This document shows, one piece after another, positions 1 through 64,000 of a DNA stretch of 64,000 nucleotides (its first letter is position 1; each line of letters starts with the position of its first letter). Origin of the DNA: Nitrososphaeraceae archaeon (GTDB lineage: Archaea; Thermoproteota; Nitrososphaeria; Nitrososphaerales; Nitrososphaeraceae); NCBI GenBank assembly GCA_031316115.1, contig JALDRC010000001.1, forward strand, positions 372,001 to 436,000, in the 5' to 3' direction. The notes under the pieces are model-generated. The model was given only the letters and a program-made list of their open reading frames with translations. It ran no database searches and was not told where the DNA came from. Made by a program: the position numbers and the translations under genes.

Positions 1-1
1 G

Positions 2-484
2 GATAGAACTAGTAATAAGGAGATTATTATTAGGGATGTGAGAGTTTCCAAAAAATTTATTGAATTAGATATTAGTGTTTCTAAAAAGGAACTTAAAGAT
101 ATTATTGATTTATTGATCGAAATTGGAAAATTGAAGGAAATTATAAACATCATGGATAGAAAATTAAAAAAAGAGGAAGCTATAGGGAAGGGGATCGATT
201 TTTTTAATAATGAAAGATACTGGTTGGCTCATGAAGTATTAGAAGGGGTTTGGAAAAGAACATCAGATTGGGAAAAGGAATTACTCAATGGATTGATCCT
301 AATAGCAGCTGCATTTGTACATCACCAAAAAAATGATGATGAAAGATGTCTCTCAATTCTTGAGAGAGCTATGAAAAAATTGACAAATATTGATGGCAAA
401 TATCATGAAATTAATATTGATTTAATTAAGATCAATATAATGAAGATATTGAAAGAAAAGAAAATTTTTAGGTTTACCATTTAA
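2..484 (+). CDS. DUF309-family protein, probably 5'-truncated by the window edge
   Basis: Protein contains ERYWLAHEVLEGVWKR...LLNGLILIAAAFVHHQ, typical of DUF309. The frame stays open upstream of the listed start at 38 to the window edge (DRTSNKEIIIRD...). Confidence 0.75.
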   Translation, partial: DRTSNKEIIIRDVRVSKKFIELDISVSKKELKDIIDLLIEIGKLKEIINIMDRKLKKEEAIGKGIDFFNNERYWLAHEVLEGVWKRTSDWEKELLNGLILIAAAFVHHQKNDDERCLSILERAMKKLTNIDGKYHEINIDLIKINIMKILKEKKIFRFTI

Positions 485-509
485 CCTAAATATCTGCTTT
501 TTATTTACA

Positions 510-1589
510 TTATTTATGGCGTTTTTTCTCGAGATATCTTGTTCGCATTTCTTTTACATATTTATCTTTTAGAAGATACAATTTTTTTTGTTTTCTTTCT
601 GAGCATTCAGATAAAACGTAGGAACAAAGCAGTGGAAAATATACAGAAGAATCGCCATAAACAATTACGTTACCTCTATGAGAAGATTTTATTTTGCCCC
701 AACTCTTTCCTTCTTGAATGGTTGCCCCAGAAAGTCCTCCGGTATCTGGTCTTGCATCGGTTAATTGAATTACAAAATCATGTCCTCCTTCCTGAATTTT
801 CAATATTTGGTATAATGTTGGACCAGTTTGTTGAAAAAAATTCTTAGGTACTCCACCGCCTAATTCTAGTCCTCCAGATATCTTGCTTTTCCATAAAATT
901 GCAGCAGATTCAGCAATATCGGAAATAAGGTTGAAACCTGGCAATTTTGATTCAAAAAGCAAAGGAATCATATTCATTCCTATTGATGAATCAGCAATTG
1001 CAGGAATATACACCGGAATTTTATTTCGATAAGCAGAAACTATAAATGACTCATCTGGAAATCGTGAGTTCTCTGCAGCAATCTTACCTAAACAATAAGA
1101 AATATCCGCTGAAGAATTAAACGTCCTCTTATTATGATTGATTGTAGAAATCCCTTCCTGTATTATTTCATCTTGTTTCTGCAAGGTTTCTATTTCTTTT
1201 ATATATACATCATAAATCCTTACAATATTTTTAGAGTATAATATATCATCGTCCACATCAAAAAAACCTTGTCTGACTGGCAGGTTGTAGGCAAAGTGTA
1301 AATCATGATAGACATTTGCACCTGTAGTAATAATCCAATCGACAAAACCATTTTCGATAAGGCTAGAAATGCAACCTCCCAAACCAATTGGAGCCATTGC
1401 ACCAGAGATAGTTAAACAGGTTGTTGCATTACAATCGATCATTTTTTTAAACAATTCCGCTGCTTCAGCTAATCTTCTGGCATTAAAACCTGTTGATCCA
1501 TAAAATGCTATAATATCTGCCACAGACATATTAGGTGTTAATTTTTTTGGATGTATTTCTGGTCCTTGAAAAGAATGTTTTTTGTACAC
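510..1589 (-). CDS. Deoxyhypusine synthase-like protein (divergent paralogue)
   Basis: DHS-family fold motifs (GGGVPKNFFQQTGP, LSGATIQEGKSWGKIK) with the SWGK lysine kept. Confidence 0.8.
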   Translation of the reverse strand: MYKKHSFQGPEIHPKKLTPNMSVADIIAFYGSTGFNARRLAEAAELFKKMIDCNATTCLTISGAMAPIGLGGCISSLIENGFVDWIITTGANVYHDLHFAYNLPVRQGFFDVDDDILYSKNIVRIYDVYIKEIETLQKQDEIIQEGISTINHNKRTFNSSADISYCLGKIAAENSRFPDESFIVSAYRNKIPVYIPAIADSSIGMNMIPLLFESKLPGFNLISDIAESAAILWKSKISGGLELGGGVPKNFFQQTGPTLYQILKIQEGGHDFVIQLTDARPDTGGLSGATIQEGKSWGKIKSSHRGNVIVYGDSSVYFPLLCSYVLSECSERKQKKLYLLKDKYVKEMRTRYLEKKRHK

Positions 1590-1685
1590 AATATATCATA
1601 AAATAAACTACAATTTATAAAATTTGATAAATTAATTTATTGGAAAGAGTATATATTTTATAGGAATGCTATCAACTATTCCTAA

Positions 1686-2621
1686 ATGATAGATAAAATT
1701 GATAAAAACATTACAAACCAAGAGGTGTTGGATTATGATATAACAAAATGTGACATTAGGGAAATTATTAAACAGATGTCTTTATCTGGTGGCTTTGAAG
1801 CAACAAATCTTGTAAATGGAATAAACATCGTAAGAAAAATAATAAACGATAACCAATGTACACGATTTTTATCCTTTGTGGGGGCAATTGTTTCGACAGG
1901 AGCAAGAGGAATTTTAAGAGAAATGGTTAAAAGAAAGATGTTTGATTGCTTGATAACAACGTGTGGTGCTTTAGATCACGACATTGCAAGAACATTTGGA
2001 AAATATTACAGTGGAGACTTTCATGTAGACGATCGCTTTTTAAAAAAAAAGAATATTCATAGATTAGGAAACATATTTATCCCTGCAAAAAATTATGGTG
2101 AATTAATAGAAAATAAAATTCAAGGTATTCTTTTTGAATATTATCAGCTTCATAATGAATTTTCTGGATATGAGATTATTGATTATATCGGAAGTAAATT
2201 AGATCCAAGTTCTATTTTATATTGGGCCCACAAAAACAAGATTCCTGTGATAGTTCCTGGTTTAGTCGATGGAGCAGTTGGAAGCCAAATTTGGCTCTTT
2301 TATCAAAAACATAAGGATCTAATCCTTAATTTATTGAAAGACCAATCCATAATTTCAGATTTAGTATTTGATGCTAAAAAGACAGGAGCATTGATGCTTG
2401 GTGGAGGAATCTCTAAACACCATACATTGTGGTGGAATCAATATAGAGACGGTCTTGACTATGCAGTATATATTACTACAGCAAATGAGTGGGATGGGAG
2501 TTTGAGTGGTGCGGAAATTAGGGAAGCAATATCTTGGAACAAGGTGAATAACATGGCAAAACAAGTAACAATACATGGTGAAATTACAACTTTACTTCCA
2601 TTCATCTACTCGGCATTATAA
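1686..2621 (+). CDS. dys: Deoxyhypusine synthase
   Basis: GGGISKHHTLWWNQYRDGLDYAVYITTANEWDGSLSGAEIREAISWNKV matches the canonical DHS active-site region. Confidence 0.85.
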   Translation: MIDKIDKNITNQEVLDYDITKCDIREIIKQMSLSGGFEATNLVNGINIVRKIINDNQCTRFLSFVGAIVSTGARGILREMVKRKMFDCLITTCGALDHDIARTFGKYYSGDFHVDDRFLKKKNIHRLGNIFIPAKNYGELIENKIQGILFEYYQLHNEFSGYEIIDYIGSKLDPSSILYWAHKNKIPVIVPGLVDGAVGSQIWLFYQKHKDLILNLLKDQSIISDLVFDAKKTGALMLGGGISKHHTLWWNQYRDGLDYAVYITTANEWDGSLSGAEIREAISWNKVNNMAKQVTIHGEITTLLPFIYSAL

Positions 2622-3158
2622 CTTGCTTAACGTGCTTTTGAATCAAAGATAATTGTAAATCAAAGGACAGATAGATAATGAGTTAGACGCTTTAATTAAT
2701 TTGATAGAAAGGTATTATCTAAATTGGAAAAAGAGTTGTTAACTGCTGTTTTCTTGGAATGTAGAGAATAAATAATCCTTATCTATAACTGGTCTACGTC
2801 ATCCCATCTTTAAGTTGTAATATGCCATATTATTTCTTTAGGTATAAAAATTAGGTAGATTGTTTCTTTTCAATTATATGGTTGTAATATAGATAGATCA
2901 ATTTTTTACGTTTTCAATTTTTCCTTTATATCTTCAAGATCCAAATGTTGTTGCATACTTAAATTATTTAAGAATAAATCTAAATCATTCTTTCAAAATT
3001 AACCACACTTTACCGCTAATCATCATATTAAATTAACTCCAATAGTAATAGATTTAAATTTCTACTATTTTTTGTCTATTTAAATATCACTCCTTTCTTT
3101 TTTTTGGGTTATCTATAGATTAACTTAAAAAGGAGGTTAAAAATAGTTACTAACTACG

Positions 3159-5945
3159 ATGCTTCAAGGAAATAGAGTATTATTTAGTACTAGGACTTTT
3201 AATTTTCAAGTAAAACATTTGCTTGTGATTGCTGTTTTGATTATAGCATTTTCTACTGCATTTATAATTAGAACATATCCTATCAAGTATGGATTCGTTC
3301 TAAATGAATTTGATCCTTATTTCGATTATCGTGCAACCAAATATATAATAGATAATGGGTTTTTCGAATACTTACATTGGCACGATGACATGTCTTGGTA
3401 TCCAGAAGGCAGGGATGTACCTAAATCATCTCAAGTTGGTCTTCATATCACGGCAGCTGTGCTTTATAAGCTATTTGGTTTTGGAGCTCCCCTACAAGAT
3501 TTTACAATAATGTTTCCAGTGGTGATAGGATCTCTTACTACTATCATTATTTTTGCTCTAGTAAGAACTATAAGCAGTACAACTGCCGGAATGTTTGCAA
3601 GTCTTATATTTGCTTTTATGCCTGCAATAATACAAAGAGGTAACCTTGGATGGTTTAAATCTGAACCTTTGGGGTTATTTTTTGGAACTCTCTCCATCTA
3701 TCTTTTCCTGTCAGCAATAAAAGACAATAATCTACGACGTACAGTTTTAAAGGTCATAGGGGCAGGAATAATCTTAGGTTTAGCAAACGCTTCATGGGGT
3801 GGAGTTCAATACTTTTGCATTCCATTGGGGATCTTTTTCTTTGTATTACCGTTTATTAGGAAAGATTCCAAGACGATAATTTATGCAGTACTAGTTTTTA
3901 CATTAGTGACCTTAATAACTGCAGGTGCTTTTCCAAGACCCGGAATATCATTTGTTATTGGACTACCAGGGATAGCGTTAATGATTGGAGCGTTGTTTTG
4001 TGTTATAGGCAATATAGTTCGGATCAAAAGCAAGCAAAGAAAAGTTAATCGTAATTTATTTATCAGTTTTACAATATTTATTCTAGTCTCCGGTACCATA
4101 ATAGCTGCTGGAGCATATCAACCATCATCTTTTAGATATTTGAATGCGATAAACCCGTTCTTATCTTCTCAAAACCCTCTTGTAGAATCAGTTGCAGAAC
4201 ACTCAACGCCTACGATAGTAGATTATTTTACTGATTATTCTATTTTGTTGATATTCGCTGGATTCGGAGCGTTTATTGCGTTTACGAAAAGAACTGATAT
4301 GTCATTATTTGCTTTAATAATTGGATTAACTGGATTGTATGTAAGTGCTACCTTCGCTAGATTAATGGTATTCTCTTCCATTTCAATATCAATTCTAGCC
4401 TCTATAGGATTTTATGAAATAACCAGAAGTATACTCCAAAATAAAATTCAAAGTCATGGACAATTAAGTGAAAAAGAATTTCAAAAGAAGATCAAACGAG
4501 GGAAAATTTTACCGGGGGTTAAATCTCTCGTAAAAATATCCTACATTGTAGGAATTATATTTTTGATATCGATACCTTTGATAGATAATCAAGGTATAAT
4601 TTATCCAAAGAATTTCAATTGGATTAGCTCTGCAGATATTCCTCCTTCAATAGCAAATGGAGCAACAGGATTCAGAGTACAGGTTGACGACTGGTTTGAT
4701 GCTCTTGATTGGATAGAAAAAAACACTCCCGATGATTCAGTTATAGCTTCATGGTGGGATTATGGATATTGGATTACAACTCTAGGAAATAGAACCACAT
4801 TGGCAGATAATGCTACTATAAATCAAACCAGAATTCAAACAATAGCAAAGATGTTGATGAGTGAACCCGAAACTGGGATCAAGATCAGTCAAGACTTGAA
4901 AACAGATTATATATTGATCTATATAGTAGCTGACAGGCATCAAGGTCCAGATGGCAACGCCTTCTATACACTTGGAAGCGGAGGAGATGAAAGCAAAAAA
5001 CAATGGTTCATGAGAATTGGAGGATTTAATGAGAAAGATTATGTTGAGGATGATGGATTTACCCCTAATCCTAATTTCTGGAACAATACATTGTTAGGAA
5101 AGTTAATACCTTATTCACCAATTTCATATGCATCAGTCAATAATGGAATGTTGGCAAATTTACAGCCAGAATATTCTTCTGGAACTATTGCTATTAATGC
5201 TAAAGACATCAAATTTCCAAATAACGGAACGAAAGAACAACCACTTAAATTAGTTTATTCATCACCTAGTTTTGAAAACAACCAAGATGACATTGTTTTT
5301 GGTGTGTTATTATACGAAGTTAATAAAAATTATAAACCAAAACCTTTTACAATGGAACAAAAAAATAATATCGACTTAAATCAAAACAAAGAATCAAATA
5401 CTGTGGAAGAAAATCCTGAGGAGATGATAAAAACAAATATGACACCCTCAAAAGAATTGGCTACTCTTGAAACTACAAAAGGAAATATAACTCTTGAATT
5501 CTTTCCCTATGCAGCACCTAAACATGTTGAAAGCTTCTTAAATTTAGCAAAAAGTGGTTTCTATGATGGTACAATTTTTCATAGAATCGTCAAAGATTTT
5601 GTAATACAAGGGGGAGATCCAAATACAAAACTAGGTGAGTATCAAAGAGAAAAGTGGGGTACTGGAGGTCCTAATTTTACATTAAATGCCGAATTTAACG
5701 ATATACCACATAAAAAAGGAATACTATCAATGGCAAGAACTTCAGATCCCGATAGTGCAGGTTCTCAATTTTTCATTGTCACAAGGGATTCACAGTTTCT
5801 AGACAATCAATATACAGTTTTTGGACGAGTAATTGATGGTTTAGACATAGTTGACAATATAGCCTCAGAAAGCACAAATCAAAATGACCAACCAACAAAT
5901 CCAGAGGATGCAAGGATCACAAAAGTAATAATTAAAGACAGATAG
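3159..5945 (+). CDS. aglB: STT3/AglB oligosaccharyltransferase with C-terminal cyclophilin-type peptidyl-prolyl isomerase domain
   Basis: Multi-TM N-terminus, WWDYGYW catalytic motif, then a cyclophilin domain (GTIFHRIVKDFVIQGGDP, AGSQFFIVT, YTVFGRVIDGLDIVDNI). Confidence 0.92.
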   Translation: MLQGNRVLFSTRTFNFQVKHLLVIAVLIIAFSTAFIIRTYPIKYGFVLNEFDPYFDYRATKYIIDNGFFEYLHWHDDMSWYPEGRDVPKSSQVGLHITAAVLYKLFGFGAPLQDFTIMFPVVIGSLTTIIIFALVRTISSTTAGMFASLIFAFMPAIIQRGNLGWFKSEPLGLFFGTLSIYLFLSAIKDNNLRRTVLKVIGAGIILGLANASWGGVQYFCIPLGIFFFVLPFIRKDSKTIIYAVLVFTLVTLITAGAFPRPGISFVIGLPGIALMIGALFCVIGNIVRIKSKQRKVNRNLFISFTIFILVSGTIIAAGAYQPSSFRYLNAINPFLSSQNPLVESVAEHSTPTIVDYFTDYSILLIFAGFGAFIAFTKRTDMSLFALIIGLTGLYVSATFARLMVFSSISISILASIGFYEITRSILQNKIQSHGQLSEKEFQKKIKRGKILPGVKSLVKISYIVGIIFLISIPLIDNQGIIYPKNFNWISSADIPPSIANGATGFRVQVDDWFDALDWIEKNTPDDSVIASWWDYGYWITTLGNRTTLADNATINQTRIQTIAKMLMSEPETGIKISQDLKTDYILIYIVADRHQGPDGNAFYTLGSGGDESKKQWFMRIGGFNEKDYVEDDGFTPNPNFWNNTLLGKLIPYSPISYASVNNGMLANLQPEYSSGTIAINAKDIKFPNNGTKEQPLKLVYSSPSFENNQDDIVFGVLLYEVNKNYKPKPFTMEQKNNIDLNQNKESNTVEENPEEMIKTNMTPSKELATLETTKGNITLEFFPYAAPKHVESFLNLAKSGFYDGTIFHRIVKDFVIQGGDPNTKLGEYQREKWGTGGPNFTLNAEFNDIPHKKGILSMARTSDPDSAGSQFFIVTRDSQFLDNQYTVFGRVIDGLDIVDNIASESTNQNDQPTNPEDARITKVIIKDR

Positions 5946-6017
5946 ATAAATTCTAACCTAATTTGTTTGTATTATGTTACAAGATTATTAATAGGATTTA
6001 ATAGGTATAAAACATTG

Positions 6018-6431
6018 ATGAATGAATTAGAAAAATTGTTATTACTTCCCAACAGAAAAATAATTGTCGCACTTAATGAAATCAATCTAAGAGAAACCTT
6101 TGAAAATAAAGTTTTTTTATTTATGATTGAAGAATCAAGAGGTGCAGCTGGGGGAAGAGGAGGAGGTTCTGGTCATAGAAAAATCGCAAGAATAACAGGA
6201 GTGACCTGTGAATTTGATGGTACAAAAAAAATATTTGATTCAATAGATCAAGAGATAATTAATAAATTTGAGATTCCATATAGTGCTGTAGCTATGGATA
6301 TTAAATTATCAGAGGGGAATGACTACGTAGTTCAGGGAATTATTGATCCCGCCCTGATCGAAAGTTATGAGAACGTAATCAAAAATTGTAGTAACACGAA
6401 AGGCTTAAACAATGGAATAGGGAATGAATAA
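6018..6431 (+). CDS. Hypothetical protein with Gly-rich loop
   Basis: Open frame; internal ATG at 6018 (MNELEKLLLL...) is the likelier start than 5967. Co-directional with topoVI genes. Confidence 0.55.
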   Translation: MNELEKLLLLPNRKIIVALNEINLRETFENKVFLFMIEESRGAAGGRGGGSGHRKIARITGVTCEFDGTKKIFDSIDQEIINKFEIPYSAVAMDIKLSEGNDYVVQGIIDPALIESYENVIKNCSNTKGLNNGIGNE

Positions 6432-6579
6432 TAAAAATATAATCGGATCAGTAATAGTAGGTAGAGGATCCGACTTTATTGTTTTTGAAAAGAAAAATAA
6501 GAGGTATCTAATAGAAGTTAATTTTGAGAGTTTAAAAGAGTTGAAAAATTCAGCTACACCATATGGATCCAGTATTTAA
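6424..6579 (+). CDS. Small hypothetical protein (51 aa)
   Basis: ATG overlaps the end of the upstream ORF: MNNKNIIGSVIVGRGSDFIVFEKKNKRYLIEVNFESLKELKNSATPYGSSI. Below the ORF-track size cutoff. Confidence 0.45.
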   Translation: MNNKNIIGSVIVGRGSDFIVFEKKNKRYLIEVNFESLKELKNSATPYGSSI

Positions 6580-6646
6580 ATCAACAATTGTAGCAAATAG
6601 AAAAACCTAAAAGATAAATTGAGTGATGAAATAAAGGTTTTATCTA

Positions 6647-8599
6647 TTGAAATCTAGCACTACCTTAGAATTAAAATATCATGAAAAAAGAAAGAAAAAT
6701 TACAACTTTTCAAATAATAATATAGATAATAAAAAGGTCAAGATAAAATATAATAAAAAAGCTGAATCGGAATTTTTTGTTGATAATTCTGCTTTAGCAG
6801 GATTCACAGGAGAACGTATTCTATACATGGCCATTAGAGAATTGATTGAAAATTCTTTAGATTCGTGTGAAGCAAATCACATTTTACCTGAGATCCGTAT
6901 AGAATTGAAACATATAGACCAAGAAAATGATTTATGGTCTATTTCATGTACTGATAATGGAGTAGGAATACCTTCAGAAAAGGTTCCAGTCGCTGTATGT
7001 TCCTTCTTAACTTCGGGAAAATACGTAGAAAAGCAACAGAGAGGATTGTTTGGAGTTGGTCTAAAAATGATTGCAGCATTTTCTACTAAAGATACAGATA
7101 CACCTATCAAGATATGGTCAAAAGATTTAGAAGAAATGGTAGAATATTATCATGAGCTTAGAACCGATATATCAACAAATAAACCAATTATTTTGGAGAA
7201 GAATGTTGTACCTGATTCAGATTCCATAATAAAGCACAATCATGGTTTTAAGATTTCTGCAACTTTGAGAGCACGATTGTCTCCAATTACTAAAAACAAA
7301 ATAAATGATTATGTTACTCAATCTAGTATTGTAAATCCATATGCGGACATAACGTTTGAGAATGATGATGGGAAAATAACCTTTGAGAGAAGAACAGAAA
7401 AAATGCCTGAACCAGCTAAGGAAGTCCTTCCTCATCCGGCAGAGATGGATTTACAAACATTAAAAAAAGCAATATTAAATTTTAGAAATCAGAAGACAAC
7501 AATACAGGGTGTGTTATCGAATTCATTTCAAAAACTTTCCAATGAGAAGGCAAAGGAGATTATTAATAGGACAGATATAAAGAATAAACCAGCGGATCAA
7601 TATGTAGAACAAGAACTAATCAAAATAGTAAATATATGTAAGCATACAAAATTCCAATCTCCCAATACAGACCATTTGAGTCCAATTGGAGAACAAATAT
7701 TAACCGCTGGTATGATGTCCGAATATACAATTGTAAATAATAAAGAACAAAATATAAGTAAAAACGAAGGTAATGGCAAAAATATCAATCTAAAAATTCT
7801 TAAACCTGCTATGACCTCGTATTCCTCTCGTTCCACAGTAATTAATAATAGACCAACTATTATCGAATGTGGAATAGCATATGGTGGAGATATAAGTTCA
7901 TTTAAATTGTATAGATTTGCAAATAAGATACCACTTTTGTATGACGAAGGCTCTGATGTTGCTAGAGAGGTAGTATCCGAAGTAAATATAAATAAAATGG
8001 GAATCACCAAAAAAGATGCGAAAGAGCAATTTGCACAAGGACAGAATAATCTGAAATCTGACAGAGTTGCAGAAATCTTGCCAATTCACATATTTTTCCA
8101 TATTTGTTCAACAAAAATCCCTTATAAAAGTGCAGGAAAAGAAAGTATTGCATCAGAAGGTGATATGAAGAGATATATGAAATACTGTCTTTCAGATCTA
8201 TATAGAAAGGTTAGTGCACAGATACGAAAGGATTTAAAAATAAAAGAAGCTGAAAATCGACTAAGACTTTATAAATTTTATATTCCTTTAATAAGCGAAG
8301 CAATATCTGATACCCTCGATATAAACATAGAAAAACTAAATCAAGCGTTCAATTATGTAGCTGAGAAACATGTTAAAAAAGAAAGAATGCATGAAGAACA
8401 GAGTCTGGATACCGAAGAAAATTCGAATAATAGTGGGAAAAAAATACTTAAAGAAAGAAAGAAACAAAATTTAATTTTGGAATCTAATAGACATAAAAAA
8501 ATTCACAAAGAAGAAAAGAAAGAAAAAAAGAGTAAAGTTAGTAAGACATTAAGAAAAAATTTTGAAAAACCTACACTATTTGATTTTGAAATAAGGTGA
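6647..8599 (+). CDS. top6B: DNA topoisomerase VI subunit B
   Basis: GHKL motifs (RELIENSLDSCE, DNGVGIP, GLFGVGLKM), overlap with downstream subunit A. Confidence 0.95.
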   Translation: MKSSTTLELKYHEKRKKNYNFSNNNIDNKKVKIKYNKKAESEFFVDNSALAGFTGERILYMAIRELIENSLDSCEANHILPEIRIELKHIDQENDLWSISCTDNGVGIPSEKVPVAVCSFLTSGKYVEKQQRGLFGVGLKMIAAFSTKDTDTPIKIWSKDLEEMVEYYHELRTDISTNKPIILEKNVVPDSDSIIKHNHGFKISATLRARLSPITKNKINDYVTQSSIVNPYADITFENDDGKITFERRTEKMPEPAKEVLPHPAEMDLQTLKKAILNFRNQKTTIQGVLSNSFQKLSNEKAKEIINRTDIKNKPADQYVEQELIKIVNICKHTKFQSPNTDHLSPIGEQILTAGMMSEYTIVNNKEQNISKNEGNGKNINLKILKPAMTSYSSRSTVINNRPTIIECGIAYGGDISSFKLYRFANKIPLLYDEGSDVAREVVSEVNINKMGITKKDAKEQFAQGQNNLKSDRVAEILPIHIFFHICSTKIPYKSAGKESIASEGDMKRYMKYCLSDLYRKVSAQIRKDLKIKEAENRLRLYKFYIPLISEAISDTLDINIEKLNQAFNYVAEKHVKKERMHEEQSLDTEENSNNSGKKILKERKKQNLILESNRHKKIHKEEKKEKKSKVSKTLRKNFEKPTLFDFEIR

Positions 8600-9711
8600 A
8601 CGATATGCCACCAAGAAATAAAAAACACAAAGACATAATAAAAAAAATTCGACTTGTTATGAAGACGATTTCTGATGAGGTTTTAATCCAAAAAAAAATC
8701 CCGGAATTAGAAATCGCAAAAATAGGTTATGATAATACTATTTGGTCCGAAAAAAAGAAAATGCTAACGATTGGTGAAAAAAAAGTAGTAGTAAGTCCCA
8801 ATAGTACTAAGAAGATACCTACTTTTGCCCAATATCTTGTCATGGCCAATGCTGTAAGAAAGCTATTAGATGAAGAGATGGAGAGTACTATTAGAGGAAT
8901 GTATTATGCAACTTTAAGTTCAGTTGGCGATGATAGAAATAAAGAAAAATTTTGGAAGGGACAGGAAGATTCCGATGATGCAATCAAGGCAATAGAGTTA
9001 ATTACCGGTACGCCAAGGGAAGAATTTTCCGTAACATCAAAACCCAAAGGAATGATATCCGGTCCTATTACTTTAAGTGTAGGTGGAGATACTATCGATT
9101 GTAATTTAGGAAGTAGAGCTACATCCCAATTAATACCAACTAATACTTTAGACGTTGAAATAACTGATGTGAAAGCTAACTTCGTGATGGTGGTTGAAAA
9201 AGATACTGTCCTTAATAATATCAGAAAATCTGGATTTATCCAAAAATACAAAGCAATTCTGATGACAGGTTCTGGTGAACCAGATAGGGCTACTAGGATA
9301 ATGGTTAAAAAGTTAAGTGAGGATTGGAAATTACCTGTGGTAGTTTTTGCAGATGCTGATCCATGGGGTTTAGGAATAGCATTGAGATATAAAATAGGAA
9401 GTGAATCTTTAAGTTATGATAGTGATCGTCTGGTTACACCACGAGTAAAAGTTCTTGGTATGATGTTTTCAGATATCTACGAATACAATATACCTGAAGT
9501 AGCGAGATTAGCTGCTTCTCAAGAGGATATTAATCGAGCAAATGACATGAAAAAGAAACCATGGTTACAAGAATCACAGTGGCAAAAAGAGCTAGATCTC
9601 TTTTTGAAGAAAAAAGAAAAATGCGAACTAGATGCATTCTTTAAGCATGGGTTTAAATATTTAGCTGAAGTATATTTACCCAGGAAACTTCAAGACGCTG
9701 GAGTAATATAG
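8596..9711 (+). CDS. top6A: DNA topoisomerase VI subunit A (Spo11-like)
   Basis: MYYATLSSVGD, ILMTGSGEPDRATRIMVKKL, VVFADADPWGLGIA (Toprim) motifs. Confidence 0.95.
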   Translation: MNDMPPRNKKHKDIIKKIRLVMKTISDEVLIQKKIPELEIAKIGYDNTIWSEKKKMLTIGEKKVVVSPNSTKKIPTFAQYLVMANAVRKLLDEEMESTIRGMYYATLSSVGDDRNKEKFWKGQEDSDDAIKAIELITGTPREEFSVTSKPKGMISGPITLSVGGDTIDCNLGSRATSQLIPTNTLDVEITDVKANFVMVVEKDTVLNNIRKSGFIQKYKAILMTGSGEPDRATRIMVKKLSEDWKLPVVVFADADPWGLGIALRYKIGSESLSYDSDRLVTPRVKVLGMMFSDIYEYNIPEVARLAASQEDINRANDMKKKPWLQESQWQKELDLFLKKKEKCELDAFFKHGFKYLAEVYLPRKLQDAGVI

Positions 9712-10107
9712 CAATAATCCCTCATCCAATGCTTAAAATCATCGTTAATATACTACAATTTTATCCATTTCATAAACCGGTGTAACTAGATTATATTATA
9801 GTCTATTATTAATATTCCAACAATTAGAATAAAAAAATAAAGTAATAATATTCAAATTTTTTATACAAATTATTTTAAAATTAATGTATTATTATTTTAA
9901 AATGTATTCATATCTTTGTATTGAAAATATTATTTCAAGATTGATTAGACTTCTTTGATTTATGTTAAAGACAATAAATAAATTAATCCTCATACTAAGT
10001 TTTTAAAATAAAATCTTATAAACCATTTTATCAAGAAGGCTTTAACTTTTATAAAATTTTTTGCATTAGATGAAGATTTTTATGATACCATGTAAATTTA
10101 TCTATTA

Positions 10108-10290
10108 TTGTTAGAAGCTAAATGTCACAAATGCGATAACAAGGCCTTAGTAGATGATGAAATGCAAATGGTGAGTTGTCCGAATTGCAATTCAGAGATT
10201 CCCTATGAAAAATACTTGGAGATAATGAAGGACAGGGCAATAAACATGGGCTTTGATTTTAGCGTTGATTTGAATAAAAATCCATTTTAA
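10108..10290 (+). CDS. Small zinc-ribbon protein
   Basis: CHKC...CPNC pairs in a 60-aa ORF. Confidence 0.6.
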   Translation: MLEAKCHKCDNKALVDDEMQMVSCPNCNSEIPYEKYLEIMKDRAINMGFDFSVDLNKNPF

Positions 10291-10308
10291 AATAATTATA
10301 ATCAGAAC

Positions 10309-11571
10309 TTATTTTATTATTCCTGCTCCGATTAAACGCCATCTCTCTCCTATTTTTCTGCTAAGTGCAATACGACTATTCTGTAAAAGGCATATCGGTT
10401 TTTTAAGATTGATTTCTATTTTGTTACTTTTAGAATTCATTACCATTGCCATAGTAGCCGATGTTCCGATATTAACTCTAAGTGCCTCTCCTTTTTTTAT
10501 TGGTTCGACTTTAACCAATTCTTGTGTTCCTACTGCAGTATCAAAGAGATTCGTTTCAACAGATACAGAACTGACATTTTCTGGGAGTGTTCCTGGTTTT
10601 CCAACAACTGAGCCTATTAGAGAATCACTCTTAACTAGAGAAGGATCTAAAGTGGTGCCTATAGATACTAAGCCACCTGGTTTGACATTTTCCACCAAAC
10701 CTGCTCCGGTACCAAGACCAGAAATTTTTGAGTGAATTGGTTCATATTTGCCTTTGTTATTTAATATTCCTGGTCTTATTTCTATTTCATCACCTAAGTT
10801 GAATTCTCCTTGTATTAATGCTCCTCCTATTGCTCCACCACGTAGTTTTGCTATATGGATTCCAGGTTTGTTTATATCAAAAGATCGTAAAACATGCATT
10901 ACTGGATATGTGTTCTTGTTTCTCTCAGGTGTTTTAATATTATTTTCAAGGGATTCAATTAAAACATCAATATTGAGGTTATGCTGTGCAGAAATAGGTA
11001 TAATAGGTGCATTTTCTGCGACAGAATTTTTAACGAAATTTTTGATCTCATCATAATTTCCTAAAGCAATTTCTTTCTCAGTTAAATCAACCTTATTTTG
11101 GACAATTACGATTTGTTTTATCCCCAGAACCTGTAGAGCAAGCATATGTTCTCTTGTTTGAGGTTTAGGAACAGTCTCGTTTGCAGCAATTACTAAAATA
11201 GCTCCATCCATCAGACCTGCTCCAGACAACATATTAGCCATTAAACTCTCGTGTCCTGGTGAGTCTACAAAACTAGCTACTCTAAGTAGATGACTAGATT
11301 GTCCACAGTTGTTGCATATAGGTGTAGTAGAATAACATTCAGGGGTTGAACAATTAGAACATTTATAGAATGCTGCATCAGCATACCCTACTTTTATAGT
11401 AATTCCTCTTCGAAGCTCTTCACTATGAGCACTAGTCCAGATTCCAGTTATAGCCTCTATGAGAGTAGTTTTTCCGTGATCTACATGTCCTGAAGTACCT
11501 ATATTGATATTAGGTTGATAACCATACTCTTTAATGTACCAATCAGGAAGCGTTTCTTTCCAGTGCAACAT
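10309..11571 (-). CDS. eif2g: Translation initiation factor aIF2 gamma
   Basis: GTPase motifs NIGTSGHVDHGKTTL, DSPGHE, QNKVDL and Cys cluster CSNCSTPECYSTTPICNNCG. Confidence 0.96.
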   Translation of the reverse strand: MLHWKETLPDWYIKEYGYQPNINIGTSGHVDHGKTTLIEAITGIWTSAHSEELRRGITIKVGYADAAFYKCSNCSTPECYSTTPICNNCGQSSHLLRVASFVDSPGHESLMANMLSGAGLMDGAILVIAANETVPKPQTREHMLALQVLGIKQIVIVQNKVDLTEKEIALGNYDEIKNFVKNSVAENAPIIPISAQHNLNIDVLIESLENNIKTPERNKNTYPVMHVLRSFDINKPGIHIAKLRGGAIGGALIQGEFNLGDEIEIRPGILNNKGKYEPIHSKISGLGTGAGLVENVKPGGLVSIGTTLDPSLVKSDSLIGSVVGKPGTLPENVSSVSVETNLFDTAVGTQELVKVEPIKKGEALRVNIGTSATMAMVMNSKSNKIEINLKKPICLLQNSRIALSRKIGERWRLIGAGIIK

Positions 11572-11638
11572 CGTCTTTTATTTTATCGGGGATATTAAGG
11601 TAATTGAAATTATATTTGCAATTATTTTTAATTAAAAT

Positions 11639-12043
11639 TTATTCTTGAGATGATTTCAATGATTCATTGTTTCCAGTTGTAGAGACTGGTTCTTCTAAAT
11701 TAACACCGTCTAGAATGCAGTTTAATTGATAAATATCCTCAGTAATCATATTGCCTCTTACAAGCTTTCTTACTCTTTTACCTTCAGTAGAATCATTCAT
11801 TCCTACTCCTTTAGTCATTAAAACGTATTTTTTTACCCCTCCATGAACATCCGAGCGCATTGGTGTGCCTGATTTATCGCTTCCTCCGGTAACTCTTAAT
11901 TTTCCACCTGCTAAACCGACAATATTAGAATCATAAGAGTTTCCAATTTTCCCTCCCAAGAAAGGTTGAGCATCTTTATCTTTAAGTTCATATGAGATAC
12001 TCTTACCTTTTTTATCGGAGACAACTAATTTAAAATTTACCAA
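11639..12043 (-). CDS. rps6e: 30S ribosomal protein S6e
   Basis: MVNFKLVVSDKKGKSISYELKDKDAQPFLGGKIG..., RVTGGSDKSGTPMRSDVHGGVKKYVLMTKG. Confidence 0.95.
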   Translation of the reverse strand: MVNFKLVVSDKKGKSISYELKDKDAQPFLGGKIGNSYDSNIVGLAGGKLRVTGGSDKSGTPMRSDVHGGVKKYVLMTKGVGMNDSTEGKRVRKLVRGNMITEDIYQLNCILDGVNLEEPVSTTGNNESLKSSQE

Positions 12044-12933
12044 TATTTATCGAACTAATCTAATCATTAATTAATCTTTGCACAAAACTTTTCTCCGCGA
12101 TTGATAAGGTATCTTTAAAGAATTTTGAATTATTTATTTTAACTTGTAATGTCATCATTAAAACATCACCAAATTGTTTCTTTTCTATGAGCTAAGAAGA
12201 ATACTATGTCAAAGTATAATATAATACGCTTCACTAATCTTTTATATATATTTCAAATAATATTTCTGGTACCTTTTCCCTGTTTGAGATAGATCTATCC
12301 TTACATTTATGAAAATTTCGATCTTATTTGAATTACAACTAATAGGATTTATTAAAAAATTTCGAAAAGCTTTTAGGATACATAATGTAACTTGACTTCT
12401 CAGTTAGATCGTTTCGCTATGTTATAATGAACAATGGTATAAAATAGAGCTTAATTCACAATAGCTGTTAATGAAGGGTGCATTTGAAAGAAAATTTGAC
12501 CATTTTCAATTGGTTATAATCTTAGACTATAAATATCTTGCATAATGCAAAAAATCTAAGAAAAAATACATGGAGAAAAAATAAAAAAACTAAATTTAAT
12601 GTATTATTTGATTTTTTATTCGTTTATATTGTTTCTAAATTAAGAATTAATGTCTATACAATCTCTTGATATGTATAGGTTGTTTCTTCTTTACCATAAC
12701 GCAATCTAAAAATATAGAGATTACAAATGTGAATAATAACCAAGTAATAAATGACTTTGGTAAGCAAATTAAATAAACCATTTTATACTCTATTATCAAT
12801 CTTCAAAATTAACCTGGACTTAAATGTTTATTAATATAATTCCATTCCATACAAAGTTAAGCAAAATAATATTCATAAACATCTTACAAAAAACTATGAA
12901 AACGTTTAAATCATTTCTCAATACCCTTAAAAT

Positions 12934-13071
12934 GTGGACCAATCGGAATTAAAAGAAATAATACATTGTCCTGTTTGCGAAAATGTAATGATTCATTTAC
13001 AATCTTGTCATTTGCGATGCAATAGTTGTGGAGCAGAGTTAACTTGCTCTGATAAAGGATCTATATGGTAA
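12934..13071 (+). CDS. Putative Cys-rich zinc-binding microprotein (45 aa)
   Basis: GTG-start ORF: VDQSELKEIIHCPVCENVMIHLQSCHLRCNSCGAELTCSDKGSIW; CxxC...CxxxCxxC spacing. Not in the ORF track. Confidence 0.55.
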   Translation: MDQSELKEIIHCPVCENVMIHLQSCHLRCNSCGAELTCSDKGSIW

Positions 13072-15482
13072 AAGAAAAAAACTATTGTATCGTATTGATT
13101 TTATGAATTTCCAACAATAGTTAAATTTTGTATATTTGTTTTGTTTTGAAGAAAAGTCATTGCTTAAATTTTTTGATCTTAAATCAGTTTTAGTTAAATA
13201 AGCATTGATTCCTAGCATATTAATCTAGAATAAATTAAGTTGATGGAGGTAACCGCATATTCAATAGACAAATTTTATGAGTTGAACAATAGCGGCTTGT
13301 CATCCATTTTAAGAGTCCTATTACAAATATAGGTGATAACTATTGAATTACATTTTTTGGTTTTATAATAATATAATATAGAGTATAAGATAAAGTTTTA
13401 TCACTCGAAAAATCTGATTTTTAGGCACAATAAACATACTGTATTCTATTATAACTGCGAACAACAAACTTTCATTATTTATTCTAAATTGACGAATATC
13501 TAATAAAAAATTTATTATACCAATACTATTGGAAGAATATTGTCAACTTCGAAAGGTGACTGGTCTATGAACGCATTTTTAATTTGCCATATTTACGTTT
13601 CTATCAAATCTGTTTTTAGAAACAAGATATAAGTCAATAGAATATATTCTATTCATAAAATATTACTATTTTTATGCTATCCTCGGATGTATTTTTATAT
13701 CCTTATAGGAGATACATATATTGAAATCCATAAGTGTGCTTATCATACAATTCATGAAAATCAAATCGATTGTTTGTAGAGAAGTTTACTGGTCTCTTTA
13801 TTATTGGGAGGGGCAGACATGAGATACATATGCCACATATATGAATATTCTCAGGCATAGATATTAAGAATGAACAAGTCTGCTTGCAAAAGAACAATAA
13901 TCAAACCTTTATTGGAAATTAAATGTATTTTGGATCCAAACAAAAATCATCACTTTATATCTATGGCTAAATACCCATTTCAATAACTGATATCAATACC
14001 AAGACTTCAATTTTTTCTTTTATTATTTGCGTAAAACATAATCTCGCTCCTTTACAAAAGTCTTGTTGAAAGCAACAGATAGATAATTTTATAATTTAAA
14101 AACTACTCCCTTTTATACTAATTCTGATTTTAATATCTGCAGATAATATAGAATCTTAAAGTGCACCGTAAAAAAATTAGTCTGCAAAGTATTATGTATA
14201 TCTGAAAGCCTTTCATTACCGTTTTGTCATAATTCAGATCTATGGAATGCCTAGTATTTATGAAATAGCTTTAGAAAGCTAAACCAAACAATACACCTAC
14301 TATAAAACATTTAAAAATAATAATCTGAGAGGCAACATATCTTCTATCTGGTCTTTCTATTATATTATTATGTGCCCAGCTTATCAACCCTCTCAAATAC
14401 AAAATATTGAGAAGTACATCTGATCCTTCCTGCTGTAATAGTTTGTTAATTTGTATCTTGTTATCCCACAGTATAGTAAACCCATTAATTAGATTTATTC
14501 ATTATAAAAATACAATTATTAGGATTCATTTTGAATTATTTACTAATATCATATAGCAATGAAGAAAAGTAATTATTGATACTATTATGTGGGATTGTAT
14601 GATGTGATCATTTGAATTTTTGCCAATTTGATGTAATTGTATATTATTATATCAATAAAAATTGGTTTTTAGGTGGTCGTACTAAACATAAAATAGCTAA
14701 ATTTCTCTTATTGTATATTTAATTATAGTTATTATTGTATATTTCTGGACTATTGAAGATGTCTAAAATATTAAGTTATTGGTAATAAAATATCATGTTA
14801 AAATACTTGATTTCTAGTCATAATAATATAAATTTAGTAATTTAACTAATTGTTCTAGAAGATATGTAAAACTTTTAATAATTTAATTTTCCTTTTAAAA
14901 AATGACACAGTTATACAAGATTGTTTGTATGGACAGATCTTGTAATTTAATGAGTTCAAGTTATTTCTTACAATAATATATTAAATCAAACTCAAATATA
15001 AAATAACAAATATTTTCGATTTCTTGGTTTTTAAAACTATGTCATTTAAAATAATAAAAAATTTGAAATTATATAGATACCATTGCAATTGATTACAAAA
15101 GAAGTCTTAACAATCACCAGCACGAGATAGTTGAATGTTTATTTGGTTTTTTTAGAATTTGTCCAATTTTTTGGCTTAACTATATATATGCTTTATAATA
15201 ATTCCGAGATTGACTTTATATTCCTTGTTTTATAGAAATAAAATTCGATAAAATAACACGGAAATAATATCAATTTAGAGTATGTAATCATAATTTTTTT
15301 CTCAAATTTATTTCTATTAAGTTTAAAATACAATAATATATAAAAAATAATGAGTAGATTATATAATATTTTACTTTGTAAATAATTATTTTATTTTTTT
15401 CTTTTGGTAAAGATATCTTAAAAACACTAACAGAAACAAAAGATTAAATATTTAACTTTTGTATTGTCACATCGGTAGAGAA

Positions 15483-15872
15483 ATGATAGCAAAAAAAAAT
15501 GTAAAACCAAAGAAAGAGACGACCAAAGAACCTAAAGAAACAAAACCAAAGGAAACAAAACCAACAAAATCAGTACCAATTACAGTAGAATTAGATATTC
15601 TAAAGATACTTATTAACGAGAGACCTCTAATTCCGCTCCTAAGAGTATTGAAAACGAATAAAGAATTACATACCAGAGAATTATTGATAACAATGGGAAG
15701 TTGGGGATATGGACAATCCTTGATGAAACGAGCTACCAATCTAGGTTTGATAGATAGAAAAATTAAGAAAGAAAAGTCAAGAGGAAGAGGAAAACCTAGG
15801 ATATATAACGCTTTAACAAACAAGGGCAGAGAAGTGGTTAAACTAGCAGATAGAATAGGCTACGAAAAATAA
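15483..15872 (+). CDS. Winged-helix DNA-binding protein with Lys/Thr/Pro-rich N-terminal tail
   Basis: MIAKKNVKPKKETTKEPKETKPKETKPTK tail followed by a wHTH-like domain (ELHTRELLITMGSWGYGQSLMKRATNLGLI...RGRGKPRIYNALTNKGRE). Confidence 0.7.
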   Translation: MIAKKNVKPKKETTKEPKETKPKETKPTKSVPITVELDILKILINERPLIPLLRVLKTNKELHTRELLITMGSWGYGQSLMKRATNLGLIDRKIKKEKSRGRGKPRIYNALTNKGREVVKLADRIGYEK

Positions 15873-15921
15873 CCTTAATATTTTTTTAAATTCACATTTT
15901 TTTTAAAATGGCTTCGATACT

Positions 15922-16317
15922 ATGGATGTATTATGTGATACAAGTTTTTTATTAATAATAGTCACAAATCCTATAAAAATGATGGATTCGGTTGAGAAAG
16001 ATTTTGGAAAAATTAATTTTATTGTTCCTGATGTAGTAATAGACGAATTATGCCGTCTGCAACAGAAATCTACTATGAAAAAAGCTAAATTAGCGAAATT
16101 AGCAATGGAGATCTCAAAGAAATTTCCAAAGGTTACCACATCTAAATTTAAACACATAGATGATAACATTCTCGAATATGCTTATATACATAAATGTGCT
16201 GTAGCGACACTTGATAAAAAACTTATTAAAGATTTAAGCGCCAAAAACATTATTGTCATATCTCTGAGAAATAACAAGATGGTTATAGTAAATAATTATC
16301 GAAATAGACAAACTTAA
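15922..16317 (+). CDS. PIN-domain ribonuclease (Fcf1/VapC9-like)
   Basis: MDVLCDTSFLL, PDVVIDEL, DDNILEYA, VATLDKKL acidic residue pattern. Confidence 0.8.
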   Translation: MDVLCDTSFLLIIVTNPIKMMDSVEKDFGKINFIVPDVVIDELCRLQQKSTMKKAKLAKLAMEISKKFPKVTTSKFKHIDDNILEYAYIHKCAVATLDKKLIKDLSAKNIIVISLRNNKMVIVNNYRNRQT

Positions 16318-16341
16318 ATTTGAAATTTAATAATAAAAAAT

Positions 16342-16995
16342 GTGGAAATTAATAATGTTAAATTAGAATGGCTTGGGCATGATGGATATAAAATAATAAC
16401 TTCTGACAATTTAAAAATTTATATCGACCCATATAAATTAGATAAGAAGCATAACAAAAAGGATGCTGGGATAATCTTAATTTCACATAATCATTTTGAT
16501 CATTTAAGCCCAGAAGATTTGCGGATGGTAAGAAATGAAAATTCGTTGGTTATAGCCGCCAAAGAATGTGTTGACAAGCTGAAACAAGAGGGATTCAAAA
16601 ACATAAAGGAAGTAGAACCAGGCGAAATATTCAAAGAGGATGGTATTTCAATAGAAGTTGTTCCTGCTTATAACGTGGACAAAAATTTTCATCCCAAAGT
16701 GAATAAAAATGTCGGATTTAATATAACTGTAAACGACATTTCAATATATCACTGCGGCGATACCGACGTTATTCCTGAAATGAAGAATATAAAAACAGAT
16801 ATAGCCCTGGTTCCTGTCTCTGGAGTTTACGTGATGAATGCAGAAGAAGCTGCACTTGCAGTAAATGACATTATTAAACCTTCAAAGTTTGCAATTCCAA
16901 TGCACTATGGAAGTATTGTTGGGAGCGAGGAAGATGCGATTAAATTTAAAAAGGCAGTTAGGACTTGTGATGTTCTAATTTTGAATAAAGAATAA
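16342..16995 (+). CDS. MBL-fold metal-dependent hydrolase (UPF0173/UlaG-like)
   Basis: EWLGHDGYKI, ISHNHFDHLSPED, HCGDTDVIPEM, PMHYGSIVGSEEDA. Confidence 0.88.
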   Translation: MEINNVKLEWLGHDGYKIITSDNLKIYIDPYKLDKKHNKKDAGIILISHNHFDHLSPEDLRMVRNENSLVIAAKECVDKLKQEGFKNIKEVEPGEIFKEDGISIEVVPAYNVDKNFHPKVNKNVGFNITVNDISIYHCGDTDVIPEMKNIKTDIALVPVSGVYVMNAEEAALAVNDIIKPSKFAIPMHYGSIVGSEEDAIKFKKAVRTCDVLILNKE

Positions 16996-17348
16996 ATTAT
17001 ACACTTGCTATTTTTATATTCGGTTAAAATATAAAGTTCTATATATCTTACTCAGATAGACTGGAAATTTTAAAATTCTTTTAATTATTGTCATTAATAA
17101 AATACATCAATACACCTATTAATAACAAGTCTATAAATAGGTTAAATTGATGAACTTCGCCTAACAGTTTAGATACAACTATAGATTGAAAGAAAATCAG
17201 TTGAGGGATTTATAGTACGGGATTGATACAAATTTAAATATTAATAAAAGGATTGCAATGGTTACCCTATATTTACCTGTACAAAATATTGATTTCAATA
17301 AAAGATGTAAAACGAAAATTTATGTACCTCATTTTATTTTCATAGAAC

Positions 17349-17897
17349 ATGGCTAGAACTCTATCAGAACAAAAATTAACCATTGGCGATAAGGCGCCTT
17401 TATTTAAATTACAAGGAATAGATGGAAAAGATTACTCGTTAAGCGAGTTTAATAGTAAATTGACTCTAATAATCTTTATTTGTAATCATTGTCCTTTTGT
17501 AAAGGCAAGAATTAACGATATAATCAATCTTCGATCCTCATTCCCATCTAATGAACTTCAAATAATAGCTATTAATAGTAACGATCCTTCCTATCAAGAT
17601 GAAGGTTTTGAAAATATGAAATATTTTGCGAATGAATATAATTTGAATTTCCCTTATCTTTTCGATGAGACACAGGACGTAGCTAAAGCATATGGTGCGG
17701 TATGTACACCGGATCCATTTCTACTAGATTCCAATAAAACCTTGGTATTTCATGGAAAGATAAATGATGCAGTGGAACCGGAATCGAAACCACGTGTCCA
17801 TGTGATGAAAGAAAACATAATGAAATTATTAAACGGAGAAAAATTAGAAAAGCCATTTGATCCCTCAATAGGATGTTCAATCAAGTGGAAAAATTAA
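17349..17897 (+). CDS. Thioredoxin-like/AhpC-TSA family protein
   Basis: GDKAPLFKLQGIDGKDYSL, FICNHCPFVKAR, PDPFLLD. Confidence 0.88.
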   Translation: MARTLSEQKLTIGDKAPLFKLQGIDGKDYSLSEFNSKLTLIIFICNHCPFVKARINDIINLRSSFPSNELQIIAINSNDPSYQDEGFENMKYFANEYNLNFPYLFDETQDVAKAYGAVCTPDPFLLDSNKTLVFHGKINDAVEPESKPRVHVMKENIMKLLNGEKLEKPFDPSIGCSIKWKN

Positions 17898-17934
17898 TTT
17901 TTCTTTATAAAGATGAAAAACTAGCATTCAACAA

Positions 17935-19905
17935 TTGAAAGCAACTGATTCTGAATTCCAATTAAATTCAAAATTTACTCCTAAGGGAGATCAGGCTAAT
18001 GCGGTAAAAGATTTACTTAACGGACTCGAAAAAAAAGAAAAATCGATTCAAACTCTTTTGGGAGTTACTGGTAGTGGAAAAACTTTCACGGTCGCTAATA
18101 TAATAGCATCGTATAACAAGAATACACTCGTTATTTCTCCAAACAAGACTCTAGCAACGCAATTGTATACTGAATTTAAAGAATTTTTCCCCTCGAATAA
18201 TATTGGATATTTCGTTAGTTTTTATGATTATTACCAACCTGAAAGCTACATGCCTCAGACAGATACATACATCGAAAAGGATACTAATGTAAATGAAACA
18301 ATAGAAAAAATGAGATTAGAAGCAACTACAATGTTAATGTCTGGAGAACCTACTATTATTGTTTCTACTGTATCATGTATTTATTCACTAGGATCTCCAT
18401 CTGAATGGGAAAATAGTTCTATTTCCTTATACAAGGATTTTGAAATAACAAGAAGTGAGATCATCCACAGACTTGTTGAGTCAAGATATGAACGAAATGA
18501 TGTTAATTTATCTCAAGGAAATTTCAGAGTAAGAGGTGAATTTGTTGACATTTTTCCTGCATATTCTAATAATTTAATAAGAATTGAATTAGATGGAAAT
18601 ACGATTAGTAATATAACGATATATGAACCTGTAACAATGAATAAAATAAAAAATATCGATAAAATTAAAGTCTTTCCTGCCAAACATTTTGTCATAGATG
18701 AGGAGAAGAGAAGTATTGCAATAAAGTCTATAAGAAAAGAACTCAAAGAATGGATTACGAATTTAAAGAATGACTTGGAAAAAGAAAGATTAATTTCTAG
18801 AACTAATTATGATTTAGAGATGTTAAAAGAGCTTGGGTACTGCTCTGGAATAGAAAATTATTCGCGCCATTTTGACAGAAGAAGTCCAGGCCAACCTCCT
18901 TATTGTTTGTTAGATTTCTTTGAAAAGGATTTTTTAATTGTCATAGATGAATCACATGTTACAATACCACAACTTAGGGGTATGTTTAATGGTGATCATA
19001 CGAGAAAAAAAAGTCTTGTTGAGTATGGCTTTAGATTACCTAGTGCATTCGATAACAGACCACTTAAATTTGCTGAATTTGAAAAGTATTTAAATAAAGT
19101 TATTTATGTTTCCGCAACACCAGGATATTACGAACTTAGTTCTAGCTCACAAGTTGTAGAACAACTGATTAGACCAACTGGTTTGGTAGATCCTAAAATA
19201 GAAATAAGGAGATCTACCGATCAAATTAATGATTTTATTTCTGAGGTAAAATTAGCCGTAAAAAAGGATCAACGGATTCTAGTTACTACATTAACAAAAA
19301 GAATGGCGGAAGACCTAGCAGAATATCTTGCAAAAAAAAATATTAAAGTTAGGTATCTGCATTCTGAAATCGAAGGATTAGAAAGGACTGAGTTGATTCG
19401 TCAATTGCGATTAGGAGAGTTTGATGTTCTTGTAGGTATTAACCTTCTAAGAGAGGGTTTGGATATTCCAGAAGTTTCCCTTGTGGCAATTTTTGATGCC
19501 GATAAAGAAGGATTCTTACGAAATGAGGTGAGTTTAATTCAGACTTTCGGAAGAGCTGCGAGAAATATAGAAGGAAGAGTAATAATGTATTGTGAAAAAG
19601 TCACACAATCAATGAAGTTTGCTGTTGAAGAAACAGATAGAAGAAGAGCTAAACAGATCGAATATAATATAAAACTTGGAATTAGACCAAGATCTATAAT
19701 TAAGCCTATACCAGACACAAGACACAATAAAACAGATAAAGAAATCCTAAAGTCAATGAGTAAGAAAGATTTACGGAAACTGTCAATTGAAACAGAAAGC
19801 ATTATGAAAAAATGGGCGGATCAATTGGATTTTGAGAAGGCCATAGAATATAGAGATAAGTTAAAAATTATCAATCAACAACTGGGAATTACAGAGATAA
19901 GTTAA
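17935..19905 (+). CDS. uvrB: Excinuclease ABC subunit B
   Basis: [53 protein letters not shown]-terminal UVR domain. Confidence 0.97.
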
Positions 19906-19907
19906 AT

Positions 19908-22850
19908 ATGGTCGATAAACTTGTATTAAAGGGTGCCAGACAACACAATCTTAAAAATATCAATCTAGAAATACCTAAGAAAAAAATCGTAGTGTTTACT
20001 GGACTTTCAGGATCTGGTAAGTCTACTCTTGCTTTTGATACGATATATGCAGAAGGTCAGAGAAGGTACGTCGAATCTTTATCTGCGTATGCAAGACAAT
20101 TTCTTGAATTGATGGATAAACCAGATATTGATTCAATAGAAGGATTATCCCCTGCGATATCAATCCAACAAAAAACAACTAATAAAAACCCCCGATCCAC
20201 TGTTGGAACTGTAACAGAGATTTATGATTATCTCCGGTTGTTATTTGCAAAAATAGGTATTCCTTATTGTCCTAAATGTCAAAGAAAAATAACAAGTCAA
20301 ACAATAAATTCCATCACCGATTCGATTTTAAGACTAGGGCATTCTAAAAAATCCATTCTAATTCTAGCTCCCATAGTAATAGGAAAAAAAGGCACTTTTG
20401 AAAAACTTTTTGATGAATTTAGAAAAAACGGATACTCCAGAGTTAGAATTGATGGTAATATTGAAGATATGGAAAGTGAACAAAAATTAGATAACACAAA
20501 TTCCAACACCTCATTTATGGGTATCAATAATCATAAGACGGTAAACAAATCTATTTCCTCAAATTCTAATATAGAATTAGACAAACAAAAAAAACACAAT
20601 ATAGAGGTTTTAATTGACAGATTAAAACCAAGCATAGAGGAGCGTAGCAGATTATACGAAGCAGTTCAAACTGCCGTAACATTGGGAAATGGTTTAATAA
20701 TTTGCACTGTGGAGAATAAAGATTATTTGTTTTCTCAGCATAATTCTTGTCCATACTGTAATATAAGCATTGGAAACTTAGAGCCTAGATCTTTTTCTTT
20801 CAATTCACCATATGGAGCGTGCCGAAATTGTAATGGAATCGGAGTAAAGATAGAATTTGATCCGGATTTAATAATTCCTGACAAAACTAAAAATATTTTA
20901 GAAGGTGCTATTAAACCATGGAACGGAAAGTTCGCTTCTTTCAGATCTTCGATGTTAAAAGATGTAGGAAAAAAATTTGGATTTAGTTTATTTACACCTA
21001 TTAATACGATGAAAGATGAACAATTAAAGGTAATTTTGTATGGAACAGATGATAATATACATTTCAAATATGAATCAAGATATTCCCAAAGTAAATGGGA
21101 ATATCAATCAAATTTTGAAGGAGTGATTCCAAACCTAGAAAGATTATATAATACCTCAGAATCAGATTCAAAAAGAGAATTTTTAAAGAAATTTATGAAA
21201 GAGAGAATTTGCGAAAAATGTAATGGGAAACGATTACGAGATCAAGTTCTGTCAGTAAGGATTAATGATATGTCGATTATGGAAATATGTGACTTATCAA
21301 TAGACGATTGCTTTAAGTTTTTCGCAGAATTAAATTTAAGTTCAATGGAAAAAGATATTGCTAAAAATATATTGAAGGAAACTCTTTCGAGATTAGAATT
21401 CTTGAAAAATGTTGGACTCAATTATTTAACATTAAATAGATCTACTAGCTCCTTATCTGGTGGCGAATCCCAAAGAATCAGACTTGCCACACAAATTGGT
21501 TCGAATCTAACAGGAGTACTATATGTTTTAGATGAACCTACAATAGGTTTGCATCAACGTGATAATAACAGATTGATAAATACATTAAAGAAATTGAGAG
21601 ATATAGATAATACTTTGATAATTGTTGAACATGATGAAGAAATTATCAGAAATTCTGACTGGATCGTAGATATAGGACCAGGTGCTGGAATCCATGGTGG
21701 AAATGTAGTTGCGCAAGGAACAATTTTAGATATTATAGAGAACGATAAATCAATAACTGGAAAATTTTTGAAAGGGGATGAATATGTTGTCAAAATTTCT
21801 AGAAAAAAGGAAAAAATGAATAAATGGTTATGTTTATACGGAGCAAATGCGAATAATTTAAAAGATGTAAATGTAGAATTTCCGATAGGATTTCTGACAG
21901 TCGTAAGCGGGGTTTCAGGATCAGGAAAATCTACTCTAATTAATGATATATTGTATAAAGCAATAAAAAAGATTTTCGGAAGTGATGAATCACCTGGAAA
22001 ACACAGCAAGATTATAGGAACAGAACATATAGACAAGATAATCGGAATAGATCAATCACCAATAGGAAGAACTCCGCGCTCTAATGCGGCAACCTACGTA
22101 GAATTGTTCACTCATATAAGACAATTATTTGCAAGAACAGTTAGGGCGAAGGAAATGGGGTTTAACCCTGGAAGATTTTCGTTTAATGTACGAGGTGGAA
22201 GATGTGAAGCATGCGAAGGGTGTGGTGTTAAAAAAATAGAAATGCAATTTTTACCTGATGTATACGTCAAATGTGATGAATGCATTGGAAAAAGATATAA
22301 TCCAGAAACACTCTTAATAAAATATAAAGAGAAAGACGTGGCTGAAGTTCTAAATTTTACAGTGGAAGAGGCAATGGATTTCTTTAGAAATATACCTATA
22401 ATTTACAAAAAATTAAAAACTTTGCATGATGTAGGATTGGGTTATATAAAACTAGGTCAACCTGCAACAACATTTTCAGGAGGAGAGGCGCAAAGAATAA
22501 AGCTTGCTTCAGAACTCTCACGAAAAGATACCGGAAATACTCTATACATATTAGATGAACCGACAACTGGCCTTCACTTTTCTGATGTTAAAAAATTATT
22601 ATCTGTCTTAAAAAGATTAACAGAATTAGGTAATACCGTAATAGTAATTGAACATAATTTAGATGTAATAGCAAGTGCTGACTGGATAATCGATTTGGGG
22701 CCTGAAGGTGGGAACGGAGGAGGAAAACTTGTTGCATGTGGTATTCCGGATGATCTTATAAAATATAAAGATTCAAGTTACACAATAAAATTTTTAAAAA
22801 GAAAGCTTGATAAAATTTCAAATCTCAATAAAGAAATAGTTCTAAATTAG
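19908..22850 (+). CDS. uvrA: Excinuclease ABC subunit A
   Basis: Two ABC ATPase halves ([47 protein letters not shown]), two signature motifs, Zn-binding Cys clusters. Confidence 0.97.
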
Positions 22851-22851
22851 T

Positions 22852-24651
22852 ATGAATAAGTTTTCCTTCTATAACCAATTAAAGAAAACCTGTGATACCT
22901 CCCCATCAGCTCCTGGTATTTATATAATGAAAGACGTTAATGATCGAGTTATTTATATAGGAAAAGCAAAGAATTTAAAAAAAAGGATAATTTCTTATTC
23001 CCATTATATAAAAAATGAACTTGTTTGGAAATTAAACAAAAATGACTGTGAGATTATGGAAAATAAAGACCATAATGGCAGATGGAAGACTATTGCTCTA
23101 TTAAAAAAGATCTCGGAAATAGAATTTATAATCACAGATAATGAGATGGAAGCACTATTACTAGAATCTAATTTGATAAAAAAATACAGACCAGTTTTTA
23201 ATATTGATTTAAAAGATCAAGAAAGATATACTTATCTAAAAATTACCTACGAAGAGTTTCCTAGATTACTGGTTTCACGAAAAAATAGAAAAGGTGAATT
23301 TACAGGACCTCCCGGAGAAATAATAGGTCCATTTGTCTATGGAAGTTCACGATTGATTTCTATCGGTACGCTTAGAAAAATTTTTAAAGTAAGGATATGT
23401 AATCGATTACCCAAGAAACCTTGTCTAGAGTTTTTTATAAAAAATTGTGATGCTCCGTGTATAAAGAATACAACAAAAGAGGAGTATGGAAATAATATTG
23501 GTTCATTAAAAGATCTTCTTAAAAATACAGAGGATCTTAGAGGATTTTTGGTGATAATGAATAAAGAAATGACAGAGGCCTCAAATAAACAAAATTATGA
23601 ACTAGCAAAGGATATCAGAGATACTATTAAAATTATTGAAAAGTTACGGATTCAACAAAAAATTGATACTAGATCGAATAAAAATGAGGAATATGTCGGA
23701 TATAAAGTTGACCTCACATCTCAGAAAGGTCATGTTTTGATATTTAAAAGAATAAATGGAGTCATATGCGATAGAAAAAAATTTGAATTTGATTTACTTG
23801 GAGATAATTCTTTTTCAGCTTTTTTACTTCAATACTATTCCTCGGTTTTAATACCCAATATCATTTATGTAAATGTGATTCCCGAATCAAAAACAAACTT
23901 AGAGATAATCTTTCAGAAGTTATCAGACCATCCAGTAAAGATTAAAAAAATTTCTAATTTGAGTTCGGATGACAAAAACAGTAACCTAATGGATTTAATT
24001 TTGAAAAATTTAGCATTATATATTGAAAGGAAATATAATTTAACTCTTATTAGTTTAAAGGAAGTTATTAATTTAAAAGAACTACCTTATATTATTGACT
24101 GTTTTGATGTTTCTAACTTAGGGGATTCGTTTGCGGTTGGCTCATGTGTAAGGTTCATTAATGGTGTCCCTTTTAAAAAAGGGTATAGAAGATTTAGAAT
24201 TAAAACAATAAAAAACAAACAAGATGATTATGCAATGATTAATGAAATAGTTAGGAGAAGATATACTCCTAAAAAAAAGTATAATAAAAAATCTAATAGT
24301 AAGTTAGAAACTTATTTATCAAATGTACCATTTGGTTCAATGGATAAATTTATTGAATCTGATCCTAATTTGATTTTAATAGATGGGGGTAAAGGTCAGC
24401 TAAATGCCGCTTTGAAAGCACTTTCAGGGGTAGGTTTAGAAATTCCTATGATTTCATTAGCAAAGGAAAATGAAGAAATTTTTTTACCAAATCTAGACAG
24501 GTCTCTTAAATTACCAAGAAGAAATCCTGCACTTCAACTACTTCAAAGCATAAGAGATGAGTCACATAGATTTGGAGTAACATACAATCGAACATTAAGG
24601 AAAATTCGCTATTCGAAAACGATTCTTTCTAAAGAAAATATTACGCAATAA
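22852..24651 (+). CDS. uvrC: Excinuclease ABC subunit C
   Basis: GIY-YIG start (PGIYIMKDVNDRVIYIGKAKNLKKRI), UVR region, UvrC RNase H domain (DCFDVSNLGDSFAVGSCVRF, LILIDGGKGQLNAA). Confidence 0.96.
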   Translation: MNKFSFYNQLKKTCDTSPSAPGIYIMKDVNDRVIYIGKAKNLKKRIISYSHYIKNELVWKLNKNDCEIMENKDHNGRWKTIALLKKISEIEFIITDNEMEALLLESNLIKKYRPVFNIDLKDQERYTYLKITYEEFPRLLVSRKNRKGEFTGPPGEIIGPFVYGSSRLISIGTLRKIFKVRICNRLPKKPCLEFFIKNCDAPCIKNTTKEEYGNNIGSLKDLLKNTEDLRGFLVIMNKEMTEASNKQNYELAKDIRDTIKIIEKLRIQQKIDTRSNKNEEYVGYKVDLTSQKGHVLIFKRINGVICDRKKFEFDLLGDNSFSAFLLQYYSSVLIPNIIYVNVIPESKTNLEIIFQKLSDHPVKIKKISNLSSDDKNSNLMDLILKNLALYIERKYNLTLISLKEVINLKELPYIIDCFDVSNLGDSFAVGSCVRFINGVPFKKGYRRFRIKTIKNKQDDYAMINEIVRRRYTPKKKYNKKSNSKLETYLSNVPFGSMDKFIESDPNLILIDGGKGQLNAALKALSGVGLEIPMISLAKENEEIFLPNLDRSLKLPRRNPALQLLQSIRDESHRFGVTYNRTLRKIRYSKTILSKENITQ

Positions 24652-24665
24652 TAAAATTATTATGA

Positions 24666-26138
24666 ATGCTTAGAACTAAGATGCTCCCCAGTATAACGAT
24701 TGCAGGAACTACGAGTGGTGTAGGTAAGACTTCTATGACATTAGGGATTTTATATAAACTCAAAAAAATGGGATATAAAGTTCAATCTTTTAAAATAGGT
24801 CCTGATTTTATTGATCCTTCATATCATTCTATTGTAACCAAGAATCCAACATATAATCTTGATTCATGGTTGATGGGAATTGAAGGTGTGAGAGATACGT
24901 TTGAAAGAAATACAAAATCTGTAGATTTAGCTGTAATTGAAGGAGTTATGGGATTATACGATGGAGCTGAGGGAAAAACAGATTTCGCTAGCACTGCACA
25001 AATTGCAAAGATCTTAAAGTCAAATGTTATATTAGTTATTGATGCGAGTAAAGCAGCCAGATCCATAACAGCAATGGCCTATGGATATATTCTTTTTGAC
25101 AGAAAAATAAAAATTTCAGGGATTATTATAAATAAACTAGCAAGTATTAAACATTATAATTTTATAAAAGATTCTTTTGCTGATAAGATAAATGTCCCCA
25201 TTATAGGTGCGATCTATACTAATAATAACTTTCACTTTAAAGAAAGGCATATTGGTTTACTTCCTTCTGCTGAACTTAGTATTAATAAGAGGAGAGAGGT
25301 CTTGAATATAGCAAAAACCATTGCAGATTCAATAAATATTGACTTTATTAATTATATGAAAATTAATAAATTAAGAAAAATAAATCATGAATTTTCACCA
25401 ATCAAGAGAAAAAAAACTAGTGTCAGAATTGCAGTTGCATTAGATAATTCTTTCAATTTTTATTACAGAGAGAATTTGGAGAGATTGCAAGAAGAAGGAG
25501 CAAAACTTATTTTTTTTAGTCCAGTTAACGATAAAAAAATTCCAGAAGACATAAGTGGAATTTTAATAGGCGGAGGATTTCCAGAAATATTAGGAAAAAA
25601 GTTATCTGAAAATTATTCTATGTTGAAGGACATAAAGAAAGCTGGTGAAAGTTATCAAATACCTATATATGCAGAATGTGGTGGACTAATGTATTTAACA
25701 AAATCTATCAAGGAATTAAAATATCCAATAAAATCAAATGAACCTCAGCACGTTTCAAAAGGTAAAACTTATACCAAGGATAAAAAAGATGTTATTTATC
25801 AAGAAAAAAAAAGTCACCGTATGGTGGGATTACTAGATGCGAGCACTGAAATGACCAATAGACTCGTATTAAATTATACCGATGCCATCATAACAAAAAA
25901 TTCAATATTTGCTAAAAAAGGAAGGGTTAAAGGACACGAATTCCATTTTTCAAAAATTTTAAATTTACCGAAAGATTATTCATTTGCCTACAGATTAGCG
26001 AAAGGAATAGGAATCGATGGAGCAAAAGATGGAATTTTAACGTACAATATCCTTGCTTCCTATATGCATCTGCATTTTTCAAATACTAAATATCCACAAG
26101 AAATAATCAAAGCCTGTAAAAATTATTTGAAAAAATGA
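24666..26138 (+). CDS. cbiA: Cobyrinate a,c-diamide synthase
   Basis: IAGTTSGVGKTSMTLG, GPDFIDPSYHSI, EGVMGLYDG, glutaminase motif YAECGGLMYL. Confidence 0.93.
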   Translation: MLRTKMLPSITIAGTTSGVGKTSMTLGILYKLKKMGYKVQSFKIGPDFIDPSYHSIVTKNPTYNLDSWLMGIEGVRDTFERNTKSVDLAVIEGVMGLYDGAEGKTDFASTAQIAKILKSNVILVIDASKAARSITAMAYGYILFDRKIKISGIIINKLASIKHYNFIKDSFADKINVPIIGAIYTNNNFHFKERHIGLLPSAELSINKRREVLNIAKTIADSINIDFINYMKINKLRKINHEFSPIKRKKTSVRIAVALDNSFNFYYRENLERLQEEGAKLIFFSPVNDKKIPEDISGILIGGGFPEILGKKLSENYSMLKDIKKAGESYQIPIYAECGGLMYLTKSIKELKYPIKSNEPQHVSKGKTYTKDKKDVIYQEKKSHRMVGLLDASTEMTNRLVLNYTDAIITKNSIFAKKGRVKGHEFHFSKILNLPKDYSFAYRLAKGIGIDGAKDGILTYNILASYMHLHFSNTKYPQEIIKACKNYLKK

Positions 26139-27283
26139 AAGAAAAAAGCAATATAAAAGAGATCATGTTTGGATTTATTAAAAATATAATTCTTGGTTAT
26201 TTAGAATGGTTTTTATTAAATCAGAATACTTTTATACTAAAAGGATTGAAATTTCTCAGCTTTTCAAAATCTGCTTTATTTTTAAAAGAAATTGTAGAAC
26301 CTAGACTTAAAGAAGGAGAAATACTGGTAAGAGTTGACGCATGTGGAATTTGCGGTTCTGATATAGGAAATATTTTCGGAACTTCCTGTAAACCAACTTC
26401 AAAATTAGGACATGAGATAATAGGAACTATCGAAAAAATTACAACTAATTTTGATAAAGATATCTTCCAATGTGGTACCAGAGTTTTCGTCCATCACCAT
26501 GCTTCCTGTAAGAAATGCTATTATTGTATTCATGGAAATGAAACATTATGTGAAAATTTCGTAGATTCTATATACCCTTGTGGGATATCTGAGAAAATAG
26601 TTATCCCCAAATGGATCATTGAGACTAATTCCATATTCAAGTTACCTGATACTTTAAGTCCAGAGGAAGGAATCATGATAGAACCCCTTGCCTGTTGCTT
26701 AAGAGGATGGAATAAGGTAAAAATAAAGAAAGGAGATACAGTAGTAATATTTGGTATTGGTCCAATAGGAATGATAAATGCATTATTAGGGAAGATGTAT
26801 GGAGCGGGTAAAATTTATTGTATCGATATAAATGAATATAGACTTGGTTATTGCAAGACTTTAAAAATTGGAATTCCTCTGAATTCAAGAAAAAATGACA
26901 TTATAAACAAATTTGGTTTGAGTAACAACGAATATGTAGATTTAATAATTATAGCAACAGCAGATCTTAGTGTATTAAAAGATGCCGTAAAAATAATAAG
27001 ACCAGGTGGCATTATCTTAATCTTTGGAGAACCTCAAATGGGAAATAAAATAAATTTATGTATTAGTGAAATATATTCCAAAGAGATCAGTTTTATTACT
27101 ACATATGCGGCTTCAAATAAAGAAATAAATAAGGCTATAGAATTAGTCAATAAAAAAATCATAGACGTTAAAAAATTAGTTTCACATAAGTTTACATTAG
27201 AAGAATCAAATAAGGCTATTGAAAGGGTATATCTAAAAAAGGATACATTGAAAGTCATGATAAATAATTCAAAAAATGAATGA
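26135..27283 (+). CDS. Zinc-dependent medium-chain alcohol dehydrogenase family protein
   Basis: DACGICGSD, GHEIIGT, structural Zn CKKCYYCIHGNETLC, Rossmann VVIFGIGPIGM. 4-bp overlap with cbiA. Confidence 0.88.
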   Translation: MKEKSNIKEIMFGFIKNIILGYLEWFLLNQNTFILKGLKFLSFSKSALFLKEIVEPRLKEGEILVRVDACGICGSDIGNIFGTSCKPTSKLGHEIIGTIEKITTNFDKDIFQCGTRVFVHHHASCKKCYYCIHGNETLCENFVDSIYPCGISEKIVIPKWIIETNSIFKLPDTLSPEEGIMIEPLACCLRGWNKVKIKKGDTVVIFGIGPIGMINALLGKMYGAGKIYCIDINEYRLGYCKTLKIGIPLNSRKNDIINKFGLSNNEYVDLIIIATADLSVLKDAVKIIRPGGIILIFGEPQMGNKINLCISEIYSKEISFITTYAASNKEINKAIELVNKKIIDVKKLVSHKFTLEESNKAIERVYLKKDTLKVMINNSKNE

Positions 27284-27825
27284 TTCATTTTTAGCCAATA
27301 AAGTTCAAACCATTTAAATGATTTGATGCCCAATATAATATGTATCTTAATATAACTCACTAAATTTCGTTAAAAAGTCGACCTAGGTGTTTCCTAGATT
27401 TTAAATCGAAATGAGAGATATTGAAATGAATCAAGATGATAGGTTCTTTACCTTTACTCGTCCAAAATTCTAGGTATTATTTAATTTTTTTTTTTTGGAT
27501 GCTGCCAGTAGACTGAATATTACCAAATCAAACCTATATTTAATTTTTCATTAAATTATTAAATAATAATATATTTTCCTTCCATCTATTGTATATTTGT
27601 GTTGTTAAAATTCGTTCTTTATTGAGAGGTGGAAAAGAATTATTACCCTTAACCAGATTGTATTCGTTGCATTTCTCTATAGTGTTGTTAGTTGACGTAG
27701 AAATCGTATTTTTGATTGATTAGTAACTTATTTTCTGATATTTTAGTTATTAATACTGATCTTATTTACGTTTAACAAAAAATAATTAAAATTAATGAGT
27801 TTATAAAATATATGACTCGAAAATG

Positions 27826-28269
27826 TTAGATTTTTCTTTCGATATAATTTTTGAGGGAATTATTCATTGATTCAAAACTTGATAAAATATCATTTTCCAT
27901 TTTTTTTGGTGTAAATTTTACACCAATCCCAGAAAAGATCTCTCTATTTATAAAATTAACCTCATTATCTGAAATTTTATCTATGGTTAATATCCTTTCA
28001 CCACTGAATATTCCAGAGAAGAAAAACTTTCCGTACCATCTAATTTCCCTAGGAGATTCGACTTTTGTTATTTCAGGATAATAAATTCTAGATTTTCCTC
28101 CGACGGTTGTTAAATGGATCTCCAACTTTGCTCCAAGTTTTAACTCACCTGTTATTTTTGTTATAATAGGATTCCAATCTGGATATCTAGAAAAATCAGA
28201 AATTACAGACCAGACGGTTTCAGGAGAAGAATTGATTTTTACTTCAGCTTTCAGTTCCTTCAAATACAT
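27826..28269 (-). CDS. SRPBCC/polyketide cyclase-like protein
   Basis: EVKINSSPETVWSVISDFSRYPDWNPIITKITGELKLGAKLEI. Confidence 0.82.
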   Translation of the reverse strand: MYLKELKAEVKINSSPETVWSVISDFSRYPDWNPIITKITGELKLGAKLEIHLTTVGGKSRIYYPEITKVESPREIRWYGKFFFSGIFSGERILTIDKISDNEVNFINREIFSGIGVKFTPKKMENDILSSFESMNNSLKNYIERKI

Positions 28270-28362
28270 AGTGTTATGGTTAGGTGGGTATTAAATTTGT
28301 TTAAAATAAAGTATATCTTATACTAATAAAGATTAGTTGGTTTAAATTTTATTCCCTTAAAG

Positions 28363-29083
28363 GGCTCTGTTAAGATAAAATAATATTCACCTCCTTTTCT
28401 AACTCAAAATGATTATTATTTGCTATGGTATCATTGTACATAGAGATAAAGAATTGTATCCAGTTATGTACATGAAATAGATTGCATTCCTGTTGTCTAC
28501 ATGGATAGTAATCATCAAATGATTCAATTCTGTCCTTCAAAAACTGGTTTACTCTTTCCATCAAACTTTTCTCTATTGAAGAATGCAAATAGTGTTTTAA
28601 TCCAATTACATTGCATGCTTGATTATACCAGGTACCACCATCTGCATAGACAGTATGTTTTCCATATTTTGAAACTAATGATCTGATAAAATTCTCTGCC
28701 ACAAACATGTTTCTCTCTTCAGAAATATAGATTCCAAGCACTGAAGAGTTAATTGGTTCAATACAAATCCATAACCAAAAATGCTGGTTACCAATCTGAA
28801 TAACTGTTTCATCTATAACAAAAGCAGTTACTCTTTTTCTTTTGTAGATCCGGGAGGAACCAAATCTTTGTATCCAATTCCAAACAGAAACATGACTTTG
28901 CTTTTTATCTCTAAATATTACTAATGCTTTAGACGTATTACGTAAACTCAATCCAAGAAAGCACAGATAAAGAGAATACATTACAATATAGTTAGATGTT
29001 CTACTTCTTTCAAATTTGATTTTATTCATATGAGAAATAGAATGTTGTTAGCTATAGCTTTTACTGTTTAAGTTAACAGAGCC
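28363..29083 (-). mobile_element. IS6-family-like insertion sequence, apparently intact (721 bp)
   Basis: Terminal inverted repeats GGCTCTGTTAA/TTAACAGAGCC flanking a transposase; flanks CCTTAAAG (28355-28362) and CCATAAAG (29084-29091) form an 8-bp target duplication with one mismatch. Confidence 0.88.
28370..29029 (-). CDS. IS6-like DDE transposase
   Basis: AFVIDETVIQIGNQHFWLWICIEP, TVYADGGTWY, LMERVNQFLKDR (DDE layout). Confidence 0.88.
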   Translation of the reverse strand: MNKIKFERSRTSNYIVMYSLYLCFLGLSLRNTSKALVIFRDKKQSHVSVWNWIQRFGSSRIYKRKRVTAFVIDETVIQIGNQHFWLWICIEPINSSVLGIYISEERNMFVAENFIRSLVSKYGKHTVYADGGTWYNQACNVIGLKHYLHSSIEKSLMERVNQFLKDRIESFDDYYPCRQQECNLFHVHNWIQFFISMYNDTIANNNHFELEKEVNIILS

Positions 29084-30097
29084 CCATAAAGTATGTTTAA
29101 TTAGTGAAATTTTTACATTCTAGTAAAAAGATTTGTACCTCATTTTATTGTCAATATCAAAGCTAAAAATTTTAATCCTATAAAGACCTTTTCAATTGGG
29201 TTTGTAAATAGAGAGGATATAATTTTTATTAATTCTATTTATTTTTACTCTCAGGATTCATTTTTATTCTATTGGTAATTTTTTAAAATTTGAAGATTTT
29301 GTTGTGTTTTAAGAAAAATTATAAAAACTAAATTATGTATAGGAAAATATCATTCCTAAAACTTGATGAATTATTAACTATAACGTTTAATATTTGACTT
29401 TAATTAGAAATTTAACTTTTTGGTTGTACTCAAAAAATAGAAAAGATTTAATCATATAAATAATGGATTAGAAATCAATACATATTACTATTGATTTATT
29501 TTTTTGTTAATTTTTTCCCTTCTATTTCAATTTGCAAATTACCTGCATCAAAAATTAAGACTAAAGGATAAGAAGAGAAAAAAACAGCATGAATGGATGT
29601 CAAGAGTAATTATAGTATTTCCAAAATAAGATATTTATTATATTTCACATATATAGTCAACCAACATAACTTATGCCATAAAATAATTCTTTTACTTTCT
29701 ACGTTTATAGTATTAGATAATAAAAGTGCATTTATTCGCTTACTTTATATTTGCCGATTTACAGTTAATCGTTATTGGTAGGTTTTGTACAATCTATGTT
29801 TTCTAGTAGATTGTAAATAACTCATGCTTAATTTATATTAAAATATATTAACTCTTCTAGAACTCTTTTGTGATTATATTTCTATATAATCATTAATAAT
29901 AATTGGAAAACCATTCCTAATAAGCTTTTAAATATAGGAATTAAATCAGAGTTAATTATTGTAATGTTTTCTGAAAATTATTTTACCAAGATTTATGTAT
30001 TTAAATTACTTAATATTATCCTTATAATATAAAAAATTTCCTTAACACTGAAATTTTATTAATAGTTAATTAAATCTCATCTATACAAACTTACAAA

Positions 30098-30781
30098 TTA
30101 CTTAATTTGAAGATATAAAAGTAACAAAGCATTAATTATAGAAGAGGCTACAGAACTTCCACCTTTTCTTCCTAAATTTGTAATAGAAGGAATATTAGTT
30201 TTTAACAATTCTGTTTTGCTTTCTAGAGCAGATACAAAACCAACAGGTACACCTATAACAACGGATGGTTTTGTTAAATTTTCCTTTATCATTCTTATCG
30301 TTTCATATAAGGCTGTGGGGGCATTACCTATTACAACTACTCCTCCATCCATTTCTTCCCTACAAGATAGCATTGCCATTTCTGCTCTTGTTTTATTATA
30401 CTTTTTTGCTTCTTCCATTATAGTCTGATCAGTAATCTTACAAACAGATTCTAGATTCAATTTTTTTAAATTGATTTTAGAAATACCTGCTCTGACCATT
30501 TCTACATCTGTTATTATATGTGAACCATTTTGAATTGCCTTAAAAGCAGATATAATTGGGGAATGGTTAAATATTATTTTTTCTTTTGTTGCAAAGTCAA
30601 AATCGGCTGTAGCATGAATAACTCTTCTGACTATAGGCCATTCATATTGAAGTTCGTAGGTATGATCTTGGATAGACTCCTCAATTATTTTAAAACTTGT
30701 TTTCTCGATATCAAAAGATCTAATCGACATTGATCTATTTTCTGGAGATTCATTTGAGGCTGCCGATTTTATCGTGACCAT
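30098..30781 (-). CDS. cbiC: Precorrin-8X/cobalt-precorrin-8 methylmutase
   Basis: VRRVIHATADFDFA, DVEMVRAGI, VVIGNAPTALYE, GVPVGFVSALESKTEL. Confidence 0.93.
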   Translation of the reverse strand: MVTIKSAASNESPENRSMSIRSFDIEKTSFKIIEESIQDHTYELQYEWPIVRRVIHATADFDFATKEKIIFNHSPIISAFKAIQNGSHIITDVEMVRAGISKINLKKLNLESVCKITDQTIMEEAKKYNKTRAEMAMLSCREEMDGGVVVIGNAPTALYETIRMIKENLTKPSVVIGVPVGFVSALESKTELLKTNIPSITNLGRKGGSSVASSIINALLLLYLQIK

Positions 30782-31551
30782 GTTTTATTTCTCCGATTCT
30801 CAGATTCTTTCGCACGTTCTAAAACAAGATTTATCATTTTTTCATCTACCCCTATATGTGTAGAAATATGAATATCAGCAAAATCATATTTCGTCAATGC
30901 GTTACTGATCTCTTTAATGACGTCGTTTTTTATATGTATTCCTCGATGTAAAAAATATGGCATTACTAAGATAATTTTAGGACTTGATTTAATAAGATCA
31001 AGTAGACCCTGTTCTATATTAGGAAAATCTAATTCAAGAAAACAATGTCCAACATTTCTAAAATTTCTTTTGACTTCATTTACGGTATAGATGAATGCAT
31101 CCCTTGCTCTTCTATCTGAACTCCCATGTCCTATTATCAAAACATCACACTCAGAATTTTTATACAAAATATTTTTATCTTTTTTCATCTTTTCAATCCT
31201 CTCCAAAATAATGACAGGCAAAAATTGAGAATAACTCAGGGGTTTTGTGATAACTAGGTTTAGATTAAGTTTATTTGCCAATATTGCCGTTTGTTTTACC
31301 GATTCCTTAAGTTTTAGACCTGGATAAAGGAAATATGGAACAACAGTGATAAAATCTACGTTTTCACGTATGCAATTCAATATTCCTTCTTCTATAAATG
31401 GCGGAACCACCTCTAGAAAACAATAATTCGAATAATGATAGCCGCCTTTTTCCTTTGCAATTTGAGCTATTTCGTCTAATTCATCGCGGACTTCTTTTTC
31501 CCGGCTTCCTCTATCTATAATTAATAGACCCTTCTTCAATACTATAATCAT
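30769..31551 (-). CDS. cbiX: Sirohydrochlorin cobaltochelatase, two-domain CbiX-like
   Basis: Tandem CbiX-like halves (LLIIDRGSREKEVRDEL...VVPYFLYPG and VLIIGHGSSDRRARDAF...VMPYFLHRG). Confidence 0.87.
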   Translation of the reverse strand: MIIVLKKGLLIIDRGSREKEVRDELDEIAQIAKEKGGYHYSNYCFLEVVPPFIEEGILNCIRENVDFITVVPYFLYPGLKLKESVKQTAILANKLNLNLVITKPLSYSQFLPVIILERIEKMKKDKNILYKNSECDVLIIGHGSSDRRARDAFIYTVNEVKRNFRNVGHCFLELDFPNIEQGLLDLIKSSPKIILVMPYFLHRGIHIKNDVIKEISNALTKYDFADIHISTHIGVDEKMINLVLERAKESENRRNKTWSR

Positions 31552-32621
31552 CCTGTCCTTGCTATTGCTATGGTCAGATTAGGAGGAAATTTTTGTTTTT
31601 GCACTATAAGAGATCCATTTGAATACAGTAGTGACGATGCCTCTGAGATACTTGCAACTTGTTCATATTTTTTTACTATATCAGAAGGATTAGGAACTGC
31701 GATGCCTTCTAACTCTTCTTTTGTATATAACCTGAGTGGTAATTTATGTTCTTTCGAAAATTCAAGTAATCCCTTAACATCTATGTTCTTTTTAATAGAG
31801 GTAAGAGCTTTAATACACGAAAAACTTAACATATTTTTTTCAAGGACAGATGTCAATCCATCAAATATTTCTTTTTTTGTGGTATTCCAGTGTACGCCTA
31901 TTCCCACTACTAGGGTTTTTGGTCGATAGATAACAGATTTTGATAAAATATTCTTGTTAGTAACTAATTTATCTGTGATAATTAAACAACCTCTAAATTT
32001 ATCATTTAATGTTTCTTCAAGTTTTTCAACTAACGTTACATTTTTAGGTAGCTTGTTCAGATTCCACCAATTTCGCTCTCCTGAGTCCTGAAAAATCGCT
32101 ATATTTTCTTCATTTACCATAAGTGCACTGGTCTTAGTAACATTTATAAAATTCTCTATTTCCCATCCAAATTCTTGTCCAAGGAGATCCACAGAGATGG
32201 TTTTATTTACATCTGCGGCCGTAGTTATTACTGGAGTTGAACTAAGAATTGATGCCATAAATCTTGTCAAAGCATTTGCTCCCCCGAGATGTCCTGAAAG
32301 AGTGCTAATCACAAATGTTGCCTGATCATCTATAACAATTACCGCAGGATCGGTTTTCTTATCTTTCAACAAATTAGATATCAACCTTACAACCGCGCCA
32401 AGAGAAAAAATACAAACTAAGGCATCATTTACTTTGAATTGTTCATTGATTATTTCAGATACTGGTTCTTTAAACCATATAATATTTGGATTAAAATCAG
32501 ACTTCAGCTTTTCTGGAACGAACACTAGGGCTTCTGGAATTTTATTTTTGATTAACTTAGAAATTTGAATACCGTTTTTGGTAATTGCTATAATTGCGAT
32601 TTTTCCAGTATGTTTCAACAT
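31548..32621 (-). CDS. cbiG: Cobalamin biosynthesis protein CbiG
   Basis: SLGAVVRLI, DDQATFVISTLSGHLGGANALTR, VVGIGVHWNTTKKEI. Confidence 0.93.
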   Translation of the reverse strand: MLKHTGKIAIIAITKNGIQISKLIKNKIPEALVFVPEKLKSDFNPNIIWFKEPVSEIINEQFKVNDALVCIFSLGAVVRLISNLLKDKKTDPAVIVIDDQATFVISTLSGHLGGANALTRFMASILSSTPVITTAADVNKTISVDLLGQEFGWEIENFINVTKTSALMVNEENIAIFQDSGERNWWNLNKLPKNVTLVEKLEETLNDKFRGCLIITDKLVTNKNILSKSVIYRPKTLVVGIGVHWNTTKKEIFDGLTSVLEKNMLSFSCIKALTSIKKNIDVKGLLEFSKEHKLPLRLYTKEELEGIAVPNPSDIVKKYEQVASISEASSLLYSNGSLIVQKQKFPPNLTIAIARTG

Positions 32622-33051
32622 TAAAAAATCTATTACCTATTAGATAAAAATAATCCTTTCTTTTTATCACTAGATTACAAAAAACCATAATAAGGCTATC
32701 TCTATGATTGTGTACTTTGTACAGATTATTGAATAAAATAAATTTAGAAATAAATAGAGTTATAAGTAATTACATATGGTCTATCTATCTAATTGACATA
32801 ATTCGTAATTATACGACCAGAATAAATAGCAGCTATTGATTTAGATTCAATGGTTTAAATTTATAGGAATATTATGATTCTATGTAGTGATATTTTTTAT
32901 TAATCTTGGTCAATAATTCTATCTTAATATTTTCTAAAAGTATAGTCATAACTTTGGTATTATATAATTATCGATACCTATGCTATCATTTAAGAACTAA
33001 ATTATAATCCAGTTTAAAAATGACTCAGTATTATAATAATATTTTTAAAAA

Positions 33052-34269
33052 TTATTTAATATTTTTGAGAGGAAAAGAAGGATATATACCACAAATAGCG
33101 CCATTAAAGTCAAACATGAGTACAAAAATGTCTAATTTATTTTCAGCATAATTATTCATTTGTATATATGTATATTTACATATTAAATCAAAAAAGTCAG
33201 GGATGTTATTCTTTATTATAATTTCCGAAACATGTCTAGCAGTGTTCGCTTCTTTGATGTCTTTTATTATCGTGTTAGAGGTAGTACATTGTGATGCTAA
33301 GTTTGCCATAAATTCCATGCTAACGTGAGAACCTCGGACATGTGTCTGTTTTACTCCCATTGCCATTTTTGTCAACTTTCCTATAAAACCCGCGATTATA
33401 ACCTTTCTTAGCTTTCTATTCATACATTGTTTGATTGTATAACCAGAAAAATCTCCCATTTGTATGAATGAATAATCCGGATTGTTGTTAAAGATCTGTT
33501 TCGCATATTCTTCACTTCTCCCTCCAGTAGTTAGGATCACCATATCTGATCCTAGAGTCATTGCTATATCTAAACTCTGTTTGATCGAGGCTGCAAAAGA
33601 GGCAGTTGAGTAAGGATAAACAATTCCTGACGTACCAAGAATAGATATTCCTCCTATAATCCCTAAGCGTGGATTATCTGTTTTTTTTGCAATCACTTCT
33701 CCATTAGGAACTGAAATAGTAGCTGTGATACCTTTATCTTGTAATATTTTAAATCCTACTTCCTTAATCACTTTTTCAATCATCATCCTTGGGATCGGAT
33801 TAATTGCAGCACTTCCCATATCCAGTCCCAATCCTGGTCTTGTAACACGACCTACACCTTTTCCTCCCTCAATTGAGATGTAACCTCTTTTATCATTAAT
33901 AGAAATAGTCGAACATATTTCTGCACCATTGGTAACATCAGGATCGTCTCCTCCGTCTTTTATTACAGCACATGTTACAGAATTATTATTTTCATGAATT
34001 ACGGTCCATGCGATATCCAATTTTACAACTTTACCTTTAGGAAGTGTTAACTCGACTTGTGATGTATTTACTTTCGGATCGGTTATTGCAATAAGTGCTG
34101 CTTTAGTTGCTGCCGCAGCTGAAGTACCGGTTGTATAACCGGTTCTCAACAATCCTTTTTTTCGCTTTGCGATTATCTCGTCTGATAATCCTTGTTCTGA
34201 TTCTAATTCAGCTAGTGACATATCGTCATCTAGAATTTTTTCATTGATCTTGAAGGGTTTAGAAATCAT
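33052..34269 (-). CDS. cbiD: Cobalt-precorrin-5B (C1)-methyltransferase
   Basis: LRTGYTTGTSAAAATKAAL, KDGGDDPDVTNGAEI, GKGVGRVTRPGL, GTSGIVYPYS. Confidence 0.95.
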   Translation of the reverse strand: MISKPFKINEKILDDDMSLAELESEQGLSDEIIAKRKKGLLRTGYTTGTSAAAATKAALIAITDPKVNTSQVELTLPKGKVVKLDIAWTVIHENNNSVTCAVIKDGGDDPDVTNGAEICSTISINDKRGYISIEGGKGVGRVTRPGLGLDMGSAAINPIPRMMIEKVIKEVGFKILQDKGITATISVPNGEVIAKKTDNPRLGIIGGISILGTSGIVYPYSTASFAASIKQSLDIAMTLGSDMVILTTGGRSEEYAKQIFNNNPDYSFIQMGDFSGYTIKQCMNRKLRKVIIAGFIGKLTKMAMGVKQTHVRGSHVSMEFMANLASQCTTSNTIIKDIKEANTARHVSEIIIKNNIPDFFDLICKYTYIQMNNYAENKLDIFVLMFDFNGAICGIYPSFPLKNIK

Positions 34270-35125
34270 GGGTCAACTTCACTATATGTTTAGGATCCGT
34301 GAACCAAAACTTTATTCATCACTTGTAGAAAGATAGAAATAAAACAATAAAATCCTGAAATAAGTTTAGAAAAGATATTCTTAATTTTCATGTTTAACGA
34401 TTTCAAAACATTACTATTTAATATATAACTACTTTTAAGATTTTCCTTGAATTGAAGGAAAATTTTTGTTATAGTTTGAAAATATACGATCTAATATTTT
34501 CTATTTGTTATAATTTTTGATATTCTAAAAGTTAGTTTGCAAAAATAAGGATCTAGAGAGAACTAGCAGATATTAAAATGGTTTAAAGAACCATATCTAG
34601 GCAAATAAAAAATAACATGATCTGATAGAGTTATCAGAAATTATAAAATCAATTAAAAAGTAAGGTGATTTAAGATAGTTATTTGAAAGGTATGTAAAAA
34701 ATGTTATTTCTTGTTATTCTAGATATATAGTATTTTTACTTTTGAAATTTGTTAGAAATTATGAAATTTATGAAATTCAAGTACAATACATTAAATAAGA
34801 ATAAAAGATTATTTATACTCTAATTAGTATCAATATAATATGTAGACAATATATAATATATAGAGGTCCCAAGAAATTTACACACTTGAACATTGATTTA
34901 AGTGGTTAAAAAGATATACAAGAAGACGTAATAAAATCATGACTAAGACACATATCAAAGATTGAAATATTTCTAGATCTATCAGAAGAGGCAGTATACT
35001 TGATACAATAATTGCACCTTATTAAACAATAACACCCAACATTAGAAAAAAGAACAAGATCCGATTATCTGAATGACGTTAAATAAGTAATATTATATTC
35101 ATATATACCAAATAGCTTATGTTTT

Positions 35126-36111
35126 CTAATTGTCAATTTTAGCAAGCAGATAGTTTCTCATATCAAGATTGAATCTTTTTGTTCTAAAATATTGAGATAA
35201 TTTATTTTTAAAATCTGTAAATGATGAATAGTTCTGGCGAACAAGCAGATCGCTCTTGGGTATATGCCATATCTCTTCTAGTACCATAAACTCTGGAGAT
35301 GCTGTTGGTTGATATATAGGAATCAAATCTTTTTTGTGTTTATCAAAATATTGCAGTACCTTTTTTGATCTGTAGTGTTGTTTTGCCTTAACCAGGTACA
35401 GGTAACATTTTGGAAACTTTTTGTGAATATGTTTTAGATAATCTAAAAATGTGTTTTCATCAAACCAGGTATACTGTCTAAACATCTGTTTTCCATCAAG
35501 ACTTGTAGCACCAAAAAGCACTGATTGCTGATGAGATCCTGTAATTCTTACAACTGGTCTTTCATTCTTTACTATCCATACTTTTCTCACAAGAGAATCA
35601 AAAAAGAAGAATGATTCATCAAGTGATACTACGGTAAACTCTTTCTTTTGTGTGAGATTGTCCAGTATCTTTCTGGCTGTTTTTTAAAACGTTCTTTTTC
35701 CTCTTTAGATGCTGTATTTACATGTACTTTTCTTGGTACTTTCTGTTTGAATCCCCACTTGTGCATGAGTCTGTATATATGAGTGAAATGATATTTTATT
35801 CCACTTTGTCTTACAATCAGATCTGTTACCTGTGTTGTAGTCCAACACTGCTTGCTGGATGCTAATTTATTTTTTATTTCATTTACTGTCTCTTCGGACG
35901 TATCTGGATGTCTACCACATTTTGGCTTATTTTTTAATCCTGGTATTCCGCCTGTTGAGAATCTATCCCACCAATATGATCCCCCAGGCCTACTTCTATG
36001 TAATTCATCACAAGCATAGGCAGGAATGATATTATCATATTTTACTTTTATTACAAAAAGTAATCTTTCCTTCACCTTTGGATTAGTTTCATTCTTGTAT
36101 AATCTAATCAA
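35126..36111 (-). pseudogene. IS630-family transposase, split by a -1 frameshift
   Basis: Two consecutive ORFs (N-terminal HTH part 35629-36111; DDE part 35126-35590). Changing frame at GTTTTAAAAAACAG restores ...KTARKILDNLTQKKEFTVVSLDESFFFFDSLVRKVWIV. Confidence 0.8.
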
Positions 36112-36424
36112 TTCTTTTTTGGAATATACTGTTAGGATATTACTGAATAAACTTGATGGTAGATAGCTTTTACTTCATATCAGATAGGATTATAATAAAT
36201 CATGATTAGAAATTATATGCTAATTGGTATAGATAGGATATTATAAATTAATATTCGAAAAAGGATGTACCCAAAAAGACATACATAAACACTGAATGTT
36301 CAAATGAAAAAAGAAAGTTTTTAAAAAAACCAAAATGATATATGGAAATATTGGAAATAAAAGCTCAAGGAAGTATCTATCTAATAAATTTGCTTGTATG
36401 ATGGTACTATCCTGCATGCATATA

Positions 36425-36620
36425 TAAATAGGAAATGAACAGGAAAGACCAATTATTAGAATCACAGGACCTCCTCAATAATAATTCATTTAGTATCATC
36501 AGTCCTAACATAAAAACAGTTATTCAGATAATATTACTGGAGTGGTCAAAATAATTTTTTATATTACTGTAGTCCAATATTCTAACTCATATAAAACAGT
36601 ATATAGAATTAGAAGAATAT
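36425..36620 (+). pseudogene. Short decayed IS630 transposase remnant
   Basis: ERPIIRITGPPQ**FI on the + strand matches NERPVVRITGSHQQSV of the neighbouring minus-strand IS630 ORF; multiple stops. Confidence 0.45.
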
Positions 36621-36621
36621 A

Positions 36622-36961
36622 ATATGCACAATACTTGAGAACATAGGAAATACATTTTACTCGATTGGGAAGAGATACATTAAGAATATGTGTACTAACT
36701 TTATAGATATCTTCAAAAACAATTACAGATAAATGACAAATCAATCACATAGATTCTATGTTTCTTGTCTTATTACCTCCTCTTAACATAACAAATACTT
36801 ACATTGAAGATAATTTGAAGAAATAAAAAAGAGAGTATCTTAGATTGTATATTATAGTTGGTAAAAAAATCAAAACCGATAATATCACTTAGTGTAACCA
36901 TAGGTTCTATTCATTGTGGTAGCAAGAGATTTGTAAAAATTATAAAATAGATTACAAAAAA
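36622..36961 (+). repeat. Copy 1 of a ~340-bp inverted duplication (partner 52138-52472)
   Basis: ATATGCACAATACTTGAGAACATAGGAAATACATTTTACTCG... through ...TTATAAAATAGATTACAAAAAA is the reverse complement of the partner with only a few differences (e.g. TTACCTCCTCTTAACATAAC vs TTACCTAACATAAC). Confidence 0.92.
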
Positions 36962-37414
36962 AAGTAAATGTAGATAAAACTTGTTACAGTACACTAATTT
37001 TAATCTACAAGACAAAATTTGAAATCAAATCTTTAATATCTCAGAAAGAGTACTAAGGTTACAATAAGAAAATATAAAGGCAAGAAATGAAGTAATGCAA
37101 ATGGTTTCCATTATCAGAGCTGAAAAGTAGATCAACAAAAAAACATGGCAAATATATGTATTTTAATGATAGTTGTCTTATTATCATTAAAACTAGTACT
37201 AACAGTACATTTACTATCAACGAAATTCAACATCCAAAAAGCAGAACCTATTCTAAAGATGATATTGTATGATGGGACAATTTGATATAGAATAATAATT
37301 TTTTTGAATAAATGGAATTATTGTTGAATTAAGCTAACACTACCTCTTTGCACGTCATAGATTTCTAATGAATTTAACTATTTTGATAAAAAATTATGGA
37401 TTAGAATTAACCTA

Positions 37415-38557
37415 TTAATTAAGGAGACCTATTTTATCTGTTTTTTCCCATGAAAAAGTATCTTCATTTCTTCCGAAATGACCATATGCTGCGGTTTTTT
37501 TGTAAATAGGTCTTTTTAATGACAAGATTTCTATTATTTTCGAAGGCCTCATATCAAAAACGTTTCTCACTTTTTCTTCTATTTCTTCATGATTTATTTT
37601 TCCTGTGTTAAAGGTATCAACCATAACTGAGACTGGTTCTGACATTCCTATTGCATATGCTATTTGGACTTCACACTTCTTAGCCAAGTTCGCTGCGACA
37701 ATATTTTTTGCGATGTATCTAGCCATATAACAAGCAGATCTGTCAACTTTTGAAGGATCCTTTCCGGAAAATGCACCTCCCCCGTGTCTTCCCATTCCAC
37801 CATAGGTATCAATAATAATCTTTCTTCCTGTTAATCCGGTATCAGCAGCTGGCCCGCCTAGAACGAATCTTCCGGTAGGATTAATAAAAAACTTTGTCCG
37901 TTCGTCAATCCATTCTGCACATGTAGGTTTTATTACTCTATTAATCAATTCCTCGCGTAATTGGTTCAAAGTTATATCTGGAGAATGTTGAGTTGATAGA
38001 ACAACTGTGTCAATTCTAGTTGGTATAGAGTTTTCATAAACTACAGACACCTGAGATTTTCCATCTGGTCTAATCCAATCAAGTTCTTTTGACTTTCGGA
38101 CCTGGCTCAACTTCAAACAAAGCTTGTGAGCCATAATTATGGGTAATGGCATTAGCTCAGGTGTTTCGTTTGTTGCATAACCAAATACAAGACCCTGATC
38201 TCCAGCACCTTGCTCCTTTTGTTCTGTTGGAGTTACTCCAATAGATATATCATCACTTTGAGAATGAATAGATGTTAACACTGCACAATTATTGCAATCA
38301 AAGCCCAAATCTCCATTATCATAACCAATTTCTCGAATGGTATCTCTAGTGGTTTTTTGTATATCTACTAGCCCTTTGGATGTAACTTCTCCTGCTACAA
38401 AAATGGTTCCTATCGTTGTTAAGGATTCTACAGCTACTCTTGAATCAGGATCTTTAAGTAAATAGGCATCCAGTATTGAATCTGAAACCTGATCACATAT
38501 CTTATCTGGATGTCCTTCTGTTACACTTTCTGAACTAAATAGATAACGTGATGTCAT
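37415..38557 (-). CDS. metK: S-adenosylmethionine synthetase, bacterial type
   Basis: [68 protein letters not shown]. Confidence 0.96.
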
Positions 38558-38584
38558 TTTTTTTATGATATGAACCAGAATTGA

Positions 38585-38860
38585 TTATAGATCTTTAATA
38601 AGCTTGATAAAGAGAACATTATTTCCTCTAATTACTACCTTACCGTAATTCGCCAGCAATTCAGCTGATTGATATTCTTCCGCATCCAGTAGTATAAGGT
38701 TCATATAAGAATCTACATTACTCATTATTCCTTTGTACTCAATTTCATTTTTTAGCCTCACGGCTACACGTTGATTTAATGACTTCTGTAACGCGGTAAG
38801 AGGTCTTTTTGGTTGTTGAGAGCTTGGATTTGCCGACAATATCAATATATCACTTTGCAA
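38585..38860 (-). CDS. LSm/Sm-like RNA-binding protein
   Basis: RVAVRLKNEIEYKGIMSNVDSYMNLILLDAEEY...VVIRGNNVLFI (Sm1/Sm2 motifs). Confidence 0.9.
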   Translation of the reverse strand: MQSDILILSANPSSQQPKRPLTALQKSLNQRVAVRLKNEIEYKGIMSNVDSYMNLILLDAEEYQSAELLANYGKVVIRGNNVLFIKLIKDL

Positions 38861-38943
38861 TTCAAGTTCAGACAGAGCAGAATAAAAAGGTTCCTTTAAA
38901 GTAAAATAATAATATTATCCATTTTAGGTAGGTTATAATATAA

Positions 38944-39651
38944 TTGAGATATTCAACCGGATCAAAAAGAATTGATCATCTATTAGGGAGAGCGATAAAT
39001 AATGGAATAGTTACAGATCTATTTGGAGAAAATGCATCTGGGAAATCTCAATTGTGTTTTAGTATATCTGCAAATTTATTAAAGAACACAAGCGAGAAAA
39101 TAATGTTTATCGATACAGTAGGTACATTCAGGCCAGAACGCATCGAAGAAATAATAAATGAAAAAAATTCTAGATTTTTAGATAGGATAACCTACATAAG
39201 AGTATTTTCAATTTTTGCTCAGTTTAATGCAATTGAGAAGATTAGCAAAATAAAGCCCAAATTGGTGATAGTTGATACTGCTACTTCAATAATTGCGACC
39301 GAAAGCCATGGAGCTGCTCGACATTTAATTTTAATGAAATTTTTACACAAGTTAGCGCATTATGCTTTAAAATATAATTGTGCAGTTATTATTACAAATT
39401 CTATAAGGGATAGAATACTCTATTATGAAACTGATTTACCAAGAATCAAATTAGAAGAACAACAAGTACTAAAAACACAGTTTCAAAGAGAGTTTATGGA
39501 CAAATCTGTTTCTATCTCTACTCATGTCAAATTGAAGTTTGAGATTATTAATGCTGAAAAAAATATATATAAAATCTCATTCATACAACCATTAATTAAA
39601 AGGGATATTTTCTTTACAATAGTTAAAAATGGAATTACAGGTTTAAATTAA
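38944..39651 (+). CDS. RadB-like RecA/Rad51-family ATPase
   Basis: STGSKRIDHLLG...VTDLFGENASGKSQLCFSI (Walker A), KLVIVDTATSII (Walker B). Confidence 0.85.
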   Translation: MRYSTGSKRIDHLLGRAINNGIVTDLFGENASGKSQLCFSISANLLKNTSEKIMFIDTVGTFRPERIEEIINEKNSRFLDRITYIRVFSIFAQFNAIEKISKIKPKLVIVDTATSIIATESHGAARHLILMKFLHKLAHYALKYNCAVIITNSIRDRILYYETDLPRIKLEEQQVLKTQFQREFMDKSVSISTHVKLKFEIINAEKNIYKISFIQPLIKRDIFFTIVKNGITGLN

Positions 39652-39691
39652 CTATCAAGAATATAAGGATATCAATTTGGTTTTAAAAAAG

Positions 39692-40171
39692 TTATTGCAG
39701 CTTTATCTCTTTGTATAGTTCCCAGAATTTATCACCAACATAATGCAAGTTATCTATTATGTAACCACGTGAAAGGGTTTTGGCCTTTTCACTATCTTCT
39801 AGAGCTAATCCAACCGCAATGGGTTTAAGATGCTCTTTATCCTTGATAATCACGATATCATTCTTCAGAAATAAACTGAAGTATATTATCCCAGGACGCA
39901 TTATCTTTGCTCCATTACAAATAAATTTTATTGCTCCCATATCTACTAAAACATAAGGAAAAGAATTGATCAATGCGGTATTGCCGACAAATGGTAAAAT
40001 AGTTTTATCGATTTTAATAGCTATAAAATTTTCATGTATTAAAAATTTTTTGTTTTTTTCTACCTCAAATGATTTGAGGTTTTTGATTCTGGGAATTTCA
40101 TTTGGTGGCCAACGTTTTAAATCATCAATTAATAGTGCAGTTTCAGTTTTTGATAAAACGTGTACTTTCAA
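39692..40171 (-). CDS. PUA-domain RNA-binding protein
   Basis: PYVLVDMGAIKFICNGAKIMRPGI and C-terminal PUA layout. Confidence 0.8.
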   Translation of the reverse strand: MKVHVLSKTETALLIDDLKRWPPNEIPRIKNLKSFEVEKNKKFLIHENFIAIKIDKTILPFVGNTALINSFPYVLVDMGAIKFICNGAKIMRPGIIYFSLFLKNDIVIIKDKEHLKPIAVGLALEDSEKAKTLSRGYIIDNLHYVGDKFWELYKEIKLQ

Positions 40172-40251
40172 AAGTATTAATGATATACATATTTGGATAT
40201 TTTAAGATTTAAATCCAATATTATTATTTGTTATAACAAACCTAAGTATAG

Positions 40252-41424
40252 TCAATTATTATCCCTTTTTTCAATTGGAATGAACTCACATCCCATTGGT
40301 CCGCAATATTTTCCTACATAAACTGCTTTTGGTCTATATAAAGCAGGCTTTGGTGCAGCTTCAGCAAACTTTTCTTCAATTACATGAGATGCCCAACCAG
40401 CTATACGCGATAAAGCAAAAATGGGTGTATTCAAATCCATAGGAAAACCCATACTGTAATATAAGGATGCACTGTATAGATCCACATTTGGATATATTGT
40501 TTGGTTTTTATATTTCGACATGTAGAATTTAGTGTAATTTTCAATTTTCTTTGTTATTTCATACCATTTGCTATTTTTACCCCTAGACATAGATTTAGAT
40601 AATCTTTCTAGAATTTCTGCCCTAGGATCGGTGGTATGATAGACGGCATGACCCATCCCCATGATTCTTTTTCCTTGCTTAATCGTCTCATTTATCCATT
40701 CGTCGACATTTTCAGGATCATTAATATCTAGCAACATTTTCATAACCTGAATATTCGCACCACCGTGTAATTCGCCTGATAATGCTCCTAAGGCTCCACA
40801 GATGCAAGCGTACATATGGGCCCGAGTAGATGCAATTTCTCGTGCTGCAAATGTAGATGCATTAAAGCTGTGTTCTGCATGTAAAATTAAACAAATATCG
40901 AATACCTTAATTTCTTCAGTCTGAGGTTTACGGCCAAAAAGCATGTATAAAAAATTTGCAGAATGGGAAAGATCTGTTGTAGGTTCAATATACGCCATTC
41001 CATTTCTTATCCTATTCCATGCTGCAATTATTGAAGGAATTTTGGCAATGAGGATAGATGCTCTTTGAATATTATCTGTCTTTCCATCAGAATGCAAATC
41101 ATCATCATAGTTTGAGAGATAAGATACAGAAGATTGAAGGATATCCATTGGAAAAGCTGTCTTTGGTCTATTATGAAGATCGAGAAGTAATGATTCTGGA
41201 ATATTCCTTGAGTATCTTAATTTATCAGAAAATTCTGTTAATTGGATTTGATTTGGTAAATCTCCGAATATGAGTAGGTATGCTGTTTCTTCAAATGTGG
41301 ATCTGTTTACTAGATCTAGAATATCATAACCACGATAGATTAATTTACCATGTTCCCCATCTATGGAACTTATCTTGGTATCTGCTACCTCTATATTTCG
41401 TAGCCCTATATTTCTGGCGTCCAA
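40252..41424 (-). CDS. gltA: Citrate synthase
   Basis: SSIDGEHGKLIYRGYDILDL, LILHAEHSFNASTFAAR, LSGELHGGAN, GMGHAVY. Confidence 0.95.
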   Translation of the reverse strand: MDARNIGLRNIEVADTKISSIDGEHGKLIYRGYDILDLVNRSTFEETAYLLIFGDLPNQIQLTEFSDKLRYSRNIPESLLLDLHNRPKTAFPMDILQSSVSYLSNYDDDLHSDGKTDNIQRASILIAKIPSIIAAWNRIRNGMAYIEPTTDLSHSANFLYMLFGRKPQTEEIKVFDICLILHAEHSFNASTFAAREIASTRAHMYACICGALGALSGELHGGANIQVMKMLLDINDPENVDEWINETIKQGKRIMGMGHAVYHTTDPRAEILERLSKSMSRGKNSKWYEITKKIENYTKFYMSKYKNQTIYPNVDLYSASLYYSMGFPMDLNTPIFALSRIAGWASHVIEEKFAEAAPKPALYRPKAVYVGKYCGPMGCEFIPIEKRDNN

Positions 41425-41494
41425 TATCTAATACGTGGTAGAAGAATTTATCATATTAAAATATGTTTACAAAACAAAAGTTCGTAGTCATCAT

Positions 41495-42091
41495 TTAAAT
41501 TTTATGAGATTCTTCTCTACTTCCCTTATCCCCAATGCTTAAAATGTCAATACCATCTCCACTTGAAGCATCTCTTTGAGCTGAGGAGCGAATTGCTTTG
41601 ATTGCCAGTTTTAAAGCTTCTTCTTCGTTTAAATTTGACGAATATTGAGCATCCAATATCCCTAGTGCCATTTCAGCTCCACTTCCTACAGCGGCATATT
41701 CATCAGGTAACAAAGATCCCAATGGGTCTAGTGTATAGATATGTGACTTTGTATCAAATCCTCCTACTATCACTTGAGTAAGTAGAGGAAAATATCTTCG
41801 TTCAAACATTATTACTGACATCAATTTTGCAATGGAGTTAGGTGGAACATCCCTCCTTATCTCTAATTTTCGAATTGTGGCTAAAGCAGAAACCTGTCGT
41901 GCAAGAACATTCATATCAGCCACCATCCCTGCACATGCTGCACCTACTTTATCAGTGATAACAAATGTTTTTTTTGTATTTTTATTAACAATAAAATTTC
42001 CGAATGACACACGTTTTTCAGATGCTAACAATACGCCGTTCTCATAGGAAATTCCGACAGCTGTAGCGCCTGGAAAGAATTGATAAGCCAT
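41495..42091 (-). CDS. psmB: Proteasome beta subunit, predicted non-catalytic
   Basis: PGATAVGISYENGVLLASEKRVSFGNFIVNKNTKKTF; Ala at the position normally occupied by Thr1 (G-T-T-T-V-G-I). Confidence 0.88.
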   Translation of the reverse strand: MAYQFFPGATAVGISYENGVLLASEKRVSFGNFIVNKNTKKTFVITDKVGAACAGMVADMNVLARQVSALATIRKLEIRRDVPPNSIAKLMSVIMFERRYFPLLTQVIVGGFDTKSHIYTLDPLGSLLPDEYAAVGSGAEMALGILDAQYSSNLNEEEALKLAIKAIRSSAQRDASSGDGIDILSIGDKGSREESHKI

Positions 42092-42154
42092 AATTTTTAT
42101 AAGAAATAATAGCCAGATTTAGTCCTTTCTATTAACAATTTGAAATTGATAGAA

Positions 42155-43765
42155 TTATTTTTTTCGCTTGGCCATGTTATGTATTTTTATTGCTTCAGCG
42201 ATTAATTTATTTTGCAATTCCAGTGCATCTTTTCCTTCCGGATGTTTTTCTTCTGCAATTGCTTCTGCTACTATTCGTATTATGTGTCTTAAAAGAAATT
42301 CATCCCCTCGTTCAGCTTCTGCTCTATAAGCTGAATTAGCTTTATTTATAAAAACTATCTCTTCATTTGTAAAGCCATCTCGTGAATCAGATTCGTCTTC
42401 ATAAGGAATTACTTTATAACCTATTTTTCTGAGTGCAAATGTTCTACTAATGGTTTTTATTTTTTTTACCTTTGTAACATTTTCATTAGGTTTAAGTTTA
42501 TTTGGTAGGTTTTGTATTGATAGATTAGAATAATCCTGAAATAAAAGATCATCATATGGTTGATGTTCCAATATACTACCCTTGGTAGACTTTGCATGTG
42601 TATCATGAATGGAATTTTCCTTTTCTAAGTTTAAAGAATCAAGTTTGTGTTCGCTTTTAGGTGAACGACTAAAGGAAGTTTTAGAAGTAGATTCACCTTC
42701 ATTTTGAAGTAAATTTGAAGTAACTGTCTCAAAACCTTCTATTTCTACAGATTCAAGATTTTCAACTACAGCTTGTCCAAGTACTTTGTCAATTTCTTTA
42801 TAAATACGAGATTCTTCTTTTGTAATAAGAACATCTTCATAATCGGCGAGCTTTGGAAGTATCTCATCTAAAATGAATTGTTTGATGATTTTATTAAATT
42901 TCAAATAAGAGTCATCTTCAATTATTGCAGATTTATCAGCAAATCTAGACGTTAAGTTATCACACCTTATCAAACCAGTAATTCTATTCAACTTTGATTC
43001 TAATCCAAAACTACTTCTAACAACAATATGGTTTCCGACCATTATGCCTATACCTTTTTCTTCTTCCATCAAAGGTCTCCTAGCAACAATGATCTCCCCT
43101 AAAATTTTTCCTTCTTCCAGATTAACAGGTATTTTATACCCTTGTATTTCCTGTGGTCTGATAAGTTCTGCATTTTCAAAGTCCCACTCGCGAAAGTGTT
43201 CGGATTGTTTTATAAAAACCTGGAACATGGGTTGTCTTAAAATTGGTAGCTTTCGAATTTCTTTGATTAATTTTAGTGGATCGATAGACATTTTTGCTTC
43301 ATAGAGATTTAATTCTGTTCCATTCCTAGATAGTTGTTTTTCTGTAATTTCAGAGAGAACAGAGTTTCCTGTAAATAGATTGTTAAGTGATGTTTCGTCT
43401 ATGATGATTGTCTTGGTATAGTTTCCTTTCTTGGTCTTGAGTTTCATTTTTTCAAAAGAGGTTAAAAATGAGAGTCTACCTGTTCCGTATCTCCCCGTTC
43501 GGATTCTTTTCAACCTAGGAGAGATAGTTTCCAATTTCTTATGTGGAGAACCTAGTAATAGGAATTTTTGCATACCGTCCTCGTTCATTCCTGCATTATC
43601 TTCTACACAAATCGATCCGTTATTAAAAATACTAATTAGTACCTTGGTTGCGTCTTCATCAAATGAATTTTCAATTAACTCTTTTATAATTTCATTTGGA
43701 GATACCCAAGTTTTCGTAGCAAATTCTTTGAAAAATGATGGATGTACTCTTAGTTCAACTGTCAT
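42155..43765 (-). CDS. GHKL-type ATPase of unknown function
   Basis: IIKELIENSFDEDATKVLI (motif I), CVEDNAGM (motif II), GRYGTGRLSFLTSF (motif III); uncharacterised C-terminus. Confidence 0.8.
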   Translation of the reverse strand: MTVELRVHPSFFKEFATKTWVSPNEIIKELIENSFDEDATKVLISIFNNGSICVEDNAGMNEDGMQKFLLLGSPHKKLETISPRLKRIRTGRYGTGRLSFLTSFEKMKLKTKKGNYTKTIIIDETSLNNLFTGNSVLSEITEKQLSRNGTELNLYEAKMSIDPLKLIKEIRKLPILRQPMFQVFIKQSEHFREWDFENAELIRPQEIQGYKIPVNLEEGKILGEIIVARRPLMEEEKGIGIMVGNHIVVRSSFGLESKLNRITGLIRCDNLTSRFADKSAIIEDDSYLKFNKIIKQFILDEILPKLADYEDVLITKEESRIYKEIDKVLGQAVVENLESVEIEGFETVTSNLLQNEGESTSKTSFSRSPKSEHKLDSLNLEKENSIHDTHAKSTKGSILEHQPYDDLLFQDYSNLSIQNLPNKLKPNENVTKVKKIKTISRTFALRKIGYKVIPYEDESDSRDGFTNEEIVFINKANSAYRAEAERGDEFLLRHIIRIVAEAIAEEKHPEGKDALELQNKLIAEAIKIHNMAKRKK

Positions 43766-43852
43766 TATTAAATAATAGAAGTATTTTCTTTCCTTTATTT
43801 ATTGTGTTCGGAACTTGTTTTTTCTCCTGGATAAAAAATTAATAATTATCTA

Positions 43853-44737
43853 TTAGACACTATATCCTTTTGATTGTGCTAATTGCATCAATATAGACGC
43901 ACTTCTCTCAGCCTTCATTAGTACTATTTCTACAGTATCTGGGGTAATGTAACCAGATTCGGAAACCAAACTCATTGATTTTTGGTGTGCTAAAGACAAT
44001 ATTGGGATGATGGTTTCATTATTAATGTATGCTGATTGAATGGCAAGATTTAATGCAGAGTTAAAAGATTGTTGTATATTTTCAGTATATTCTTTAATAT
44101 CTATTTTAAGATCCGATTCTTGAAATTCCAATCCTTCTGAAATTGCATAATTTACTGTTATTCCAGCTTCTATTGGTTTGATATTCAGCTTGCTTAATAA
44201 TGATGCGAGTTTTTGTGAAATTACTTGCCCGTGCTTAACAACGACAGTATCTTTTGTAACTGAAATACTTCCCTGATCGATCTTTGTCTGAACACTAGCT
44301 TCCTTGAACTCTGAGAGTACTGGGCCTGGAGGTATGCCAGTATTTCCTGCTGGAATTATAATATCACTTGAAGCGATATCTCCACCCTTTGCCGGCAAAA
44401 ATACCTTGTTCTGATCAAATAGTAGATTTAATTTAAATGGGTTAGTATTAGTAAACATTAAAGCACATTGTCCTTCCAGCTGCTTAGTTAATCCTTGGAT
44501 TCCTTTGATATCATTAACCTTTTCAAATGCTCTTTGAGCTACTTTGTTTTTAATAATTTTAATAAGTATTTGTTCATGAAAAGTTTTTCGTAAAGGCATT
44601 AGCTGGCTAGCTCTTACATTTTTCATCCTAGACAATGCTATAACTTGATAGTTAGTTGGAAGTTCCTGCAATGTTTTATATAACAGTGCCTTTTTCGCTG
44701 GATATTTGTTGTTGGTTCTTCTAGACATAAATTTCAC
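43853..44737 (-). CDS. rplP0: 50S ribosomal protein L10/P0
   Basis: L10 family layout: SRMKNVRASQLMPLRK, GDIASSDIIIPAGNTGIPPGPVLSEFK. Confidence 0.93.
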   Translation of the reverse strand: MKFMSRRTNNKYPAKKALLYKTLQELPTNYQVIALSRMKNVRASQLMPLRKTFHEQILIKIIKNKVAQRAFEKVNDIKGIQGLTKQLEGQCALMFTNTNPFKLNLLFDQNKVFLPAKGGDIASSDIIIPAGNTGIPPGPVLSEFKEASVQTKIDQGSISVTKDTVVVKHGQVISQKLASLLSKLNIKPIEAGITVNYAISEGLEFQESDLKIDIKEYTENIQQSFNSALNLAIQSAYINNETIIPILSLAHQKSMSLVSESGYITPDTVEIVLMKAERSASILMQLAQSKGYSV

Positions 44738-45399
44738 ATCTTTTTCTTGGATATTGAGGTCAGCATCTCAGCAGGCCTACTCATCGTAAATTTAATCAAC
44801 ATGTTACGGATATTTTTATCACCTTGAGGTAGTTTTTTTTCAATAGCTGATAACACAATATTTGCATTTTCAATCAAATGTTTATCTTCCATTTTTTCAT
44901 CTCCTATCTTTGTAGATATATTAAGCTGGTTTCTAACTCTAACCCTTACAGAACTTCTAAATTTATTTAAAATATTATCGATAGGAGCTCCATATGGCAT
45001 AGGTGTTGGCATTTTACCTTTTGGTCCTAGGTACTGTCCAAGAGATTTACCTACTGTAGACATTAACGCAGTATCAGACAAAAAGAAATCATAAGTTTTT
45101 GCTACTTTTTTTGCTTCTTTTTTGTTTGTCCCTAATCTATCTAGTTCATCTGGTTCCATTACTTTATCAGCTAAAGCCTTTTTCGCTCTCGATCCCATCT
45201 CCCCTGATGCGACTACACAAACTGTTGAGGTTTTGCTTGGAGAGTTTGGTAACTGAACTACTTCATTAAAACTAAATCCTTTTTTTACATCTATATCCTT
45301 TAATATAATAGTTAGATCTACGGATTGATCAAAGTTGTGTTTTTCATATCCTTGTCGAGCTTTTTTTACCAGCTCTTTAAGTTCAGTTTCTCCTACCAT
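44734..45399 (-). CDS. rpl1: 50S ribosomal protein L1
   Basis: FDQSVDLTIILKDIDVKKG, LGQYLGPKGKMPTPMP; overlaps L10 start. Confidence 0.95.
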   Translation of the reverse strand: MVGETELKELVKKARQGYEKHNFDQSVDLTIILKDIDVKKGFSFNEVVQLPNSPSKTSTVCVVASGEMGSRAKKALADKVMEPDELDRLGTNKKEAKKVAKTYDFFLSDTALMSTVGKSLGQYLGPKGKMPTPMPYGAPIDNILNKFRSSVRVRVRNQLNISTKIGDEKMEDKHLIENANIVLSAIEKKLPQGDKNIRNMLIKFTMSRPAEMLTSISKKKM

Positions 45400-45581
45400 T
45401 TTAAAGATACAGAGATTGAATAAATAGTTACTTAAAATCCTTTAGGAGATAACTCGATACAAGTAATTCCTATACCTAATTGTTTTTTGATTTATCAAAA
45501 TTTACAAGATAGTAAGATAATTAGATTAGAAAATTTATATATTACCAATGGAAATTCTCAAATTAAGAAATGGTTCAAAAA

Positions 45582-45755
45582 ATGACTGCTCTATGGTTGA
45601 TAATATTAACCATGGTCACATGTGCCTCTGTACCAGTTTTAATGATAATTTTAACCTCGCCACATCCATCAGAATTTGTATTAAGCACTTTGTACACAGA
45701 ATCACATTTCAGTTCATTAGATTTTTTTGATAATCTTAAAATTGTAATCGGATAA
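45582..45755 (+). CDS. Possible small membrane protein
   Basis: MTALWLIILTMVTCASVPVLMIILTSPHPSEF... one hydrophobic segment, upstream of a CaCA exchanger; no family recognised. Confidence 0.35.
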   Translation: MTALWLIILTMVTCASVPVLMIILTSPHPSEFVLSTLYTESHFSSLDFFDNLKIVIG

Positions 45756-45845
45756 TGAATCTGAATTAGCTGACGTTAATAGTTGCTAATACAATTCAAA
45801 ATTTTTTATGAATACCTGGTATAGAATCACTGTTTTTCTAGTGTT

Positions 45846-46883
45846 TTGCAAATGAGTGAAGTAAATTTACCGACAATGCTAGTGTGGCTCGGAGAGTTGA
45901 CGCTTTCTAGTTGGATATTGTCTTATGGAGCTGAACATCTATCTGAAAAATTTGGTACGAAATTTGTTGGAAGAATATTATTGAGTATTGCCACTACATT
46001 GCCCGAAATTGCCATAGTAATCTATGCTGCTGCAAAAGGGTCATTTGGTATAGCTATTGGTTCAGGCTTGGGAAGTAATTTAATGATGATGACATTAGGT
46101 TTAGCTATAATGATTATCATAGCCACAACAAGACTTTCTAAAGCACCAATGAAAAAAATTGATGTTAGTGCTTTTAAATACGATAAAATTTTTTTAATTT
46201 GTACAGCTTTTATTAGCCTGATTTTGTTTTTAGATGGATATAACTATATTGATGGAATAATTTTTAGTTCTCTTTTTATTATCTATGTATTTGTTGCGCT
46301 TTATGAGATGTTAAAGGAGAAAAAGGAAACCACTCAGATAGAAAATATCACAAATCACCGAATTGAACATACATCAACTTCCCCAAATCAAAACAAAATG
46401 ATTAAAGCAGTTATAGCATTTTTAATTGGTGCTCTAGGTATACTGATTGGAGCTGAACCTTTTATCCACTCACTTGAGGGTTTTTCAGCAGAGATTGGAA
46501 TTTCAGCAGTAGTATTAGCAGTTATTATAAGTCCTATTGCAGGTGAAATGCCTGAAAAAATATCAATGATGATTTTAGCGAGAAAAGGAGCAGCAGGTGC
46601 TTCAATTGCAATAGCAAATGTTTTAGGATCTAAGATTCTCAATAACACCATATTATTAGCCGTTGCAGTTTTTGCTGCGATGGTGTATTTTGGGTTTTAC
46701 AAAGTAATAGAATTGAGTGAAATATTATATTTTCAGATACTATTAGTAACTGCTGTAACTTTTATTGCTGTAATCCCGATGTTCAAGCAGAAAATTGGAC
46801 TAGGATTTGGTATATTCTTATTGGCGTTATATGTATTCAGTATCATGACTCAATTTACACTCCCTCATGGAGCTTTTCAATAG
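45846..46883 (+). CDS. Na+/Ca2+ (CaCA) exchanger family protein
   Basis: Two inverted alpha-repeat-like segments (TTLPEIAIVIYAAAKGSFGIAIGSGLGSNLMMM; PIAGEMPEKISMMILARKGAAGASIAIANVLGSKILNN), ~10 TM. Confidence 0.87.
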   Translation: MQMSEVNLPTMLVWLGELTLSSWILSYGAEHLSEKFGTKFVGRILLSIATTLPEIAIVIYAAAKGSFGIAIGSGLGSNLMMMTLGLAIMIIIATTRLSKAPMKKIDVSAFKYDKIFLICTAFISLILFLDGYNYIDGIIFSSLFIIYVFVALYEMLKEKKETTQIENITNHRIEHTSTSPNQNKMIKAVIAFLIGALGILIGAEPFIHSLEGFSAEIGISAVVLAVIISPIAGEMPEKISMMILARKGAAGASIAIANVLGSKILNNTILLAVAVFAAMVYFGFYKVIELSEILYFQILLVTAVTFIAVIPMFKQKIGLGFGIFLLALYVFSIMTQFTLPHGAFQ

Positions 46884-47092
46884 AAAAACCAACAGAATAT
46901 TCATTCTTTAATTTTTTTCAGAATTATAGAAATTTTTATTACATTTGTTATATTCAATAATCTTATTAAATTAGGATGGATCATGTATTAAAATCTCTGG
47001 CACACCTGATGTCTTTTTAATGTTTAAACTAAAGAGTGTAATAATTCTTTAAAAATTTAAGAATTTGTAAAAATAAATTAGGTTTTTAAAAC

Positions 47093-47395
47093 CTATCCAA
47101 ACAAAGAAGAGAGACCCTCCAGTGCTTCTTCTTCCTTTTTCTCATCTTTAGGTTCTTCTTTCTTTTCAGGTGTTTCTTTAGTAGCTTCAGAAGAAGGTTG
47201 TGCAGCAGGAGCAACAGCCATTGGGGCAGATTTTAAGGCTTCATCGATATTGACTTCGCCTAAAGCCGCAACTAAGGCTTTTACTCGTACCTCATCAGGT
47301 GTTGTACCAGCTGCTTTTATAACACTAGTAATATTATCTTCAGTTATATCCTGTTTTAATTTATGTAATAATAACGCCGCATATACATATTCCAT
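47093..47395 (-). CDS. rpl12: 50S ribosomal protein L12/P1
   Basis: [30 protein letters not shown]...[15 protein letters not shown]. Confidence 0.96.
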
Positions 47396-47445
47396 TGGTT
47401 ATCAGATTCCGTGTATTGATAAACCATAATATAAAACTTTCATAT

Positions 47446-47949
47446 TTACAGTATTTTAGTACTTCTTGCTACAGCGTAAAGATGGTCTTTGAGATCTTGA
47501 TCGTATAGAGAATTCATTTTTTCCATCAAAATTGATCTAGAATGATCTCGCTCTGCTTCTGATGTAGAATATAAAACATCTGCAACCATATCTGGCAAAT
47601 TTTCTCTTACCCAACCATCTAGGATAAAATATCGTTTTTCATTTATCCAAGTAACTTTTTCCTTATCTTGATTAATTTCCCCCGAATAATTTCCTGTTTC
47701 AATTCTATCGATTAAAATAAATATACAATTATTAGGATCTGGATTCTGTAAAACCTCATTTGATCTTTTTCCAAGAAGTCCTTTTGATTTACGATCTAAT
47801 AATCCTCTAGGCCTTATGAAAAAACCTATAACATTTAATATGTTCTTGCTAACTGACTGAACCCTTCCAATTATTATCATAATTTTGTCAGCGTCTTGTC
47901 TTACTGAAAATATGTAATCACCTGGTTTTATCTTTCCAATACCAAACAT
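47446..47949 (-). CDS. Hypothetical protein
   Basis: 167-aa ORF in an otherwise gene-dense segment; no family recognised. Confidence 0.6.
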   Translation of the reverse strand: MFGIGKIKPGDYIFSVRQDADKIMIIIGRVQSVSKNILNVIGFFIRPRGLLDRKSKGLLGKRSNEVLQNPDPNNCIFILIDRIETGNYSGEINQDKEKVTWINEKRYFILDGWVRENLPDMVADVLYSTSEAERDHSRSILMEKMNSLYDQDLKDHLYAVARSTKIL

Positions 47950-48134
47950 AGGATGAAACTGAAGAATTTAATTATATAATATTTACTATAAAAAATCACC
48001 AAATAATTCTAATAATTTTACTTTATCTGTCACACATGTAAAAAAATAATTAAATAAATAAAAATATTATAATAATTTATGAAAAATATAATTACATTTA
48101 TTAATCTAGATAAGTAAGGTATTGCGGATATATA

Positions 48135-48587
48135 TTGCAGCGTTTTGATGAGCTTGATATGAAAATTTTAACTGAACTTAGTAAAGATGCTAGTATTTCA
48201 GTGCCGCAATTGAGTAAAAAATTGAGCATCAATTCCTCAGTACTTTATAGCAGAATAAAGCGTCTGTCTAAAAGAAATTTAATAAAAAAATTCACTATAG
48301 TAGTAAACGAGAATTTACTAGGGCTTAATATTAAAGCAACAGTTGGGATAAATAGAGATCCAAAAAGAAAAGAAATGATTCATCAAGAGTTACTTCAAAT
48401 TCCCGAGATACGTTATTTGTCAGAAGTAACTGGTAGATTTGATATGATTGTAAACCTCAATGCTAGCACATTGGAAGAATTACATAATATTGTTATTGAA
48501 AGAATTGGTAAGATTGAAGGCATACAAAATACTGAAACTTTTGTTGAAATGCAAAGAACTGAAAAAGATCCCGATTATTCAAAATAA
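48135..48587 (+). CDS. Lrp/AsnC family transcriptional regulator
   Basis: FDELDMKILTELSKDASISVPQLSKKLSINSSVLYSRIKRLSKRNLI HTH plus RAM domain. Confidence 0.93.
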   Translation: MQRFDELDMKILTELSKDASISVPQLSKKLSINSSVLYSRIKRLSKRNLIKKFTIVVNENLLGLNIKATVGINRDPKRKEMIHQELLQIPEIRYLSEVTGRFDMIVNLNASTLEELHNIVIERIGKIEGIQNTETFVEMQRTEKDPDYSK

Positions 48588-48722
48588 TTCGATTTAAAAT
48601 CTAAATCTAATCCCATTAAATAATACTCACGTTAGTTAAATTCAAATAAAGCTGATTTCTTTTGAAAGATATTGTTATCTATCACACATATTTTTTCTTA
48701 TTTGGAACGTAAAATTTTGGAC

Positions 48723-48872
48723 ATGTATCAGACTTTATTGTTAGCAAAAAAAACCTCTAAGGATGATTATCTTACTCATTTGAGGTTTATACTTTTAGGA
48801 CTAGGTGTAGTAGGCACACTTGGTTTTATCATAAAAATACTAGGTGAATTTCTTACCTCTGGTCCCTCATAA
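48723..48872 (+). CDS. secE: Preprotein translocase subunit SecE/Sec61 gamma
   Basis: MYQTLLLAKKTSKDDYLTHLRFILLGLGVVGTLGFIIKILGEFL; ATG at 48723 preferred over 48672. Confidence 0.83.
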   Translation: MYQTLLLAKKTSKDDYLTHLRFILLGLGVVGTLGFIIKILGEFLTSGPS

Positions 48873-48941
48873 TATGTAATAAGTCCTTATAAAATTTTGA
48901 GCATAGTAGATCTATGCATTTATACAATTATTAGAAACTAA

Positions 48942-49032
48942 CGGGCCCGGAGGGCTTCGATCCCTCGACTTCCGGCTTGCTTCTCATTACAATTAGAAGG
49001 CAGGCGCTCTATCCATGCTGAGCTACGAGCCC
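48942..49032 (-). tRNA. tRNA-Arg(TCT) with ~16-nt intron after the anticodon
   Basis: Reverse complement GGGCTCG-TA-GCTC..GAGC-G-CCTGC-CTTCTAA-(ttgtaatgagaagcaa)-GCCGG-AAGTC-GAGGG-ATCGAAG-CCCTC-CGGGCCC-G; acceptor, D and T stems pair, one mismatch in the anticodon stem as drawn. Confidence 0.8.
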
Positions 49033-49115
49033 CTTTAGAATATCTAAAACTAGCAAATTTAAAGATTATTACTTAAATAAATTATAACCTAATTACGATA
49101 GATCAATATTTTTAC

Positions 49116-50318
49116 GGTGCTATTAAGTTAACAGCATTGTAATCTTCCATCTAGTGATTCTTGTAAAATAATAATTAATTTGACAATTTAGTTTTATAAC
49201 AATAGCTTTAGCTAACCATATTGTAGTTTTTGTGTGGAATATCCACCTCAGAGAAATAAGCGCCCAAGAGATAAATGACCTTCACTGGTTGCTCGATAAC
49301 GATCCAGAATCAGGATATCGTGCCAGAATGATTTTACTCAAATGAAGGATACACTGTACAGGAGATAAGAAGGATGACAAATCATCATGATAACAACATT
49401 AGAAAATGGTTACACAGATTCAATGAAAAAGGTATTGATGGTATTATATCTAGAAAACATGTACGAAATGCTCACAAGATTACAGAGGATATAGAAAGAA
49501 AGATTGTAGAGATAGCATCTAATGATCCAAGAAAGTATAAGCCAAAGTTCTCTGCATGGTCATTATGTGTACTTGCAGGATATATAATGGAAGAAAAGAA
49601 GATTATAGACAGCATTAGCCATACTGAGATAAAGAATGTATTGGTCAAACATGGCATAGAATGGAGGAATTCAAAGATGATACTGGGAAAGAGTAGAGAT
49701 CCTGAATACGAATTAAAAAAAATAGTATTAAAGAATTAAGATACAATACACCTCATGATTCCGTATTGTTTTACCAAGATGAGAAGGGACCGATAGCAGC
49801 AAAGACATATGGTGGTACTTCATGGTGTTCTACACAAGTAAAGATAGAGAAGGAACAGAAAATAAAAGGAATTCTCAATACATTTGGTGTTTATGATAAT
49901 ACAAACGATCAAATGTATACACACTGTTACAGAAACAAAACCAGTGAATAGTTTATAGATTATATAAAATAAGTTGATTCCAAATATGATTCCAATATAA
50001 AAACAATATTTGTTGTAATGGATAATGCATCCATACACAGGTCAAAAAAGACAAGGAATGCAATAGCAAGAAACAATCCAAGAATAGATCTTGTATTTCA
50101 ACCCACTAGATCACCAGAACTGAATCTTATAGAGGTTATAGAGATGGGGTTACAGAGAAAAGCAATCAATAATTCTAGATTTAGAAATGAATCGGATATT
50201 GGAAAAGCGGTATCTGATTGGACATGTCAGTACAATAACTCTCATAGCAATATAACTAGAGATAGTTTACAAAATGAACTCATGTGTTTGTTTACATAAC
50301 TGTTAACTTAACAGCACC
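49116..50318 (+). mobile_element. Insertion element (1203 bp) with IS6-like ends containing a decayed IS630-type transposase
   Basis: Ends GGTGCTATTAAGTTAACAG (49116-49134) and CTGTTAACTTAACAGCACC (50300-50318); exact 8-bp flanks ATTTTTAC at 49108-49115 and 50319-50326. Confidence 0.85.
49374..50299 (+). pseudogene. IS630-family transposase pseudogene
   Basis: Fragments KWLHRFNEKGIDGIISRKH...WSLCVLAGYIMEEKKI, LFYQDEKGPIAAKTYGGTSW, VVMDNASIHRSKKTR...PTRSPELNLIEV interrupted by frame changes and stops. Confidence 0.85.
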
Positions 50319-50362
50319 ATTTTTACAATAAATTAATAGACGTATTAGTAGTGCACTAATCT

Positions 50363-50755
50363 ATGTTAGAAAAAGACCAAATAAAACTAGAGATACAAGA
50401 AGAATCTGTATATCCCAACAAAGAAATTCATGGTAAAATAATAATAAATTATGATGGAAGATATGATACTATTGTAATAAATTCTCAAATAGAAGATTCG
50501 AGTGACATTGTGAAGTATATTGAGATGAACGGAAAAAAAATAAATTACAATTACCCAAGGATCTCGCTTTTTAAATCGGATTTACCAAATCCAAAAACAG
50601 TTGAGTTTTCAGCAATAACAACCCATATCCCGAAAAACATATCCAAAGTCAAGTTTAGAACATCTATTATACAAGAACACAAAGAAATTGCAAATGATGT
50701 GGTTTTTCTAGAAATTAGAAAAAAGGAAGTAAATGACGATATGGCAGAGTTATGA
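50363..50755 (+). CDS. Hypothetical protein
   Basis: 130-aa ORF convergent with the cupredoxin gene; beta-rich by appearance, no family recognised. Confidence 0.55.
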   Translation: MLEKDQIKLEIQEESVYPNKEIHGKIIINYDGRYDTIVINSQIEDSSDIVKYIEMNGKKINYNYPRISLFKSDLPNPKTVEFSAITTHIPKNISKVKFRTSIIQEHKEIANDVVFLEIRKKEVNDDMAEL

Positions 50756-51223
50756 AAAGTTTTTCACTACTGTAACTACACCTGTCATCCATGGATGGGG
50801 TTCACAATGATAAGGAAATTCACCATCTTCAGTAAAAACAAATTCAAATGTACTTCCTGGTGAAATAAGCCCTATAGTATCCATCGAATCGAATTTACCA
50901 GATAACTTATCTACATAATCATCGTCTGTAGTAACGGTATGAGCTGTTGTATCTTTATTAGTCCATACTACTTTGTTATTGATTTCTAAGGTTGCCCTTG
51001 CATCTTTGGGGTCGAAAAATTTAGGATTGGTAGGAAGTGCCGCACCTTCAGCTATGACTACATTTGTGGTTTCTGGAGGGTTTGCTATTTCTTCTGAAAC
51101 TTGTGGTTTTGCATTAAGTTCATTAAGAAAAACAAATTGATAAAAAGACATACTAATAGCTATTGCAATGATAAAAAAAATAATCGATAATCCTCCCATA
51201 TTACCTGTTGTTAATCTTTCCAT
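50750..51223 (-). CDS. Membrane-anchored cupredoxin (plastocyanin-like type 1 copper protein)
   Basis: N-terminal TM; NKVVWTNKDTTAHTVTTDD and PYHCEPHPWMTGVVTV (His, CxxHxxM ligands). Confidence 0.92.
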   Translation of the reverse strand: MERLTTGNMGGLSIIFFIIAIAISMSFYQFVFLNELNAKPQVSEEIANPPETTNVVIAEGAALPTNPKFFDPKDARATLEINNKVVWTNKDTTAHTVTTDDDYVDKLSGKFDSMDTIGLISPGSTFEFVFTEDGEFPYHCEPHPWMTGVVTVVKNFS

Positions 51224-51416
51224 TAGCGAAAATACCTATTAATTATATGATATTAAGTATAATTTATATTTTAAATTTTGTATTACTCAAGTGTTTGATT
51301 GACAACCCAGATATATTTACCATTTGTCATTTTGGCCAGACTTTGCCATTTAAAAAAAAGGAATTTGTACTTAATTGTTGTTATTTCAAGATATGATAAC
51401 TTAAATCTCCTTTTAT

Positions 51417-52136
51417 GGTCATGTTAAGTTAACATAAGATCTTTAGCTGTGAATGTCGTATTTCTAATCTGTGGTAATTAGATTATTTCAAAGAAATAGA
51501 ACATCTACATGTTTAGTAATGTATTCTTTGAATTTGTACTTGGTTTAAGTTTACGAAATACATCTAAAGGATTGGAATTGTTTAAGGATCAAAAAAGAAG
51601 TTATTTTTGCGGTTTGGGAATTGATTCAAAGATTTGGATCATTACAGATTTTGAAGAGAAGAAGAGTATCCTCATTCATAATAGATGAAACTATAATTCA
51701 GATTGGTAAATAACATTTCTGGTTATGGAATGTATTTAACTAATTCATAGATCTGTCCTTTGTATCTACATATCCAAAGATAAAAACATGTTTGTAGAAG
51801 AGAATTTTATCAGATCTCTTGTAGCCAAATAGGGTATATATACAGTTTACACAGATGGTGGTACTTGATATCCAAAGTATGTAACTTTATACATCTCAAA
51901 CATAGATCTCACACACACCTTTAGAGAAAAGTCCTATTGAAAGAGTGATTAAGTACTTTAAGGATAAAACAGAATGTTTTGATGATTACTATCCATGCGC
52001 CAAGAATGGTAATATAAAATGTGATCTTCAACATGTATACAATTGGATGAAATTATTTGTTTATCTCTATAATTCAAAGTTAGAAATATTATTGTATTGA
52101 AAAGTAGAGTTGGAATACTCTTAACTTAACAGCACC
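51417..52136 (+). mobile_element. Decayed IS6-like element (720 bp)
   Basis: Ends GGTCATGTTAAGTTAAC (51417-51433) and CTTAACTTAACAGCACC (52120-52136); internal fragments RRRVSSFIIDETIIQIGK*HFWLW, PIERVIKYFKDKTECFDDYYPC match the intact IS6 transposase at 28370-29029. Confidence 0.85.
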
Positions 52137-52137
52137 A

Positions 52138-52472
52138 TTTTTTGTAATCTATTTTATAATTTTTACAAATCTCTTGCTACCACAATGAATAGAACCTATG
52201 GTTACACTAAGTGATATTATCGGTTTTGATTTTTTTACCAACTATAATATACAATCTAAGATACTCTCTTTTTTATTTCTTCAAATTATCTTCAATGTAA
52301 GTACTTTGTTATGTTAGGTAATAAGACAAGAAACATAGAATCTATGTGATTGATTTGTCATTTATCTGTAATTGTTTTTGAAGATATCTATAAAGTTAGT
52401 ACACATATTCTTAATGTATCTCTTCCCAATCGAGTAAAATGTATTTCCTATGTTCTCAAGTATTGTGCATAT
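52138..52472 (-). repeat. Copy 2 of the ~340-bp inverted duplication (partner 36622-36961)
   Basis: TTTTTTGTAATCTATTTTATAATTTTTACAAATCTCTTGCTACC...CAAGTATTGTGCATAT is the reverse complement of copy 1; it starts 1 bp past the IS6-like terminus. Confidence 0.92.
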
Positions 52473-53025
52473 CATCTAAAATTCATTGGAATGTGACTGC
52501 GAGCTATTTTTTCCTCCCTTTTGCATATCAGTTTCTTGTAATGACTCAGAATAATAAAAGTACATAATAATGCCCAATATTAACAAACCTCTATTTAATA
52601 ATCATTTGTCGATCTTCTTCTACTAGTGAATCCATTGTATTTATAATAGAGGGAAGTACTAGATTAACTAGTTTCCACAGACTGTAGAGTCTTAACAAAT
52701 GTAGCATTTTTGTTAAATCCAATGTTGTATTTCAACGAATGAAATAGTTCAGAAAAATAATAAACAAATATTTAGTTAATATATAGATCATTTCACATTA
52801 AATTATAAATTATATTTGTATATATACAAGGATTTTAACATAAAAACAAGTTATATTGAAACATATTTATTATTTATAATATTAGGACTAAGAACAAAAA
52901 ATAAAAGATAGAATCCAGGAGAAAAAAATGAATATAACAATGAGATCTAAAGTTTTTTATTTTAAGTGCTTTAAAAATATAACAACATATCAATGAGAAA
53001 TTTATTTCATGTTATTTTAAACTTA

Positions 53026-54573
53026 TCACTCTTTATTCCACATCTTTTCAATTGAGTTTTTATTTTGCTTCCCACCCTTGAATACTTTACTAAGCAAACC
53101 TTTACTTTTTACGTTGTTGCCATTATTTGAAGATAGTTCTTTGGTATTGGATAATGTTTTATCTGTAATAGCCTTCTGTTTCATAGCTAGTTTTGCTCTA
53201 GCCTGAATATAGGGAGGTGGTGGATTATTGGCGACAGACCTTCCATGTCGATAGATATGAAACATACCTGCAAATACAAGCATTATTATGCCTATATAAA
53301 ACAAAGAAATATTTTTCATACCATTAAGTATTGCATAATATGCAGCAATATTTAGGTATATTTGGAATCCTATTAACGCAATAAAGACATAATAAATCCA
53401 GTTTTGTGGCAGATTTATAGAACTCTCTTGTTTTTTGGGTTGTTTTTTAGCATTTGCCTCGGCATTCTTAGCTAATTTTATCATTAGATAGGTAAACCCA
53501 AATGATAAAGGAACCAGGGCTATCATTACTGTGTAAAGAAAGATAGGATCGATGACCAACCTTTCCAAAAGTGACTTTGTTCTGTCTGGATCTATATAAA
53601 ATCCCCAATATGTTGTTACAACTATTTGTGCGATACTTGTAATCCCTATCGCTGTAATAATTGGTCTATCCTTCCAGGAAAATTTCTTGTATCTATCGAT
53701 AAATGGTATAATAAGTAAAGTGAATATAAATAACCCTGGCCAAGCAACACCGGTTACAAATTTATCATACGCAGACCTTAAAAATGCATATAATCCTGTG
53801 AGATACCATTCAGGAACAGTGATCCCTGGAGGTACATTAGGATCGAACTTGAGTCCCATTTCAACCGGAAAAACCCCTCCGGTAATCATTACCGCACCAG
53901 ATATAGCCATCACCATAGGAACATCGAAAACTAAAAAGCGAGGAAAATGAAGGGCCATGAGTCCTATCAAAACTATAGGTAAAAAGAAAACATGGAAAGC
54001 ATAAAAACGCAAGATAAAATCATGAAAACCTGCCCCAAAGAAAGCATCACGCATATCAGGGCCAAGTATTGGTATCGAGTTCGTTAGAGAGGCTGCTATA
54101 GAAATTGCAAGTTCAGCTCTCTCACTGAATATAATATCATAACCTGTAAAAGCTTCCAAGATAGTTAATACACCTATTAGAATACCTGTAACCCAGAGTA
54201 TCTCGTTTCTTATTTTATATCTACCACTAAAATACTGATAATACATGTGAAGAATTGCCATCATTACCATAGCATTTGATGCGTGATAATGGATATTTCT
54301 CATATGGAAGCCATATGGTATTGTATCATTAATATTTTCGACACTATCCCATGCTCTATCAAGTATTGGTTCATACCACAACATTAGAAGCGCACCTGTA
54401 ATTCCCAATATTATAAAGAGAATAAAAGTAAGCATCCCCAAGAATCCTAAGGGACTTACAAATCTTGTGGGAAAAGTAAATTTCATTCCCATAAAGATTG
54501 TTCGATCTAATCCGCTATAGATCCACTTGAAGAGTCTAACTAGACTATTTTCTTTATGTAATGAAACGTCCAT
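53026..54573 (-). CDS. Cytochrome b/b6 family protein (Rieske/cyt b complex)
   Basis: MRNIHYHASNAMVMMAILHMYYQYFSGRY, FHDFILRFYAFHVFFLPIVL, PEWYLTGLYAFLRS; Rieske gene directly upstream. Confidence 0.93.
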   Translation of the reverse strand: MDVSLHKENSLVRLFKWIYSGLDRTIFMGMKFTFPTRFVSPLGFLGMLTFILFIILGITGALLMLWYEPILDRAWDSVENINDTIPYGFHMRNIHYHASNAMVMMAILHMYYQYFSGRYKIRNEILWVTGILIGVLTILEAFTGYDIIFSERAELAISIAASLTNSIPILGPDMRDAFFGAGFHDFILRFYAFHVFFLPIVLIGLMALHFPRFLVFDVPMVMAISGAVMITGGVFPVEMGLKFDPNVPPGITVPEWYLTGLYAFLRSAYDKFVTGVAWPGLFIFTLLIIPFIDRYKKFSWKDRPIITAIGITSIAQIVVTTYWGFYIDPDRTKSLLERLVIDPIFLYTVMIALVPLSFGFTYLMIKLAKNAEANAKKQPKKQESSINLPQNWIYYVFIALIGFQIYLNIAAYYAILNGMKNISLFYIGIIMLVFAGMFHIYRHGRSVANNPPPPYIQARAKLAMKQKAITDKTLSNTKELSSNNGNNVKSKGLLSKVFKGGKQNKNSIEKMWNKE

Positions 54574-55165
54574 ATCCTACGACTCCATTCCCATTTACAC
54601 TCCAATTTGGAGGAAGAATCCAAACGTTCCCGTCTTTATCTACCTCCAGATCCAATCTTGGCAGAACATTAGAAGGTGGTGATTGCAAAGAAGCAGGACC
54701 AGCAAATGCTTGTCCCGTAAGAGGATCGTATAGACTACCATGACAAGGACATTCTCCTCTCTTTCTTCCTTCTCCTGGCCAATATTTCCATAGACACCAT
54801 AAATGCAAACACACCATACTGTATACTCTAAATGCTGATGCATCATTTTTTTCTCCTCCTAACTCTGATGGGAGTCTAATGAATTGCCAAGTTCTGAAAG
54901 CTTCTTCATTTAAGGCTGGATCTTCCGATTTTGGATAAATAATAGCCTCCGCATGATTTACTTTAAAGGTTTTTACATTCGCTTGAGATCCGTCAGGAAG
55001 TTCAACCTTAGCTTTCTCATTAGTGGAGCCAGCAGGGTTTGGTAAAAACTTGCCCCAGTCAACAAAGGGTGTAAATGTCAAAACAGTTCCCGCGGCAGCC
55101 AATAACTTCAGAAAATCTCTTCTAGAGATTCTATCGTCACCCCTAGAAACGGGTTGTTCAGACAT
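54554..55165 (-). CDS. Rieske [2Fe-2S] protein with TAT-like signal
   Basis: SRRDFLKLLAAAG twin-Arg signal; VCLHLWCLWKY...CPCHGSLYDPLTGQAFAGPA cluster motifs. Confidence 0.93.
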   Translation of the reverse strand: MSEQPVSRGDDRISRRDFLKLLAAAGTVLTFTPFVDWGKFLPNPAGSTNEKAKVELPDGSQANVKTFKVNHAEAIIYPKSEDPALNEEAFRTWQFIRLPSELGGEKNDASAFRVYSMVCLHLWCLWKYWPGEGRKRGECPCHGSLYDPLTGQAFAGPASLQSPPSNVLPRLDLEVDKDGNVWILPPNWSVNGNGVVGYGRFIT

Positions 55166-55243
55166 TAATATTATTCACAAAAAATATTTTATAAACCTTT
55201 GTTAAATCATAACAATTTATTCTTTCCAGATACACGATTAAAA

Positions 55244-56218
55244 TTATAATTTAGATAATCTAATTCTTGCTATTCCATTTACAAATGATAGATCGATAAC
55301 CCTATTTCCATTAACATTGGTTGGAAGTTCATAGATTTTGTATATTGATGTGTCGAATTGGGAATATATTTTGAGGTTCCTAGAACTTTTATCAAAAATG
55401 GCAGAGATTGGATATTGTACAATAGGTCCTTTAAGGTCTATCAATATTTCGTAATAGTCACTTGTCTCAAAAATTTCAGGCTTATCTATATTGGAAAAAG
55501 ATTTTATTCCTTGATTGAAAGCATCCGAGGATCGAGTTACAGAAACTGGTCTCTTATTAAAAGAAGGCATAATGTTCTTTATGAGGAAAATTGTAGCTAA
55601 TCCACTTAGAAAACCACCGATATGAGCAAAATACGCTACCCCTCCCAAAGGATTTAAAAAATTAAAGATGATTTGCAAGATAAACCAAAAAGGAATATAC
55701 GCCCAGGCGGGGACTCTTACTGTGGTTATTATAAAAGCAGCAATTATTGTATAAATTTTTGCTCGTGGGAACATTATCAAATATGCACCTAGGACACCGG
55801 AAATTGCTCCGGAAGCCCCTACAGCAGGAATGTCACCGGAGCCAATAGAAGATGCATAGACACTATGTATTAAACCTGCAAGAATTCCCCATATTATATA
55901 TAAAATTAAGTATTTTATTCGGCCTAACTTGTCTTCAACATTATCACCAAAAATAAATAAGAAAACCATGTTCCCAATTAGATGAGCTACCCCTCCATGA
56001 AGAAACATCGCAGTAATTAGAGAAAGAAAATTACCCTCTAAAACAGAATTGGGAACAGCACCATAATTCAAGAAGATCTGAGCTATTTTATCTGGATTGG
56101 AAAAAAAATCTGTTACAATGACCTCCCATAAAAAAATTATTATGTTAACAGATATCAGGAAATAATTTACGTATGGTCTACCATGTATACGTTGGTTATC
56201 GTCATGAATTGGAAACAT
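55244..56218 (-). CDS. Rhomboid-family intramembrane protease with C-terminal Hsp20-like domain
   Basis: HGGVAHLIGNMVFLFIFGDNVED, GASGAISGVLGAY, AHIGGFLSG; C-terminus DYYEILIDLKG...KIYELPTNVNGNRVIDLSFVNGIARIRLSKL. Confidence 0.87.
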   Translation of the reverse strand: MFPIHDDNQRIHGRPYVNYFLISVNIIIFLWEVIVTDFFSNPDKIAQIFLNYGAVPNSVLEGNFLSLITAMFLHGGVAHLIGNMVFLFIFGDNVEDKLGRIKYLILYIIWGILAGLIHSVYASSIGSGDIPAVGASGAISGVLGAYLIMFPRAKIYTIIAAFIITTVRVPAWAYIPFWFILQIIFNFLNPLGGVAYFAHIGGFLSGLATIFLIKNIMPSFNKRPVSVTRSSDAFNQGIKSFSNIDKPEIFETSDYYEILIDLKGPIVQYPISAIFDKSSRNLKIYSQFDTSIYKIYELPTNVNGNRVIDLSFVNGIARIRLSKL

Positions 56219-56239
56219 CTATTGAATCAATAGTTCGGA

Positions 56240-56416
56240 TTATACTTGAAATGGATTGGAAGTCGGCATAAAATCTTCCCCTTTTCCATGAGCTTTTTTG
56301 TTGTGTCTTAGCATACGTTCCTTATCATTAAAGGTCATGTTACATGTTTTACATTTTATTTGATTATTAGTTTTTTCATGCTTATTATTTTTTTTTAAGA
56401 AATTTGATAACTTCAT
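56240..56416 (-). CDS. C2H2 zinc-finger microprotein (58 aa)
   Basis: ATG ORF MKLSNFLKKNNKHEKTNNQIKCKTCNMTFNDKERMLRHNKKAHGKGEDFMPTSNPFQV; C-X2-C-X12-H-X4-H. Just below the ORF-track cutoff. Confidence 0.7.
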   Translation of the reverse strand: MKLSNFLKKNNKHEKTNNQIKCKTCNMTFNDKERMLRHNKKAHGKGEDFMPTSNPFQV

Positions 56417-56481
56417 ATTTTTTAAATAAAAAATACTACTTTTAAATTATTCCAATTAATATGAGTATGAAAAACTTTAGT

Positions 56482-56712
56482 CTATTCCATTACGATCATA
56501 GTCAACGTTGATTTTACTCCTGTTAACTTCCTCAATTTCCAAGTAATTATCTCCTTAACTTTATCCATGGTATCTGATTCAACTTTGGCAATTATATCAT
56601 ATACCCCATATACTTGAAATACCTCTCTAACCCCTTCGAGATTCTTTAAATCTCTTACGATGGCATCCTCGCTTCCCAATTCGGTATTTAAAAGTACAAA
56701 AGCACTAGGCAT
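56482..56712 (-). CDS. Stand-alone Lrp/AsnC ligand-binding (RAM) domain protein
   Basis: AFVLLNTELGSEDAIVRDLKNLEGVREVFQVYGVYDIIAKVESD; no HTH. Confidence 0.88.
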   Translation of the reverse strand: MPSAFVLLNTELGSEDAIVRDLKNLEGVREVFQVYGVYDIIAKVESDTMDKVKEIITWKLRKLTGVKSTLTMIVME

Positions 56713-56758
56713 GTTAAATTATAATAAAATGATATATAAAAACATGATGACAGATTGA

Positions 56759-57565
56759 TCAAGTCTCAAATAGTTTTTTTTCATCGAATGGTCCTGCTGA
56801 TTCCCATTGAAAATTGAAAAAATCCTCGCACCATTCATGAAAATCAGTATCTTGACTATAGAACATAATGTTAAGATCTGGTTGTCCTTTTAGATTTGGA
56901 AATAGTAAACATGATTCCTTTTCATTAAAAATTGTCATTATTCTTATCTGCGGAAGCATCTTTCTTTCAACTAGTCCTCTTGAGATCATATTACTCCAGC
57001 CTATCCTTTCAAGTATTTCTGTTCGCCCTCTCGGAATAATGGTATCTTTAGCTAAAATATAGGAAAATTTTACACCAGTCTGGATCTTCAAACTAAGCAT
57101 TTCTATTAAATCCAAAGGAACTTGGGACATAATTTCTTTAATGTAAACTTCAGAATTTGAATATAATTTCTTCCATCTCTGTAAATTAGCCATCACACCA
57201 ATAATAATTTCACTTTTTTTTAGCGATCCTATTCTTTGAATAAATTTTAATGGGAGCTCCTCAATTGAATGTTCTAGGAAATATTGTTTATTTGTAGATA
57301 GGAACTCATAGCCTGGTAACAGGTAAACAATAGATTTTCCATAAGAAGTTAAACCTAGGTCTCCTTCACCGTCCTTAAATACCAAACCAGAATCAACGAG
57401 TCTAGTAATGTTCCTGTGAGCTTCTTGCATTGTTGCATTTAATTCTGTTGCAAGTTGTGATAGTCGATATTTATTATAGGATAACTTTACAATCATTTGT
57501 AGTCTCAAGTCACCAGCTAATTCAAAAAATAAAGACTCTGTGTTTTCAGGGAAATTTCCACTCAT
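56759..57565 (-). CDS. Archaeal winged-helix transcriptional regulator (FilR1/DUF1724-like)
   Basis: LAGDLRLQMIVKLSYNKYRLSQLATELNATMQEAHRNITRLVDSGLV wHTH plus C-terminal sensor-like domain. Confidence 0.8.
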   Translation of the reverse strand: MSGNFPENTESLFFELAGDLRLQMIVKLSYNKYRLSQLATELNATMQEAHRNITRLVDSGLVFKDGEGDLGLTSYGKSIVYLLPGYEFLSTNKQYFLEHSIEELPLKFIQRIGSLKKSEIIIGVMANLQRWKKLYSNSEVYIKEIMSQVPLDLIEMLSLKIQTGVKFSYILAKDTIIPRGRTEILERIGWSNMISRGLVERKMLPQIRIMTIFNEKESCLLFPNLKGQPDLNIMFYSQDTDFHEWCEDFFNFQWESAGPFDEKKLFET

Positions 57566-57647
57566 ATCGAAAGTAATAGATAATAATCAATTGCAAAGAT
57601 TTAAACTTGAATAATATTATCTCAATTTTAAGATCATTTTACAACCA

Positions 57648-58949
57648 TTAAGGATTTATTCTTGACATAGTTCTTGGGAATGGAACAGTATCCTTGATAT
57701 CTGTCATAAAAAGTATCCATCTAAGCAAACGCTCGATACCTAAACCAAATCCACCGTGCGGAACAGAACCATATCTTCTTAAATCTAAATACCACTCATA
57801 ATCAGAAGAAACTAATCCTTCCAACATCATTCTTTTGGTAAGTTGTTGTAAATTGCTCTCTCTTAATCCTCCACTAGTTATTTCACCAAATCCATATGGA
57901 GCCAAAAGATCAGCGGCTAGCCCTTCTTCTTCATTATTTGGATCAACTTTGACGTAAAAAGGCTTAATTTTTAATGGATAATTTGTGACAAATATAGGAA
58001 CATGTGAATTTTCAGTAAGTAATTTTTCAGCATCTATCCCTAGATCATCTCCATATTCTATTGGTCTAGGGGATCCTTTGTATACAACTTTGAAATCTTT
58101 GTTTCGTAAGAGATCGATAGCTTCCCTGTATGTCATCCTGCTAAATGGAGTAATATTTTCCAGTTTAGAAGTATCAATTCGCAGAAATTCGAATTCATTT
58201 TTCCTCTCTTTGATTACATTACTTACGGTACTAGATATCAAGTCTTCCTGAACTTTCAACAGATCTGCTAGTGTTACCCAAGGTGATTCTGCTTCTAAAT
58301 GTAAAAATTCCGAAAGATGTCTCACTGTCCTAGATTTTTCTGCTCTGAAAGAAGGACTAAGTGACCAGACTGGCCCTAAAGAAAAAATCATTGCTTCCAA
58401 ATATAACTGTGCACTTTGGGAAAGAAAAGCAAAATCGTTAAAGTAATTTAATTTAAAAAGAGTAGAACCACCTTCTACTGAGCTCCTTACGAGAATTGGG
58501 GGAGTTATCTCAAACCAATCATTATATACAAACCAATCACGGAGGTATCTAAGTAATGAAGAACGAATTTTTGATATCATAGTCATCCTCCTGGTCCTTA
58601 TTGCGAGATGCCTATATTCTAAAAGCAAGTCGATACTGGTATATTCCCCTAGAGGATAATCTATTTGAGATAGATTATAAATATCAAGATCTGAACCTCT
58701 AACTTCGTATCCTCCTTCAGGAGCTCGTTTATCCTTATGAACTACTCCTTTTACTCCTATCGAAGATTCAATGGTTAAATTATCTGTTTTAAATGATGGA
58801 TAAACGATCTGAATAACATCTCCTCTTTCATCTCGTAAGAGCAAAAAAGAATTTTCTTTTTGTTTTCTTATCCTATGAATCCAACCCCTAATGGATACTT
58901 CTTTCCCAATAAAATCACTGTTTTTAATATCGGATATTCTAAAATACAT
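57648..58949 (-). CDS. asnS: Asparaginyl-tRNA synthetase (class IIb)
   Basis: OB-fold GWIHRIRKQKENSFLLLRDERG; class II motifs FRAEKSRTVRHLSEFLHLEAE and GFGLGIERLLRWI. AsnRS favoured over AspRS. Confidence 0.88.
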   Translation of the reverse strand: MYFRISDIKNSDFIGKEVSIRGWIHRIRKQKENSFLLLRDERGDVIQIVYPSFKTDNLTIESSIGVKGVVHKDKRAPEGGYEVRGSDLDIYNLSQIDYPLGEYTSIDLLLEYRHLAIRTRRMTMISKIRSSLLRYLRDWFVYNDWFEITPPILVRSSVEGGSTLFKLNYFNDFAFLSQSAQLYLEAMIFSLGPVWSLSPSFRAEKSRTVRHLSEFLHLEAESPWVTLADLLKVQEDLISSTVSNVIKERKNEFEFLRIDTSKLENITPFSRMTYREAIDLLRNKDFKVVYKGSPRPIEYGDDLGIDAEKLLTENSHVPIFVTNYPLKIKPFYVKVDPNNEEEGLAADLLAPYGFGEITSGGLRESNLQQLTKRMMLEGLVSSDYEWYLDLRRYGSVPHGGFGLGIERLLRWILFMTDIKDTVPFPRTMSRINP

Positions 58950-59133
58950 TCAATATACAATTATGCTGTGTATATAATTTTTTTTTGTTTTGTATGTCTA
59001 AAGTCATATCGTCTGAAAATCATTAATACTAACTGCCTCAAACAACCATTAGCCTGTCTTGGAATACGGAAACAAAAGTATTGAAGTTGGAGTTAAAATG
59101 TGATGAGAAAATATCGGTAGAACTTCATAAATA

Positions 59134-59280
59134 CTATTCTGGCAGAGAATCTGTAATAATATTGCCATTTTCGTTTTTTACAAATAGATACCGATTATCT
59201 TTAAAAATGAATGTTAATTCATTACTTTGTATTTCAATATCCAACAATTCTTGGCCTTTTATACCGTCAAATTTAGCCAT
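59134..59280 (-). CDS. Putative small protein (48 aa)
   Basis: MAKFDGIKGQELLDIEIQSNELTFIFKDNRYLFVKNENGNIITDSLPE; more protein-like than the overlapping + ORF 59081-59287. Confidence 0.4.
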   Translation of the reverse strand: MAKFDGIKGQELLDIEIQSNELTFIFKDNRYLFVKNENGNIITDSLPE

Positions 59281-59380
59281 ATGTTAAATAATTATAATTA
59301 AATTTATAAATTTTGATATCCTGATGTGGTATTGTTCAATATAACGATTATTATGAACTCGGTAAATCATATAATTTTAA

Positions 59381-59899
59381 TTAATTTGAAATACTTATTT
59401 CGGCAGGATTTGAATGACCTTTTAGTTTAGTTGGCTCAGTAAAATTATGACTACCCCATGATACTGTTACATCTGCATAGATTTTTTGTAATCCTTTATT
59501 TAAATCCGTTTTTTTCAATTCAATTACCTTATTTATATCAAAAAGCAAAGTTTTAGATTCTTCTTCTGAAAGTGGATAAAATGGAGTATCATCTTTAATT
59601 ACTGATATCCAAATTCTGTGAGATATTTTGGGATTTCTAGTCCAGAAAAAAATTGCTTTTCTCCAGAACTTTGTAGAATAAATTATTTGCCTGTCTGATT
59701 TTAAACTCACCTCAATATTTACTCTAAATGTATTATCAAATTTGTTGTAGGCTTTTTCCCATGTTGTTTGATTAAAAGAGGATCGAATATCACCAGTTAT
59801 CTGTAAAGTTAAATTTAATAATACTAGATCATCTCGTGAAACATTTTCTTGTGTTGTAGTTAGGATGATATTTTGCAATTTGTTTTTTTCGTTCTTCAT
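59381..59899 (-). CDS. Hypothetical protein
   Basis: 172-aa ORF; no family recognised. Confidence 0.6.
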   Translation of the reverse strand: MKNEKNKLQNIILTTTQENVSRDDLVLLNLTLQITGDIRSSFNQTTWEKAYNKFDNTFRVNIEVSLKSDRQIIYSTKFWRKAIFFWTRNPKISHRIWISVIKDDTPFYPLSEEESKTLLFDINKVIELKKTDLNKGLQKIYADVTVSWGSHNFTEPTKLKGHSNPAEISISN

Positions 59900-59951
59900 T
59901 TAAACTACCATTCGGTATGATTTATATCCTAAATAAGTACTCTACTTTTTA

Positions 59952-60236
59952 ATGCACGCAGAGATTTCCAAGTTAACTAATGAAGAAGTTGAATTAAAGT
60001 TCAATGATGAAGATATCTCAATACTTTATATTCTTCAACATTACCTTCTTAAAGAAAAAAATGTTGATTTCGCAGGTGTTATAGTTAAACATCCTTTAAT
60101 AAAGGATTTTTTAGTTAAGATTACTTCAAAAGAACCACCATTGATTATCTTAGAAAAATCCATTAATGCAGCCAAAGAGTTTGGTGTTTCGTTTTCTGAT
60201 TCAATTGAATCAATTTGTAAGAGGGAAAATAAATGA
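59952..60236 (+). CDS. rpoL: DNA-directed RNA polymerase subunit L (Rpo11)
   Basis: NDEDISILYILQHYLLKEKNVDFAGVIVKHPLIKDFLVKI; overlaps TFS start. Confidence 0.88.
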   Translation: MHAEISKLTNEEVELKFNDEDISILYILQHYLLKEKNVDFAGVIVKHPLIKDFLVKITSKEPPLIILEKSINAAKEFGVSFSDSIESICKRENK

Positions 60237-60571
60237 AATTTTGTCCTAATTGCGAAACTCGAATGAGATTAAAATTCGATGATAATCTAATTCTCTGTCC
60301 AAAATGTGGATTTAGTGTCAATGGTGGTAATACAATTAATATGAACTCATCAATATCTGCATCTGCAACAACAGTTCAGAAACAGAATGCATTACGAGTA
60401 ATGGACGGGGAAAACAATGTTGAAATTTTACCAACAATAAATATAGACTGTCCAAAATGTAGCAACAATTCAGCAGTTTGGTGGATGCTTCAGACCAGAT
60501 CTGCAGATGAAGCAACTACTCAATTTTACAGATGTACAAAATGTAATCATACTTGGAGAAATTATTCTTAA
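60233..60571 (+). CDS. tfs: Transcription factor S (TFIIS/RPB9-like)
   Basis: MKFCPNCETRMRLKF...CPKCG and C-terminal CPKCSNNSAVWWMLQTRSADEATTQFYRCTKCNHTWRNY. Confidence 0.95.
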   Translation: MKFCPNCETRMRLKFDDNLILCPKCGFSVNGGNTINMNSSISASATTVQKQNALRVMDGENNVEILPTINIDCPKCSNNSAVWWMLQTRSADEATTQFYRCTKCNHTWRNYS

Positions 60572-60684
60572 TGTTGAAATATGATCAGGAAGTTTGATTC
60601 GTTGTTATAGAATTAATTAATACTGTTTATTTGCTTATAGTAAGATTTAAAATCGTCCAAACATAGCCTCATCATTGAATCAGA

Positions 60685-61434
60685 TTGATTTTTGTAAAGA
60701 CTGCTACACCTGAGGAATGGAAGGCTATCGCATCAGCTATCTCTACAATAGTAGACGAGGCAACATTTGAAGCGTCAGTGGAAGGAATATCTTTTAGAGG
60801 TATGGATCCTTCACATGTGGCACTTATAGATATTTTTTGGCCCAACTCTGCTTTTCAGCAATATGAATGTGATTCATTAATCAAATTTGGAGTCAGAATA
60901 GATGAATTTGCAAAACTTATAAAAAGATCAGAAAAAAAAGATTCCATCGAGATTACTATCAATCAAGATAGCATGTTGTCAATAAAAATAGAAAATGGAT
61001 ATAAAAAAGAATATAAAATGCGGTTGATAGAGAGCTCTTCGAGTTCTACGCCACTCCCGAAACTAAGCTTCAATTCAAAAATTGTTTTATCCTATTCGAC
61101 CTTCGATAAAATTTTATCAGACATACAGGTATTATCAGATTATATCACAATAGATACTAAATCTGATAATGTTCATTTTCTTGGAAGAGGAGATTCCGGC
61201 GATGCAGATATCGCTCTAGATTCCAAAAGTGAAGGACTAGAAGAATTGATATGTAAAGAAGACAGTTTAGCCACATATAGTATAGATTATCTCCTTAAAA
61301 TAACTAAAGCTATTAGCACAGTGGGAGGTTCTGTTATCGCGGAATATTCCAGCAAAATGCCATTAAGATTGGAATTCACTGTTGCAGGAGTAGGCAGGAT
61401 TCATTTCTATTTGGCCCCACGAATCCAAGATTGA
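60685..61434 (+). CDS. pcn: DNA polymerase sliding clamp (PCNA)
   Basis: VDEATFEASVEGISFRGMDPSHVALIDIFWP; PLRLEFTVAGVGRIHFYLAPRIQ. Confidence 0.96.
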   Translation: MIFVKTATPEEWKAIASAISTIVDEATFEASVEGISFRGMDPSHVALIDIFWPNSAFQQYECDSLIKFGVRIDEFAKLIKRSEKKDSIEITINQDSMLSIKIENGYKKEYKMRLIESSSSSTPLPKLSFNSKIVLSYSTFDKILSDIQVLSDYITIDTKSDNVHFLGRGDSGDADIALDSKSEGLEELICKEDSLATYSIDYLLKITKAISTVGGSVIAEYSSKMPLRLEFTVAGVGRIHFYLAPRIQD

Positions 61435-61497
61435 AGTTGCATAAAGTTTAGAAAGAAAGAAGTATTAATCTATGAAAGAAGGGGTAATTATGATATA

Positions 61498-62886
61498 ATG
61501 CGGGTTGTAATGAAATTTGGTGGTTCATTACTTAATAATGAAATAAAGGTAAGTAACGTAACAAATATTATAAAATCTTATTTTACATCCGGTAATGAAC
61601 TAATAGTAATTATTTCTGCTTTAAATGGAGTTACAGATAAAATTCTAAATCTCTGTAATGATATAAAAAAAATCAATAAGAAAATAATAAATGAATTTAT
61701 TCTAGATTTAGAGCTCATACATGTTAATGTTATTGAAAAAATAATAAAGTTAGAAAATAAGAAAGAGATTTTACAAATTATTTACAATTTATTGAATGAG
61801 TTTAAAGAAATCCTTGTGGGAATATCTCTGCTAGGAGAAATGACTCCGAAGTCAAGAGATTATCTCGTCTCATTTGGAGAAAGACTCTCTACTCCTATAA
61901 TCTCTTTTATTTTAAAAGATACAGGGTTAAAATCAGTCTTTTTTAACGGAAAAGAAGTTGGAATATTGACCGATTCAAATTATGGGGATGCAAAACCACT
62001 AATGGATACAACAAAATTTAGGGTTCGCCATAAGTTAGAACCGCTATTAAAAGAAAAGTACATCCCTGTCATAACCGGGTTTATAGCTTCGGATCAAAAT
62101 GGAAATATTACTACAATAGGCAGAGGCGGTTCAGATTATTCAGCCACAATTATTGCTGCTAGTATAGATGCTAATGAGGTTTGGCTATGGAGCGATGTTG
62201 ATGGTTTAATGACTGCTGACCCGAAAATTGTACAAGATGCGATAACCATTCCGGAACTATCATTTTCTGAGGCATTAGAATTATCTATGTTTGGGCCGAA
62301 ATACATGCATCCTAGAGCTCTTGAACCAGTTATGGACTCTAATATAATAGTAAGAATAAGAAATGCTAAGAATTTGAAAAATAATGGAACCGCCATTATT
62401 CAAAATCCTTTAAATTCCAAGATTGTAAAATCCATTACTGCTATAAAAAATATAGCATTAATTGATGTAAGTGGAGGAGGATTGATTGGATATCCTGGTA
62501 CTGCCGCAAAAATTTTTGAATCTCTTGCAAGAAATCAAGTAAATATAATAATGATTTCTCAAACACCTTCTGAGTCCAGTATCTCACTTATAGTAAAAAA
62601 GATTGATTTGGATAAGGCAATTACCACTCTAGAACTAAATTTTCTTGGAAAATTGATTAAAAGGATAGATGTCAATGATAAAGTAGCGATTATTGCTGTA
62701 GTAGGATCTGGGATGAGAGGAATAAAGGGGGTTGCAGGAAGAACATTTAGTGCTGTGGCAAAAAAAGATATTAATGTGATAATGATTGCTCAAGGGTCTT
62801 CCGAATTGAATTTGGCTTTTGTTATTGATGAAAAGAATTGCGAAGAGGCAGTAAAGGTGTTGCATAAAGAGTTTATAACAAAATAA
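61498..62886 (+). CDS. lysC: Aspartate kinase
   Basis: VVMKFGGSLL, ITTIGRGGSDYSATIIAASIDANEVWLWSDVDGLMTADP, two ACT domains. Confidence 0.94.
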   Translation: MRVVMKFGGSLLNNEIKVSNVTNIIKSYFTSGNELIVIISALNGVTDKILNLCNDIKKINKKIINEFILDLELIHVNVIEKIIKLENKKEILQIIYNLLNEFKEILVGISLLGEMTPKSRDYLVSFGERLSTPIISFILKDTGLKSVFFNGKEVGILTDSNYGDAKPLMDTTKFRVRHKLEPLLKEKYIPVITGFIASDQNGNITTIGRGGSDYSATIIAASIDANEVWLWSDVDGLMTADPKIVQDAITIPELSFSEALELSMFGPKYMHPRALEPVMDSNIIVRIRNAKNLKNNGTAIIQNPLNSKIVKSITAIKNIALIDVSGGGLIGYPGTAAKIFESLARNQVNIIMISQTPSESSISLIVKKIDLDKAITTLELNFLGKLIKRIDVNDKVAIIAVVGSGMRGIKGVAGRTFSAVAKKDINVIMIAQGSSELNLAFVIDEKNCEEAVKVLHKEFITK

Positions 62887-62939
62887 TTTATTAAAATAAA
62901 GAGATAAATTTTATAGATTTCAATATAGTTACAAGAAAT

Positions 62940-63713
62940 TTGACAAACGGTAAATTATATGTTGTGGGCGTAGGACCTGGAAGTCACGAGCATATGACCT
63001 TTCGTGCAAAAGAAGCGATTGAAGAAAGTCAGGTAATTGTAGGATATGAAACTTATGTATCTTTAATTGACGACTTGATTTTGGGAAAGGAAGTATATCG
63101 TTATCCAATGACCCAAGAAGTAGACAGAGCTAATCAAGCAATAAAATTTGCAGAAAATGGAAAGATCGTTTCACTCGTTTCATCTGGAGATCCCGGGATA
63201 TATGGAATGATAGGACTTATTTATGAAATTTTAGTCGAAAAAGGATGGAAGAAAAATAATGGTATTTATGTTGAATGCGTCCCAGGAGTCTCCTCGTTAA
63301 ATTCTTGTGGTGCGTTAGTAGGATCGCCCTTGATGACCGATTTCGCGGTGGTAAGTATGAGTGATTTGTTGGTTCCATGGGAAATGATCGTTAAAAGAGT
63401 AGAAGCTGCTGCTATGGGTGATTATGTTACCGTTATTTACAATCCAGCAAGTAAGAAGAGAATCCATCAGTTAAAAGACACCAGAGATATTTTTCTTAAA
63501 TATAGGGATTCACAAACGCCTGTGGCGATCATTAAGGGTGCGTACAGAGAAAGTCAAAAAATTGTAGTCACCGATCTGCAAAATATGTTAAATTACGGTG
63601 ATATGATTGGAATGATTACTACAATCATAATTGGAAACTCATCCACTTTTAAATATAATGAAATGATGATAAATCCAAGAGGATATAAATCTAAATACAG
63701 ATTGACAGGATAA
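62940..63713 (+). CDS. cbiH: Precorrin-3B C17-methyltransferase
   Basis: LYVVGVGPGSHEHMTFRAKEAIEESQVIVGYETYV, LVSSGDPGIYGMIGLIYEI, VTVIYNPASKKR. Confidence 0.93.
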   Translation: MTNGKLYVVGVGPGSHEHMTFRAKEAIEESQVIVGYETYVSLIDDLILGKEVYRYPMTQEVDRANQAIKFAENGKIVSLVSSGDPGIYGMIGLIYEILVEKGWKKNNGIYVECVPGVSSLNSCGALVGSPLMTDFAVVSMSDLLVPWEMIVKRVEAAAMGDYVTVIYNPASKKRIHQLKDTRDIFLKYRDSQTPVAIIKGAYRESQKIVVTDLQNMLNYGDMIGMITTIIIGNSSTFKYNEMMINPRGYKSKYRLTG

Positions 63714-63790
63714 CCTTAGTATTTATAGTCCAATTTTTTATATCTATTTCTAAAACACATTTCCTTTCTAACTAATATATTTGTGCGTTA

Positions 63791-64000
63791 TTATTCAAAG
63801 CTTGGTTCATTACTCTCAAGATATTTTCTGACAGGTTGGATTACTTTATCTAAATATAATGCAGTAGATTTTTTTAGATCTTGTGGATGAATCCTTCTAT
63901 TCTTATAATCATGCTCTAGAGTAATAAACTTGTCATATGAAACAGTTCCCCCGTATTTTTCAGGGCGTTCTATCTGAAAATCGTCTACATATTTAAAAAG
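63791..64000 (-). CDS. tyrS: Tyrosyl-tRNA synthetase-like C-terminus, truncated by window edge
   Basis: Reverse complement reads LFKYVDDFQIERPEKYGGTVSYDKFITLEHDYKNRRIHPQDLKKSTALYLDKVIQPVRKYLESNEPSFE-stop; HPQDLKK...VRKY resembles archaeal TyrRS C-terminus. Absent from ORF track because incomplete. Confidence 0.7.
   Translation of the reverse strand, partial: LFKYVDDFQIERPEKYGGTVSYDKFITLEHDYKNRRIHPQDLKKSTALYLDKVIQPVRKYLESNEPSFE

Follow-up and report, generated by a model that had tools for sequence, protein, structure and literature searches.

A single open reading frame in the window, the 64,000-nucleotide stretch of DNA analysed here, encodes an STT3/AglB oligosaccharyltransferase (aa 1–721), a linker (aa 722–765) and a complete cyclophilin (aa 766–928). 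In our best explanation, to which we give a probability of about 0.55, the protein is the only oligosaccharyltransferase of the organism, a single-subunit STT3 with a flexibly tethered, probably active cyclophilin that serves as a folding helper. The STT3 part would transfer the lipid-linked glycan to Asn-X-Ser/Thr of proteins as they emerge on the outer side of the membrane. The cyclophilin would bind the same chains and isomerise their X-Pro bonds, with the outcome that acceptor segments would remain accessible or would fold promptly once modified. We infer the isomerase activity, its substrates and a benefit of proximity for glycosylation or folding.

Overall architecture of the fusion protein

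The reading frame starts with ATG and has no internal stop codon, in line with the uninterrupted 928-aa frame described in an earlier, sequence-only reading of this DNA. Pfam, AlphaFold2 and Foldseek agree on the fusion of STT3 to a complete cyclophilin that was proposed there. The AlphaFold2 model of the whole protein, built from 53 sequences, has a mean pLDDT of 83.4 and passes from the membrane core through an outer domain ending at aa 721 and a disordered linker to a confident cyclophilin beginning at aa 766 (Table 1). The first cyclophilin codon lies at 5454, so that the start given earlier (about 5453) is correct to the codon.

Table 1. Features of the STT3–cyclophilin fusion gene in the window
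Feature	Position (nt)	Strand	Residues and remarks	Basis
Whole fusion gene	3159–5945	+	928 aa plus stop	Full-length relatives exist
STT3 membrane core	3210–4583	+	aa 18–475; 13 hydrophobic segments	Pfam, AlphaFold2 model
First acidic motif, LNEFDPYFD	3300–3326	+	aa 48–56; D52 at nt 3312–3314	
Second motif, GWFKSEP	3648–3668	+	aa 164–170; Lys167 at the Asp site of human STT3A YDNE	
STT3 outer domain	4620–5321	+	aa 488–721	AlphaFold2 model, Pfam core match
Sequon-binding motif, WWDYG	4752–4766	+	aa 532–536	Invariant in 53 rows
Flexible linker	5322–5453	+	aa 722–765	AlphaFold2 pLDDT below 50 at aa 732–758
Cyclophilin domain	5454–5942	+	aa 766–928	Pfam, AlphaFold2 model, Foldseek
Catalytic stretch, FHRIVKDFVIQ	5577–5609	+	aa 807–817	Conserved over 71 fused domains
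GSQFF motif	5760–5774	+	aa 868–872; Gln870, Phe872	

The hydrophobic segments are as many as expected for an STT3, and the last of them spans aa 457–475. Following the established STT3 architecture, everything after this thirteenth segment is predicted to face the outside of the membrane. The extracytoplasmic placement of the isomerase that had been suggested from the sequence is thus well supported by the order of the segments, the folded outer domain up to about aa 721, the linker and the cyclophilin.

The stretch 5340–5460, singled out earlier as the place where a frameshift or an assembly join might lie, contains no frameshift and falls within the linker. It is extremely improbable that an assembly or sequencing artefact joined two genes, because the same junction recurs, in diverged sequences, across dozens of independently assembled genomes that include single-contig ones. 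Nothing at the window locus speaks for such an origin, although one relative (L088) holds a frameshift-split version of the gene. The recurrence of the junction rules out an artefact as the source of the fusion.

By its named relatives, the source genome groups with the ammonia-oxidising Nitrososphaeraceae. It yielded one STT3 match and one cyclophilin match, both inside this reading frame. FKBP and parvulin genes are present elsewhere in the genome, and the fused cyclophilin is therefore not its sole prolyl isomerase.

The surroundings of the gene were also inspected. Upstream, two deoxyhypusine synthase genes stand divergently back to back (510–1589 on the minus strand and 1686–2621 on the plus strand), and the pair is retained beside STT3 in several relatives. 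Directly downstream lies a 154-aa reading frame with a TTG start (5967–6431, plus strand) and no Pfam match; the four closest relatives (L053–L056) have it at the corresponding position, and L065 has it apart from STT3.

The STT3 portion and its metal site

Like human STT3A (6s7o), yeast STT3 (6c26) and A. fulgidus AglB (3wak), the N-terminal part of the protein combines the 13-helix membrane core and C-terminal outer domain of the STT3/AglB family with the EFDP, SVSEH-type (here SVAEH) and WWDYG motifs. It differs from these enzymes in its additional C-terminal cyclophilin and in a lysine at the Asp of the second motif. Pfam matches STT3 at aa 25–412 (E 1.8e-26) and the STT3/PglB/AglB core at aa 526–576 (E 1.2e-5). 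The best sequence match of the STT3 part (3210–5321) is human/eukaryotic STT3A (E 3.2e-67), and this part is far closer by sequence to eukaryotic STT3A/B than to the solved euryarchaeal AglB. Foldseek ranked STT3A, STT3B and yeast STT3 first for the model of the fusion, followed by A. fulgidus AglB and PglB.

The acidic metal-binding residues Asp52, Glu169 and Glu347 are retained, and L48, E50, F51, D52 and P53 of the first acidic motif are invariant in the STT3 alignment (53 rows). In the second acidic motif, on the other hand, every Nitrososphaeria row examined has lysine (Lys167 in the window) in place of the first Asp, whereas 14 of the 15 other Thermoproteota rows have Asp at this site. 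These Nitrososphaeria rows read FKSE, as compared to FDDE or YDNE in human STT3A and most of the other Thermoproteota, and the lysine is common to fused proteins, unfused proteins and the class outgroups. This class-wide lysine, at a site where other STT3s have a metal-binding Asp, stands against our best explanation.

The linker and the cyclophilin domain

Over the fused relatives the linker varies from 10 to 101 aa in length (median 38) and is poorly conserved in sequence. A linker of this long, flexible and poorly conserved kind implies that no fixed geometry couples the transferase and isomerase sites. The linkers hold 4.99 sequons per 100 aa as compared to 3.37 in shuffled sequences of the same composition, and the linker in the window has one; we rejected the sequons as a strong signature of the linker since the excess is modest.

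The Pfam cyclophilin match covers aa 769–922 (E 1.6e-49; model positions 3–156 of 159), the cyclophilin blocks were modelled with pLDDT values mostly between 75 and 96, and Foldseek matched the C-terminal part of the model to solved cyclophilins. The cyclophilin fold, whose loss in a model would have spoken against the fusion, is thus retained and complete. In fold and active-site residues the domain is like PPIL1 (2x7k) and E. coli cyclophilin B (1j2a); unlike them, it forms the covalent C-terminus of a membrane glycosyltransferase.

The catalytic Arg/Phe/Gln pattern noticed earlier was recovered as Arg809, Phe814, Gln817, Gln870, Phe872 and Leu881, all conserved in the fused relatives. We take Arg809, Phe814, Gln817, Gln870 and Phe872 to be R55, F60, Q63, Q111 and F113 of CypA. 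Across the 71 distinct fused proteins that we extracted, there is no variation at the sites matching CypA R55, A101, Q111, L122 and H126 (Tyr here) and next to none at those matching F60, Q63 and F113. Conservation is 0.95 in the active site as compared to 0.68 in the rest of the domain, a value reached by one of 10,000 random position sets. The near-invariance of the active-site residues makes it likely that the fused domain works as an isomerase on the outer side of the membrane, and it argues that catalysis is under selection. In Nitrosotalea relatives, SSQFF replaces GSQFF; a dead cyclophilin in these species was considered and rejected, since the alignment shows that the catalytic Arg and Gln are kept.

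The retention of all six core catalytic residues in 67 of the 71 domains makes improbable a purely binding role of the cyclophilin, in which it would act without catalysis as a module that recruits the translocon, ribosome-side factors or substrates. Such a module would resemble FKBP11, for which an adaptor role beside OST-A has been proposed (PMC12804085). FKBP11 likewise belongs to a prolyl isomerase family and adjoins OST-A at the secretory translocon of human cells (9n9j). Its ligand site is buried in the human structure, and the authors argue that it does not isomerise prolines of the nascent chain there (PMC12804085), which weighs against our best explanation. However, FKBP11 has the FKBP fold and is a separate ribosome-bound protein, whereas the isomerase in the window is a cyclophilin within the STT3 chain.

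Distribution of the fusion

The full fusion was found in at least 82 of the 301 genomes of the class, a count that leaves out several genomes in which the locus is broken off at contig ends. It occurs in 36 of the 45 genomes of the window's family, in all 12 of genus code g20 and in 24 of the 27 of g38; ten further fused genomes come from nine additional genera, with two in g34. A single-contig genome of 2.53 Mb (genus code g12; G028, locus L045) encodes a fusion of the same 928 aa. The fusion is thus common to much of the ammonia-oxidising lineage and is not peculiar to the source genome.

In a named set of 80 loci, 34 are fused, 41 are unfused, a number that includes the frameshift-split L088 and the fragmented L121 and L129, and five are cut. 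The fused names include Nitrososphaera, Nitrosocosmicus, Nitrosotalea and Nitrosotenuis, and the unfused ones Nitrosopumilus, Nitrosopelagicus, Cenarchaeum and Nitrosopolaris. Most Nitrososphaeraceae and the Nitrosotalea- and Nitrosotenuis-type genera therefore have the fusion, which was not found in marine Nitrosopumilus/Nitrosopelagicus. Among the matches listed for 250 genomes of the phylum, no STT3 outside the order runs on into a cyclophilin, and the listed genomes of the class outside the order lack any cyclophilin. In the flanks of unfused STT3 genes (up to 6 kb), no separate cyclophilin gene was found except in L088.

Some ammonia-oxidiser relatives, most of them more than 90% complete, gave no STT3 match: five genomes of genus code g13 (G037, G053, G134, G150 and G203) and three of g45 (G170, G188 and G306). 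Genus g13 also lacks any cyclophilin where searched.

One gain or several

The fused proteins are 46% identical between families, so that the fusion has been retained over a long divergence. In many fused and unfused relatives alike, the genes for S6e and eIF2gamma lie upstream of STT3, which identifies the locus as the same one. In the STT3 tree, which was built by a quick method and has some weak nodes, the fusion is missing from the outgroups and present in the branches nearest the root of the ammonia-oxidising clade. The fusion label requires 11 changes on this tree, part of which are due to truncated or frameshifted contigs. On the simplest rooted reading, which fits this tree, the fusion would have arisen once at the base of the ammonia-oxidising lineage and then been lost several times. 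In two Nitrosopolaris-type proteins, a tail of about 85 aa that resembles the linker and bears sequons is kept and no cyclophilin follows it, which looks like cyclophilin loss.

In the cyclophilin tree, the fused domains are split among three groups and interspersed with stand-alone cyclophilins, as would be expected if two or three related cyclophilins had been fused to STT3 independently, a matter that concerns history and not function. We regard independent fusions as possible but doubtful, since the deep nodes of the cyclophilin tree are weak, a single clade of fused cyclophilins is not rejected (p-AU 0.128) and every basal branch of the lineage is fused on the STT3 tree.

Anchor or functional partner

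The main rival to our best explanation holds that STT3 is merely a membrane anchor and that the cyclophilin is a general extracytoplasmic foldase with no functional tie to glycosylation. The long flexible linkers are consistent with it, as are the other carriers of cyclophilin domains in the lineage. In most Nitrosopumilaceae, a secreted protein of about 515 aa carries a cyclophilin, then a PsbP-like domain and a hydrophobic region at its C-terminus (L169:902–2446, plus strand; similar in L050, L052, L163, L168 and L202). Although they are extracytoplasmic cyclophilins of the same lineage, these proteins have no transferase and form a separate branch of the cyclophilin tree. Meanwhile, the Nitrosocosmicus-like genus g2 has a second cyclophilin (L051:578–2029, plus strand; also L021) that is near-identical to the STT3-fused one and sits on an unrelated secreted N-terminal part. 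Cyclophilin domains thus attach to different carriers. Against a mere anchor, the partner over a large part of the lineage is the same single-copy STT3, and translocated chains presumably reach STT3 early, so that the site would not be arbitrary. Overall, we consider the anchor somewhat unlikely.

Two side observations concern these carriers. The near-identity of the g2 pair suggests domain copying or gene conversion. In one Nitrosopumilaceae genome, a secreted cyclophilin shares its chain with a DsbA-like thioredoxin and a glucose/sorbosone dehydrogenase domain (L170:1892–4600, plus strand).

The folding helper of our best explanation is also challenged by the marine groups and the Nitrosopolaris-type species, which have lost the cyclophilin and keep STT3; there are therefore species in which the transferase does without the coupling. 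The link between N-glycosylation and prolyl isomerisation that the sequence-only reading proposed is plausible. We regard as possible, though less likely than not, the stronger version, in which a built-in isomerase would actively shape acceptors for glycosylation and would have been acquired a single time when the lineage arose and later discarded by marine groups.

Discussion

Sequons have to be in an extended form for the transferase to act on them, and how folding is coordinated with N-glycosylation is a long-standing question; in eukaryotes, separate subunits are involved. MAGT1/TUSC3 hold acceptors open for STT3B through cysteines (PMC7563561) and, together with FKBP11 beside OST-A, set a precedent for folding factors stationed at the transferase. 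These proteins and Ost3/Ost6 likewise place a folding-related enzyme domain beside STT3 outside the membrane (PMC7563561), but theirs is a thioredoxin fold on a separate subunit, whereas the protein in the window has a prolyl isomerase in one chain. The fused cyclophilin may work like the Ost3/MAGT1 accessory subunits without being a member of that family; no thioredoxin family is among the Pfam matches of the fusion protein.

In Nitrososphaera viennensis, N-glycans are present on the S-layer protein and on multicopper oxidases, and the product of the single aglB gene was detected (PMC12153357). For Np. piranensis, the same study found little AglB and did not find N-glycosylation (PMC12153357). 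Two species establish no correlation. That study does not mention any cyclophilin, and a survey of archaeal prolyl isomerases (PMC8530231) notes multi-domain cyclophilins with no transferase fusion in its main text. We found no description of an STT3–cyclophilin fusion in the open-access papers searched. Both domains are thus known, and their covalent union is apparently undescribed in that literature, though domain databases may already display the architecture.

The fusion places a prolyl isomerase covalently within the oligosaccharyltransferase of abundant archaea, in which naturally fused and unfused relatives are available for comparison. Since it is fused in soil and groundwater lineages and unfused in marine Nitrosopumilus, of which one studied species has no detectable N-glycosylation, the question of coupling is testable. 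If the stronger version of our reading is true, the fusion would let these archaea solve with one protein the problem of substrate folding for which eukaryotes use separate OST and translocon subunits.
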